64,000 bases of DNA. It comes from Paraescarpia echinospica (Eukaryota; Annelida; Polychaeta; Sabellida; Siboglinidae). The translations under genes and the position numbers were made by a program. Positions 1 through 64,000 of the stretch are shown piece by piece. The notes beneath the pieces were generated by a model. The model worked only from the letters and a program-made list of their open reading frames with translations. It made no database searches and was not told the origin of the DNA. Numbering within the stretch: position 1 is the first letter of the stretch; every line of letters begins with the position of its first letter. The stretch spans positions 33,913,852-33,977,851 of the forward strand of contig CM034541.1 of the NCBI GenBank assembly GCA_020002185.1. The letters run 5' to 3'.

Positions 1-382
1 ACACCACTTATGTTCATACATGTCAATGTTCTGTTCGTGGAAAAGGAGAACATTGCTCTTAGTTGTTCCGTCGATTTTAACACCATGTCGTTTTTACCGT
101 TTGTTAGTTGTAAGTGCTGAACTCGTTCACTGTGAAAGTATTCGCGAGACAATCTGATATAATTTCTGACCACATAACTATCATGTGCCTAGAACGGCCT
201 GGTGGGCAACAAACCTATTTTCTTCAAAACAACTAATCAAAAAAGGAAGAAGCAGGATCGCGTGTGAGAGTATACTATTTCCGTTCCGAAAGCCGTCTTG
301 TTGACTCCGTAATGCACGTTCATGACTACTAGTAGTATTGACATTTCTACGTTCATCCCCTATGTGTCCGTGCTTTCTTCAG
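1..382. other. Non-coding flank or intron
   Basis: No coding region, RNA gene or repeat was recognised here. It ends in the pyrimidine-rich acceptor TGCTTTCTTCAG of the first EGF exon, so at least its 3' part is probably intron. Confidence 0.5.
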
Positions 383-496
383 GCGCAGATTCGTGCAGCA
401 ACAATCCGTGTCAACATGACGGACTGTGTATCAACAAAGATGACTCATTTGTATGTCGCTGCCGTCGCAGTTACTCCGGTCCCACATGCGGACAAG
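383..496 (+). CDS. EGF-like domain exon (first)
   Basis: A single exon encodes one complete EGF-like domain of 38 codons. It lies between acceptor TTCTTCAG and donor AAG|GTAAGC and is phase 1-1, the symmetric class typical of shuffled extracellular modules. Six cysteines are present in EGF order: DSC, NPC, GLC, FVCRC and PTCGQ. The segment CINKDDSFVCRC fits the Asp/Asn beta-hydroxylation pattern C-x-[DN]-x4-[FY]-x-C-x-C, which suggests a secreted or extracellular protein. The next EGF exon on the same strand is 1.3 kb downstream. The start codon and signal peptide must lie outside the window or in an unrecognised exon; the in-frame ATG at 322 is in the intron and is not a credible start. The domain assignment is firm; the parent protein is uncertain. 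It may be the vanin-like gene downstream, because the phases match. Confidence 0.85.
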
Positions 497-1776
497 GTAA
501 GCTCCTGGCTAGAACTGACAGAAACACATCCCTCACACATAGATATAATTTGAGAGGTGGCATTTCTGTCTACTTGCCGTCAGAACGCATCAATGGAACT
601 CCGGTGATGTTGTGTATGCTGGGCCGATCGACGATTGCCCCCTTAATATAGATATACTAATTTCATAACAATCTGGAGAACTTCCTGGAAATAGGTCAAT
701 AGTATAACTTCCTACCACTTACTAGGTTACTTATTCCATGTTAAGCAAACAAATTGTTAGACAAGTTGGTTTTAGTGAAACAATTGCACATTTTGTTCGA
801 AAAATCACCATCCCACGAAATAATTTCCACAGCATTAACCAGAGGGGTTATTAACCAATGAACGATAGTTATTAACGTGAATGTTTGGGAGTCACGCTCA
901 GTATCGTAAATTATAAACAGACAGCGTCCATATTTATCAGCGAGATATGGCGAGATTCTGCCTTTTTGGGTTTATCCCTTACGAGATCCTATACATACAG
1001 TGTGTGACCTTTGCGTCATGCCAATAACGTTACATCTGTCAACGATTTGTCCACACAATTCCAAGAAACTGACGCTAAATGTGACAGTATGCTAGGGTAG
1101 GTGACCCGACGGTCCTGCGAACAGCGTCGTGAATCCATGTATGTTTGGTAGACCAAATAATGACGACACGTAGAGGTATTAATCAAAATTCTTCATCAGT
1201 TGTCAGTTCACAGTTCAGCCGAATCCTGACACAGAATGTCTTGTTTATTGTATCTGGCAACAACATACAAACAAAACCGTATACAAACACTACGAACATA
1301 CACAAATTAGTTATATTATTTGCACATGTTATACATAGCATATTCATGTACATATTGCAATACATGTACTTTATATTCTGAACAACAGTCAGCTAGCTTA
1401 AAGTGATATATAGAACTAACTACCGGATAAAACAAAAAACTGTTCTACTGGAACCAAATATCAAAGATATACTAAAAACATAATGTAATATTATGCACAC
1501 AATGCACTAGGTGTATCCTACAAAAGATTTTTTGAATAATTTAGTTGTGAATATCGTCCATTTCATTTGGCAATTTCGATGGCCTTAAGCATCTTAGCGT
1601 TTTTAGAATATTCACAAAAAATATGAAAGCATATATACTTTTTGACATGCTCAAACTACTTGGTGTTGAAAGCGTTTTGTCTAAAATCACGTGTAATTAT
1701 TTCTAAACACTTCCGTGCGTATAACGATGAATACCGTCGTGCCGTACCGTGATTCTGTATTATGTTGCCTTGACAG
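497..1776 (+). other. Intron between the two EGF exons
   Basis: The stretch starts with GTAAGC and ends with CCTTGACAG. It is AT-rich, with no supported coding region. It contains a diverged dispersed repeat (about 655-960) that recurs at about 21290-21580. Confidence 0.6.
655..960 (+). repeat. Diverged dispersed repeat, copy 1
   Basis: Blocks such as TTTCATAACAATCTG, TACCACTTA and TTTTAGTGAAA, and a closing GAGATATGGCGAGATT, occur in the same order at about 21290-21580. Identity is partial and there are many indels, so this is an old interspersed repeat, possibly a non-autonomous DNA element. No terminal repeats were identified. Confidence 0.55.
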
Positions 1777-1911
1777 AAATCGACCCATGTCGACAACACC
1801 CCTGTAGGAATGGCGGGACTTGCTTCCCTATCAGTATCGCTGGTCGTGGTTTATTCACGTGTCAGTGTTTGCGTGGCTACACGGGTAAACGGTGTGGTAA
1901 CTCTAAAAAAG
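1777..1911 (+). CDS. EGF-like domain exon (second)
   Basis: A 135-bp exon of 45 codons lies between acceptor CTTGACAG and donor AAG|GTAAGA, again phase 1-1. It encodes one EGF-like domain with six cysteines: EIDPC, HPC, GGTC, FTCQC and KRC. The hallmark NGGTC and GYTGKRC turns are present. EIDPC resembles the start of calcium-binding EGF modules, but the loop between the third and fourth cysteines is long and lacks the usual hydroxylation motif, so calcium binding is doubtful. It can splice in frame to the exon at 383-496, and its phase 1 donor also fits the phase 1 acceptor of the vanin-like exon at 11316. The product is probably extracellular. The exon is clear; which gene it belongs to is inferred from strand, order and phase only. 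Confidence 0.85.
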
Positions 1912-2102
1912 GTAAGACGACATTGTGTTCTATTGTTCCACACAACTAGTTACTTCAAGCTATGCAGTCTTCTCATGTTGATGAAAACAGACAATACTAC
2001 ACCGTGTAATATTTGTTTCACTACTCTTTCCTTCAGTCTGCCATATATGTGTATTGTGTGTGCCGAACATTGGCCGAATTACTAGAATAGTCAGAATCCA
2101 TA

Positions 2103-2447
2103 ATGGCCGAGTTCAATCCGTATTGTGGCTATAACGACGAAATCCCCACAACGAAACCTGGTTACTGGCCAATCTGTGATCCAGCATCTGTACCTGCTAC
2201 AACTGCCGGCCGTTGTTGTATTACCTTCACATATAGCCCATCGACTCTTACCCCTGTTCCTGTTTTTAAACGGGAAATCGAAAATGCCGAAATAAAACGA
2301 ACCGGTCGTCAACGAGTGTTGAATGACGTTATTGTGTTCAGTGTAGGCGACGACTGTCTCACGGCCCAACATTGTAACACTGACACTGTCTCATGGTCCA
2401 ACATTGCCACACTGACACTGTCTCATGGCCCAACATTGCCACACTGA
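2103..2447 (+). other. Open reading frame of unknown status before the 32-bp array
   Basis: An open frame of 114 codons begins just after an in-frame stop and runs into the first units of the 32-bp array. The part before the array (about 85 codons) has several Cys, Pro and Thr residues, for example NPYCGY and GRCCITF. No known domain was recognised, and the opposite strand is open too. It could be an unrecognised exon or chance. A good polypyrimidine acceptor lies at about 2023-2035 but does not lead into this frame. Confidence 0.2.
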
Positions 2448-5400
2448 TAATCGTTCACGGCCCAACATTGTAACACTGATACTGTCTTATAGCTCAACAT
2501 TGTGACACTGATACTGTCTCATGATCCAACATTGTGAGACTGATACTGTCTCACGGCCCAACATTATAACACTGATACTGTCTCACGGCCCAACATTGCA
2601 ACACTGACACTGTCTCACGGCCCAACATTGGCACAGTGACACTGTCTCACGGCCCAACATTGCCACACTGACACTGTCTCACGGCCCAACATTGCCACAC
2701 TGACACTGTCTCACGGCCCAACATTGCCACACTGACACTGTCTCACGGTCCAACATTGCTACACTGACACTGTCTCACGGCCCAACATTGCCACACTGAC
2801 ACTGTCTCACGGTCCAACATTGCTACACTGACACTGTCTCACGGCCCAACATTGCCACACTGACACTGTCTCACGGCCCAACATTGCCACACTGACACTG
2901 TCTCACGGTCCAACATTGCTACACTGACACTGTCTCACGGCCCAACATTGCCACACTGATACTGTCTCACGGTCCAACATTGCCACACTGACACTGTCTC
3001 ACGGTCCAACATTGCTACACTGACACTGTCTCACGGCCCAACATTGCTACACTGACACTGTCTCACGGTCCAACATTGCTACACTGATACTGTCTCACGG
3101 TCCAACATTGCTACACTGACACTGTCTCACGGCCCAACATTGCCACACTGATACTGTCTCACGGTCCAACATTGCTACACTGACACTGTCTCACGGCCCA
3201 ACATTGCTACACTGACACTGTCTCACGGTCCAACATTGCTACACTGACACTGTCTCACGGTCCAACATTGCCACACTGATACTGTCTCACGGTCCAACAT
3301 TGCTACACTGACACTGTCTCACGGCCCAACATTGCTACACTGACACTGTCTCACGGTCCAACATTGCTACACTGATACTGTCTCACGGCCCAACATTGCC
3401 ACACTGACAGTGTCTTATGGCCCAACATTGCGACACTGACATTGTCTCACAGCCCAACATTGCCACACTGACACTGTCTCACGGGCCAACATTGCCACAC
3501 TGACACTGTCTCACAGCCCAACATTGCCACACTGATACTGTCTCACGGCCCAACATTGCCACACTGACACTGTCTCACGGCCCAACATTGCCACATTGAC
3601 ACTGTCTCACGGCCCAACATTGCCACACTGATACTGTCTCACGGCCCAACATTGCCACACTGACACTGTCTCATGGTCCAACATTGCAACACTGATACCA
3701 GCTGTCTCACGGCCCAACATTGCCACACTGACACTGTCTCATGGCCCAACATTGTGACACTGATACTGTCTCATGGCCCAACATTGCCACACTAACACTG
3801 TCTCACGGTCCAACATTGCTACACTGACACTGTCTCACGGCCCAACATTGTAATACTGATACTGTCTCACGGCCCAACATTGCCACACTGACAGTGTCTT
3901 ATGGCCCAACATTGCGACACTGACATTGTCTCACAGCCCAACATTGCCACACTGACACTGTCTCACGGGCCAACATTGCCACACTGACACTGTCTCACGG
4001 CCCAACATTGCCACACTGATACTGTCTCACGGCCCAACATTGCCACTCTGACACTGTCTCACGGCCCAACATTGCCACACTGATACTGTCTCATGGCCTA
4101 ACATTTCGACACTGACATTGTCTCACGGCCCAACATTGCCACACTGACACTGTCTCACGGCCCAGCATTGCCACACTGACACTGTCTCATGGCCCAACAT
4201 TGCCACACTGATACTGTCTCACGGCCCAACATTGCCACACTGACACTGTCTCACGGTCCAACATTGCAACACTGATACTAACTGTCTCACGGCCCAACAT
4301 TGCCACACTGACACTGTCTCATGGCCCAACATTGTGACACTGATACTGTCTCATGGCCCAACATTGCCACACTGACACTGTGTCACGGCCCAACATTGCC
4401 ACACTGATACTCTCTCACGGCCCAACATTGCCACACTGACACTGTCTCATGGCCCAACATTGCGACACTGACTTTGTCTCACAGCCCAACATTGCCACAC
4501 TGACACTGTCTCACGGCCCAACATTGCCACACTGATACTGTCTAACGGCCCAACATTGTGACACTGACACTGTCTCACAGTCCAACATTACCACACTGAC
4601 ACTGTCTCACGGCCCAACATTGCCACACTGACACTGTCTCACGGCCTAACATTGCCACACTGACACTGTCTCACGGCCCAACATTGCCACACTGGCACTG
4701 TCTCACGTTCCAACATTGCCACACTGACACTGTCTCACGGTCCAACATTGCCACACTGACACTGTGTCACGGCCCAACATTGCCACACTGATACTGTCTC
4801 ACGGTCCAACATTGCCACACTGACACTGTCTCACGGCCCAACATTGCGACACTGACACTGTCTCACAGTCCAACATTGCCACACTGATACTGTCTCACGG
4901 CCCAACATTGTGACACAGATACTGTCTCGCGGTCCAATTTTGCCACACTGACATTGTCTCACGGCCCAACATTGCCACACTGACACTATCTCACGGTCCA
5001 ACATTGCCACACTAACACTGTCTCACGGTCCAACATTGCCACACTGACACTGTCTCACGGTCCAACATTGCCACACTGACACTGTCTCACGGGCCAACAT
5101 TGCCACACTGACACTGTCTCACGGCCCAACATTGCCACACTGACACTGTCTCACGGCCCAACATTGCCACACTGATACTGTCTCATGGCCCAACATTTCG
5201 ACACTGACATTGTCTCACGGCCCAACATTGCCACACTGACACTGTCTCATGGCCCAACATTGCCACACTGACACTGTCTCACGGCCCAACATTGCCACAC
5301 TGATACTAGCTGTCTCACGGCCCAACATTGCCACACAGACACTGTCTCACGGCCCAACATTGCAACACTGATACTAGCTGTCTCACGGCCCAACATTGCC

Positions 5401-6785
5401 ACACTGACACTGTCTCACGGTCCAACATTGCAACACTGATACTAGCTGTCTCACGGCCCAACATTGCCACACTGACACTGTCTCATGGCCCAACATTGTG
5501 ACACTGATACTGTCTCATGGCCCAACATTGCCACACTGACACTGTCTCACGGTCCAACATTGCTACACTGACACTGTCTCACGGCCCAACATTGTAATAC
5601 TGATACTGTCTCACGGCCCAACATTGCGACACTGACAGTGTCTTATGGCCCAACATTGCGACACTGACATTGTCTCACAGCCCAACATTGCCACACTGAC
5701 ACTGTCTCACGGGCCAACATTGCCACACTGACACTGTCTCACTGCCCAACATTGCCACACTGATACTGTCTCACGGCCCAACATTGCCACACTGACACTG
5801 TCTCACGGCCCAACATTGCCACACTGATACTGTCTCATGGCCCAACATTTCGACACTGACATTGTCTCACGGTCCAACATTGCCACACTGACACTGTCTC
5901 ACGGCCCAACATTGCCACACTGACACTGTCTCATGGCCCAACATTGCCACACTGATACTGTCTCACGGCCCAACATTGCCACACTGACACTGTCTCACGG
6001 TCCAATATTGCAACACTGATACTAACTGTCTCACGGCCCAACATTGCCACACTGACACTGTGTCACGGCCCAACATTGTGACACTGATATTCTCTCACGG
6101 CCCAACATTGCCACACTGACACTGTGTCACGGCCCAACATTGCCACACTGATACTCTCTCACGGCCCAACATTGCCACACTGACACTGTCTCATGGCCCA
6201 ACATTGCGACACTGACTTTGTCTCACAGCCCAACATTGCCACACTGACACTGTCTCACGGCCCAACATTGCCACACTATCATTGTCTCACAGTCCAACAT
6301 TGCCACACTGACACTGTCTCACGGCCTAACTTTGCCACACTGAGACTGTCTCACGGCCCAACATTGCCACACTGGCACTGTCTCACGTTCCAACATTGCC
6401 ACACTGACACTGTCTCACGGTCCAACATTGCCACACTGACACTGTCTCACGGCCCAACATTGCCACACTGATACTGTCTCACGGTCCAACATTGCCACAC
6501 TGACATTGTCTCACGGCCCAACATTGCGACACTGACACTGTCTCACGGTCCAACATTGCCACACTGATACTGTCTCACGGCCCAACATTGTGACACAGAT
6601 ACTGTCTCGCGGTCCAATTTTGCCACACTGACATTGTCTCACGGCCCAACATTGCCACACTGACACTATCTCACGGTCCAACATTGCCACACTAACACTG
6701 CCTCACGGTCCAACATTGCCACACTGACACTGTCTCATGGCCCAACATTGCCACACTGACATTGTCTCACGGCCCATCAGTGCCA
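2353..6785. repeat. 32-bp minisatellite array, about 138 units
   Basis: The unit is 32 bp, of the type CACGGCCCAACATTGCC followed by ACACTGACACTGTCT. Recurrent variants include GGTCCAAC, GCGACACTGACATTG, GTCTTATGG and a 36-bp form containing GATACTAGCTG. Marker variants recur in the same order about 1.7 kb apart (for example 3882 and 5624, 4464 and 6207, 4686 and 6367), so part of the array has itself been duplicated. Short open frames in it are repeat artefacts because 32 is not a multiple of 3. The array sits in the presumed intron between EGF and vanin-like exons and resumes at 10962 after the gypsy element. Confidence 0.97.
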
Positions 6786-7441
6786 CACTGAAGAGCGCCC
6801 GCTTCGAGCCGTATGTGGAAGAGAAGGAGAGATTCGTAAACTATGTTGAACGGTTCGAGTTCTTCGTGATCAGTAACGGTGTATCCGCAGATGTCAAAAA
6901 ATACATTTTCCTGTCAAACGTTGGCGCTGAATGCTACGCGAAGTTGAAGACGCAACTGATGCCGGAGACACCGGCAAATGCGGACTACGATGAGGTAATT
7001 CGTGCGGCGACCACGGTTTACAAACAGCAACTAACAAGCATAGGTTTGAGAAACAAATTCATGAACAGACTGCATAGGCCTTCAGATTCAGTGGCGCAGT
7101 TTGCGCTGGCGTACCTTGAGTTATGCGGTGAATGTGAGTACCCAAGTGATTATCAAGATGAGGCTCTGAGAGACATGTTCGTAAATGGCCAGAACTTCAC
7201 GGCGGTACAAGCGAAGTTAATGCTCAGAGACAATTCGCTAACGTTCAATGAGGCTTATCAGACGGCGATCGCCGAGGAAATGGCCGTGAAGAGCTCAGCG
7301 GAGTTCAATGAAACGCCCGAAGATACTCCATCGGCGACGGCAGCGGTGCATCACGTGACTAGTCGGGGATCACCAAGACAGAAGCAGACGATGGTGCCGG
7401 CCGACCGAGAGTGCTTCCGATGTGGCAGACACTGCTGCTAA
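6784..7441 (+). pseudogene. gypsy gag remnant
   Basis: The frame encodes a capsid-like gag (ARFEPY, RFEFFVISNGV, AYLELCGECEY) ending in the beginning of a CCHC zinc knuckle, CFRCGRHCC, where a stop interrupts it. The reading frame upstream of 6784 is array sequence, so the ATG at 6737 is not the original start. The product would be structural: particle assembly and RNA binding. Related gypsy gag genes usually continue into one or two full knuckles, which are lost here. The next frame begins 20 nt upstream of this stop and carries further knuckle-like residues (KCKF, CYLCDK), pointing to a small indel. Confidence 0.85.
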
Positions 7442-8069
7442 ATGCAAATTCATTGATCAAAAATGTTACTTGTGTGATAAAATTGTGGTAAGAGAGGTTT
7501 CTAATGTTGATGATGATGTTGATGAGGCTACTGATGTTTATGGCAGTCAAAGTGACCTAGGTCTACGTGGAGTGTACGCAGCTAGCGAGGTTAAGACAGG
7601 CATAAATGCGAATATGGAGTTAAATGGACACAATGTGTCAATGCTTGTAGATATTCGGGCGGCGGTGTCTAATGTACCGGAGAATGTTTACACAAATGTC
7701 TTGCGTAGCTTTCCACTAGAACAAACCGGTCTGAAGCTAAGATCATACACCGGAGAACTAATCCCATTGGCAGGTAAAGTGTGTGTGCCTGTCAGATATC
7801 GTGGTAACAAGCATTCATTGCAGGTGTTTGTGGCGAAAGGGTCACGACCAGCATTGATGGGGCGGGATTGGTTAAAGCAGATACCATTTGACTGGGGTGC
7901 AATTTTCAGTGTCAATCCCCAAATTGCCACAGAGGTAGACCAGTTGTTGATTGATTATGGGAACTTGTTCAACGAGTCACGTGAGGGGATTAAGGGCTAC
8001 ACTGCAGCTCTTAAAGTGAAACCAGATCAAAGGCCAGTTTTCCAGAAGGCGCGTCCGGTGCCTTATTGA
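7422..8069 (+). pseudogene. gypsy protease and linker remnant
   Basis: This frame covers the retroviral-type aspartic protease and the start of pol. The catalytic D-[ST]-G triad is altered: the sequence reads VDIRAAVS where VDTGAAVS-type motifs are usual, so both the Thr and Gly positions are changed. The downstream flap and end motif ALMGRDWL is recognisable. The frame ends at a TGA at about 8067 directly after FQKARPVPY, the conserved entry to reverse transcriptase. Inactive by inspection. Confidence 0.8.
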
Positions 8070-8075
8070 AGCGTC

Positions 8076-8396
8076 TTGAATCAATTGGCGTTCTCCGTCG
8101 TGTTGAGTCTAGTGAATGGGCAAGCCCCACAGCAATTTTCCAAAAATGAAAAAGGCAAGATGTCGGTGCTGATTTGTGGCGATTTCAAGTTGTTGAACGC
8201 AACAATCGAAGATGACAAGTATCCGCTTCCTACAACGCAGGATTTGTTCACCAAATTGGCTCCGACAAATAAGACGCCTAAGGTGTTTTCGCTTCTTGAC
8301 TTGAGTGGGGCCTTCAATCATATGGAAGTGTGCGAAGAGTCGATTCCTCTGCTAACAATCAACACCCACAAGGGACTGTACAGAATAGCAGGCTAG
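8076..8396 (+). pseudogene. gypsy reverse transcriptase, N-terminal part
   Basis: The frame contains fingers and palm motifs of Ty3/gypsy RT: ICGDFKLLNATIEDDKYPLP and FSLLDLSGAFNHMEV, the latter carrying the first catalytic Asp. It starts after the stop at 8067 without its own credible start. It ends in a stop near 8394, where the frame shifts to the one that carries the rest of RT. Confidence 0.85.
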
Positions 8397-8397
8397 C

Positions 8398-10018
8398 ATA
8401 TGGCGTGAAGACGTCACCGTCCATTTTTCAAGCGACTATGGACACAATCTTGAATGGCATTGAAAATGTGATCTGCTTCGTAGATGAAATTCTCGTTGTG
8501 GGTGAAGCCGAGGCCGATCTTCTAAAAACACTGAATCTGGTGCTAGCACGACTAGACCAAAACAGGGTGAAGTTGAACAAAGCTAAGTCCAGGTTTCTGA
8601 AGTCGAAGTTGCAGAACTTGGGCCACACCGTGAGTGCTGAGGGCATTGAGCATGTGCAGGACAAAGTTGAAGCTATCAGAAAGGCACCAAGGCCAACCAA
8701 TTTGACGGAGTTGCAGAGTTTCCTTGGTCTAGTCCAATATTACGCGAAGTTCATGGCCAACAACTTGTCCTCGATGCTGCAGCCTCTCTTCAGACGTCTT
8801 CAGGCAGGGGTCAAGTGGTCCTGGGATGAGGAATGTGAGGCAGCATTCACTCAGTGCAAAAGAGTACTGTCCAGTTGCACCATCTTCACGCACTACGACC
8901 CGAGAAAAGAGCTGATATCGGCTACCGATGCGAGCCAGTATGGTATTGGCGCAGTCATTAGCCACAAAATGAAGGATGGATCAGAGAAGCCTATAGCATT
9001 CGGCTCGCGAACACTGAGCAAAGCCGAGAAAAATTACTCGCAGATCGAAAAGGAGGCGTTGGCGATAATATACGGAGTGAAGAAGTTTCATCTCTACTTG
9101 TTTGGTCGCTTTTTCACACTGGTGACGGATCATCATCCACTGGTTCTCATCTTCGGAGATAAGACTGGCGTACCTACGATGACGGCGGCTAGGATACAGC
9201 GATGTGCTCTGATACTGGCGGGTTATCAATATGAGATCCAATTCAAGTCATCAAAAGAAAATACGAACGCATATGCACTGAGCAGATTGCCGGTGGGATC
9301 GTCCGAGTCGGCTGATCCTGATGAAACGGTGGCAGCAGTCAGCATGTTGTCGGTGGCCGAACTTCCAGTAACGGCTAAAATGATTGCAGGGGCTACCAGA
9401 AAGGATCCTATGTTGGCCATGGTCTATGAATTCACACTGCGAGGCTGGCCAAACTCAACCGATGAGTCGGTGAATGCATATCGATGCAGAAAAGGTGAAC
9501 TGTCGTTGGAAGATGGTTGTCTTCTTTGGGGAAGGAGAGTAGTCATTCCAGCAGTGTTCAGAGAACAGATACTACGAGAACTGCATGTGATGCATCCGGG
9601 CATGGTCATAATAAAGTCGATCGCTAGAAACTTCGTCTGGTGGCCTGGCCTTGATGCGGATATCGATGACTGTGTCCGAAACTGTCGGGAATGCAGCCAG
9701 GTAGCGAGCACGCCGAAGGTAGCACCACTGGTTCCATGGCCGTGGGCTCCGGGACTATGGGAACGTATCCATGTGGATTTTGCAGAAAAAGACGGACAGA
9801 ACTTCCTTGTCGTGGTGGATAGTCATTCAAAGTGGCTGGAAGTGGTCTCAATGTCTCGCACTACTGCAAGCAAGACGATAGTGCAACTGAGAAGAATGTT
9901 CGCAGCATTTGGCTTACCACGCGAGGTGGTATCTGACAACGGACCTCAGTTCGCTTGCGAGGAATTTGGTCGTTTCTTGAGGTTGAATGGCGTCAAGCAC
10001 ATACGGTGTCCAACTTAA
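8398..10018 (+). pseudogene. gypsy RT, RNase H and integrase remnant
   Basis: Domains in order are: the end of RT, with CFVDEILV at the catalytic loop where Y/F-x-DD is expected (second Asp is Glu); the RT connection (LGLVQYYAKFM); RNase H with ATDASQYGIGAVISH and VTDHHPL; the linker NAYALSRLP, normally NADALSRL; the integrase zinc finger (LHVMHPG, CVRNCREC); and the integrase core with HVDFAEKDG and VVSDNGPQF. The frame is broken near 10016, before the third acidic residue of the integrase DDE triad. Several substitutions sit at catalytic or invariant positions, so this is a dead copy. The frame is open from an upstream ATG at 8330, but the residues before about 8398 are a shadow of the neighbouring RT frame. 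Confidence 0.92.
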
Positions 10019-10019
10019 C

Positions 10020-10717
10020 ACCCGGCGACGAACGGCTTCGCGGAGAGAAATGCCCAGACGTTCAAGAAGATGCTTGCAAAATCGAACAGCCAGCTACAAT
10101 TGCAACACTGTCTGTCGCACATACTGTTTCAGTACCGAAACACACCGCATTCGCTTACGGATAAAACGCCGTCGGAGTTGTTCCTGAACCGAGCGCCACG
10201 CACCAGACTTGCGAAGATGAAATCCATTCTCGAAGCAAAAGTGCAAGATCGGCAATTAAAGGAGAAACAACAGCATGATGGAGCTCAATCACGCCTTCGC
10301 AAGTTCGACGTCTACCAGAGAGTGAGAGTCAGAAACATGAGAGGAGGAATGGAGAAGTGGACACTGGGAACGGTGGTCAGAGTTTTAGGGCCACTGACAT
10401 ATTTGGTCAGACTGCCAGGAAACAGGAAGCGATCCGTTCATGTGGACCACATGGTCGCGAATGATGACCACCCAGCTACACCAGAAGGTTGGAGCGATGT
10501 CGCGATTGCACCTCCCATTGTCGTGACACCCGAGCCAGAGCCTGTGGTGGTCGATCCGGTTGATCCGGTCGATCTAGTAGGTCATGGAGGGCAAACAGAA
10601 CAAGCAGCTAAGGCACCTAACGGGTTAGGGTCACCAACACCGACTGTCCTTCAGTCGCCAGCTGCTATCAGGCGTTCATCACGAGCTATCAAACCTGTTG
10701 TTATGTTGAATTTGTGA
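10020..10717 (+). pseudogene. gypsy integrase C-terminal part
   Basis: After a frameshift the integrase continues (FKKMLAKS, LFQYRNTPHSLT, PSELFLNR). It runs on into an SH3-like or chromodomain-type C-terminal region (FDVYQRVRVRNM, KWTLGTVVRVLGPLTYLVR) and a Pro/Val-rich tail with RRSSRAIKP just before the stop. Such RRS-type tails are common at the end of gypsy pol polyproteins. There is no env frame between the stop and the 3' LTR. Confidence 0.85.
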
Positions 10718-10790
10718 TTATTCACCCAGTTACTCTTAGTATAAGCTTACTATATTAGTCGCAGATGGTTCTTTAGAATAGTTCTATTTT

Positions 10791-10802
10791 AAGGTGGAGA
10801 AA
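10791..10802 (+). promoter_or_regulatory. Polypurine tract before the 3' LTR
   Basis: A purine-rich run, AAGGTGGAGAAA-like, sits immediately before the TG of the 3' LTR, where the plus-strand primer of an LTR retrotransposon is expected. Confidence 0.6.
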
Positions 10803-10961
10803 TGTTGTATATTGATGTAACGGGTACTGGTTGTAAGTGTCCGTCCATGTTTTGTACCGTTTCTGCATTACACACGAGAGGCACCCTGGGATACCGCCAA
10901 CCTCATGTGTAGTTGATTACTATTCGTAATATGTCTCCTTAAACATGCAAAATACACAACA
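10803..10961 (+). repeat. gypsy 3' LTR, about 159 bp
   Basis: The segment begins TGTTGTATAT and ends ATACACAACA. The two ends are near-perfect inverted repeats of the TG...CA type. It lies just after the polypurine tract, and the 32-bp array starts at once afterwards. There is no second copy in the window to confirm the boundaries. The length is short for gypsy LTRs but within the known range. Confidence 0.7.
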
Positions 10962-11080
10962 CTCACGACCCAACATTGTGACACTGATACTGTCTCACGA
11001 CCCAACATTGTGACACTGATACTGTCTCACGGCCCAACATTGTGGCACTGATACTGTCTCACGGCACAACATTGCGACAT
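10962..11080. repeat. 32-bp array, continuation beyond the gypsy element
   Basis: Nearly four units of the same 32-bp family (CTCACGACCCAACATTG, GACACTGATACTGT) follow the LTR. They use the TGTGACACTGATACTG variant that is common at the far left of the main array. Confidence 0.95.
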
Positions 11081-11315
11081 TCATACGAATCATTATTAAA
11101 CCAAGTATGTGTATTGTATAACATTTCAATATGTGTGAAAACATGTTCCTTCTCTGATATTTCATCCTATATTCGATCTTACGTAATTTGATGATGAACT
11201 AAAATAGCCAATTCGTACAATATAAATACCGACCGCTGAACTGTTTATTTTGGTATGCCAATAAATCAGCCAACGAAAATCACGCGCGTTACGTCTGCGT
11301 TCCTTCTGTGCGCAG

Positions 11316-11467
11316 GTGCGAAGACGACGTACAAGGCGGCCGTGTTCGACCAGTCGCCCACGTATCTGAAGGACACCTCGATTCGCTTGTCGCGCCCAGA
11401 AGCCGTTAAATTCCTCACTACCACGCTCGACGTGTTTGAGAAACAGTGCCAGAAAGCTCACAAAGAG
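11316..11467 (+). CDS. Vanin/biotinidase-like protein, internal exon
   Basis: A 152-bp exon lies between acceptor CTGTGCGCAG and donor GAG|GTAAGC. It begins in phase 1 and ends in phase 0, and joins in frame to the exon at 13672. It encodes the N-terminal strand and first helix of the nitrilase-type fold of vanins and biotinidase: TYKAAVFDQSP, then RLSRPEAVKFL and LDVFEKQCQKAHKE. In family members a secretion signal precedes this part by a few residues; none can be coded in this exon. The phase 1 start fits the phase 1 ends of the upstream EGF exons. The intron downstream carries a LINE fragment. The family call is firm because of the second exon; the true 5' end of the gene is not known. Confidence 0.85.
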
Positions 11468-12148
11468 GTAAGCATCAATGGAAGCAACGACTTAGAACGC
11501 GTAATTAAATTAGGAGCAAATAACAATTGACGAATAATTAAATAGTAATAGTATCAATCACTTGCAGAAATGCCCCTTCGTCGGATGTAATGCCGCCAAA
11601 GTAATGTAATACGCATACGCATTGTAGTTAAGGCAAATCTTGGCAGAGGTCACGCGCATCACTATGACTGTGAAGTAGGTAAACATTGTTGTCCGAAGGC
11701 CCCTACCTCGTGGTTCATTCTTAAAGTTCCGCCCGTCGAGCATAGATTGAATGGGAATACAGTCGCAAGAGTTCTTTGTGAACAGACGTCGGCAAACAGC
11801 GCCAACCGGCCAGAGGTAAAACAGTAATTTTATTGCATACGCCTATTGCCAAATAAAAGTATCCCGTGTGACACGTGTATTATGTTACAAGTGCGGTACA
11901 TCTGCTAAATCAGTCTTCCGCATACAGTTTTCGTTTAAGGGAAACAAAAGGCATGTTTAGGTCTATGCCTGTAACACTTTGAATCGAAGGGAATACGAGA
12001 AACCAACATATGAGCTGGCGTATACATGTCGAAGAAACGGGTATTCAACGTGTCATCGCAGCGTCAATACCAAAGAAACTATAGACGTTTATTGGCGAAG
12101 CATCGGAGGCGCGTCTCAATATGTCGGTCGCCGGGAACTGCTAGAAAC

Positions 12149-13089
12149 TTACTTTGACTTAGAAGATCTCGCTGTATGGTCTGGTGCCAGTTCATTTTTG
12201 GGCCGGCCTCTCCTCCTTCCTTCTGGGGTCCACCATAACACCTGGTTGGCGAATCTTGTGGGGGCAAGTCGTGAAACATGACCCAGCCAGTTCATGCGCC
12301 GCTTGCAGATCGTACTGGAGACTGGAGTTTGCTTCGACCGTTCTCTGACTTCCTCGTTAGTAATGAAGTCGCTCCATTTGATGCCCAAGATCTTCCTAAT
12401 GCATCTTGGGTCGAAGGCGTCAAGCTTCTTCTCCTGGCTTGATTTTAGATGCCAAGTTTCACAGCCATAGAGTAAGGTGTACAAGACGTTGGAATTGTAG
12501 AAGTGCTGCTTGGTCTTGAGTGTGAACTTCTTGCTTGTCCAGATCATGTTTAGCTTGTTGACGGCTGCGGATGCTTTATCTATTCTGCAGTTGATACCAT
12601 AGTCCACTGCACCCTTGGTATTGGTGGAACTTCCCAGGTAGGTAAAGTCTGCAACAGTTTCCACTTTTTTCTGACCAATGAGGACGTCGGAATGTGTCCG
12701 GAATGATGGTTACCCGACAGCATATTCTTGGTCTTCTTGCTGCTGATTGACATACCTAATCCTCCTGCGGATTCACCAATGGCATCCACTATATCCTGAA
12801 GACCCTGGGTACTGTTGGACAACGCTGCAATATCATCAGCGAAGTCAAGATCAGACAGTTTGCTCAGTTTGCTTCCTCCACACCAGTCGATGCCCTGGTC
12901 TTTCGTCGCTTTCTTCAGATAAGAGAATTGGAGCGAGAATGCAGCCTTGACGGACGCCGGTAAACACCTGGAACCAGTCGCTGAAATCATCCTCTCTCCG
13001 TATACATCAACAACATACCACAAGGAGGGTCTGTGGATGCTGTCGAATGCCTTGCTGAAATCGATTAAATATCCCACTTTGAAAATCAA
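12149..13089 (-). mobile_element. Truncated non-LTR retrotransposon (RT C-terminal half)
   Basis: Read on the minus strand, two overlapping frames with a shift near 12660 give a LINE reverse transcriptase from LIDFSKAFDSIHR through the catalytic LDFADDIAALS. They continue to the thumb and C-terminal part (TYLGSSTNTKG, LLYGCETWHL, RRMNWLGHVSRLAP, EGRRRGRPKNE). The pattern resembles RTE- or L2-like invertebrate elements. About 100 residues seem to be missing between SKAFDS and the FADD box, so it is internally deleted as well as 5' truncated. It is inserted antisense in the vanin-like intron. Confidence 0.85.
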
Positions 13090-13571
13090 TAATGAGTAAA
13101 CCGCAGGCGTGATTTTGTTGATTGTAGTTGTAAATAGTTAGATTGTATTAACTCTTTGGTGTATAGGCACATACAATTGCCTTTTGTTTCCCTTTTAAAA
13201 TATATCTAAAAACACATTTGGAGTCAGCATTTTCATACGACAGAATGCCCGAATGCTCCCCGTTTCGTGTTAATTTTTGATGATTTGACGAACCTTGTTG
13301 CTAGGCAATAAGTCACATGATGGATAGGCCAATTGTACGTAATGCAATGCGTGTTTAATACGACAGGTCCAAGGTACGTAAATTTAAAAGATCGTAGTTT
13401 GATTGATCGCAAAAATGGTAACAGTGGCGTGAGTGCCGAGAAATCAATGAGTGTAACGGACCCATCCAGCGGCTGTAAGTGAACCTGTCTGGCGCCCAAC
13501 AAGCAAAGTAACAGTAGAAACACTGATATGATGAGTACGTGCTACTTGCCTGCACACACCCGCGCGAACAG

Positions 13572-13625
13572 TTGCACGCACGCACGAACGCACGCACGCA
13601 CACACATGTACACACACACACACAC
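13572..13625. repeat. CACG/CA microsatellite
   Basis: CACGCACG and ACACACAC runs lie in the last 100 bp of the intron before the terminal vanin-like exon. They produce misleading open frames on both strands. Confidence 0.9.
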
Positions 13626-13671
13626 TCGATTATTGTTGATAATAATAGATTTGTTGCTGTTTCTTTCGCAG

Positions 13672-15006
13672 AATGTCGACATCATCGTCTTCCCAGAATA
13701 CGGACTGGCTCCAGGACTTCTAGTCGTCAGAGACGTTATGCGTCCCTTCCTGGAACAGGTACCCGATCCGCAGAAAGTTAAGTGGAACCCGTGCGTGAAT
13801 CCGAACAAATACCCGGACACGGAGTTCCAACAGCGACTGAGTTGCATGGCGAAAAGGTACAAGTTGTTCCTCGTCGCCAACATGGGCAGTTTGGAGCCGT
13901 GCAGCTCCGCCGATGATACCGACTGTCCCGCGGACGGCCGCTACCAATACAACACGAACGTCGCCTACGATTCGGAGGGTTTCCTGGTGGCCAAATACCG
14001 CAAACATCACCCGTTCTACCTGGAGAGCGCCACGTACGACAAGGCTAAGATGATTGACTACGCCGCCTTTAAAACGCCATTCGGTAACTTTGGTACATTC
14101 ATCTGTTTCGATATTCTCTTCCATGAACCTACAATTTCGCTCATTGAGAAATGGAACATCGACAGCATTGCCTTCCCGACGGCTTGGGTGAATGTGCTTC
14201 CGTACTTCTCAGCTGTACCATTCCACGGGTCTTTCGCCACAGGGAAAGGCGTCAACTTTCTCGCGTCGAACTTACACATTCCCCTGATTCACGCCACAGG
14301 CACGGGGATCTACACGCCGGGTAAGACCAAAGTATACCGCAACCCAATGACGGAAAGCGGCAGCAAACTGCTGATCAGTACACTTCCGGTGAAGCCGCGC
14401 CGAATCAAGTACAAAAAGGTCACGTTTCCGGCGAATATGGACACTAAAGCCGACTTTTCCTCTGATATATTCGGCGACACGTACAACTACGCGGAACTGC
14501 CCGGAAAGAAAGGCGTCGCTTCCGTGTGTAGCGGCAAACTATGCTGCAGAGTCGCGTACAGATACAAAACAAAGGCCACCGACGAATACTACGCGTTTGC
14601 CGCCTTCGATGGGCTGCACTTGCTCGAAGGCACTTATTACATCCAGATGTGCCTGCTGCTGAAGTGTGGCAACATGTCTCGATCATCTTGTGGGTCGTCG
14701 GTAACAGAGGCAAGTACCAAGTTCAGCTACTTGTCGATATCCGGGAACTTCAGCACTCCGTATGTGTACCCATCGCTAGTGACCAGCGGAGTCAACCCGT
14801 CGTCCGGAGAGTTCACGTACAACGGCAAACGTATGGTGTCTCATGGAACGAAGAAGGGTCTCCTCACAGCCGTCTTCCTCGCACGCAAATACGACCTGGA
14901 TATAAAGAAGAAGCCGAAACGAAGCAACAAGTATCTCAAGATGGAGGTGGAACGCGCTCTTGCCGACCCCGCCGTCCTCCAGCGAGACTTCCTGACTGTG
15001 CTCTAA
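13672..15006 (+). CDS. Vanin/biotinidase-like amidohydrolase, terminal exon
   Basis: One large exon of 444 codons plus stop carries most of a carbon-nitrogen hydrolase of the vanin (pantetheinase)/biotinidase family. Numbering from the exon start, the catalytic Glu is E9 in IIVFPEYG, the Lys is K111 in AKYRKHH, and the nucleophile is C145 in FICFDILFHEP, so the triad is intact. Other family marks are DGRYQYNTNVAYDS, FPTAWVNVLPYFSAVPFH and GVNFLASNLHIP. The C-terminal base domain follows, with CCRVAYRY and LEGTYYIQMCLLLKC. Together with the 11316 exon about 495 residues are present, close to the usual mature length. The C-terminus (ending RDFLTVL) shows no hydrophobic GPI-anchor signal, which favours a secreted form. 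Substrate choice between pantetheine and biocytin cannot be read from the sequence. The codon use is GC-rich against AT-rich flanks. Confidence 0.93.
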   Translation, partial: NVDIIVFPEYGLAPGLLVVRDVMRPFLEQVPDPQKVKWNPCVNPNKYPDTEFQQRLSCMAKRYKLFLVANMGSLEPCSSADDTDCPADGRYQYNTNVAYDSEGFLVAKYRKHHPFYLESATYDKAKMIDYAAFKTPFGNFGTFICFDILFHEPTISLIEKWNIDSIAFPTAWVNVLPYFSAVPFHGSFATGKGVNFLASNLHIPLIHATGTGIYTPGKTKVYRNPMTESGSKLLISTLPVKPRRIKYKKVTFPANMDTKADFSSDIFGDTYNYAELPGKKGVASVCSGKLCCRVAYRYKTKATDEYYAFAAFDGLHLLEGTYYIQMCLLLKCGNMSRSSCGSSVTEASTKFSYLSISGNFSTPYVYPSLVTSGVNPSSGEFTYNGKRMVSHGTKKGLLTAVFLARKYDLDIKKKPKRSNKYLKMEVERALADPAVLQRDFLTVL

Positions 15007-15388
15007 ACGCCGGCCACCATGCGCATCCACGGTCAGAGCGAACGACAGGAGAAGGCACACGATCGTGTGCTAACTGCCATTAAGTTTATTTATTGACTGT
15101 ACAATGAGCTGCAATATAAATGTTACGTTGTGCTGGGAACTTGTGAAGATGGCCGAGTCTGCTACACGAAAGTTCGTCATTCTGGAAATAACTCATGTTT
15201 ATTTATACATCCTCGTTGTGAAAGACGATAAACCGTTTGCAATTTCAACAGTGTTTTCGTTTGTGTTTGTGAATGATTCGTGCAGTCACCTTTATGCAGA
15301 CATCTTTCGGTGGTCACGTTTCATCAGTTACAACAAACGGGGTCTGTATATAAATGCATGCAATAGAGCTCAATGAATTTCGAAAGAT

Positions 15389-15394
15389 AAATAA
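15389..15394 (+). terminator. Polyadenylation signal of the vanin-like gene
   Basis: AATAAA lies 383 bp after the stop codon in an AT-rich 3' region with no other gene. It is the first canonical hexamer downstream of the stop. Confidence 0.6.
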
Positions 15395-16065
15395 AATGAC
15401 ATGACTACCATTTAGTGTCGTACATGCGGACATACCGTTTAATTATCCTGATGCTTCCGCCATAATATACGAATCAAAACGAAACACACTAACGAAAAAC
15501 GATAACACAATTTATGTGACTGTTGTATTGTTACAGGCATATCGATTTTGACGCGTATCTTCGCACAGTACATGTGGAACATTTGTACAAATGACTTGTC
15601 AATATATTTTATTTTATTTGTCGATGTAAAGGTGCTTTAAATTGATGTTCTTGAATCCACATAGAATTGTTCGACGGCTCAGTTGTGCTATGACATCATT
15701 GACATCGATTCGATTAAAAAGCACCAAAGTGACCATAGAGAAATAAAGTCACAGATGTAGGGATATTTATTCATTCCGTGAATGGAAAATTCATATGATC
15801 ATATCACAGCAAATAAAAAGATTCAATCAAACTCGTGTGTACAACAATATAGACGCACATCAATATTGCAGAGAATGAATGAATGAGTGAATGATTCGTT
15901 TATTCAAACATTGGCAACATGATACAAGAACAAACAACCGTGTATATATACACATACATAACCATATACACATCTATATATTTGATACGATATAATTACA
16001 CATAATCTACAAAATACCATATACACACATATATATATACAATGTTTGGATTATACACCATTTAA
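15395..16065. other. Intergenic, no gene recognised
   Basis: AT-rich DNA with a GAATGAATGAATGAGTGAATG run at about 15873-15895 and ATAC/CATA simple repeats at about 15940-16040. Such a run followed by GTTTATTCA may be the reversed tail of another LINE, but no coding remnant follows. Confidence 0.5.
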
Positions 16066-16082
16066 AAAACAAGCATACCAAG

Positions 16083-16589
16083 GTTACTCATCTCCAGAAC
16101 CAAATTGATGACAATGAACAATATGGCCGTAGGGCAAACCTACGTTTCAGTGGCATTGAGGAGACAGGTCATGGGGAGGACCTTGAGTCAAAGCTCATCG
16201 AAATTTGCAACGAGCACATGAAAATCAGTCCTGCTGTATTGCCCAGCGACTTTGAACGGGTACACAGAATTGGTCGCAAAACGGACACCTCCACCAGGCC
16301 GCGACCCGTAATCGTCCGCTTCAAATCGGAGAAGACACGCGACAGAGTGTTTCAGTCAAGAGCTTCACTTAAACAAAAGAACGAACGAGTAACCGAGCGA
16401 AGTTTGAAGATCTTCATAAATGAAGATTTGACTATAATGCGCTCAAAGTTGGCTTACGCAACAAGAGTGTTGAAAAAGGCAAACAAAATCAGAGACTGCT
16501 GGACGTACAATGGGAACATTGTAATCAAGGATGTCAACAACGTGATTCACAGGATATACACCTCGAATGAGCTGGACAAGTACCAATGA
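16083..16589 (+). pseudogene. LINE ORF1-like RNA-binding protein
   Basis: The open frame reads through HLQNQIDDNEQYGRRANLRF, then DFERVHRIGRK, RPRPVIVRFKSEKTRDRV, SLKIFINEDLT, and ends SNELDKYQ. This is the coiled-coil end, RRM-like and C-terminal domain pattern of L1-type ORF1 proteins, including the [HRIG] and [PVIVRFKS] boxes. The start is not visible: the frame stays open upstream into low-complexity DNA, and the ATG at 16218 is internal to the conserved domain. Such proteins bind the element RNA and act as nucleic-acid chaperones. No internal stop in this part. Confidence 0.8.
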
Positions 16590-16676
16590 CATGCAAGGCA
16601 TAGCACCAAATGACGGTGATAATGATGTGAACAATTAGTTGTTGCTCACGTGACATTTCTGACTGACACGAAATCT

Positions 16677-17290
16677 AGTTCTGCGATTGGCAATGTCTGC
16701 TATATGAACTGTATGTTTGTAAATAAGTTGGTTAAAAGGTACCTGTTTTTTTTCCTTCCTCAATATCTTGTTTTGCTATTTGCAGTGTCCCCTATATCAA
16801 CTTTTTTGAATATATCTTAGTGCAGTTTGCTATTCACTTGTGTCGTGACTTGTGATATGTTTTCTGTTTAATGCTTCTTTATTTTCCACACGACTTTTTA
16901 TTTATTATAATATAATAACCTATGCATTTATATATATTGGAAATGTGTTGATTAAAATGAATTAGATTGCATTAGCATTTGTAATGTCTGCTATAGGAAC
17001 TATATGTATGTAAAAAAAGTTGGGTAAAGGGTACCTGCTTTTGTATTAACATACGTTTACTTTCAATATCTTGTTTTGCTATTCTTTTAAATCTCTTATA
17101 TAATTTTTTTTAATCTCTTAGTGCAATTTATCACTCACTTGTGTCGTGACTTGTGATTCATTTTCTGTTTAATGTTTATTTATTTTCCACACATGACTTT
17201 TTATTTGTTATAATATAATAACCTCTTTGCATTTTTTTCATTTAGATTTGTTGGAAATGTGTTGGTTAGAATGCATTACAATGCGTTAGC
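16677..17290 (+). repeat. Direct tandem duplication of about 300 bp
   Basis: Two diverged copies lie head to tail at about 16685-16985 and 16980-17290. Shared blocks in order include AATGTCTGCTATA, CAATATCTTGTTTTGCTATT, CACTTGTGTCGTGACTTGTG, ATAATATAATAACCT and TTGGAAATGTGTTG. They occupy the spacer between LINE ORF1 and ORF2 and have no coding potential. Confidence 0.85.
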
Positions 17291-17554
17291 TCCTACCACT
17301 AGAAATAGTTTTATTCTTAAGTTTTTTTTTTTTTTTTCTCAGGCCATCTTGTGAAATGGTCCTGACTTTTTTCTATTACATCGCCTTTTTTTCTTGTATT
17401 TTTTTCTAAACATAAGCTTTAGTTTTACATGAACAAAATACAAATATTATTAAACAAAATCTAGTAACTCAAACACTAAAGGCACACACTCTCATTGAAA
17501 CATTACTGCACATTGAAAATATGCTGATCTCATTAAAATTTAAAATACACTGAA

Positions 17555-20500
17555 ATGATAACTGACGAAACTTTTCTCCAATTTACAGGTGGTATTACAA
17601 ATAATTGTCTAAATAATATTCTAAACATCAGCAATACTGTTGACGAAAATAATGAATTGCCAACAATACGCCGATCGTCATATTATGATTTTGAAAAATT
17701 ATATTTGTTAGTTCAAAACAAAAATAAACATTTCAGTATCCTAAGCTCAAATATACAGTCCATTAATTCAAAGTTTAGTGAGCTCGAGGCATTTATAAAT
17801 GACTTGTCTTGCTTAAATTTTTAATTTAGCATAATATGTCTCCAAGAGAGCTGGTTATCTGATAATGATGACTTATCACTAATTCAATTAAATGGATATG
17901 ACTGTATATCCCAAGGAAAAAGTTGCAGAACTAAAGGGTGATTATTATTATTTATAGATAAACACTTTGATTATGAAGTAAAGATGAAATTAAATATGTA
18001 TGAACAATGGGAGGGACAAATATTACAAGTAAATGGAGGAGGCTTATCGCAAACAGTCACTATAGGAAATATATACCGACCTCCAAGGCCTTTAACTGAA
18101 AACTATCACGAATTTATAAATGAATTTACAATGGTCATATCATCTATGCAACATCATCAAAACAACAACCTTATTCTTGCAGGGGACTACAATATAAATA
18201 TGCTAAAAATAAACGAGCAACAACACTGTAGCACTTTCTTTGACATGTTAACTTCATTTAGTCTCTTCCCCCAAATCACTCTTCCTACAAGGTTCACAAC
18301 ATGTACAGGTACACTTATTGATAATTTTTTTGTAATTTAACAAAGCATATTTTGAAAAGTACAGCAGGAATATTAATTTAAAAAAATTCTGATCATCAAC
18401 CATATTTTATGCTTATAAACACTGCTCTAAAAGAGGAACCTACTACAAAATTTATACGAGTTAATGTACAAAATAAAGAGGCTATGTTAAAAGTCAGAAA
18501 TGATATAATCTCTTCTGAAATACATAAAAAATTAGATACAAGTTCAAATGCTAATCCAAACCATAATTATAACATTATCATCAATGAAATAAATCAAGCT
18601 AAAAATGAATATATGACTAGCAAATTAGTGAAATTTAATAAATATAAACATAAAAAATCTACATGGATAACTCAAGGCTTGCTAACCTCAATACGATACA
18701 GAGACAAACTTTACAAACAATTAAAAATCACAAACCATGAATGTTTTGAATATGGCGTATTATTGATTAATCTAAAAACATACAATAGTATTTTGAAAAG
18801 AAGTTTTCGCAAAGCAAAGCAATCATATTTTGACAAATGTTTTAATCAATTTAAATTTGATATAAAAAACACTTGGAAAACTATAAATGAAATCCTGCCT
18901 AAACATAAAATTAATAAATAATTTCCAAAATATTTTAAAGAATCCGATTCAATTGTGGCAAACAAATTAGAAATTGCAAATAAATTCAATACATTATTTA
19001 CCAATATAGGTAGTAATCTGGCTAATGATATTAAATACAAAGGCATTCATGATCATTCATATTATCTAAATAAAATAGTAAACTGTAATTTTACATTTAA
19101 ATATGTTGAAGAAGATACCATAAAGAGAACAATAATTAATCTACCTAACAACAATAGCTGTGGATGTAATGGTCTCTCTACCAAACTGCTAAAAATGCTT
19201 GAACCTGCATTAGCCAAATCTTTAACTTTATTAACAAACCAAGTATTAACCACAGGAATATTCCCTGATAAACTAAAAATTGCTAAGGTAATTCCCATTT
19301 ATAAAAAGGTGAGCCAGCAGTATTAAATAATTATAGACCCATATCTCTTCTACCAGCTATTTCAAAAGTACTTGAACAAATTATTTTTGACCAATTATCA
19401 TCTTATTTAAAAGACTAAGCTTTTTTTGACCATCAGTATGGATTCCGACCTAAACATTCAACTGAATACGCAGCACTAGAATTAATAGATAGAATAATAA
19501 CCAAATTGGATAAGGATGAAATACCCATTAATATTTACCTAGATCTTTCCAAAGCCTTTGATAACATTGACGATTTAATTTTAATTGACAAATTGAAATA
19601 TTATGGTATACATGGAACAAATCTTAACTTATTCAGCAGTTACCTAACAAATCGTAAACAATATACGGAAATTGACAATATAAAATCAAATATGTTATCA
19701 ATAACAACAGATGTACCACAAGGTTCAATCTTAGGACCCCTGCTATTCATCATATATATCAATGATTTTGCACAAGCCAGTAAAATGTTTAATTTCATAA
19801 TTTATGCTGATGATACAACTCTATCAAGTACACTAAACACTTTCAGCGATAACATACATGACGAAAATTTAGAATCTTTAATAAATGAAGAACTTTCAAA
19901 AATAAATGAATGGCTCAAAATAAATAAATTATCACTAAACATAGCAAAATCGAAATACATGACATTTCAAAAGGCAAAGAAAAATATAAAGACAATTACT
20001 CTGAAGATAGACAATGTAAATATTGAATAAGTCAAAGAATTTAATTGTTTGGGTTTAATTATAGATACAAATCTAAATTGGAAAAAGCACACTGAAAAAA
20101 TATCAAATGCTTGTTCTAAAAAAATTGGCATTTTAAATAAATTGAAACGTGTTACCTCTTCATATTAAAATAATATTATATAATTCTTTAATAGTGCCAC
20201 ACATTAATTATTGCATCATGGTGTGGGGCTTTCAATCAAATAGAATAATAAAACTTAAAAAAAAGCCCTGAGAGTTATTACCTTAAGTAATTATACTTCC
20301 CACACAAAACCACTTCACACAAAAACTCAACTTGTTAAAAGTAGATGACATTCTTAAATTACAACAATTAAAATTTTACTATAAATATTTACATAATGAC
20401 TTAGTTTATTTACAAAACTGGAGGATAATGTTTAAATATGAGGTACATAATCATTATACAAAAGTAAAACATAAAATATACACTTTTAAAATTAAACATG

Positions 20501-20685
20501 AATTTGCTAAGAAATGTCTTAGGCATAATTTGCCACTTTTACTAAATATCATTCCTGATATTGTCAAAGAAAAGCTTAGTACACACAGTTCACAAGGATT
20601 TGCCAAGTATGTTAAACTTTACTTTTTACAAAACTATCAAGTATCATGCACCAGGCAAAATTGCTATATATGTATGCAAAATTAA
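17555..20685 (+). pseudogene. LINE ORF2 remnant (endonuclease and RT)
   Basis: The fragments in order are FSILSSNIQSINSKF (start of an APE-type endonuclease), IICLQESWLSD in a nearby frame, NIYRPPRP and LAGDYNINMLK (endonuclease), then the RT with YLDLSKAFDNIDD, PQGSILGPLLFIIYINDF and the catalytic IIYADDTTL. A thumb region follows, and an AT-rich C-terminal part ends at CYICMQN. Breaks occur near 17822, 18340, 18921, 19326, 19420 and 20028. The element is therefore defective. The set of motifs fits the Jockey/CR1-like group; finer placement needs an RT tree. Confidence 0.85.
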
Positions 20686-21159
20686 GAACCGACAACCACC
20701 TGTCAATTTGTCAACAAAACAGTGCCTAAACGACAAACTCAATAATCATGTAAGCTTGCTCACACTACACACATGCATACATATTATGTTTTTTCTTATT
20801 ATTATTCTGGAAGAATTTGATTAGGTGATGTGTTGATTCAGTTAAAGTTTTATTACAAAAGGTGGCTCCTCGATAGCGACTATCATAGTCTTAGAGGAGT
20901 CTCCTGACCCTACTTTTCGTTATTTATACATTATGCCATGTTTACCATAAGATTATATATTTGTATTATTTAATTTTTTTATATGGATGTATTGTATGTA
21001 TTATTTGAAATGTCTGGGTCAAATAAAACAAATTCTTCTTCAAATTCTTCTTCTTCTTGTTAATAGAAATATGGTTCAACATGTATGGAATCAGTAAGCA
21101 AGTATGTGTGTCAGGATAATTCTACATAGGATAATTCTACATAGAATAACTCTACGTAT

Positions 21160-21255
21160 GTCGTTTTGTACATGCATGCATGCATCCATACATACATACA
21201 TAAATAAATGCATACACCCATACACACGTACATACGTACACGTGCATACGTAACA
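21160..21255. repeat. CATA/CATG-rich simple repeat
   Basis: Runs of CATGCATGCATG, ACATACATACATA and GTACATACGTACA, giving spurious short frames. Confidence 0.8.
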
Positions 21256-21289
21256 CGGTCTTGTTGACGATCGTGTCAATAGTATAAAC

Positions 21290-21580
21290 ATGCCGTTTTC
21301 ATAACAATCTGAAGAAACATGTGCGAAAGATATCCATATTGTAACTCTTTACCACTTATTTATATCATATTATATAAATAAATTGTCAGAAAAGTTGGCT
21401 TTAGTGAAATACAGTTTCAGTACGAAAACAGCGCTGCGAGAAACATTTCGTAACAGCGTTTACGTGCTATTGGTTATAACCAATAAAAAAGATATGTTGA
21501 CACACGTGACGTAATTGCCTAGGGACTTCACACTTAATTCTCGTTTGTCATACACAGAGATCTCGCGAGATTGAAAGCAA
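21290..21580 (+). repeat. Diverged dispersed repeat, copy 2
   Basis: Shares ordered blocks with 655-960: TTTCATAACAATCTG, TACCACTTA, AAATTGT, TTTAGTGAAA and a closing GAGATCTCGCGAGATT. Same orientation as copy 1. Confidence 0.55.
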
Positions 21581-21705
21581 CCGATCTTGGTGTGGGTCGA
21601 GCAGGACTGGGTTATAAAATTATATGTGGATATTACTGTTTATGGGGAGGTATCCTGAGTATTATGAAAGGTAATTTTAAAATGAAAATAATTTTTCAAA
21701 TACTG

Positions 21706-21760
21706 CACACACACGCACGCACGCACGTACGCACGCACACACACACACACACACACACAT
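21706..21760. repeat. CA/CACG microsatellite
   Basis: ACACACGCACGCACGCACG followed by a CA dinucleotide run. Confidence 0.95.
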
Positions 21761-22039
21761 AATGTTACACGTTGAGATTGTCTTTAATATATTATGTTCA
21801 CAGGACTGCACACTGGTGCACCTGCACTTCACAGGTGCACATGTACTGGTGTTAATCAGGGCTGGTGTCAAAATATTTCTAGCGAAATTACCAGGTGCAC
21901 ACCATTAGAAAAGTACTGATGTATGAATTCCAGCATAAATGTTTCAATGGCCCTATTGTATTGTCACTTGATTTGTACAGAAGCTCAGTCACCCATACGT
22001 GCCACTGGGGATTGGAAGGTGACCGAGTAATTGATTTGA

Positions 22040-22200
22040 TATTATAATGATCACAATTCAAAAGTACCTAAAAGTACTTGAAATTTAACTACTTTTTAAG
22101 TACAAATATAAGTAATTTTGTTATTACGCAAATGTACTTAAGTAGAAGTACAAGTAATCAAACAATTTGTACTTAGTACTTTAGTAAAAGAATTTCGGCA
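22040..22200. repeat. AAGTAC-rich segment, possible hAT-type remnant
   Basis: Dense repeats of AAAGTACTT, AAGTAC and GTACAAGTAATC. Such sequence is common in the subterminal parts of hAT-like elements, but termini and target duplications were not found. Confidence 0.3.
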
Positions 22201-22207
22201 TAGCACC

Positions 22208-22330
22208 GATATATATATATATAGACATATATATATATATATACATATTGTGTGTGTCTGTGTATGTGAGTGTGTATGTATTTGTGTTTGCGTGCGTGCG
22301 TGGGTGCGCGTGCGTGCGTGCGTGCGTACC
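22208..22330. repeat. AT, GT and CGTG microsatellites
   Basis: An ATATAT run, a GTGTGT run and GCGTGCGTGCGTGCGTG lie side by side, with a further AT run at about 22635-22670. Confidence 0.9.
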
Positions 22331-22949
22331 CCACATATCCGTGTTACGTTTAGCAATCTCAGTATGTCACTGTTACTGCCCAGTTTGCTCGTCTGCATCT
22401 GGTGAGCCTTTAGTAGCTTGTTGATATTACGAATTACAAAACTGCATTCTCCAAAGCATGTCAACTTAATGTTTCTGGCTATGATTGACTCATTTCTCAA
22501 GGCACCACTCACTAATATCCTCACGTTCCCCATTCCCACCCACTGGTCATTACCTTTCGGTTTGACCGCTGACAGATGATCCCATATATTACAAATTCAA
22601 ACATCTTGTGTTCGAATACTCTGTTATCTAAGTATATATATATATATATGTATATATAATTATATTAATATATGAACGATGCTATGCTATATCAACGTGT
22701 TATCTGAAACGATTGTCGGCAGTCTTTTGCATCAGATTTCGTTTACGTATGCATTATCTGTGCGTAAAAATTGTGATGTTGCGATGCCCTGCCCTTAGAA
22801 TTATTTATCAGCATACAGACGATAGCGCACGTCCTGAGAACTACGTAGGGCCCAGTGTTTCAAGTCGATTACAAGGATTGCATGCTAACTCTTTTCCAAG
22901 GTTATGCCTGGCAGCACATCAACATAAAATAATATAAGTTAACATATAT
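22331..22949. other. No gene recognised
   Basis: Mixed-composition DNA with short random frames only. No domain, repeat family or RNA gene was recognised apart from an AT run near 22640. Confidence 0.5.
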
Positions 22950-23130
22950 TCCTGTCTTTGTGTTTTGAAGTGAGCGCGTATACATGTCCAGGTGTATTGA
23001 AATTAACGTGTATTTCTGTCTTTTTGTATTGAAGTAAGCGTGTATTCCCTTCTCTAAGTGTATTGGAGTGTATGTGTATCTCTGTCTGGGTGTATTGAAG
23101 TGAACACGTATTCCTGTCTTGGTGTATTGC
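22950..23130. repeat. Degenerate tandem repeat, unit about 35 bp, five units
   Basis: Five diverged copies of a block like TGTATTGAAGTGAACACG plus TATTCCTGTCTTGG. Unit length varies by a few bases. Confidence 0.75.
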
Positions 23131-23534
23131 CAGCATTCGGAGGTGCCCTCGCTTCTGTGCCTGCGACTTGACGTTTGCTATCTTATCCAGAACGTTGCTG
23201 TTCTCGCTCGGTCGCAGCTTGTCATTAGTTCGATTGTCATCACAGGCAGCTCTCCTGCATAACACGAGCGTATTGCTCCAGACACAAGAGAAACAACATT
23301 TAAGTACATGCCTTTCACTTTCAGATGATATACGTGTAATGTTATTGACTATAATTTATAACATTGGAAGTTTATACCGCTGAGTGAAAGGTTGTGATTG
23401 GTACATCCGGGATTCCAGTATACGGCGTGGTGCCGCAAAAGACACTATGTCATGGTCGATTAAATATATATGATGCCTCGTTTATATTGACTATATTATG
23501 ATGATAATACAATACGAGTATAACTCAACACGTA

Positions 23535-25110
23535 CGAAAAGTGGCACGTCTTTCTTGTGGGTTTCTAAATCTCTCTCTGAAATCTGGCAAGTTTATCACA
23601 GAATGGAAATGTGCAAAGGTGCTACCACTTTACAATTCAGGTCCATCAATGGAAACTAACAACTACAGACCGATCTCAATTCTACCCATTTTGTCTCAAC
23701 TACTTTTGTTCATAGTTCTTTTACAGATTATTTGGAAGAGCATAAACTTCTCACGAATGCCCAATCAGGTTTCAGAAGGTTGCACTCCACTGATCTCTGG
23801 AAGGCCTTTGACACCGTGGATACTGATATTCTGCTGGCAAAACTTAAAGGATTTGGGGTTACACACTTTGAACATAAGTGATTCTCGAGCTACCTCACTG
23901 GTAGATCACAGTCAGTTTCGGTGGATGGCCATCTGTTTGATCCTTTGCCTATCAATATTGGGGTGGCCCAAGGGTCAATCTTGGGCCCCTGTTGTTTCTG
24001 CTATACCTAAATGATCTGCCTACAGTCACCGAATCCTGCAATATAAACACGTTTGCAGACGACACTGAAATTGATTCAGCTGCAAACTCAATTTGAATCC
24101 AATATCAACAGTGATTTATGCAAAGTCAAACAGTATTTTGATATTAACAAACTTAGTATTAATGTACAGAAATGTAAATTTATGCTAATTGGCACTCATC
24201 AGTATCAGTCCATTGCCAAGATGGCTGATGTTAGAATTCATATCAACAATGAACCACTATCGGTAGCCAAGTACCTTGGTATGTATATCGCCTCAAACCT
24301 AAAATGGGACGATCACATTAACAGCATGATTCCTAAAATTTCATCCAAAATAGGAATCATAAGATCTCTTCATAAAATAGTATCAATCGACATTCTCAGA
24401 CAATTATATAATGCAATAGTTCAACCACACTTCGATTATGGAGATGTAATCTACGATTCAGCCTCAGCATCAACCAAAACTAGATTACAGAAACTACAGA
24501 CCAGAGCTGCTAGACTCATATCTGGGTCTAGTCCTAGACAAAATAGAAACATTATATTTAAAACACTAGGCTGGTTATCACTACAGCAAAGAAGGGATTT
24601 TAATAAATGTGTTCTTATGTACAAGTATGTAAATGGTCTAGCACCACAATATTTGTGTAATATGTTTTCATCAAATAGTCATTCTTACAATACCATCAAA
24701 TGCCTCACAGCTGTAACTACCCAAAGCCAGAAATGCCTACTATCAACGCAGTTTCAAAGTGTCCGGTTTGAAATTATGGAATAAACTACCAATTGAAATA
24801 CAACACAGCCAGTCTGGTCCAACCTTCAAAACGACCATACACAAATGTATGAGTGCTACATCACCATTTTAAATGTACTTTGTTTTTATCTGTTTCTTGT
24901 ATGTTATGACTACTTTATCTACTTTATCTTTTTTATCTTTATTTCATGCATTCTATGTATTATTATTATTATTATTTATTTATTGTAATCTCTTTTAACG
25001 TGTATTCTTTGTACATATATCAACACGTGTTGTATGATTCATGTAAATGGTGTATGAATGGCACGGCCATCGAAAATAATGAAAACTAAGTATGTCAATC
25101 AATCAAAACA
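23535..25110 (+). mobile_element. 5'-truncated LINE (RT and 3' end)
   Basis: The element starts inside the RT (FLNLSLKSGKF, NNYRPISILP). After frame changes it gives KAFDTVDTDILLAKL, QGSILGP, then the region after the catalytic box (INKLSINVQKCKFML, VAKYLGMYIASNLKWDDHI, LYNAIVQPHFDYGDVIYDS, RLQKLQTRAARLI). The longest intact stretch is 24053-24784. The 3' end shows a TATTATTATT run and a final TCAATCAATCAA tail at about 25097-25106, as expected for target-primed insertion. Jockey/CR1-like by motif. Dead copy. Confidence 0.88.
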
Positions 25111-26050
25111 TACCACGACAAATTGAGTGAAAATTGATACAAGACAATTTGATAACATGTCCGGACTTTCCATCATAAACATATAACCTTAGCTATGCCT
25201 TGCTCGTCAGCAAACACGACATTAAAAGTACCACCTTTCGTGATTTTCTTAGTGAACAATCATCAGCTATTGAGGAAAAGTTAACTTTCATCAGAACATC
25301 GCGCTCTATTGACATCGGTGACAGGAAATTCATTATTTTCTGTCCACCGTTGAGCGCAACTCATTCTAGGTCCGTTTCGGCTGCAAAATATGCATTCTCC
25401 ACTGCAGGTACACACATCAGGCAGAGGTGGTGTTATAGTGCGATCTTAAATGACGCTGGCCATTTTCTTTTTATACCAGTTTCATAGCACATTTTCGTGC
25501 CAGACTAATCAGGCCGACTATATATTTGTGGCAAGTGTTTGCCTAACATACATGTTTTAGTGACTGTTGTGCAAATCCAGCTTCCAGGCTTAGACATGTC
25601 TATCTTCCGTGCTATCAGAACCGTCTGTCCCCCTTTCCTCTCCTTCACGTCCACGGAAAAACACCATATTTGTCACGGTGTGACATATCCAAATAATAAT
25701 CATATTCATAAATTAATTATCTATTCCTCCGTATGTGGTCTTTACGCTTAGCTTCCATCGAATGTGATTTGAATTGTCCTCATTAAAAGTCGTATCCGAA
25801 CCAATATGCATACTGATATACATGTATATTATTAATAATAAAATGACTTCTTTATTGCCAATATCTTCGGAAAATTCAAATTCAATGGCGCAACAAAACC
25901 AACGGATTAAGCACTTTCATAATCGTGTACAAACAAAAATCGTCATCAGATGGATGGAATTGAGGAGAATAATGCAGTATTAAAAATATTTTTTTTAGAT
26001 AACCGCGAAATAAAACAATATTTCCTGACGTAACGCTGACTTTGTAATAC
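25111..26050. other. No gene recognised
   Basis: Short frames on both strands have no recognisable domain and no splice context. No repeat structure was found. Confidence 0.45.
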
Positions 26051-26055
26051 TGTAA

Positions 26056-26925
26056 GTGCATCTTCCCTGAGTAGCTGAGGTTCATCCATCTCTTTCTATG
26101 TCTTCCCCGAGTAGCTGAGATCCGTCCATCTCCTTTTACGTCTTCCCCGAGTAGCTGAGGTCCGTCCATCTCTTTCTACGTCTACCCAGAATAGCTGAGG
26201 TCCGTCCATCTCTTTGTACGTCTTCCACGAGTAGCTGAGGTCCGTCCATATGTTTCTACATCTTCCCCGAGTAGCTGAGGTCCACCCATCTCTTTGTACG
26301 TCTTTCCCATCTCTTTCTACGTCTTTCCCGAGTAGCTGAGGCCAACCGAACTCTTTCTACGTCTTCCCCGAGTAGCTGAGGTCCACCCATCTCTTTCTAC
26401 GTCTTCCACGAGTAGATGAGGTCCACCCATCTCTTTCTGTGTCTTCCCAGTGTTGCTGAGGTCCATCCATCTGTTTCTACATCTTCCCCGATTAGCTGAG
26501 GTCCACCCATCTCTGTGTACGTCTTTCCCGAGTAGCTGAGGTCCACCCATCTCTTTCTACGTCTTTCCCGAGTAGCTGAGGCCAACCGAGCTCTTTCTAC
26601 GTCTTCCCCGAGTAGCTGAGGTCCACCCATCTCTTTCTACGTCTTCCACGAGTAGATGAGGTCCACCCATCTCTTTCTACGTCTTCCCCGAATAGCTGAG
26701 GTCCGTCCATCTCTTTCTACGTCTTCCCCGAGTAGCTGAGGTCCATCCATCTCTTTATATGTCTTCCCCGAGTAGCTGAGGTCCATCTATCTCTTTCCAT
26801 GTCTTCCCCGAGTAGCTGAGGTCCATCCATGTATTTCTACGTCTTCCAGAGTAGCTGAGGTCCACCGATCTCTTTCTACGTCTTCCCCGAGTAGCTGAGG
26901 TCCACCCATCTCTCTCTACGGTCAT
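26056..26925. repeat. 40-bp minisatellite, about 22 units
   Basis: The unit is TCTTTCTACGTCTTCCCCGA followed by GTAGCTGAGGTCCACCCATC, 40 bp. A block holding the variant GCCAACCGA and the later AGTAGATGAG recurs 240 bp apart (26340 and 26580), so six-unit blocks were duplicated. Minus-strand frames of up to 77 codons are artefacts of the array. Confidence 0.95.
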
Positions 26926-28021
26926 TCGCTTCCTTCGACCATTGGCCTCTGATCTATAGCGATGTATATTAGAAAATATAACGATCAGTATGTAGACTCG
27001 TTTATTTATGTGGAAACTGCTACATTACGTTGTTTACATGACGTTCAAATAACGTGATTTATTTCTTTAGAGTAGGGTAGCATAAAACACATTCTTTATG
27101 AGCACCTTTGAAACAGGTATTTCATGTCGTACCTAATTTAAAACTTTGGCCCGCAGAGAAATAACTTAAAAAAATTTTGCCCACTCCTAAAAACAGTTTG
27201 CATAACCCTAATAAATAGCCATATCCACGTACTCATTCATACAGCCGGGTGACCTGGAACACCCCAGGGTGAACTAACTTGCACAAGGTTCGAAACCATC
27301 CTCGTAAGCTAGGGGGCACTGCTGATTACATCAGTATCAGTACCCCGCTTGCCATAAAAATCCAGCGGTTTTCTGGGTGGTCTTCATGGACTGTTTGGGC
27401 AGTAGATGTAATTATTTGAATACACAATACCGCTCAGCGGCTCGTGAGAATGGTCGAATGGGAAATTATATTGGGATTCCTGGAAATGTGGCGCGAGTCG
27501 GACGAGTGCACTGTTCTCACAGATAGACGCTTTAAAAACTTCACCACCGCGCCCCACCTGTATAACATACACACCTTTCAAAACCACCGGTCACACATGT
27601 TAATGGTGACAAACTAAAACCCAAATTCGTTATATATGACCGGGGGAGGGTATAGTCAACAGTTGGCAGCCAGGCGACTAAGGCTGTCTAGTAGCATTGC
27701 CAGAGTAGGTTGAATATGAGAAAGTACAAATTCGCAGAGAGAACAGTAAATTAATGGAAAATACTATCTAGTGATCATGTCAATGGCAACAGTGTGAATA
27801 TGTTCAAAAATAAAATGGTCAAATATCTGATAAAGACAGGATGTACTTAGATGAAAAATAGCTGGAGTGTCGATAAGCCAAATGCTGCATTGCCCACCTG
27901 CCATCTGGAACATGTGGCTGTGGACGGTAGTGTTCTCATACGCGCGCACGTACGCACGCACTTATGCATGCACGGACACAACGCTAGTCATCTTGGTAAC
28001 ACCTGATATGTATTTTATGTA
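26926..28021. other. No gene recognised; possible old interspersed repeat
   Basis: The part at about 27235-27590 is GC-richer than its surroundings and looks like an old interspersed repeat: minus-strand GGGGCGCGGTGGTGAAG and GGTTTCGAACC resemble tRNA-type promoter boxes but are too far apart for a tRNA. No coding region was supported. Confidence 0.3.
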
Positions 28022-28140
28022 TGGTCGTTCTATGTCCAAATAATGGGCTACCGGGAACAAATTGTTACCTAAGTATATATGGTATCAATCAAAGCGCATT
28101 TTTGTGCTCTTTAACATGGTGAAAACTCCTCTCCAATCCT
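28022..28140 (+). repeat. Left terminal inverted repeat
   Basis: Runs from GGTCGTTCTATG to GGTGAAAACTCCTCT and matches the minus strand of 30870-30990 with scattered differences and one indel. Confidence 0.65.
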
Positions 28141-28599
28141 CCTTGTGGAAAAATTATAGTCATTTTAGTGAAGGACCCCTTTTCAGTTAAATTTAAATTA
28201 ATTCCCATGTCGGAAACCACAGACACGATATAAACATACATGACCTGTGCCTAGATGCACTTGTCAAAGTTCTTTAATCTTGTCAAGTCAAAGTTCTTTA
28301 AGCCTGTTTAGCAGATATATTATATCAAATGTATTATGTTCTCAATTTAAGTGTGTTTTAGTGTGCCAATCTTTTTCAAACCTTCATTTCCTTTAATTGA
28401 CAGTCTAAGATTCCCACTGGCATATTAAATAATGTTCCTGGTTCACCTTTATATCATACTGTTAATTGGAGGATCCTGGGGTCCTACTAGATACTGCGGG
28501 TTATATCTCTAACAGGACACTTTCTAGTTGAAGCAGCACTCATGGTCAGATTCATAGAAGCGGTGCTTCCGAGGAAATCAGGTCAGGGCGGCGTCGGTG

Positions 28600-30325
28600 A
28601 TCCTGTCGCGGTGCTTCACAGGACAACCGTTGAAATGAGTGACGAAGGTAGGGGGGGGGGGATTCTTTTTAGAGGATGAAAGTGAGGAAGTTTCCAGTGT
28701 TGCTGACTCGGAATGTCACGAGGAGTTTGGCATGACTTTGGATGAACTTGACTGCGATTTACACGAGTCCACCAAGAGACTGAAGGAGACTGAAGTAGAA
28801 GAGCTACGTTGGTACTACAAATAGCTTAGAAATCACGAAATCGGTATTGAGAGTACTGGCGAGTCACATGCTCTCTTGAAGCTGAAAGACATCATGGAAG
28901 CCACCAACTGTGAGCAAAAGAAGTGTTCAAGAACGGCCAAATTGTGGCTGATATACATGGAATACATCGCCACTTTACAGCTGTTCATTCGTGCAGAGAG
29001 AATAGGCAGCTGGAATATGCATATAATTGCAGTTAGTCGTATGTTGGACGTATTTGCTGCCACCGGCCACTTCAACTATGCCAAAAGTGCTCGCATGTAT
29101 CTCCAATGGATGCTAGAGCTGCCTTCTAGCCACCCCTGGTTGAAAGCACAATTTTCAGAGCAAAGGTATCACACAGTGCGTCGCAGCGATCGTTACTAGG
29201 CCGGCTTGTGGACAGAACTCACAATTGAGCAAGTAATGATGCGATCTATAAAGAGCTGAGGAGGATTAACTAGAGGACGAGGGGTCGCAGAGACGGTGGG
29301 ATTGCTATGGGTGTTCAGTATGCATAAGTGTGACCGATGTCACAGGACTTGTCCACAGAACCAGTGAGCTGCATGTGGAGCTGGGGAGCGCCCGCTGTAA
29401 TCGAGATTTTGAGGATTTAAACACAATCTTCAACTTGCTTGCTCAGCATGATCGCTTTGATGTTCAGAGGCACGAATTGAGATCGCTATCATCAGGGTTA
29501 ATTGCTACCGATGGTGACGGTGTCAATTGTGACAAGGTCGAAGAAGTTGGTTTGTCGCTCCAAGAAAAACTTGATAACGTCAAAGTTCACGAAGCATCGA
29601 TGAAACGCAGTGAGACAGTCCGCACTTTGATTCATTTGACGATAGGAATCAAGAATGATCAGCAGACGGTGCATGTTGATCCACTTATTCTGTTTTCAAG
29701 ACTGCTGGTCTTCTAGAACGATACGAAGACACAGGACCCAACTTTCAGTACGAGCTTACTCCGTCCCCGACATCTCTCTTCAAATACTATACCATGCGTA
29801 AGCCAAATAAGGCAAGTTTGGCCAACAGATTGACTAGTGGCGTAACCATGGCGATAGTAGTACGAAACACGACGTATGTCTTGGATGGAGGGGCCTTGCT
29901 TCATCGTGTGCGATGGCTGGCTGGAAAGACGTACAAAGAAGTGATCATGTAGCAGCAACCTCTTCCTCGATGCAGTCAGAGCGACTTCCCCCGACGGAAC
30001 GAGCTGCATTCCACCGTAGCCCCAGAGTGCATTTGCATGCTATGATTTGGAAGAGTCTTAAGGTGTCTCAAATGGAACCGTGCGAATGGGGGTGGATGAT
30101 GGAGAATGGTAGGTTGGTGCCTGTCATGACCGACATGGAACCTGCCCCCGATGATCTTCTGAAGTATGTGCGCTGCAAATGTAAAGCATCGTGACGAAAT
30201 CCCTGCAGCACCAATCTTTGTTCCTGTCAGAAAAGTGGGCTCAGTTGTGTAACTGCTTGTCGTGACTGTCGATGTGAAGAATGTCAGAATGCTGCTCCAG
30301 TGCAACCGGAATAAGACGAAATGCC
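28600..30325 (+). pseudogene. Broken gene of an uncharacterised invertebrate protein family
   Basis: Consecutive plus-strand frames carry an acidic N-terminal part (FGMTLDELDCDL), then KLWLIYMEYIATLQLFIRAE, ATGHFNYAKSARMYLQWML, QFSEQRYHTVRRSDRY, LTIEQVMMRSIKS, and GGLTRGRG. Later come IATDGDGVNCDKVEEVG, YVLDGGALLHRVRWL, CEWGWMMENGRLVPVMTD and DLLKYVRCKCKAS. A Cys-rich tail (NLCSCQKSGLSCVTACRDCRC) ends it. I recognise this order from multi-copy uncharacterised proteins of marine invertebrates, from memory and without a search. Stops fall at about 28822, 29197, 29256, 29714, 29948 and 30192, and the stretch between the DGG motif and the C-terminal part looks shortened. Its function is unknown. 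The bracketing inverted repeats suggest that it is mobile-element cargo. Confidence 0.6.
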
Positions 30326-30619
30326 TGAGGACGCGAACATAGTTTAGATACTATTTTAGATGTATTTCCTAGATTGTACATATTCCGCAGAGTGTATGCC
30401 ATACCAATGTGTCCCTGTTTTTGTTTTGCAATGTTGCTCCCCCTACTATTTTAGATTTATCTCTTAGATAGCACTTAATTGCAGCGTGGCTGAATGCTTC
30501 CCAGAGAAGTCGAGATGGTGTTCGAATGAACAGGTCTGCCAGGGAGTAAAGTGTAAATCGCATTGAGCAGTCCTGAGGACTGGATATTGCGCTATATAAG
30601 AACTTACCTTTTTACTAAT
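30326..30619. other. Non-coding tail of the inverted-repeat element
   Basis: The stretch ends in GGATATTGCGCTATATAAG, a GCGCTATATAA-type motif common near the 3' end of invertebrate interspersed repeats. No coding sequence. Confidence 0.5.
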
Positions 30620-30836
30620 AATGTCATACCTCTTGACACAAGGCTGTTACAATGTCATACCCCCTGACACAAGGTTGTTACAATGTCATACCCCCTGACA
30701 TAATGATGTTACAATGTCATACCCCCTGACACAAGGATGTTACAATGTCATACCCCCTGACACAAGGTTGTTACAATGTCATACCACCTGACACAAGGCT
30801 GTTACAATGTCATACCCCCTGACACAAGGTTGTTAC
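30620..30836. repeat. 31-bp tandem repeat, seven units
   Basis: Seven copies of AATGTCATACCCCCTGACAC plus AAGGTTGTTAC lie just inside the right terminal inverted repeat. The first unit differs most (CCTCTTGAC). Confidence 0.97.
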
Positions 30837-30869
30837 AGTGCTGTATTAATCTTTCTGTAAAAGGTTTTC

Positions 30870-30990
30870 CCCAAAGAGGATCAAAGAGGAGTTTTCACCA
30901 TCTTGTAGAGCATAAAAGTGCGCTTGTTTTGATGCCATATATGTCTTGGTAACAATTGATTCCCGGCACATCCTTAAAACGACCGTACTA
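30870..30990 (-). repeat. Right terminal inverted repeat
   Basis: Inverted partner of 28022-28140; it contains AGAGGAGTTTTCACC, CATATATG and GGTAACAATTGATTCCCGG. Confidence 0.65.
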
Positions 30991-31135
30991 TTAATTGCAG
31001 ACACTTCCATCTGCAGCAATTTCTGACATAGGACAGTAAATTATTATATAATGACTTTTTCAATAAATCGCAACTAAACGTAGTCAAAGCAACCGGTAGC
31101 AGTTTCCACCTGATTGATATATTTGCTTAGGTCTT

Positions 31136-31235
31136 CACACGCACACACACACGCACGCACGCATTGCATTTATGTGGGCGTGTGCGTGTGCGCGTGTGCG
31201 CGTGTGCGCGTGTGCGCGTGTGTGCATATGTGTGT
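31136..31235. repeat. CA/CG and GTGTGCGC microsatellite
   Basis: CACACACGCACGCACGC and several GTGTGCGC units. Confidence 0.95.
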
Positions 31236-31264
31236 GTGGTTGCTTGAGTTTGAGCTAACTCTGT

Positions 31265-32055
31265 TGACTGTCATATAGCTCGGTGTAGAATTCCTTCATT
31301 CGTTCTATGATAAGATCTCGATCGTGTATTTCTGTACCTTGCTTTTCTAGAAGTGTAATCAGTCTGTCTCGGCCTAGGGCCTGTGTTCTTCTGGCTTTCT
31401 TCAGGCTCCTTGATGTCATAATAGTTTCTCGTATGATCTCCTGTATGTACTTCGTGATGTCCTCCTTCGCTTTCTTTTTGATGGTATTGCGTATTTCTGC
31501 GTATTCTATTTATTTTACGATTTCCGTCTTCCACCATTTCTCGTCGCATTTTCATCAGGGCTCGTGTTGGTGACGATATTCTCGTCTTCACTTGCTTGCA
31601 TCTCTGTGATGTTTTCGCTCATGATGTCGATGTCGTGTAGTTCTTGTAGTGTCTTGAATCGATTTCGCAATTCGAGTTGGAATTCGGTCTTTTTTGTTCC
31701 TATTTGTGTGGTGTCCACACTTGGTGGTCTCTTGTTTACCATCTTCTTCCTTTCAGACTTTACGTCCACTTTGATGTTGCTCATTACCAGTCTGTGGTCA
31801 TTTCCGATGTTGACTTCGTTGATGACAGTTACCTCTGTCTGGCCTGTTTGTCAGGACGTAGTCAATTTCATTCTTCGTTTCTCCATTTGGGCTTTTCCAC
31901 GTCCATCTCCTCCCTGCTTTCTTCTGAAACATGGTATTCACGAATTTGTACTTTCTTGATGTTGCCTGTTCTGCCAATGTGTCGCCTCTTTCGTTTCTCA
32001 CTCCTATGCCAAATTTGCCTGTTTGCGCATTAAAGTCTCCCATCACTATCGTGTT
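31265..32055 (-). mobile_element. LINE fragment, endonuclease to pre-RT region
   Basis: On the minus strand, frames read MMGDFNAQTGKFGIG, FVNTMFQKKAGRRWTWKSPN and EIDYVLTNRPD (C-terminal motifs of an APE-type endonuclease). These are followed by MSNIKVDVKSERKKMVNK and the linker to RT. This is the RTE-type layout. The RT itself is absent, so the copy is truncated at its 3' side. Frameshifts separate the parts near 31800 and 31515. It adjoins the microsatellite at 31136-31235. Confidence 0.82.
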
Positions 32056-32376
32056 GTTTGGTTTGGTTTTACTAAGGTCCCATCCACTTCGTTGGAAACG
32101 ATAGATGAACTTATTCGAATGTAGTAGAATGCGTTTATTAATATCCGGCCAATTGCCACTATGCTTTTGCTGAAGGGGGTTGAAAATAGAAAAAAAACAT
32201 TATGATTCACTGTGCCCCAGTACCGGGGCAAAGAGGATCACTACCCGGGGCACAGTGAATCAAACATTATATTCCAATATATCATTTACGACTATTGTAT
32301 TTATTTGACTGAAATAAGCTAATTTGTTAACTGTTACATTAAATATGCTTAAACATAATGTTCTGGGCTATAATTA

Positions 32377-32610
32377 TTACAATAGTATGCTTACATTACA
32401 ACAGTAGCCCATGTTTAACAACTGTAGGCAAACATCGAAAAACAAATAATTTAATTGAAGAGTTTTAGGCAAAGGTATGCAAATTAAATTAGTGTCGGCA
32501 AATAGAATAAACGTAAACCCTACGGAAACATTACAAATGCCGCTTATATGCATGATAAATAGCTCTGGTTCTAAAATAGACCCGTGTAGAACACCACAAC
32601 ACACATCGGA
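32377..32610 (-). mobile_element. Short LINE RT fragment
   Basis: The minus-strand frame carries GVLHGSILEPELFIMHISGI and FILFADTNLIC. These correspond to the GVPQGSILGPLLF and FADDTNL boxes of a LINE reverse transcriptase; one catalytic Asp is missing. About 230 bp in all. Confidence 0.75.
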
Positions 32611-32954
32611 TACCTCTGAGTCATAATTTGGGCCAACGTCGCGAGCAAAGGAGGGACGGCTCGAAGGAGGTAGGTCTACGGAGAGAGAGAATAGTGGAGA
32701 CAGTGGTTTGCCAGAGCCGGTAGTTTTAAAAGGCTGGCTGGGAAAGATTGTCAGAAATCATATGCACAGCCACATAGTCGATTTCCTGAGCGAGTTTGGA
32801 ATCAGCACAGGTCGAGGGTGTATGATTTACTGTCGGCTTATTAGTTATGGTTACAGTGGCTATTTGTGGATAGGCATACTCTCATGTATATATTGCAGGC
32901 AGACACCACATAAATGTTTTGTAAATGGAGGCCTACTTGATCCACTCGACTTGC

Positions 32955-33415
32955 TGATCTCCCTTCAGCTGACACAGCTGTTGAACAGCAGAAAAACCTT
33001 CTGCATATGGCAAAATGACGCTACTTCTCAGCAGAAGCGGAAGAAACACCAAAACATCAAAGCTGAGACCCAGAAGAAAACCCGTGACATTAAAAACGTG
33101 TGGTGGGAAGAGAAAGCCAAAGCAATTCAGGGCTTTGCTGACCCCGACATGCGAAACTTCTTCCAAGTTACCAAGGCTATCTATGGACCGAGCTCAAATG
33201 GCCACACACCTCTAAGGTATCGAGACGGGGCATCATGAAAGGTGACACTGTCATCCAGCAACGATGGAAGGAGCAGTTTGAGCAGCTCTTGAAACGTGAA
33301 TCTGTGGTGACATATGATACCATCCTGTCCATCCCACAACACAAGAGAGAGCATCACCAGATATCCTGCCAACCCGGGAAGATGTCATGATCAATCGGCT
33401 GACTGACCATGACAT
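32955..33415 (+). mobile_element. LINE fragment between endonuclease and RT
   Basis: The plus strand reads VWWEEKAKAIQGFAD, FFQVTKAIYGPSS, then in a second frame GDTVIQQRWKEQFEQLLKRE. These are typical of the linker just upstream of RT in invertebrate LINEs (WWE-KA-EIQ, KA-YGP, RW-EHF--LL). The RT core is missing. One frameshift near 33235. Confidence 0.72.
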
Positions 33416-34260
33416 AGGAAGACGGGGGTGGGGGTTCCTCTGAAAATGTTTCGCCGCCGCACCACCGTAACTTCAACTGCTCCAACCAGCTTCTCCGCTG
33501 TCTCGGCTCCACTGATGACATTGGAAGACGATCGAAGGGCCGGGGGTGCTGCTAAACATTTTTCACGGCGACATTCACAACGGGCACGTAATGGTGACAC
33601 ATTCAAAAGGTCTAGGGGGCACGCCACTGTACTGCAGGCATATAATGTAGCCAAATTTGAACGGTCTATGGGGGCTTACTGTATGCATGGACACGCCTAT
33701 ATATGCGAGGTGGGCCCGAATTCTACACAAGAGTCTAACAGTAACATTTCATGGTGCCCACGTATAGTATACTCTAACAAAATGTCGTTGATCACGGGGG
33801 ACATAGGGATATGTCTGTATTTCAGGGGGCGCCGCCGCCGCGCCCCAGCATGGCTACGAGCCTGAAACCTAGTAACAGCAGAGATTGTATATAATTATAG
33901 TGTTTGGTAACAAACAGACGCCTTTCAAGTTCTGCTGTTCCCGCGACATTTTTTGATGTAGTCACATGATCCTAAAAATGGCGGAAATGCCGGTGGTTTC
34001 TCCAAACATTCCAAAACATCAACAAATCAGGTAATTTTGTGTTTTTGTTTATACATTGCTACACATGCATATAATTAATAGAATCGTGTGACGTTAATGC
34101 ATCTAGTTAAATATACAGTTGATGGTGTCACTGTCTACTTACATCTGTTTTAAACTAAAGAATATGCGCCGACGTGTAAGCTGCAGCGATGCCGGATGTT
34201 TCGGCCTACGGCGGGTTCGGCCAATTAACCGAACCATCCGTTTTCGCAACCGGTGTACCC
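33416..34260. other. No supported gene
   Basis: A 145-codon frame at 33428-33865 has no recognisable domain. Its GC-rich part (TTTCGCCGCCGCACCACC, CTCCGCTGTCTCGG) faintly resembles the block at 40290-40520, so this is probably repeat-derived. Confidence 0.35.
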
Positions 34261-34264
34261 TGAC

Positions 34265-35644
34265 CAGAGATGGGTTAATCGCACTTTGTAATCGTACTCG
34301 TGGTAATCGTGGGCAACTTTTTGAGTATCATCGTATTCGTACTCGATTACATTAGTCAAAACGGCCAAGTAATAGTAATCCTACTCGATTACATTGCCAA
34401 AGTAATCGTAATCATGATTATTTAATCACGATTACAAAAAGTAAAAATGGCTATATTAGTAGTAATGAAACAAAATGTAATAGTAATTGAGCTATTACTT
34501 TTTTATTACAATTGAACATTTTAGTTGCATCAGAATTATGTTAGATTTCCCTAGTTAATGCCATCTCTGCCCATAAAAGCCACATCTCCTGCGTACTGTA
34601 GTAGTGCACAGTTATTATAGTGACCTAGTTTCCTAGTTGTTTCCAGCACTCGGCAACATTCTATTAACTGACTAGTCTGTATATATTGTGGTTACAATGG
34701 TATGATCTTATGAGGTCTCATTCAACTAGCCAGCCTTTTTCAGAACATTATCGCCAAGCCGACCTTTCTATGCTGGCACCGAGGGTGGTCACTGCCAGGG
34801 TGCTTGTCGTCCTCAGTGGTTCTTTTACGTCCCAAATTGAGACGAGACCGACATTAACGTGATCTCCGATTCACGAGGGATACACAGTCCCCAATGTTGA
34901 GAGCCAGGTTTTTACACCAAATATATCATACCTGCCCAGTCCGGGTATTGAACTCGGGGCGCCAGCATGTCAGGCTGATGTGCTAACCACTACACTATCG
35001 CGTGCCCCCGACAGCCTACATATAGGGAAAGCATTGTAGTGAATAAGCCTCTCCTGTCACTTTGCTCTGTAATTTTAGAAGCCATGCCACATGTACTGTT
35101 TGCACTGTTAGTACATATGCTGTGAATGACTGTTGATGGTTTCTACCTCCTGACTGGCTGGTTAGAGCTCTGCTAAATCCCTGACTGTTATGTCTAGGTT
35201 CACCATTGTATTCTGTTTGGCCTTTCTTAAAACTAACATATTTGATTTTGAATCTAACCATCTGTATTTGATTTTTTTGGTAATTTATTTGATCATGTGT
35301 ATTTGTGTTTGAAATTGTAAAAAGAAGGCATTTATTTATTTAATTATGTCAATTAATAGTAATAAAACTTGGATAGCAATAATCAGTTAGAGCATTAGAT
35401 ATTGTCTTAGCAACAGAAAAAGATCAATTCCTTCGAATTTGAAGGTCACATACATAGTAGAGACAGGATTTGCATATTCTTTAAAGTAATCAATCACTGA
35501 TTGTAGTTATGATTACATGCTAAAGTAATCATAATCGATTACATTTGTTTTCTGAGCAATCACTCTTAATTGTACTCATACATTTTCATTGTAATTGTAA
35601 TCGATTACAATTTACATTTGTATAGTAATCACTCTATTTCTGAC
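34265..35644. mobile_element. hAT-like non-autonomous remnant
   Basis: Both ends carry dense GTAATCG/CGATTAC sequence. The left begins CAGAGATGGGTTAATCG and the right ends TAGTAATCACTCTATTTCTG, roughly inverted to each other, as in hAT-type elements. A SINE is inserted inside (34633-35009). No transposase frame. The 8-bp target duplications expected for hAT are not clear. Confidence 0.45.
34633..35009 (-). mobile_element. tRNA-derived SINE, copy 1
   Basis: On the minus strand the element starts GGGGGCACGCGATAGTGTAG, with A box TAGTGTAGTGGTTAGCAC and B box GAGTTCAATACCC about 40 bp later, followed by a 300-bp body. A second copy lies at 45258-45632 in the same orientation with about 90 percent identity by eye. 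The body includes GGCAGTGACCACCCTC and CTTGGCGATAATGTTCTG. Confidence 0.85.
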
Positions 35645-36121
35645 TGTAACCCGTTGCCCTCGAATGGGCTGAATCAACCCTTTATAAGTTTATGTAACCG
35701 GTATCAGCAGGCTTCATGGGCCTAACCATCCATCCTACTTCTGTTATGAAATCTGACTTGCAGCATGTGTAGGCCAACTCCAACTGGAATCATAGTAGTC
35801 TGCCTCTGTCTTGCAACTATTTCTGTCTTACATATTCTAACTGGGAAACAGGCATTTGTTATTGTAAATACTATTCTGTCTTGCTTCTATTTCTGTTGTG
35901 TATTCTAAATGGGAAATCAACCTTAAAGGAAATAAAAATAAGGCATTAACTAAAATCCTTGTTCCATGTGTACACACAGTTTAACCTTGTATGTAACATT
36001 TGACAACACTAAAAAAATACAGAAAAATACATTTGTAGCATAAATTCGATTTTAAACCCGTCTGTGTAGCGATTCCCGCGGAAAATAAAATTTAATGAGC
36101 TAGGCGATCACGTGGTATCGG
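35645..36121. other. No gene recognised
   Basis: AT-rich DNA without recognisable coding or repeat structure. Confidence 0.4.
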
Positions 36122-36558
36122 GACGTCACTTATGACCCACACTCGCATCAGGCCGACCCTTTCCATGCATTCAGAGCATGTTTACAAGTATAGCTTTTGG
36201 GTCGAAACGAGCGTCAGAATGAGTTATTGTGCAATATTCCGATGAAATACAAACACTAGTCATCATAGAGGAACAAGCAGTTATCTTACCGTTCCACATG
36301 AATCAAATTTTATTCAAAACAATTAATGCGAATGTGCCTACAAGTCGACTAGGTTTCGCCGAGCTTGGGCTCGTTTTCAGAATAATTATATCGAATGCAA
36401 CCAACGAGAGATAATCTACACCAATAAACATACATAGCAAACATATATCGTATCCAGCTACAGAAAGTAACGTATATATTCTCACAATATCACTAGAATA
36501 TCGATGTATGAAGGAGGAGTTGTATCATAACAACTTAAATCAGTGAGCGAATTTCAGT

Positions 36559-36645
36559 CGGCCCTGCTAGCTCAGTTAGTAAAGGCGTTGGTTCCTTAGC
36601 ATATATTTTGCAATCGGGTGACGTCGGTTCAAACCCCACACCAAA
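36559..36645 (+). other. tRNA-like cassette in the left arm
   Basis: It has an A-box-like GCTAGCTCAGTTAG and a B-box-like GTCGGTTCAAACCCC at roughly tRNA spacing. The acceptor and anticodon stems do not pair well, so it is probably a tRNA-derived fossil rather than a tRNA gene. An RNA polymerase III start from these boxes is possible. Confidence 0.5.
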
Positions 36646-37082
36646 CCGTTGATTTTTTTTACACTTTTTTTAGTTTGTGTTTTCGCGAAGTAATATAAAC
36701 CAAATCATTTTTTATACTATGATGCACTGTTTGTAAATATTTTGGTAGTAATTATTTATTCGCCACAAAAATGAAAATATGGTAATTATATATAACGCGA
36801 TGTTTCTAAATTTTATTTATCTAGACAGATCACCATTTGTTTTCACATATATAATTACAATATATTACCGTACAATATATATACAATTATATATCCATTA
36901 CATTATATTTGTTTGGATGAATAAAATTGAGAAAAATCATTATATAATTCCCATATTTTCATTTTTGTGGCGAATAAATAATTACTACCAAAATATTTAT
37001 AAACAGTGCATCATAGTATAAAAATGATTTGGTTTATATTACTTCGTGAAAACATAAACCAAAAAAAGTAAAAAAATCAATG

Positions 37083-37172
37083 GTTTGGTGTGGGGTTTGA
37101 ACCGGCATCGCCCGATTGCAAAATAAACGCTAAGGAACCAACGCCTTTACCAACCGAGCTAACAGGACCCAT
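37083..37172 (-). other. tRNA-like cassette in the right arm
   Basis: Inverted partner of the left-arm cassette. On the minus strand it reads GTTAGCTCGGTTGGTAAAGG and GCCGGTTCAAACCCC; the A box here is closer to the tRNA consensus than in the left arm. Confidence 0.5.
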
Positions 37173-37610
37173 AGAAATTCACTGACTGATTTAAGTTGTT
37201 ATGATGAATTGAACAACTCCTCCTTCATACATCGATATTCTAGTGATATTATGAGATTATACACGTTACTTTCTGTATATGTAACGATATATGTTTGCTA
37301 TGTATGTTTATTGGTGTAGATTATCTCTCGTTGGTTGCATTCGATATAATTATTCTGAAAACGAGCCCAAGCTCGGCGAAACCTAGTCGACTTGTAGGCA
37401 CATTCGCATTCATTGTTTTGAATAAAATTCGATTCATGTGGAACGGTAAGATAACTGCTTGTTCCTCTATGATGACTAGTGTTTGTATTTCATCGGAATA
37501 TTGCACAATAACTCATTCTGACGCTCGTTTCGACCCAAAAGCTATACTTGTAAACATGCTCTGAATGCATGGAAAGGGTCGGCCTGATGCGAGTGTGGGT
37601 CATAAGTGAC

Positions 37611-38429
37611 GTCACATCTCGGCATCCCGAAAAGCGCGCCAAAAATATGCATATTCGAAAATGTCCGGATGTACAGCATTAAATGTGGAATTCCTAATTC
37701 ATTGATTTTGTTGGCTTGGTGGACATGGAAATAGATAGCAGGATGTAATATAACATGAATTCAAGCCATAGATGTTTTTATTCCCTTTAATTAGTTGTAT
37801 TGTAAGCACGATAAATATAATTTAAAAAACCTTAACTGGATATTATTTATAGTCCTGTAGAAATTGACAATGACCCGGACATTTTTATTAAAAAGCCAAT
37901 TTTTGTTTTAAGATGACCAGTTGGGTTTCCTGAACTTACAGAAAAGTTAAAGTTACTTTCTTTGTATTGGCTGTCCATACGTAGATCACAGTCCATTGAA
38001 TCAAAAAGAATATATGGCAAGAGGAACCACTCAGCCTAAATACTGGTCGGAAAACGAAGCCACAAAATTAGTGGCGCCACTAGGCGGCTAACTAGGAGAA
38101 CTATGAAGCGGCAATAACTTCTCAATACTGTTGCATGCCGGTTTCACTAAAACAGCGCTCATATAATTATGAATGTGCGTTCGTATGTGCACACATGTTT
38201 AAAAACATGGTTTTTTTAAACAAATATATGTTTTGTGTACACCGTCAAACAATCTTCAAAATAGATATTTTATTATCGAAATATATTGGGCACAGATCTA
38301 TGCTCGCTGCATGCTACTCTCCTGGGCGTGTGAAAACTGAACTGAAGTCCTCACATGTGTGAGAACTTTTGTATTTTCCTGTTTCTCCGTCTTGATGTGG
38401 TGTGTTTGTTGTTACTGTTCCTTAAGACA
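37611..38429. other. No gene; holds one arm of a dispersed inverted repeat
   Basis: The block at about 37850-37945 (GCCAATTTTTGTTTTAAGAT, GACCAGTTGGGTTTCCTGAA) recurs inverted at 41268-41365. The rest shows only short random frames. Confidence 0.5.
37850..37945 (+). repeat. Dispersed repeat, copy 1 (inverted partner at 41268)
   Basis: Runs from GTCCTGTAGAAATTG to GGTTTCCTGAACTT. The minus strand of 41268-41365 shows the same blocks in the same order. Confidence 0.85.
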
Positions 38430-38862
38430 CTGCGACATCTTCAAGGGTAAGGGCAGGGAAACATGGGCACTCACCATCCAGGCAAAGAACAAGCTAGCAG
38501 CCACACAAACAAAGCTGGACAGAAGTATGTTAAACATCACATATCGGGACAAAAAAACAAACATCTGGGTAAGAGAGAGAACAAATCAAAAGACAGAAGT
38601 GGACCTGGGCAGGGCACATCAGCAGACTACGAGATAACCGATGGACATCGCATTTCAAAACCTGGAGTCCTTAAACAGGGAAACGATCTAGAGGAATACC
38701 GGCAAGACGGTGGAGAGACGAACTAGATGAATACTAGGAGGGTACAATCTGGCAGAGGATAACACAAGACAGGCAGATTTGGAAATGACAAACTGAGGCC
38801 CTCGCCCAACCACGGGTCACTACGGCTGCACAATGATGATGATGATGATGATGATGATGATG
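38430..38862 (+). mobile_element. RTE-type LINE 3' end
   Basis: The plus strand reads GRETWALTIQAKNKLAATQT, RSMLNITYRDKKTNIWVRER, then in shifted frames GGYNLAEDNTRQADLE, and ends in an ATGATGATG microsatellite tail at about 38834-38861. The MLNITY-D-KTN-WVRE block and a trinucleotide tail are typical of the C-terminus and 3' end of RTE-clade elements in invertebrates. 5' truncated; frame broken twice. Confidence 0.82.
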
Positions 38863-40285
38863 GTTCCTCAAGACAGCAAGAAGGAAAATGTTGATAAATA
38901 AATTCAACAGCATAGTCTGATGGCTTGCCAAGAAAATCTGCTCGTCCGCTAAATTGCACACATTTTTGGCATCTGTACACCGAAAGAAAGAAATTATTGG
39001 ATTATTTTAAATCCTAAATCGTAAAGGATTCTTGTCTGTTGAAGCAGCGGCATCGCTGTTGATAACCTCCAGTTTGAGTGTAAGAACGATCAGACGGAAA
39101 CATCTCCCATTAATATGTATAAATAATTAGACACTGGTATATATATATATACCAGTGTCTAATTATTTATATATATATATATATAGGAACAAAATGTATT
39201 TACATGGATGCAAGTTGCAAATCGTCTAAATCATAGCTGTAACAGATTCTTGTCCATTTGAAATAGCGGCACTACCTGTTAACATCCTCATAACACCAGT
39301 CTCCTGCACATGTAATGTCGTCAGTGCTAACTTTCTCGCATTTGATGACATCAGTACCTGGATCTTCTTTTGGTAAGCTATGACACTCATTACACGAGTC
39401 GTCACTTGGCTGTTTAGAGTATCCTCACCATAATCAAAATTGTCTGCCGCCCACTGACAGATTCTGCTACTGTTATCAGTCTGGACTAGTTCTGGAGCCA
39501 AGTCGCTGGCTGGTCTGCTCTAGACAGCTGACTTCTCAAATACTATAACTTATTCATTATGTAGCACTGAAGCTCCATGACAGTAATACTTTTAACAAGG
39601 CATTTGATCTAGTTGTCTGGCAAATGATAAGCCCGACAAATAACAGCAAATGCAACATGTTTAATAATAATAAGAAGATGTTTTATGTTTCAACATAACA
39701 ACAATAATATATATATATAGAATGTTTGTGGCACACAAATACGTATTATGTCAGGTGTGCAACTGTTCCCGTTATAAACATGGCTAATTCCGATTGACAG
39801 TAGTCTGTGCTTCTTTTTTACTATACTGCCGCATCCCTTGTCAAGCACGTTCTTCGTGAGGGTAAGAATACTGTGATTCAAGTTTGTCAATGCTGACATG
39901 TTCAGGTGATTGGTAGATATCGAATGACTGAACTAGTATGCCAATATCATCCTTTACAGCCCGAGCTGCATTTTCCACAAACATATTGGTATCAGCATTC
40001 TCAACATCCGTATCATGATAGGAGTCATGTAAAAGTTTTGCTGCATTCCTTGTTAGGGTTACAACGTTTGTCTTTACTTAGAGATCCACAATTGTGATGT
40101 CAGATCCAAAGCGTGCAAACAGACAATGTTTGATGTGTTTTGTCGTTTATGCTGACATTTTGCATTCACCATTCAGCCATTTGCATACAGCAGTAAACTC
40201 AAGATTTTGAATTTAAATTTCTACCTTACTAACTACGGACTTCTCACACTGGCGTTGGAATGAAATTAATATTGGGGAGGGGGGC
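38863..40285. other. No supported gene
   Basis: It contains a 54-bp perfect palindrome (39118-39171). A minus-strand frame at 39226-39501 (CQWAADNFDYGEDTLNSQV) may be a fragment of a multi-copy uncharacterised invertebrate protein; this is a weak impression. Otherwise AT-rich and featureless. Confidence 0.4.
39118..39171. repeat. Perfect 54-bp palindrome with AT core
   Basis: Arms read TATAAATAATTAGACACTGG towards a TATATATATA core and are perfectly self-complementary. An AT run continues on the right. Confidence 0.95.
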
Positions 40286-40289
40286 TGAG

Positions 40290-40520
40290 CTGGTGTTTCA
40301 CCGCCACTCCATTATCGCGTTGTCTCGGATCATGACATCGGAGATGGGGGACTGTTCAATATGTTTTGCGCCAGAAGTTCAGCACCACTCCGCTCTTCGC
40401 TGTCAGGGGGTGTATGCTCTGTTGAAGATTGTCGTCAGACTTTCAGCACTTCCGCACCACTCCGCTGTCACACACTGTTTACGATCATGACAGTGGGGTG
40501 TGCTGTTGAAGATTTTTCGG
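40290..40520. repeat. Degenerate repeat, unit about 75 bp, three units
   Basis: Three diverged blocks share CACCACTCCGCT, CATGACA, GGGGGTGT or GGGGTGTGCT, and TGTTGAAGAT. A more diverged relative may lie at about 33440-33570. Confidence 0.4.
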
Positions 40521-40573
40521 CGATGTTATAGATATTTTTCTGCTGTTGTTGAGGCTCTGTGAAAACGACTGGC

Positions 40574-40789
40574 AAAAACCTCACCTTCATACTCTCCAAC
40601 AAAAACCTCACCTTCATACTCTCCAACAAAAACCTCACCTTCATACTCTCCAACAAAAACCTCACCTTCATACTCTCCAACAAAAACCTCACCTTCATAC
40701 TCTCCAACAAAAACCTCACCTTCATACTCTCCAACAAAAACCTCACCTTCATACTCTCCAACAAAAACCTCACCTTCATACTCTCCAAC
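40574..40789. repeat. 27-bp tandem repeat, eight perfect units
   Basis: Eight copies of AAAAACCTCACCTTCATACT plus CTCCAAC. Because 27 is a multiple of 3, several frames stay open on both strands (9-residue periods such as KNLTFILSN and EVFVGEYEG). These frames have no start context or flanking domain and are taken as artefacts. Confidence 0.98.
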
Positions 40790-41267
40790 AAAAACCATGA
40801 TTTGTACCCCCCTTGGGAAAAACCATGATTTGTACCCCCATTGGGGCTCACCAAAAAACCCACCTTCAGGCTCTCCAGAAACTTCAAATTATACCTACAA
40901 ATGTACCCCTTACCTAAATATTGGGAAGCTAATCCTATCTCCAGCACTCCATGAAAAATTACTACAAAATCCACGCCCTTTCCCTAAATATTGGGGGCTA
41001 GTCTTATACCCAACCCCCCCACCAAAAATATTGAGGGGGCTGAGTGCCCCTACCCCCCCCCCCCGGTTCCGACACCTATGTCTCACAAATAAATGAACCA
41101 ATGTTTGGCTTTCCGTACCACATATGTTCAATGGACTAGCATCAGCATATGGACAATCAATACAACGAAAATCTTACAAAAAGCGAAAATAATTCAATAC
41201 ATAGGGTATGTATCTTTTTCTTGAAAAAAGTTGCAGTTCTCCAGGGTTGATTATGGGTTTTTTCTGG

Positions 41268-41365
41268 AAGTTCAGGAAACCCAACTGGTCATCTTAAAAC
41301 AAAAATTGGCTTTTTAACCAAAATGTCCTGGTTTGGCCAAAATTGTGCCAATTTCTACTGGACTA
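41268..41365 (-). repeat. Dispersed repeat, copy 2 (inverted partner of 37850)
   Basis: The minus strand repeats the blocks of 37850-37945: GTCCAGTAGAAATTGG, GCCAATTTTTGTTTTAAGAT and GGGTTTCCTGAACTTCC. It is slightly longer in the middle. Confidence 0.85.
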
Positions 41366-41624
41366 TTATATAATGTATTCAGACAGAGTCACACTAGCCC
41401 ATACGGCTCATTACCATGTTCAATTTGTTAACTGGTACGATGCTGTTGCAACAAACAAATAACACAAACATGTATTGTAAGGGTGTGAGCTTAAACAAAC
41501 AATAAAATAATCTGGTAGGTAGTTGACAACAATCTTCAAATGCAATAATTGAACCATCAATCATCCCAAAAAGATAAACCTGGCTATAAACATGCATTAT
41601 AAATTATAAAGCCAGATATATACG

Positions 41625-41645
41625 GGGTGTTTCAAAATAACATTT
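41625..41645 (+). repeat. Left 21-bp terminal inverted repeat
   Basis: Starts GGGGTGTTTC; exact inverse of the right end. Confidence 0.85.
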
Positions 41646-41778
41646 TAAATTACTGGCCTGTAACAGGCAGCCTGCAAATATTTGACCATTTATTGATATA
41701 GTGTTTCTTCCTTCCTTAGAAAGTGGATCACTGAAAACTTGATCTAAGAATGTGCATTTTTTCAAAACCTGTCCAGAT

Positions 41779-43486
41779 GTCCCACACATAACGCCTTTTT
41801 AGCAGTTTTGTGTAAACTGGCAGGAATAACACAATTTCAGCTGGGTGTTTTAGAGATAAAACAAGAAGAAAGAATTAAACTTCTAATTTCTTTCATAAGA
41901 AAAGCCACCATCTGATTCATTATAATGTTAATTTCTTTGTTATTTTTCCGTGTATTTGAAATTCATGTTTTCGTAACACGTTTTCTCAATTTTTTCTTAG
42001 TTTTTATCCTACCAATTTGGATATTTATTTAATACATATATTGTTTTAAATAGAGCTGGAATCTTCTCAGGTATGTGTACAATAACAAAAATATGGCACA
42101 TGGGTGTGAAAACCTCCAAATCTGCATAGTCACCAAATTAATTTGTAAACAGAGGTTGTCCCACGCATAACGCACATTTTCCTGTGATTACACCCACTTG
42201 TTGTTGCTTGAAAAGATGGAAGTTGGCAAGTGTGCCACACTTACAATCACTGCTATGGTACCCCTATATTGTTTGAAAGTTTCCACAAGATCAGTGGATA
42301 CAACCGTTTTCTTCTGTTGAGTCCATCTACTCAAGTTGGCCAAAATGTCCAATGCATAACGTTAAAGTTTTCAAAATGATCAAATTGATCTGATCCCTAT
42401 AGCTACATACTATGTATGAATAAGCATGTATATAAGTTCTTACCATCACAGCTAGATACCTGTATTTTAATTTTGTAAAGAGTTATGGCTGTTATATCAA
42501 CTTTATTTATTTGAAATTACTGTTGCCCAGAAGGTGGTGCTCTGTTTTTATCAAAAATGCTAAATGTCCCATGCATAACACCATCTTAATTATTACGACT
42601 AAAGCATCCTGGCAAAATCTAATCATATTTATGCATTGCACCATGGGAATGACATAAAAGTCAAACAATTGTGATCCAGTGCAGTTTTTTTGTAAGGTAT
42701 GACTAACAATTAGTGGAAATCCAATGTCCCATACATAGCACCCCTAGTTGTGATGTACGTCTGGGACAAAAATTAAATAACTTTGATTTAGAGGGAATCC
42801 GTTATCCTGATTTAGTCCAGCTACATCCCCAGTGGTTTAAAATTAATAAAACATGCACTTGGGAGTGCTTACTAGCACTATATGTGAGGAATATACCCAG
42901 GTTTTTTTAGGAAAAATCTGTCAAATGTGTGTCATACATGGAAATGTGAGACTAGTTTTTTTTCAAAGGTTTATTTGCTAGTGCAGTGTGTCAGTAAGTT
43001 ATTTTAAATAAAAAAGCCAGGGAAGGTCAGAAACGGAGAACATGTGTAGAATTATGCGTGGGTGGCTCTGTTATATATTGGACAACCTGTGACAAACATT
43101 TGTGTATACACTTACATCTTCTTTTAGGGGGACACAATTCTGATCATTACTCAATTCCTTACATTTATAAACAAGAACAATTGTGGTTTACACTTTAGGA
43201 AATTATTTCTCTTAATTTATTATATAAATAACCTCAATTGGCTTATTGTACAGTAATCTCTCTGTGGAAGTGGTCATAATTATTTGTTATAGCTATACTT
43301 GTCCAGCACATCAAAAGAAAGCTCCATGTCTCTACTTTTCAGGAAATACAAAAATCAAATAAATTAATCCTGTTTGAAAAAACCCTATTATTGTAATACA
43401 CCGTAAGGCTAGTAACATTTTGACATCCCCAGCAAATCATATCAAATTGTACAAAATTAATGAGTACCTGTTTACGTGGCTGTTAG

Positions 43487-43517
<31 letters not shown>

Positions 43518-44434
43518 TAACGTTGTATATATATATTGTATATATATGTATATATATAGTTGTATATATATATATTTGTATGTGTTCAGGAGACTAGTAG
43601 GGTTGTAAAGTCCACATTTCTTTCACTTACGTCAGTGTGCCGAAAAAAGGCCTATGCACTGGTTCCCCGTAATAAACAAACATCATCCATTTGGCCTATT
43701 TATATCTATATTGGCCTCTGTGTTGTTGCTTGCATAAATTACACTTCTTCCATCTCCTGAGTGACAGGAATTTCGTACGTACTAAAAGCAGTCATACAAT
43801 TTATTTGGCTGTAGTACCAGAGCTTGTCTACGTAAAATTTGATGACCATTTCAGCCAATTGTTTATTCTGTAGTGATTGGTAACTGCTATGTTCCTTAGT
43901 TGTAGAAGCGGAATCACTTAAGTATTGGTTAACATGAAAGCAGTCAAGCTTTTTCTGAGTAGTTCAATGATTTTCTTTATGCTGAAGGGCATAAAACAAA
44001 GTTTAAACGTGAATAAGTGCTTTTGGGAAGCACTTTGGCGAGGGTCATAGAATATGATGTTTTACATTGAAAAAGACCAAAGACAGATATAATAGTAAAC
44101 CGAGATTGTAGTTGAAGACAGCAAACTATTTTTATGGAGACAGTGTTTGTTAACATTGGGTAATTAGCTGGGTGCAGAAACAGAAATGTTGACGACTTTA
44201 TTACAAGCCATCAGCCAACAAAATACACTGCTATCCTGTTGGTTGTTTTTTCATTAAAATAACTGCCAAAGGATGACTATATTTAACATTTATTCTCGTT
44301 TAACATTATATTAAAATTTTTATTTTTGACAGGTATGAGAAGATTTCTTACAAATTGTTCATTTATTTGTTTGTATTTCACTTAATTACATCTCTTCATA
44401 GGACTAACAGTGCATTTGTCCCACGCATAACGGC
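41779..44434. repeat. Dispersed TGTCCCAYGCATAAC motif copies
   Basis: Copies start at 41779, 42157, 42346, 42565, 42725 and 44417 on the plus strand, and one lies on the minus strand at about 43046-43068. Best matches are TGTCCCACGCATAACG at 42157 and 44417; the others differ at one to four positions. They recur 160-400 bp apart in otherwise unrelated sequence. Confidence 0.8.
43993..44345 (+). pseudogene. Captured piece of the GALK2-like gene
   Basis: This 353-bp segment closely matches 53113-53469: the last 344 bp of a GALK2-like intron, its TTTTTGACAG acceptor, and the first 13 nt of the exon (GTATGAGAAGATT). After that the sequences part. It lies wholly inside the 41625-44586 element, so the element or its ancestor took up a host acceptor site. 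The acceptor motif is intact, so it could serve as a cryptic splice site. Confidence 0.88.
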
Positions 44435-44565
44435 CATGGGATCACTACCTTTCATGTCTCATGAATTCATAACTATGAGGAGCATTAAAATTCTGTTTTT
44501 GTTTCATCAAATATATTATATTGTTACTCAGAATTGACAAAAATATCACCATTTCAGAATACTTG

Positions 44566-44585
44566 AATGTTATTTTGAAACACCC

Positions 44586-44586
<1 letters not shown>
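44566..44586 (-). repeat. Right 21-bp terminal inverted repeat
   Basis: AATGTTATTTTGAAACACCCC, the inverse complement of the left end, followed by an AT run. Confidence 0.85.
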
Positions 44587-44618
<32 letters not shown>

Positions 44619-45257
44619 AAATATATATATGCATCATGACAGAGGTAAAGTATCATGTATGTACAAATATGTATTTTCTTATTGTTTTAAATGATTTTTT
44701 AACAAATTCACTACCCCCTGGTAGTTTTAGCAAATTAATATTTTACCGTGTTTCCTGTATTTTTATTCAATCTTTATGATTGCAAGGAAATAAATTATGT
44801 TATTATTTGTTTGTAATTTATATAAATGTATTCTTGGGACATAGCATTGTTATTATTAGTTAATTGTGTAAAACACATTGATCATTAGGATCAGGCATGT
44901 ACAATTTAACTAGCATTTTAGATGAAAAGGCAAAGTTCCTGAAACAAATAACGTTAGACAAATAACTCATAAGCAACACAGCTTAGAGTTGGCCAAAATC
45001 TACATGAATTTGCAGTGAAAAAAGAAGATACAAATATTTTATAATACTTTGTCTTGATGACCTGCATTCACTGGCCAGGCAGTTGTAGTTGCAGTCCGAG
45101 ACAAACATCAGCGATGTCATAGTTTCTGACTACAGCTGCACTTAATTATGAACTATAAATCCCACTGCACTATCCATAATTGTTACGTATGTAACACATA
45201 ATAGTATACAATGTGTTATGTAATCATTTATTAATTGTATTTTTGTACTTCTAGTTC
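44587..45257. other. No gene recognised
   Basis: AT runs at the left (44588-44630), then AT-rich DNA without recognisable structure. Confidence 0.5.
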
Positions 45258-45632
45258 TAGTTGTTTTCAGCACTCGTCAACGTTCTATTAACTGACTAGT
45301 CTGTATTGTTGTGGTTACAATGTTACGATCTTATGAGGTCTCATTCAACTAGTCAGCCTTTTTCAGAACATTATCGCCAAGCCGACCTTTCTATGCTGGC
45401 ACTGAGGGTGGTCACTGCCAGGGTGCTTGTCGTCCTCAGTCGTTCTTTCACATCCCAAATTGAGACGGGACCGACATTAATGTGATCTTCGAGTCATGAG
45501 GGATACACAGTCCCCAATGTTGAGACCCAGGTTTTTACACCAAATATACCATACCTGCCCGGTCCGGGTATTGAACTCGGGGCGCCGGCATGTCAGGCGG
45601 ATGTGCTAACCACTACACTATCGCGCGCCCCC
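45258..45632 (-). mobile_element. tRNA-derived SINE, copy 2
   Basis: Same family and orientation as 34633-35009. The minus strand begins GGGGGCGCGCGATAGTGTAG, with GTTAGCACATCC and GAGTTCAATACCCGG promoter boxes, then the shared body. The copies differ by scattered substitutions. Confidence 0.85.
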
Positions 45633-45839
45633 TAACATTGAGTTATATGATCATTATTAATATTTATTATTATTCAATTTATTTTTATTATAAGGGGCTC
45701 CCATGTTAGTGACATGTTATATCTTAATGGGAGTAATTTATATAAATTATCTCAATTTGTACATGTATGTACATGGTCAAAATAAATCTGTCTGTTTGTC
45801 TGAGGTAGAACTAATTTAATTATGTTTAGTGAATAAGAT

Positions 45840-48640
45840 ATAATAATAATAATGACAAACTTCTAGCGCCTAAATCTCCAGGAATCTCAGCTCAGAGGTG
45901 CAACATACAAAAATCATTCGGCAAAATCATTAACAGGGACAAGTAAGAGTCGTCATTAGAGCAAGGGACCGCCGAAGGTTAGGGTGGGAATGCAATTTCA
46001 AATAAATAAGTCTAATTTTTTACGGAAAGTATTTATAGTCTCAGATGATTTTAAAGCGATAGGGAGTTGATTCCAGATTGTGGGTGCAGCTACAGAAAAA
46101 GCACGGTTGCCGATATTAAGCTTGGTTTTCGGAATAAAAAGTCGTTGTGAAACAGATGATCTGAGATTCCTGGGGATATCAGAAAAACGAAGGAGACTAA
46201 ACAAATAGGATGGGTGTTGCGTAGAAAGGGTACGATATGTGATAGTGGCTAATTTGAATTGTATTCGATATGTAACAGGAAGCCAATGCAACTGTCCAAG
46301 TAGGGGCAGAGATGGTGAGAAACGAGGTGCTTTTAGTACTACACGTGCTAAACAATTCTGTACACGTTGGAGTTTAGCTAAGTCCTTTTTAGCAATATTG
46401 TTTAGGAGTGAGTTGCAGTAGTCAAGGCAACTGCTAATTAGAGATACTGATATTGTTTTTGTTGTAGATAAATACAAATGACGCCGAATTCTGCAGAAAT
46501 CACGTATATGGTAGAAACAGGATTTACATACTTGAGAAATGTTCTGCTTAAAGCTGAAATCACTGTCAAAGATAACACCTAGATTACAAACAGTATCTGA
46601 TGGTGATGTATCATTACCAAGCAATTTAACTGGAAAGTAGTTAACGACCTTGTTTCGTTGTTGTTTTATGCCAATAATAATTAGATCAGTTTTATCTGGA
46701 TTTAGTTTCAAATTACTTGCTTCCATCCACAGCAAGATGTCCGTGGGACAGTCATTTAAAGTTGATAGAGATGTCCGTGTGTCAGTTGGTGAAAGTGATA
46801 TATACACCTGTTTGTCGTCAGCATACAAATGATGATTTATATTATGATTAGTTATGACTCGACTAAGGGATGTAGTGTATAAGCTAAACAGAACAGGGCC
46901 AAGGACAGAACCTTGTGGGACACCAAATGGAAGATGTTCTGGACAACACAGTGAGCCAGATATGTTAATGCTTTGGTATCGGTCTAACAAATATGAACTA
47001 AATCACTGAAGAGCCATGCCAGATATATATACCAAAATGTCTATTAAGGCGATTTAAAAGAATGTTGTGATCTATTGTATCAAAAGCAGCTGATAGATCT
47101 AGTAAGGCGAGAGCAGTCAATTTGCTATTATCCATATTGCATACAATGTCATTTTAAGAAGAGCCGTCTCAGTTTAATGAAATCGCTTATATGCAGATTG
47201 TAGATCATTTGATAAATGCTGTGAATAAATGTGTTCATGGAGTCGATTTGCAACAAACTTCTCCAATATTTTTGATAGAAAATTAAGATTTGAGATAGGA
47301 CGGTAATTTTTAAGGTAATTTTTGCACAGACTTTGTTGTTTAATAATAAGAGGGTTGACAAGAGCTGGCTTGAATTCGTGTGGAACAACACCATCCTGCA
47401 TTGACATATTTATAATATTTGTAATAGGATAAACCAGTTGATCAATGGAACTCTTCAGTAGAAATGTTGGAAAAGGGTCAAGACCACAAGATTTGTTAGG
47501 ACACTTTTGTATGATAGTGTGAACTTCACTTGTAGTTGCAAGTGTAAAACATTGCAGTGTCTTATCAACAACCGGCTGTTCAATAAACTTGTAATCAACG
47601 TCATTAATAACAAAACGTGATTGAATGTAAGCAATCTTATCAGTGAAATATTTAGAAAACATGCTGCATAATGTATCCAGTGAAGAGGTATCAGGCAATA
47701 CTTCTGTTTTCTCCCGATGAAGGACACTACTGATGGGTTTCCACATTTGGCAAGGTTTTTCAGAATTTGTTGATATTAAATTCGTGTAATAGTCTGATTT
47801 TGCTTTTGACATCATGTCGTTGCACAGATGTAACTGCTTAGTATAGCGGATCCAATCAAGGGTACGTCGCCAAATTCTTTCAAGATATCGACGGCGACGT
47901 TTTGCTTGTACAGTGTACTATGTCTAGTGACATCCATGGTGACGGTGGACAAACTTTTCCCTTTTTTGTTTGTTTGGGGGCATATTTATCAAGAAGATTA
48001 CTTAGTGTAACGTAATACTGGTTTACTAGCTCACACAGTGTAGTTTTTGGATGAATTAAGAGATCTGAATTTGTAAGGTCCTCACGAAGAATGTCTATAT
48101 TAATGTCATGTATTGGTCGGAAAGTAATAAATTGTTGTGCTGGTCTTGACTCTGACTCTGAGACACAGATCAATAATTACAGTATGAAGATCTGATAATC
48201 CATCAGTAACAGATACCGCCTTGATGTTATTGCAGTTTGACCTAGTGATAAACAAGTCGAGCTAATGCCCATGGATATGTGTAGGGAATGCGACATGCTG
48301 TTGTAAGTCAAATGTTTGACGTGCATCCATGAATAACCTAGTATTAAGGATAGTAAATCAACATGGATATTGAAATCACCTAGAATATATAATTCTTCAT
48401 GTAATTGTAATGTTGTTTCAAGAAAATCTTTAAATTCATCAACAAATTTACTTGTGTTTCCAGGAGGACGATATATGCAAATACAATTAGCAGACATAGA
48501 TGAACCTTTTATAAGAATACATAATGTCTCGAAGCTGTGGTATACAGGTGAATGAAGGATTTCTACCTTGAACAAATTAGAAACTAGAAATGCGACACCA
48601 CCACCCCTACCTGACTGAATGTTAATTACAGAATATTTTA
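45840..48640 (-). mobile_element. CR1/L2-like LINE, endonuclease and RT, nearly full ORF2
   Basis: The minus strand carries, from 48640 down, an APE-type endonuclease (GRGGGVAFLVSN, CIYRPPGN, LYILGDFNIHVD), a linker (KYAPKQTKKGK), RT fingers (CGLDPFPTFLLK, NYRPISNLNFLSKILEK), and the RT palm with FGVPQGSVLGPVLFSLYTT and LYADDKQVY. A long C-terminal part ends with LHWLPVTYRIQFKLATITYR, IWNQLPIALKSS and FRKKLDLFI. The part at 45998-46990 is one open frame of 330 codons. Breaks lie near 47000-47170, 47850 and 48175. The LHWLPV...RI-FK box is characteristic of CR1/L2-type elements. The 3' end has an ATTATTATTAT tail at about 45841-45853. Confidence 0.92.
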
Positions 48641-50889
48641 TGATTGATTAGTTTCAGATAGTAGATGCTAGGAAAATGCAATTTTAAAATTCTGAGTTTT
48701 GATAAATTGATGAAGCTCTTTTGTCATTTGCTATACAGACAGGATGAAACATTATTTCTTTTTAAGACAGCACACAACACTTATTCCCAGACAAGTACCT
48801 CGTAGCCATTTTCAATGACAGAGTTAAGATGGTACATTATAAGCAATAATCTAATTTGTGGACCAAATATTCATCCAAAATTCATGCTTTTTTTGCTGGA
48901 AATCATGCTTTTAATAACATACTCCTGCAAAATGAATGTTTTCAACATACATTTCACTTAGGATAATGTGGCAGCAGCCTTGCCTTGTTCTGTTATATTT
49001 ATTCCCACCATTATAAACAAGCTATTCTCCCTTCTTTTGTTCACATTTATTTTATTGACACAGGTCAACACATATGTTCCATACCACACGCTGTTAACTT
49101 TCTTTTCTGCACATTCTCAGCCTGTAAGTGTTACGAAATAGCAAAATGCTTTTACAGTTGTAATATAAGAGTGTGTTTATTATTGCCATAGCAACTTCAA
49201 CAAGGACTACATCACGTATTTGTATATGCATTGTCTGGAGGCAGGGGAAGGGTAATGGCTAGCTCACCTGGGCAAAAAGATAGGCAACATGACAGACAGA
49301 CATAATATGTATATATTTACACCGTACATACTGGTATATCGTACGTGAACAAGTTTCACAAATTTAAACAACATAAATAGAAATAGAAAGGTCAAAGAGA
49401 CTCTCTTTAAGACATGAAAATGTCACTGACATGAGAGCCACCTTTGCGTAATATATATATATATTATATGTATATATATAATAGCATCACATAATGTGCT
49501 CAGTATTCATTTCAAATCATAAAAAGAACAAAAATGCTTAAATTGTCAGCATTTAAAAATAATAGTAACAATAATAATTTAATGTTTATACAGCATGTGC
49601 ACATCTTTCAAATAATTTACAAACATCAGTTTAAGTACACTGTACAATTTATGGAGAAAAAAAATGATATAAATGTTTAAGGTATTAAAAAATTCACTTT
49701 ATTTCCCTTTTCAGTTGTTCAGTTTTCAGTCTTTTGGCATATGTAGCAATTTGGGCTTTTACGTGAGGGTTAATGTACTATCATCTGAAAATATGTTAAC
49801 ACAGCTGTACATATATAATTCTTTAAAAGATTATGCAAGATGTCTACCTGACAGGCACTTTCTTCTACGAAACCAAGATGTTGACATTCACTGGTCATGC
49901 CTGCAAGACAGTCTAAGCAGCTTCAATCATCTAATTCTGACCTGCTTTTTGTGCACTCAGTTGAGACAGATGTGGAACCACTTTCTTGGTTGTTGGGCAC
50001 ATTAGTTCTAGAATCCACACTCCAGTTCTAGAATCCACACAGCTGAATGATGGGTCAGTAATGAACATATTAATATTTCTCCGCCATTAAAAACTGACCT
50101 GCTAAATTCTAATCGTGGTTGTCAGCAGTGAATTGACCAATGCCGTCCAGACAAAGAAATACTGGCATGCTAGAGCAGTTTTGTAACAATTGTTATTTGT
50201 TTTTTGTGAAATCATTGGGTAAACCATTACATTGTTTTGTCCAGTCGAAATGTAGTGAAAGGCAAATGTACCCCAGCACTATTCTAAGGTCATAATCACC
50301 CTTGCACAAGTTACCCTGTACGCTAATTATCACAGTCAATGCTCGTGATGTTTTTTTATAAAAGTATGCAATCTTTTTGAACCAACTCAACGCATTACAT
50401 CCTTTTTCGTGCAGATTATATTGCCTAATATATCTCAATTGATAAACTTGTTGCTGTTATGTGATGGTATCGTGGTGCACTACCCCCTTGGCCTTGTCTC
50501 ACCTGTGTATGCCTAACGTCAGATGGTCAACATTTATAGTTATTTATCAGTACATTTAGTAGCAGTGAACTACATAAATATATATATATGGGTAGTTGGA
50601 TTTTTTTCTGGCGACATGGGTGTATCATAGGATGTTTGTTGTTCTGTTAACATAAATGGTGTCTGTGAAAGACGTGTTTCAGTAGTTCCCCCCACCCTCC
50701 CGCCCACACCCTACTCAGTGCCATGCTCCATCCCTGTACCACTGTTTGCACCTTGCACAACTTGTAGAAACTTTACCCTTTACGTGACAGTTAACTGTTC
50801 CATTTCCGACAGTGACTCAATAACCCCCGCCCATGGATGGGGTCAAATTTATAGTTGAATTTGTCATACATCAAAGTTCATACACATGC
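48641..50889. other. No gene recognised
   Basis: AT-rich stretch with an AT run at 49451-49485 and a 20-bp direct repeat (TTCTAGAATCCACAC region) at 50007-50040. The longest frame (49673-50005) has no recognisable domain. Confidence 0.45.
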
Positions 50890-51690
50890 ATTTGTAGTTG
50901 TGTTACCCTATTGCACAAGTGAAGTATTTGTAGTTGTGTTAGCCTATTGCACAAGTAAAGTATTTGTAATTGTGTTACCCTATTGCACAAGTGAAGTATT
51001 TGTAGTTGTGTTAGCCTATTGCACAAGTGAAGTATTTGTAGTTGTGTTAGCCTATTGCACAAGTGAAGTATTTGTAGTTGTGTTAGCCAATTGCACAAGT
51101 GAAGTATTTGTAATTGTGTTACCCTATTGCACAAGTGAAGTATTTGTAGTTGTGTTAGCCTATTGCACAAGTGAAGTATTTGTAGTTGTGTTAGCCTATT
51201 GCACAAGTGAAGTATTTGTAGTTGTGTTAGCCTATTGCACAAGTAAAGTATTTGTAATTGTGTTAGCCTATTGCACAAGTGAAGTATTTGTAGTTGTGTT
51301 AGCCTATTGCACAAGTGAAGTATTTGTAATTGTGTTAGCCTATTGCACAAGTGAAGTATTTGTAGTTGTGTTAGCCTATTGCACAAGTGAAGTATTTGTA
51401 ATTGTGTTAGCCTATTGCACAAGTGAAGTATTTGTAGTTGTGTTAGCCTATTGCACAAGTGAAGTATTTGTAATTGTGTTAGCCTATTGCACAAGTGAAG
51501 TATTTGTAGTTGTGTTAGCCTATTGCACAAGTAAAGTATTTGTAATTGTGTTAGCCTATTGCACAAGTGAAGTATTTGTAGTTGTGTTAGCCTATTGCAC
51601 AAGTGAAGTATTTGTAATTGTGTTAGCCTATTGCACAAGTGAAGTATTTGTAATTGTGTTAGCCTATTGCACAAGTGAAGTATTTGTAGT
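50890..51690. repeat. 36-bp minisatellite, about 22 units
   Basis: The unit is GTAGTTGTGTTAGCCTATTG plus CACAAGTGAAGTATTT. From the eleventh unit on, GTAGTT and GTAATT forms alternate almost regularly, giving a 72-bp higher-order unit. Because 36 is a multiple of 3, long frames stay open on both strands (300 codons plus, 267 codons minus, with 12-residue periods). They lack any flanking coding context and are not annotated as genes. Confidence 0.97.
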
Positions 51691-53112
51691 TGACTTTACC
51701 TTCGTTTGTTCTTTCTCAGTGAGGAGAAAAATAAATGGCTTTGTTTGCTATATATAGAAGCCAATATTGAATGCATGCATTTTCTACAGGTGACTGAATA
51801 ATCATTGATCATGCTATAAACTCTGATCACAAGATGACATGCTATAAAACAGAAAACATGTCGACAAAAAATATGTGGAACTGAAACATATATTATGTAA
51901 TTGTGTTTGCTAAAATGTATTCACGTTTTTAATTTTGTCATTGCTGTCTTCCTGCTCCCACCCCTGATAGAAGAGTGGATGCCTACGATAACAATTGTGG
52001 CTATTGCCAGGATGTTTTCTATATGTAGCATTCCCAGATGTTGCATAATTAATGGGCTGTGGTGTTCATTCTTGACGTTTGTACATTGGGATATGTCTTT
52101 TATAAAGACAACCGCAATGTTGGTCTAATGAAAATAAAATTTGGTTTGCGTCATCATTCGCGTCACAGCGTAACAGTGCGAGCAGAATGAAAAAAAATTT
52201 TGCTATCCGACGCGGAATCAATCGACGGACGTTTCCGTGTGTTCACAAAGCAAGAATCCATTACTACAAACTGTTGCCGGTATCAATCAGCTATAGAATT
52301 GACCGTTTGTAGAAATGACGTGAAGATGTAAACAGCGCCAAGTGCGTGTGGCGGATTGATAGGTTTCTGAAAGCTTTTATCCACATTTCTGTCATGTCGT
52401 TTTCACTCATTCAGTTCAGCAGCAAGATAAATGGAGTTATCCGAAGTAGCAAGGTCAAAAACGATACACGGTTCCATTAATAATGAATAACGTAACATCC
52501 TTACTGTTGACTGCTGAAATGCTGTAGGCTTTTCTAAATGGTGTTATGCATAACGGTGTGCCGTGTTGAAATCTACAGTCACACCAATGTCAATCCAGTG
52601 TGGTTGTAAACAATGAAACTGAGCCAGTTTTAATGTTTTATGCATACTAGTGTTTGATATGTTTTCTGTTTTTTTCACTCCCAATACAAAGGTGAAATTT
52701 TATTACAAGATGAAAGTTCCATAAAACTGCTCAGAATGCTGCACATTTTACCCAGTGGCATACCTGTTTACTCCAAGCAACACCATGGCGGAGTGAACAA
52801 TTCAGCTACACTGTAATCACTGCACACAAGCTGTTCCTTCACGCAATTCCACCATTGCCTCTAGCCAGCTTTGTGATTTACACCGCTGGGTGAAATAAAT
52901 GATTAATATTGTGGTTACTATCACCTCATTACATTTTTAAAGAAATAACTTTGTTCGTACAACTTATCATTTCTTTGTCGGTTTTCTTAACTGACAATAG
53001 TGTGGGTAAATGTCATCTTCTCAATATACTGTTTTATATGTGGGTTTTATTGTATAGCAGTTGTGGAAATGTCAGTGATGCAACATTTCAATTATATTAT
53101 TTGTCACATGTA
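51691..53112. other. Probable 5' region of the GALK2-like gene
   Basis: The part at about 52140-52460 is richer in CG dinucleotides than its surroundings and could be a promoter or 5' exon region. A possible first coding exon at 52431-52453 is listed separately. The rest is AT-rich without recognised features. Confidence 0.35.
52431..52453 (+). CDS. GALK2: Tentative first coding exon of the GALK2-like gene
   Basis: ATG opens MELSEVA and stops in phase 2 at AG|GTCAAA. This is the phase needed to join the exon at 53457, whose first base completes a codon. It lies at the 3' edge of a CG-richer segment. The donor GTCAAA is poor, and family members usually have about 10-20 more residues before the conserved part, so this is a weak candidate only. 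Another upstream exon may exist outside recognition. Confidence 0.2.
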
Positions 53113-53456
53113 AAAACAAAGTTTAAATGTGACAGTGCTATTGGGAAGCACTTTGGCGAGGGTCATAAAATATAATGTTTTATATTGAAAAAGACCAAAG
53201 ACAGATATAATAGTAAACCCAGATTGTAGTTGAAGACAGCAAACTATTTTTATGGAGACAGTGTTTGTTAACATTGGGTAATTAGCTGGGTGCAGAAACA
53301 GAAATGTTGACAACTTTATTAGAAGACATCAGCCAACAAAATACACTGCTATCCTGTTGGTTGTTTTTTTCATCACGTAAAAATAACAGCTAAAGGATGA
53401 TTATATTTAACATTTATTCTTGTTTAACATTATATTAAATTTTTTATTTTTGACAG
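53113..53456 (+). other. GALK2-like intron end duplicated at 43993
   Basis: This is the source copy of the segment found inside the 41625-44586 element. It ends in the acceptor ATTTTTGACAG. Confidence 0.85.
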
Positions 53457-53545
53457 GTATGAGAAGATTGGAAAAAGTTTTGAGAAGAAACATGGCGTGC
53501 CGCCTGAGTTCTTCGCCCGGGCCCCTGGACGTGTCAACTTGATTG
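53457..53545 (+). CDS. GALK2: GALK2-like kinase, exon with galactokinase signature N-half
   Basis: An 89-bp exon lies between acceptor TTTTTGACAG and donor ATTG|GTGAGG; it starts in phase 2 and ends in phase 1. It encodes YEKIGKSFEKKHGVPPEFF followed by ARAPGRVNLIG, the substrate-binding N-terminal strand and first half of the galactokinase signature of GHMP kinases. The second half, EHIDYNGY, is coded by the exon at 61345, and the phases match exactly. GALK2 phosphorylates N-acetylgalactosamine (and galactose weakly) at C1 in the cytosol. The frame also stays open past the donor as far as 53811, but that part is intron. GALK2 rather than GALK1 is favoured by the downstream [11 protein letters not shown] and LQLANTN. 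Confidence 0.88.
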
Positions 53546-53848
53546 GTGAGGATTCTTCAACAGAAGACTCATTAATATTAGAAAACTGGGGCAGAAGAAA
53601 TAATGTCAATAGAAATATTTTTTTATTTACTGAAATGCCTTTATTCTCTCACGGACAGTATTTTTCTAATGATAATTTTTCAGTAAATATAATATTACAA
53701 AACTGGGTTGGTGAAAATCAGGTCCAATCAAAACATCCACAGAATATGTTATATAGAAAATGTACCGTTGGCTTTATTCTTACAAATGTGTACAGAACGT
53801 TTTGGTCGTAAAACTTTTGGTCAAGTGCAGAGTATATCATCTCATCAC

Positions 53849-54873
53849 AAATTTACATCAATTGGTCACACAGCATTTTGTTACAAAGTGTGGTGCACCA
53901 AATGATGTAACCACTCTGTAACAAAATGTTGTATGACCAATTGATGTAACCACTCTGTAACAAAATGTTGTATGACCAATTGATGTAACCACTCTGTAAC
54001 AAAATGTTGTATGACCAATTTATGTAACCACTCTGTAACAAAATGTTGTATGACCAATTGATGTAACCACTCTAACAAAATGTTGTATGACCAATTTATG
54101 TAACCACTCTGTAACAAAATGTTGTATGACCAATTTATGTAACCACTCTGTAACAAAATGTTGTATGACCAATTTATGTAACCACTCTGTAACAAAATGT
54201 TGTATGACCAATTGATGTAACCACTCTAACAAAATATTGTATGACCAATTGATGTAACCACTCTGTAACAAAATGTTGTATGACCAATTGATGTAACCAC
54301 TCTGTAACAAAATGTTGTATGACCAATTGATGTAACCACTCTGTAACAAAATGTTGTATGACCAATTGATGTAACCACTCTAACAAAATGTTGTATGACC
54401 AATTGATGTAACCACTCTAACAAAATGTTGTATGACCAATTGATGTAACCACTCTGTAACAAAATGTTGTTTGACCAATTGATGTAACCACTCTGTAACA
54501 AAATGTTGTATGACCAATTGATGTAACCACTCTGTAACAAAATATTGTATGACCAATTGATGTAACCACTCTGTAACGAAATGTTGTTTGACCAATTGAT
54601 GTAACCACTCTGTAACAAAATGTTGTATGACCAATTGATGTAACCACTCTGTAACAAAATGTTGTATGACCAATTGATGTAACCACTCTGTAACAAAATG
54701 TTGTATGACCAATTGATGTAACCACTCTGTAACAAAATGTTGTATGACCAATTGATGTAACCACTCTGTAACAAAATGTTGTATGACCAATTGATGTAAC
54801 CACTCAGTAACAAAATGTTGTATGACCAACTGATGTAACCACTCTGTAACAAAATGTTGTATGACCAATTGAT
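53849..54873. repeat. 39-bp minisatellite, about 25 units, with an inverted first unit
   Basis: The unit is CCAATTGATGTAACCACTCT plus GTAACAAAATGTTGTATGA. Some units lack GT after CACTCT (37 bp). Directly before the array, 53849-53887 is one unit in the opposite orientation (ACATCAATTGGTCACAC, CATTTTGTTACAAAG), giving a head-to-head start. Several overlapping minus-strand frames (period SYNILLQSGYINW) are artefacts of the 39-bp length. Confidence 0.96.
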
Positions 54874-56159
54874 GACTTCATTCCCAGAAGGACAGTAGTT
54901 TCTTTTGATGAATATGTTTCAGTATTACTCAGTAGCATTAACTGATTACTGTTTATCGTCTTTGTTTGGCAACAATAATTAAATATGATTTGGCAGCAAA
55001 TAATTATGTTTGCGTAGGTGCATCCTTGGCGGAGCTTGTCAAAAGGCGTTGTAAGCTCACTGAGAGATTGATCTGCGATGTCGGCACCCAAGACCTATCA
55101 TTGTCCTACAAGTGCATCATTCATGGATGCACTGAGGTGTTGTATCTAATGGTATCCTGCTTTCAATGGGATGGGGTGGCATAATCGGGTGAAAGGTGAC
55201 AAACATCTGTAGGCCAATGACCCTGAGGTGTCATCTAAATAGGGGAGAAATATTCACAGGTCACGTAATTAATTGTTTGCCTCAGAACATTAATTATGAA
55301 ACACATATTTGACTGTCATGTCGTTAGCATCTTTTCTGGAGTTTGGGATTTCATTTTACATAGGGTTTTTCCAGGTCATAGGCATGTGTGGGGGGGGGGC
55401 ATGTGTCCCCCCCTTACTTACTACCCATTACATCCCCTGGCATTTAGGGCAGCGACAAAGTTCCTCCACCTCTGTGCCCCCCTAGTCCTTTGGAATTTGG
55501 CCGCGCTATGCCTGCACTTGAATGGCGTGTCGCCCTAGACCTCTTGATGGTGGCTTGGCTGGAACAAATTTTCAACAGCACCCGTGTCTTCTGATGTCAT
55601 CAGTCGAGTCAAGACAACGGAGAAGCTGAAGTTACGGTGGCGCAGTGGCAAAAAACTTAGATGTCATGATCTGACAGCAGAGTTGTACTGAAGCTCCGGC
55701 TCAGACAATCCAATATAACTATGGTTCGGCTGCCAGTGGAGGTTGCTTGGCTAGCCTCAAGGGGTACAGTTGGAGGTTTATAGGCCCCCTAGACTACCCT
55801 CTCTGGAACTGCTCCTGAAGGGTGTATATAAACTGTAAATTGTGCAGTTGACATTCAGTATTTAGCAGAAATATCCACTGCAAAGCAACAGCATAAGCAA
55901 AACATGTAAATATAAAAGTGCCTGTAGTCTGGAACTTTAATAATATGTTATATAAAGTATGACATGTAGGCATACACAGAAACGCTAGGTTCATATATTG
56001 TGTGGCATCTGGTTTGACTGAGCCGTTTATTCTAACCTGATTTCGCGGGGAGATATTCAGCCATGCTGCAATCACATACAAATATTAATTCATTTACATA
56101 TCCACCATTGTCTGTATAGTTAGATACTCATAAATACAGCTGAACGAATGTTTCATGAC

Positions 56160-56440
56160 ACGCACACAATGTGTGTGTGTGCATGCGTGCGTGCGTGGTG
56201 TGGTGTGTTTGTGTGTGTGAGAGTGTATGAGTGTGTGTTTGTGTGTGTGTGCATATACATGCATGCATGCATGCATACATATAATTAATTTATACTGTGT
56301 ATGTACAAACATATATACCAAGTGGTACATTGGTACATACATAGCTATGTACATACATAGTTATATACATACATAGCTATGTACATACATAGCTATGTAC
56401 ATACATAGCTATGAACATACATAGTAACATACATATATAT
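56160..56440. repeat. GT, CATG and ACATAGCTATGT simple repeats
   Basis: GTGTGT and GTGCGTGC runs, a CATGCATGCATG run, then about six copies of ACATACATAGCTATGT up to the 50-bp array. Confidence 0.9.
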
Positions 56441-56448
56441 TTATATTG

Positions 56449-59400
56449 TAGGTGAGCATATCGACCCCAATGGCTACGCAATGTTGTTGTTTGTCTTGCA
56501 GGTGAGCACTTAGACCACTAAGTTGTTTGTCTTGTAGGTGAGCACCTAGACCACTAAGTTGTTTGTCTTGTAGGTGAACACATAGACCACTAAGTTGTTT
56601 GTCTTGTAGGTGAGCACATAAACTACAATGGCTACACAGTGTTGTTTTCTGACTTGTAGGTGAGCACATAGACTACAATGGCTACACAGTGTTGTTGTCT
56701 GACTTGTACTTTTAGGTGAGCACATAGACTACAATAGCTGTGCAGTGTTGTTGTCTGAATACTACTTGTAGGTGAGCACATAAACTACAATGGCTACGCA
56801 GTGTTGTTGTCTGACGTGTACTTTTAGGTGAGCACATAGACTACAATAGCTGTGCAGTGTTGTTGTCTGACTACTACTTGTAGGTGAACACATAGACTAC
56901 AATGGCTATGCAGTGTTGTATGCCTTGTAGGTGAGCACATAGATTACAATGGCTATGCAGTGTTGTTGTCTGTCTTGTAGGTGAGCACATAGACTACAAT
57001 GGCTATGCAGTGTTGTTGTCTGTCTTGTAGGTGAGCACATAGACTACAATGGCTATGCAGTGTTGTTGTCTGTCTTGTAGGTGAGCACATATACTACAAT
57101 GGCTATGCAGTGTTGTTGTATGCCTTGTAGGTGAACACATATACTACAATGGCTATGCAGTGTTGTTGTATGCCTTGTAGGTGAACACATAGACTACAAT
57201 GGCTATGCAGTGTTGTTGTCTGTCTTGTAGGTGAGCACATAGACTACAATGGCTATGCAGTGTTGTTGTCTGTCTTGTAGGTGAGCACATATACTACAAT
57301 GGCTATGCAGTGTTGTTGTCTGTCTTGTAGGTGAACACATAGACTACAATGGCTATGCAGTGTTGTTGTCTGTCTTGTAGGTGAACACATAGACTACAAT
57401 GGCTATGCAGTGTTGTTGTATGCCTTGTAGGTGAACACATAGACTACAATGGCTATGCAGTGTTGTTGTCTGTCTTGTAGGTGAACACATATACTACAAT
57501 GGCTATGCAGTGTTGTTGTATGCCTTGTAGGTGAACACATAGACTACAATGGCTATGCAGTGTTGTTGTCTGTCTTGTAGGTGAACACATAGACTACAAT
57601 GGCTATGCAGTGTTGTTGTCTGTCTTGTAGGTGAGCACATAGACTACAATGGCTATGCAGTGTTGTTGTCTGTCTTGTAGGTGAACACATATACTACAAT
57701 GGCTATGCAGTGTTGTTGTCTGTCTTGTAGGTGAACACATAGACTACAATGGCTATGCAGTGTTGTTGTCTGTCTTGTAGGTGAACACATAGACTACAAT
57801 GGCTATGCAGTGTTGTTGTATGCCTTGTAGGTGAACACATAGACTACAATGGCTATGCAGTGTTGTTGTCTGTCTTGTAGGTGAACACATATACTACAAT
57901 GGCTATGCAGTGTTGTTGTATGTCTTGTAGGTGAACACATAGACTACAATGGCTATGCAGTGTTGTTGTCTGTCTTGTAGGTGAACACATAGACTACAAT
58001 GGCTATGCAGTGTTGTTGTCTGTCTTGTAGGTGAGCACATAGACTACAATGGCTATGCAGTGTTGTCTGTCTTGTAGGTGAACATATATATTACGATGGC
58101 TATGTAGTGTTGTTGTCATAGACTACAATGACTATGCAGTGTTGCTGTATGCCTTGTAGGTGAGCACATAGACTACAATGGTTATGCAGTGTTGTTGTCT
58201 GTCTTGTAGGTGAGCACATAGACTACAATGGTTATGCAGTGTTGTTGTCTGTCTTGTAGGTGAGCACATAGACTACAATGGCTATGCAGTGTTGTCTGTC
58301 TTGTAGGTGAGCACATAGACTACAATGGTTATGCAGTGTTGTTGTCTGTCTTGTAGGTGAGCACATAGACTACAATGGCTATGCAGTGTTGTTGTCTGTC
58401 TTGTAGGTGAGCACATAGACTACAATGGTTATGTAGTGTTGTTGTCTGTCTTGTAGGTGAGCATATAAACTACAATGGCTATGCAGTGTTGTTGTCTGTC
58501 TTGTAGGTGAGCACATAGACTACAATGGTTATGCAGTGTTGTTGTCTGTCTTGTAGGTGAGCACATAGACTACAATGGTTATGCAGTGTTGTTGTCTGTC
58601 TTGTAGGTGAGCACATAGACTACAATGGTTATGCAGTGTTGTTGTCTGTCTTGTAGGTGAGCACATAGACTACAATGACTATGCAGTGTTGTTGTGTGTC
58701 TTGTAGGTGAGCACATAGACTACAATGGTTATGCAGTGTTGTTGTCTGTCTTGTAGGTGAGCACATAGACTACAATGACTATGCAGTGTTGTTGTATGTC
58801 TTGTAGGTGAGCACATAGACTACAATGGTTATGCAGTGTTGTTGTCTGTCTTGTAGGTGAGCACATAGACTACAGTGGTTATGCAGTGTTGTTGTCTGTC
58901 TTGTAGGTGAGCACATAGACTACAATGGCTATGCAGTGTTGTTGTCTGTCTTGTAGGTGAACATATAGATTACGATGGCTATGTAGTGTTGTTGTCTGTC
59001 TTGTAGGTGAACATATAGATTACGATGGCTATGTAGTGTTGTTGTCATAGACTACAATGACTATGCAGTGTTGTTGTATGCCTTGTAGGTGAGCACATAG
59101 ACTACAATGGTTATGCAGTGTTGTTGTCTGTCTTGTAGGTGAGCACATAGACTACAATGGTTATGCAGTGTTGTTGTCTGTCTTGTAGGTGAGCACATGG
59201 ACTACAATGGTTATGCAGTGTTGTTGTCTGTCTTGTAGGTGAGCACATAGACTACAATGGTTATGCAGTGTTGTTGTCTGTCTTGTAGGTGAGCACATAG
59301 ACTACAATGACTATGCAGTGTTGTCGTCTGTCTTGTAGGTGAGCACATAGACTACAATGGTAATGCAGTGTTGTTGTCTGTCTTGTAGGTGAGCTCATAG

Positions 59401-59946
59401 ACTACAATGACTATGCAGTGTTGTTGTATGTCTTGTAGGTGAGCACATAGACTACAATGGTTATGCAGTGTTGTTGTCTGTCTTGCAGGTGAGCACATAG
59501 ACTACAATGGTTATGCAGTGTTGTTGTCTGTCTTGTAGGTGAGCACATAGACTACAATGGCTATGCAGTGTTGTTGTCTGTCTTGTAGGTGAACATATAG
59601 ATTACGATGGCTATGTAGTGTTGTTGTCATAGACTACAATGACTATGCAGTGTTGTTGTATGCCTTGTAGGTGAACATATAGATTACGATGGCTATGTAG
59701 TGTTGTTGTCATAGACTACAGTGGCTATGCAGTGTTGTTGTCTGTCTTGTAGGTGAACATATAGATTACGATGGCTATGTAGTGTTGTTGTCATAGACTA
59801 CAATGACTATGCAGTGTTGTTGTATGCCTTGTAGGTGAGCACATAGACTACAATGGTTATGCAGTGTTGTTGTCTGTCTTGTAGGTGAGCACATAGACTA
59901 CAATGGTTATGCAGTGTTGTTGTCTGTCTTGTAGGTGAGCACATCG
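56449..59946 (+). repeat. 50-bp array derived from the GALK2 intron-exon junction, about 70 units
   Basis: The typical unit is GTGAGCACATAGACTACA plus ATGGCTATGCAGTGTTG plus TTGTCTGTCTTGTAG. The first 35 nt equal the start of the GALK2-like exon at 61345 except for occasional third-base changes. The last 15 nt equal the intron just before that exon. A TGTTG at both places gives a natural slippage point. The left end holds shorter and more diverged units; the bulk (56930-58070) is almost uniform. A 46-bp variant with GTCATAGACTACAATGACT recurs at 58117, 59045, 59627, 59703 and 59793, marking higher-order blocks. In frame, each unit ends in a stop (TAG at the acceptor). Confidence 0.97.
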
Positions 59947-60908
59947 TGATGTGCTCGCCAATGAGCTCATGCAAGAAAATTCGGGCTGCTTTACGCTTAA
60001 AAGGTACGGAAATAAGTCTCAATACTGTTTCGAGACGTCTCAGCAAGGAATTTGGGCTCAAGTTCCGCAAGCCGGCCCGGAAGCCACGCCTGACACCTGT
60101 GATGAAAAACAAGAGACTGGACTTTGCCAGACGACATCGCCACTGGACTCTCGCGCAGTGGAAGAAAGTGTTGTTCTCAGATGAATCGACCATGCGACAG
60201 TTTATTCCTCGCAAGAGGCACGCTAGGCGGCCAGTAGGTAAGCGATTTGATGAGAAATATACAGCAGCCACAATGAAACACCTGCCAAGTCAGATGATTT
60301 GGGGTGCTATGTCATGTTTTGGCCCTTCTGGTCTGTATTGTATTCCACCTAACACCACTGTGAATGGACCTAGGTACATGGAGTTGCTGTAGGAGAAGCT
60401 GAAACTGCATATGGACATCCACAAATGTACGATTTCCATGCAAGATGGTGCTCCTTGTCACCGATCCAAGGTAGCCACTGATTTCCTCAAGAAGAACAAA
60501 ATCTCCATGCTGGAATGGCCTGGGAACAGCCCAGATCTAAATCCCATTGAGAACCTGTTGACTATAATGAAGGATAAGGTGGCAGACAAACAACCACCAA
60601 GCGCTCAAAACTTGAAACAAGCTATCAAGGACGTTTGGGTCACCGAAATCATCCAGGAGTACTGCGAATCTCTGGTTTCTTGCATGCCATATCGCATCCA
60701 GGCGGTCATTGACAGCAAAGGAGGCCATACTAAATACTGAAAAGTAGAGACACTGACACTTTTGGATGACAGAAAGTTTCATATTATGTTGTACTACGTT
60801 TATTTGGCGAAATAAACTGATATAATGTTATGTGAAGGCCAAAAAATCACAGTTTTGTAAAATTTCTTCAAAAAATCGTGCCTGGTCTTAAACATTTGCA
60901 AATGACTG
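59947..60908 (+). mobile_element. Tc1-like DNA transposon, left end missing
   Basis: The element is inserted in the 50-bp array. The right end reads TTAAACATTTGCAAATGACTG and is followed by TA and array sequence (TAGACTACAATGG), as expected for insertion at a TA. The left inverted repeat and the start of the transposase are missing; instead the array runs into GAGCACATCGTGATGTGCTC, a perfect 8-bp hairpin with a 4-nt loop made from array and element sequence. Confidence 0.92.
59967..60740 (+). pseudogene. Tc1-type transposase, truncated with one in-frame stop
   Basis: The frame encodes the end of the second helix-turn-helix (LNTVSRRLSKEFGLKFRKPA) and a DD34E catalytic domain: first Asp in LFSDEST, second in MQDGAPCH, and Glu in SPDLNPIEN, 34 residues after the second Asp. 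The N-terminal DNA-binding half is absent. A single TAG at 60390-60392, after RYMELL, breaks an otherwise open frame that ends GGHTKY at 60740. The catalytic residues are intact, but the truncation and the stop make it non-functional. The usual length is about 340 residues; about 260 remain. Confidence 0.92.
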
Positions 60909-61344
60909 TAGACTACAATGGCTATGCAGTGTTGTTGTCTGACTTGTAGGTGAACACATAGACTACAATGACTATGCAGTGTTGTTGTCTGTCTTGTAGG
61001 TTAGCACATAGACTACAATGGCTACACAGTGTTGTTGTCTGTCTTGTAGGTGAGCACATAGACTACAATGGCTATGCAGTGTTGTTGTCTGTCTTATAGG
61101 TGAGCACATAGACTAGCTACACAGTGTTGTTGTCTGTGTTGTAGGTGAGCACATAGACTACAATGGCTACGCAGTGTTGTTGTCTGTCTTTTAGGTGAGC
61201 ACATAGACTACAATGGCTACGCAGTGTTGTTGTCTGTCTTATAGGTGAGCACATAGACTACAATGGCTATGCAGTGTTGTTGTCTGTCTTATAGGTGAGC
61301 ACATAGACTACAATGGCTACGCAGTGTTGTTGTCTGTCTTGTAG
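60909..61344 (+). repeat. 50-bp GALK2-derived array, right part, about nine units
   Basis: Continues the array after the Tc1 element and leads directly into the true exon. Units here more often read GGCTACGCAG, as the true exon does, and acceptors vary (TCTTATAG, TCTTTTAG, TGTTGTAG). These right-hand units are thus closest to the source. Confidence 0.96.
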
Positions 61345-61471
61345 GTGAGCACATAGACTACAATGGCTACGCAGTGTTGCCCATGGCTGTGGAACAGGAC
61401 ATTGTGATAGCAGCATCATCTGACCCTCACAGTATGCTGCTTCAGTTGGCAAATACAAACTCAGAATATCA
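61345..61471 (+). CDS. GALK2: GALK2-like kinase, exon completing the galactokinase signature
   Basis: A 127-bp exon lies between acceptor TGTCTTGTAG and donor TATCA|GTAAGT; it starts in phase 1 and ends in phase 2. It encodes [20 protein letters not shown], then [20 protein letters not shown] and [10 protein letters not shown] completes the galactokinase signature begun in the 53457 exon; the Glu, His and Asp contact the sugar in the family. VLPMAVEQD and LQLANTN are typical of GALK2. The first 35 nt are the same as the unit of the array that ends right here, so this exon is the source or last unit of the array. The acceptor is immediately followed by GTGAGC. Remaining exons, with the ATP-binding GHMP motif, lie beyond the window. 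Confidence 0.92.
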
Positions 61472-61759
61472 GTAAGTTTGTGTTAAATATTTCTTAATAT
61501 TTAATAAGAAATATGTGTAATACAATTACCGTGCAACATTTGATCAATCTCGCAAATTGGTCACCTCTAAGCGTAATCTTTGGGACCTCACTGGATCTGG
61601 AGCTGTTAGTCGGACATATCAGTCACTGGGAGTATGATTGATCTGCCTGTTTTAACATTTGAAAGCAAAGAAGTTTTTAGACCTTTTTTGTATCTAATAC
61701 AGAAGTTGGCAGCACTAGCAAATCATAAATCTTGCAGATCGATGATGTTGATGAAAACG
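61472..61759. other. Intron start, no feature recognised
   Basis: AT-rich intron sequence between the GALK2-like exon and the LINE. Confidence 0.5.
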
Positions 61760-63300
61760 CACATCGTGTTTTACTTTTTAGCTGAAAATACACTCAGTTA
61801 CATTTAGTATTAATCACATCACTTTTTATCTACGTGTATCCTGCCTTTTTAAGGTATGTATCGATTTTACTTTTAAACATATTCACGCTACTAGCACCAA
61901 CACAATCAGGAGACAATCTGTTCCATTCATTTAGAGTCCTTTGTGATAATGAGAACTTTCTTATATCTAATCTACACTGCTCCTAGAATATTTCTATCAA
62001 TATTTTCATAACCATCCAATATTTTAAACACTTCTATCTGATCTCCTCTCAATCTCCTGGTCTCTAGTGTTGTTAAACCACATTTTTTAGGCGTATTTCG
62101 TAACTAAGATCCCTCAGTTTTGGTATCATTTTAGTTGCTCTCCTCTGTACTCTTTCTAGCATATCTATGTCCTTCCTGCGATATGGCCTCCACGCTTGAC
62201 TACAGTATTCTAAATGAGGCCTAACTATTGTCTTGTACAGCGATATTATTAGCTCTTTTTCCTTATACCTTATGTTTCGCCTAATTAATCCAATGATTTG
62301 ATTTCCCTTTGAAGCGGCTATACCGCACAGCTCTGAAACCCTTCATATCAGCATTAATGGTTAACCCTAAGTCCTTTTCTTTTACAGTAATACTTACCTG
62401 GGTAGTACAGAATCTCCCATTGTATATTGTATATCTTCGTTCCCATGTCCTGAGTGGAGGCATTTACATTTCCCAAAATTGAACAACATTTGCCATTTTT
62501 CAGACCATTTTATCAACTTGTCAAGATCATCTTGTAAATGCTGTCTATCTTCATCACGTTTAATCCTTCTAAACAATTTTGTATCATCCGCAAATTTCAA
62601 CACCTTGCTTGTTATATCATCGTCCAAATCGTTTGATATATAATAAGAATATTATAGGTCCCAGTACTGATCCCTGTGGTACCCCACTCAAAACTGATTT
62701 CCAGTTTGAAGCCTCCCCATCAACTACTACACGTTGTCTTGTGTCAATCAGCCATTTTTCTATCCAGTTTATTATACCATTTCCTATGCCATGGGCCTTT
62801 AGTTTAAGCAGTAATCTTTGATGTGGCACTTTGTTGAAAACTTTCTGAAAATCTAAGTAGATGATATCTACTGGTGATTCCTCATCTACCCACTTAGTGA
62901 TATCTTCCAAAAAACATAACATATTTGTTAAGCATGACCTCGCTTTTAGAAACCCATGTTGAGATGGGTTTATCAAGTTATGTTTAACAAGAAAAACCAC
63001 CATGTGATCTTTAATTAGTCTTTCTAATAATTTACAAATCACCGATGTTAAACTCACTGGTCTGTAGTTCTCTGACTTGTTTTTGGAACCTTTTTTAAAT
63101 AACGGTATAATGTTTGCTTCTTTCCATTCTAAAGGAACCACTCCCTCTTGTAATGACAAGTTGAAAACTGTTGCAAGCGGTATGCTAATTTGTTCTACAA
63201 TTTCTAATAGTAGTTTGGGCGGAATCCCATCCACTCCAGGTGATTTATTATCCTTCATAGCCCTAATTGTCTTAGCTATCATTTGTACTCTACTGGAGAA
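61760..63300 (-). mobile_element. CR1-like LINE, RT and C-terminal part
   Basis: On the minus strand from 63300: MKDNKSPGVDGIPPKLLLEI, LFKKGSKNKSENYRPVSLTS, DIIYLDFQKVFNKVPHQRL and LSGVPQGSVLGPIIFLLYI. After a frameshift near 62620 come VLKFADDTKLFRRI, DDLDKLIKWSEKWQMLFNFG and weaker C-terminal remnants to about 61850. The KSPGVDGIPPKLL and WSEKWQM-FN--KC boxes are typical of CR1-group RTs. 5' truncated and broken by stops in the last third. It lies antisense in the GALK2-like gene. Confidence 0.9.
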
Positions 63301-63393
63301 ATAATGACTAGTGATTTAGAATATTGATAGTTTGCATAAATTGAAGCATAGTGTTTATCACTGTGCAGGGTTTATGCCAGAACAACAACAATA

Positions 63394-63520
63394 ACAAGTC
63401 ACTGCAGGGTCAGAAGTCTGCCTAAGGGCATTCACCAATAACAAGTCACTGCAGGGTCAGAAGTCTGCCTAAGGGCATTCACCAATAACAAGCCACTGCA
63501 GGGTCAAAAGGCTGCATAAG
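63394..63520. repeat. 47-bp tandem repeat, about 2.7 units
   Basis: Two near-identical copies and a diverged third of AATAACAAGTCACTGCAGGG plus TCAGAAGTCTGCCTAAGGG plus CATTCACC. Confidence 0.92.
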
Positions 63521-63800
63521 GTCAAATCTCTGCAGGGGGTGGCTATCCAATCACAACATTGGCACCCTCTGAAACTCACCCTCTACCTCCTATATGCAGA
63601 GGGTAGCTGCCCAATCATAACATATACCCTTTGGCATGGGAAGTAAAGCTATCCAATCATCTACATTTGCCCAGGGTTATAGGAAGAACAGCTTCTACCC
63701 ACGATGCCATCTTTGTCTTTAGCACGAACAAAGAAGCACGTCACCCACCAACCAACCCCATTTATCCACCTTTGTAAATGATAGGAGGGTCAGTATCTCT
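63521..63800. repeat. Degenerate repeat region
   Basis: Several imperfect copies of GCTATCCAATCA or GCTGCCCAATCATAACA spaced about 50-70 bp. No coding region. Confidence 0.45.
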
Positions 63801-64000
63801 AAGGGGTTCAGACCCAGGATTCTGGACATGTGGCCACAGTCACATGACCATTGATCAAGTAGCTGGCCCAGGATCACATCTGGTCACGTAAAATATCTCT
63901 CGGCTTGACACCCAGAGGGATGCAGACCCAGGATTCTGGTCATGTGGCCGCAGTCACATAATGAAGTAACTGACCCAGGTCATGTGAAATATCCTGGTCT
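63801..64000. repeat. Repeat of about 105 bp, two units, cut by the window end
   Basis: Shared blocks are CAGACCCAGGATTCTGG, CATGTGGCC, CAGTCACAT, GCCCAGGATC or ACCCAGGTCA, and AAATATC. The array may continue beyond the window. Confidence 0.8.

Follow-up and report, generated by a model that had tools for sequence, protein, structure and literature searches.

GALK2-Like Exons and the Repeat Array Between Them

The window, i.e., the whole 64-kb stretch of Paraescarpia echinospica DNA analyzed here, contains two exons of a GALK2-like gene, which we number 2 and 3, and a long intron between them (Table 1; a slash marks a splice junction). The translation of exon 2 ends in ...APGRVNLIG and reads on into exon 3, and the joined translation aligns to N-acetylgalactosamine kinase 2a2c (E = 1.2e-16), which we take to be human GALK2, with no gap where the exons meet, and matches Pfam PF10509 (E = 4.2e-21). 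The gene was assigned to GALK2 by a galactokinase signature with N-acetylgalactosamine kinase as the best match, over two exons only; inspection by eye recognized no further exons 3′ of exon 3 in 61472-64000. The frame of the exons is unbroken and conserved, suggesting that the gene is still under selection.

Table 1. Coordinates of the exons, repeats and copies at the GALK2-like locus (positions in the window).
Feature	Position	Strand	Description
Second decoy	43993..44345	+	93% copy of 53113-53469 (intron end and first 13 nt of exon 2)
Exon 2	53457..53545	+	89 nt; acceptor TTTTTGACAG/GTATGA, donor TTG/GTGAGG
Intron	53546..61344	+	7799 bp; holds 39-bp minisatellite, 50-bp array and Tc1-like remnant
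39-bp minisatellite	53897-54874		Within the exon 2-exon 3 intron
First decoy acceptor and first unit	56446..56501	+	Acceptor TTATATTGTAG; 30/35 vs. exon, among the more diverged
36-nt units	56502..56609	+	Three units, each 21 nt exon part + 15 nt
Main array body	56610..59934	+	Mostly 50-nt units
Tc1-like element	~59945-60908	+	Degenerate, lies within the array; approximate ends; pieces of HTH_Tnp_Tc3_2 and DDE_3
Last nine units	60909..61344	+	Nearest to exon in sequence, mean 97.0% over exon columns
Exon 3	61345..61471	+	True exon, 127 nt; start GTGAGC, donor TCA/GTAAGT

Wrap-around alignment, counting as a unit any copy that fills 20 or more of the 35 exon columns, divides 56446-61344 into 81 tandem units ahead of exon 3, mostly of 50 bp, close to the approximately 80 units of 50 bp in the initial annotation. 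TRF reported a period of 50 with 61.1 copies at 56594-59628 and 9.5 copies at 60909-61379, together with a 36-bp sub-array at 56486-56620. The copies lie head to tail with a unit within 10-100 bp, as in minisatellites, and the proposal that this minisatellite was built from the gene's own acceptor and exon start is borne out, each unit consisting of 35 nt identical or nearly so to the start of exon 3 plus the 15 nt before it (commonest form, TTGTCTGTCTTGTAG). As in intron gain by tandem duplication, the source lies in the same gene, units matching the exon 3 start at up to 35/35 positions (35/35 in three of the last four units).

The array adjoins exon 3 as first described, but it is not continuous: the Tc1-like element interrupts it, and unit lengths vary. 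That element carries an in-frame stop at 60390-60392, and one local alignment found no terminal inverted repeats. Five units of 82 nt in the main body (58078, 59007, 59589, 59671, and 59753) are probably, judging by length and sequence, two units minus one junction through an 18-nt deletion. The first unit retains the frame GEHIDPNGYAML. TGTTG had been suggested as the slippage point, which cannot be shown, since catatatatttatattgtag before the first unit lacks TGTTG and the ancestral breakpoint is therefore lost. Spread of the satellite away from the gene, which would have spoken against an origin at this exon, was not seen within the 64-kb window, where blastn found no further copy of the 50-bp unit.

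Minisatellites other than this one abound in the window (TRF). Among 12 consensus units hand-picked from the 54 TRF rows in the window, AGGT occurs in 3 of the 11 other than this array, and a 27-bp array at 40573 on the - strand carries an equally strong donor motif (AAG/GTGAGG, −10.1). A strong AGGT by itself is thus nothing unusual; the distinguishing feature is its position on an exon boundary.

Junctions Resembling Both Acceptors and Donors

The junction pattern AG/GT(G/T)A(G/A)C occurs at 77 sites from 56452 to 61345, of which the final one is the true exon start and the other 76 are decoy acceptors upstream of the true acceptor; the wrap-around alignment, which does not demand the junction pattern, also counts 77 AG. 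Junction-to-junction spacing is 50 in 59 of 76 cases and otherwise 36, 45, 47, 56, 82, or, with the Tc1-like insert, 1015. AG/GT is kept at 77/77 junctions, most commonly as TTGTAG/GTGAGC, so that a 3′ splice site motif is directly followed by a 5′ motif throughout, as in recursive splice sites, and the donor side is a strong GTGAGC at 52, a weaker GTGAAC at 24, and GTTAGC at one. Thus, while the 76 decoys agree with the earlier picture of some 80 competing acceptors, framing them as acceptors only is incomplete. Because the junctions are also donor-like, the expected outcome changes, and a wrong acceptor choice would in principle be re-spliceable.

Pairing with U1 gives −9.5 kcal/mol for TAG/GTGAGC, a value reached by 0.22% of the 3714 GT sites outside the array, and −6.8 for GTGAAC junctions. 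The donor of exon 2 scores −8.6, and joining exon 2 to a unit regenerates a donor of −8.1 (TTG/GTGAGC) or −5.4 (GTGAAC), whereas the donor of exon 3 reaches only −5.1, with 5.7% of GT sites as good. The end of the 35-nt exon part lacks a fair donor (GCA/GTGTTG, −2.0 kcal/mol, matched by 27% of GTs in the window), and 35-nt insertions, which had been suggested as a sign of mis-splicing, are therefore not expected. A strict YAG/GTRAR search over 56440-61400 returned 77 sites, namely 76 array junctions plus position 60238 in the Tc1-like remnant, a non-repeat donor-like TAG/GTAAGC located 303 nt past the decoy at 59935. The preceding 17 nt are at least 60% pyrimidine at 73 of these 77 sites; outside 56440-61400 the same holds for 0/4 strict sites on the + strand and 2/5 on the - strand. 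Conservation of the junction is marginal and was sought post hoc: AG/GT is the sole invariant block among the 50 circular 4-column blocks of the unit, and invariant columns make up 8/12 of the core vs. 12/38 of the others (Fisher p = 0.044), with 2 of 50 circular 12-column blocks reaching 8 invariant columns.

Branch points in animals are degenerate. Within −50..−15, yUnAy precedes 1 of 77 acceptors and the looser UnAy 33 of 77, the true acceptor being among neither, and TAAC occurs before the first decoy acceptor only, 27 nt upstream. The true acceptor is without visible advantage in branch-point motifs, and many decoys may be silent.

Inclusion of a single unit brings a stop in 76/76 cases, and so does retention through to exon 3 (76/76), as had been predicted for retained units. 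The further expectation of an in-frame stop within 50 nt is correct for 69 of 76 decoys; the stop ends within 62 nt for 75/76, the exception being the unit at 59935, which reads on into transposase. A coding repeat was rejected as a function, since the spacings listed above (50 included) break frame and stops follow this closely. RNA structure was rejected as well, the two sequences folded giving z of +0.40 and +0.44, i.e., none.

Comparison with Known Systems

The initial annotation knew of no described class for such an array, which is too strong, as close precedents exist in an IFI6 donor minisatellite, a potato RdRp boundary duplication (PMC4974935), and AGGT intron gain. In human IFI6 (6-16, G1P3), multiple splice donors are provided by a minisatellite (Turri, Cuin and Porter, 1995, as cited in PMC2572611 and PMC4526556). 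By these secondary accounts, its repeat units supply splice sites as the units here would, and some of them are used alternatively, but IFI6 has donor sites in short repeats, whereas here acceptor and donor motifs are fused in 50-bp units at 77 sites. The IFI6 repeat is reportedly 12 bp.

In the potato RdRp gene, a new intron arose when a piece lying over an intron-exon boundary was duplicated in tandem (PMC4974935). The duplicated piece likewise spans intron end and exon start, and the donor came from the exonic part; there, a single duplication took place and the new intron was verified by RNA reads, whereas the sequence of the present locus, which would permit new introns between copies, has about 81 copies and a donor motif placed right where the exon begins. 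The same source recounts the Rogers/Hellsten model of AGGT tandem duplication (ATP2A1) and fission yeast cases in which a 24-bp AGGT duplication is present in multiple copies (PMC4974935). In that retelling, tandem AGGT copies similarly provide the GT and the AG of introns that extend over several copies, but the duplications begin within exons, while here AGGT is an existing splice junction. Ratchet points, as described in PMC8605326, are acceptor-donor pairs with cryptic exons of ~50 nt, and share with our junctions the adjoining acceptor and donor, the ~50-nt cryptic exon and a donor regenerated after the first step. They are sites within long introns, whereas our sites are candidates by motif, arranged in a tandem array in which every putative cryptic exon would run up to the following junction.

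Proposed Origin and Tolerance of the Array

Taken together, the array most likely arose when a segment straddling the intron-exon boundary was duplicated in tandem and then expanded as a minisatellite, tolerated through rare use of decoys or through their erasure by re-splicing. We hypothesize that the duplication grew to about 81 units and that, as exon 3 happens to start with GTGAGC after AG, the copied junctions came to resemble both 3′ and 5′ splice sites. Splicing from exon 2 would normally settle on the final acceptor, because no other acceptor in this region leads into an exon that has both a conserved frame and a canonical GTAAGT donor. Were a decoy chosen instead, TTG/GTGAGC (or GTGAAC) would stand at the junction, near the original donor, and might be spliced again; any such chain reaching the last acceptor would yield an identical mRNA, and therefore the array could expand at little cost. 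The dual acceptor-donor junctions may thus be the reason that the gene tolerates many false splice sites. This complete sequence of events, from boundary duplication to little cost, is put forward tentatively, at slightly less than an even chance. The array, its makeup, the double motifs, the regenerated donor sequence and the stops are read directly from the DNA, whereas use of the last acceptor, re-splicing and near-neutrality are inferred. Several points count against it, including the scarce branch points, the marginal conservation of the junction, the weaker GTGAAC at 24/77 junctions, and the donor-like site at 60238 after the decoy at 59935. Furthermore, the exon 3 donor is weaker than the regenerated TTG/GTGAGC, so that the donor-competition model of PMC8605326 would favor re-splicing past exon 3; skipping its 127 nt would shift the frame, and something must stop it. 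That study also reports results that fit regenerated donors being suppressed once splicing has occurred, perhaps via the exon junction complex (PMC8605326), which would lock in wrong acceptor choices too and counts against re-splicing.

Alternatively, the array could be silent, with exon definition and missing branch points leaving the decoys unused, exon 2 being joined directly at the final acceptor, and the double motifs a chance result of GGT GAG codons. The conserved frame and canonical GTAAGT donor behind the last acceptor fit this possible but rather unlikely explanation, as do the single yUnAy among 77 acceptors and the abundance of minisatellites in the window, by which growth needs no function. 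However, the last acceptor also lacks yUnAy and UnAy and shares its surrounding unit sequence with the decoys, the exon 3 donor (−5.1) is weaker by U1 than theirs (−9.5), and each decoy has a decoy-type donor behind it, usually at 50 nt, so that exon definition could act on it too. Frequent use and retention of decoys, giving stop-bearing transcripts by which array length lowers or tunes GALK2 output, would agree with the stop in all 76 inclusions and with the 52/77 junctions whose donor exceeds that of the true exon by U1 score, but the intact and conserved exon frame, suggesting continued selection, speaks against this reading, which we regard as improbable.

Least probable, in our estimate, is a damaged gene or a misassembly, with the locus representing an allele in decay or a haplotype that was joined in error or collapsed. 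The remainder of the gene lies beyond the window, and a ~355-bp copy of the exon 2 acceptor region (intron end and 13 nt of exon 2, 93% identity) sits 9.1 kb upstream and could stem from a haplotype join. However, both exons have open, conserved frames. The units, moreover, differ among themselves and vary in length, and the run is interrupted by a Tc1-like element that has itself decayed, which makes an assembly artefact, in particular, unlikely.

Returning to boundary duplication with re-splicing, a stronger form is conceivable, in which the array would be a self-erasing splice-site satellite, each junction acting as a ratchet point and the 76 false acceptors being corrected by repeated splicing. 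We regard this as doubtful. If it were true, exon starts resembling AG/GTRAG would be places where acceptor duplications survive, and the donor-like CAG/GTATGA of the upstream exon 2 acceptor copy is in line with that.

The locus represents a natural experiment in how a 3′ splice site is selected, with tens of near-identical acceptor-donor motifs placed serially ahead of an exon that is conserved. Should re-splicing preserve the correct mRNA, it would show how introns can grow longer at exon edges harmlessly, and the expansion of minisatellites, intron gain through AGGT, and recursive splicing would be linked; if it fails to do so, unit number should tune GALK2 output.

Array Anatomy and Host Gene

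The initial annotation had described a minisatellite built from a gene's own splice acceptor and exon start, and this is confirmed by our analysis. Sequence reading of positions 55800–62500 and TRF delimited a tandem repeat of 50-bp period that spans roughly 56446–61379 and is divided by an insertion, in which wrap-around alignment resolved 81 units (at least 20 letters within the 35 exon columns, the exon itself being left out), made up of 35 nt matching the exon start at 61345 and 15 nt matching the intron end preceding it. The same alignment placed the closest matches to the exon start in the units adjoining the exon, with three of the last four identical across 35 nt. The first unit (30/35) is among the more diverged and still reads GEHIDPNGYAML; the sole lower score for a unit complete over the 35 columns is 29/35, at 58957. 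Five 82-nt units (50 + 32; at 58078, 59007, 59589, 59671, and 59753) are each without one junction, i.e., the AG|GT site of a unit, as though lost by an 18-nt deletion that later spread with the array.

The flanking exons 2 and 3 (our own numbering) are separated by an intron of 7799 bp. Their joint peptide matches residues 1 to 54 of N-acetylgalactosamine kinase 2a2c, which we take to be human GALK2, with an ungapped junction, and it also matches the galactokinase signature PF10509. Within the window, no further exon was recognised by eye 3' of exon 3.

Coordinates of the array segments, host exons and direct copies (window positions)
Feature	Position	Size	Identity
Array segment	56452–56883	9 units	93.9% (mean, to exon start)
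Array segment	56884–58077	24 units	94.4% (mean, to exon start)
Array segment	58078–59934	39 units	92.2% (mean, to exon start)
Array segment	60909–61344	9 units	97.0% (mean, to exon start)
Exon 2	53457–53545		
Exon 3	61345–61471		
Direct copies	43993–44345 vs. 53113–53469	~355 bp	93%

The units differ in sequence and vary in length, and the Tc1-like remnant inside the array carries PF01498 and PF13358 with an in-frame stop (one alignment found no terminal repeats). These features argue for an old array rather than a simple assembly error. Other minisatellite arrays, with periods of 27–47 bp, are common in the window according to TRF, and therefore array growth itself requires no special cause; the most copies of any TRF row, about 138, belong to a 32-bp minisatellite at 2353–6791. 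One literature search, on minisatellites with a splice acceptor at an intron-exon boundary, returned no paper, and we do not claim that such an array is absent from print.

Junctions Resembling Acceptors and Donors

From 56452 to 61345 there are 77 AG|GT(G/T)A(G/A)C sites, comprising 50 TAG|GTGAGC, 2 CAG|GTGAGC, 24 TAG|GTGAAC, and 1 TAG|GTTAGC, and their last six acceptor letters are TTGTAG (69), TTTTAG (3), TTATAG (3), or TTGCAG (2). Donors pair with the 5' end of U1, and the energy of this pairing (kcal/mol) was used as the donor score, with 3714 GT sites outside the array as reference. TAG|GTGAGC scores −9.5, equalled by 0.22% of these sites, and TAG|GTGAAC −6.8, equalled by 1.5%; each junction therefore resembles an acceptor and a donor combined. 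The exon 2 donor, TTG|GTGAGG, scores −8.6, and exon 2 joined to a unit gives −8.1 with GTGAGC and −5.4 with GTGAAC, so that joining to a GTGAGC unit nearly restores the previous donor. Of 11 further consensus units inspected in the window, a single one has an equally strong donor-like site: the 27-bp array at 40573–40796 (8.3 identical copies), with AAG|GTGAGG on the minus strand of each unit.

An in-frame stop within 50 nt had been predicted for use of an upstream acceptor, and this holds for 69 of the 76 decoys, i.e., the junctions before the true one. Six of the other seven reach a stop within 62 nt (75/76 by that distance), and the exception is unit 59935, whose frame (59935–60392) would run on into the transposase piece of the Tc1-like remnant, for 181 codons with the count starting at exon 2. 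A GALK2-transposase chimera via this decoy would be possible from the reading frame, probably by chance. Inclusion of one unit brings a stop in 76/76 cases, as does retention from a unit through to exon 3. As the 35-nt end is without a fair donor, mis-splice products are expected to be mostly 50n-nt insertions; the 50-nt class anticipated earlier is thus retained and the 35-nt class is not.

Possible Re-splicing Through the Array

Splicing of exon 2 to a GTGAGC decoy would rebuild a near-original donor, from which further splicing onward could proceed. It follows from the sequence that any ascending chain of splice steps ending at 61345 would yield an identical mRNA. With each acceptor picked randomly among the ones still ahead, the chain would take a mean of about 4.9 steps (the harmonic number of 77), a figure from a thought model rather than a measurement.

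Several observations bear on whether such re-splicing could run freely. At −5.1, a score that 5.7% of GT sites match, the true exon 3 donor, TCA|GTAAGT, is weaker than the regenerated TTG|GTGAGC; under donor competition as in PMC8605326, re-splicing would therefore threaten to remove exon 3 itself. A yUnAy branch point at −50 to −15 precedes one of the 77 acceptors and a looser UnAy 33, while TAAC occurs only ahead of the first acceptor, 27 nt upstream; the true acceptor has none of these. PMC8605326 also presents results that fit a suppression of regenerated donors once splicing has taken place, with the exon junction complex as a possible agent; it states that this needs further evidence, and leaves as a question how cryptic ratchet points escape. 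The weak exon 3 donor, the missing consensus branch points and the possible donor suppression count against free re-splicing. Within the Tc1-like remnant, 303 nt past decoy 59935, position 60238 reads TAG|GTAAGC and resembles both acceptor and donor, and therefore the true exon is not the sole candidate with a non-repeat donor.

Of 50 four-column blocks, AG|GT is the sole invariant one, and invariant columns make up 8/12 of the core vs. 12/38 of the others (p 0.044, in a comparison chosen after seeing the data), giving a marginal indication that selection may keep the junction sequence. The window has few dispersed copies, with five pairs at E < 1e-15 after exclusion of pairs within arrays. 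Direct copies at 34625–35009 and 45251–45632 (~385 bp, 93.5% identical) are perhaps a mobile element. In the upstream copy at 43993–44345, the tail of the intron before exon 2 is present together with the exon 2 acceptor and the exon's first 13 nt, and the remainder of exon 2 is missing. This second acceptor copy, too, leads into a donor-like start, CAG|GTATGA (U1 score −7.2, a value that 1.2% of GT sites attain). These two cases give only a hint that acceptor copies may survive where re-splicing is possible. The array is richer in anatomy than initially stated, namely a satellite of ratchet-like sites.
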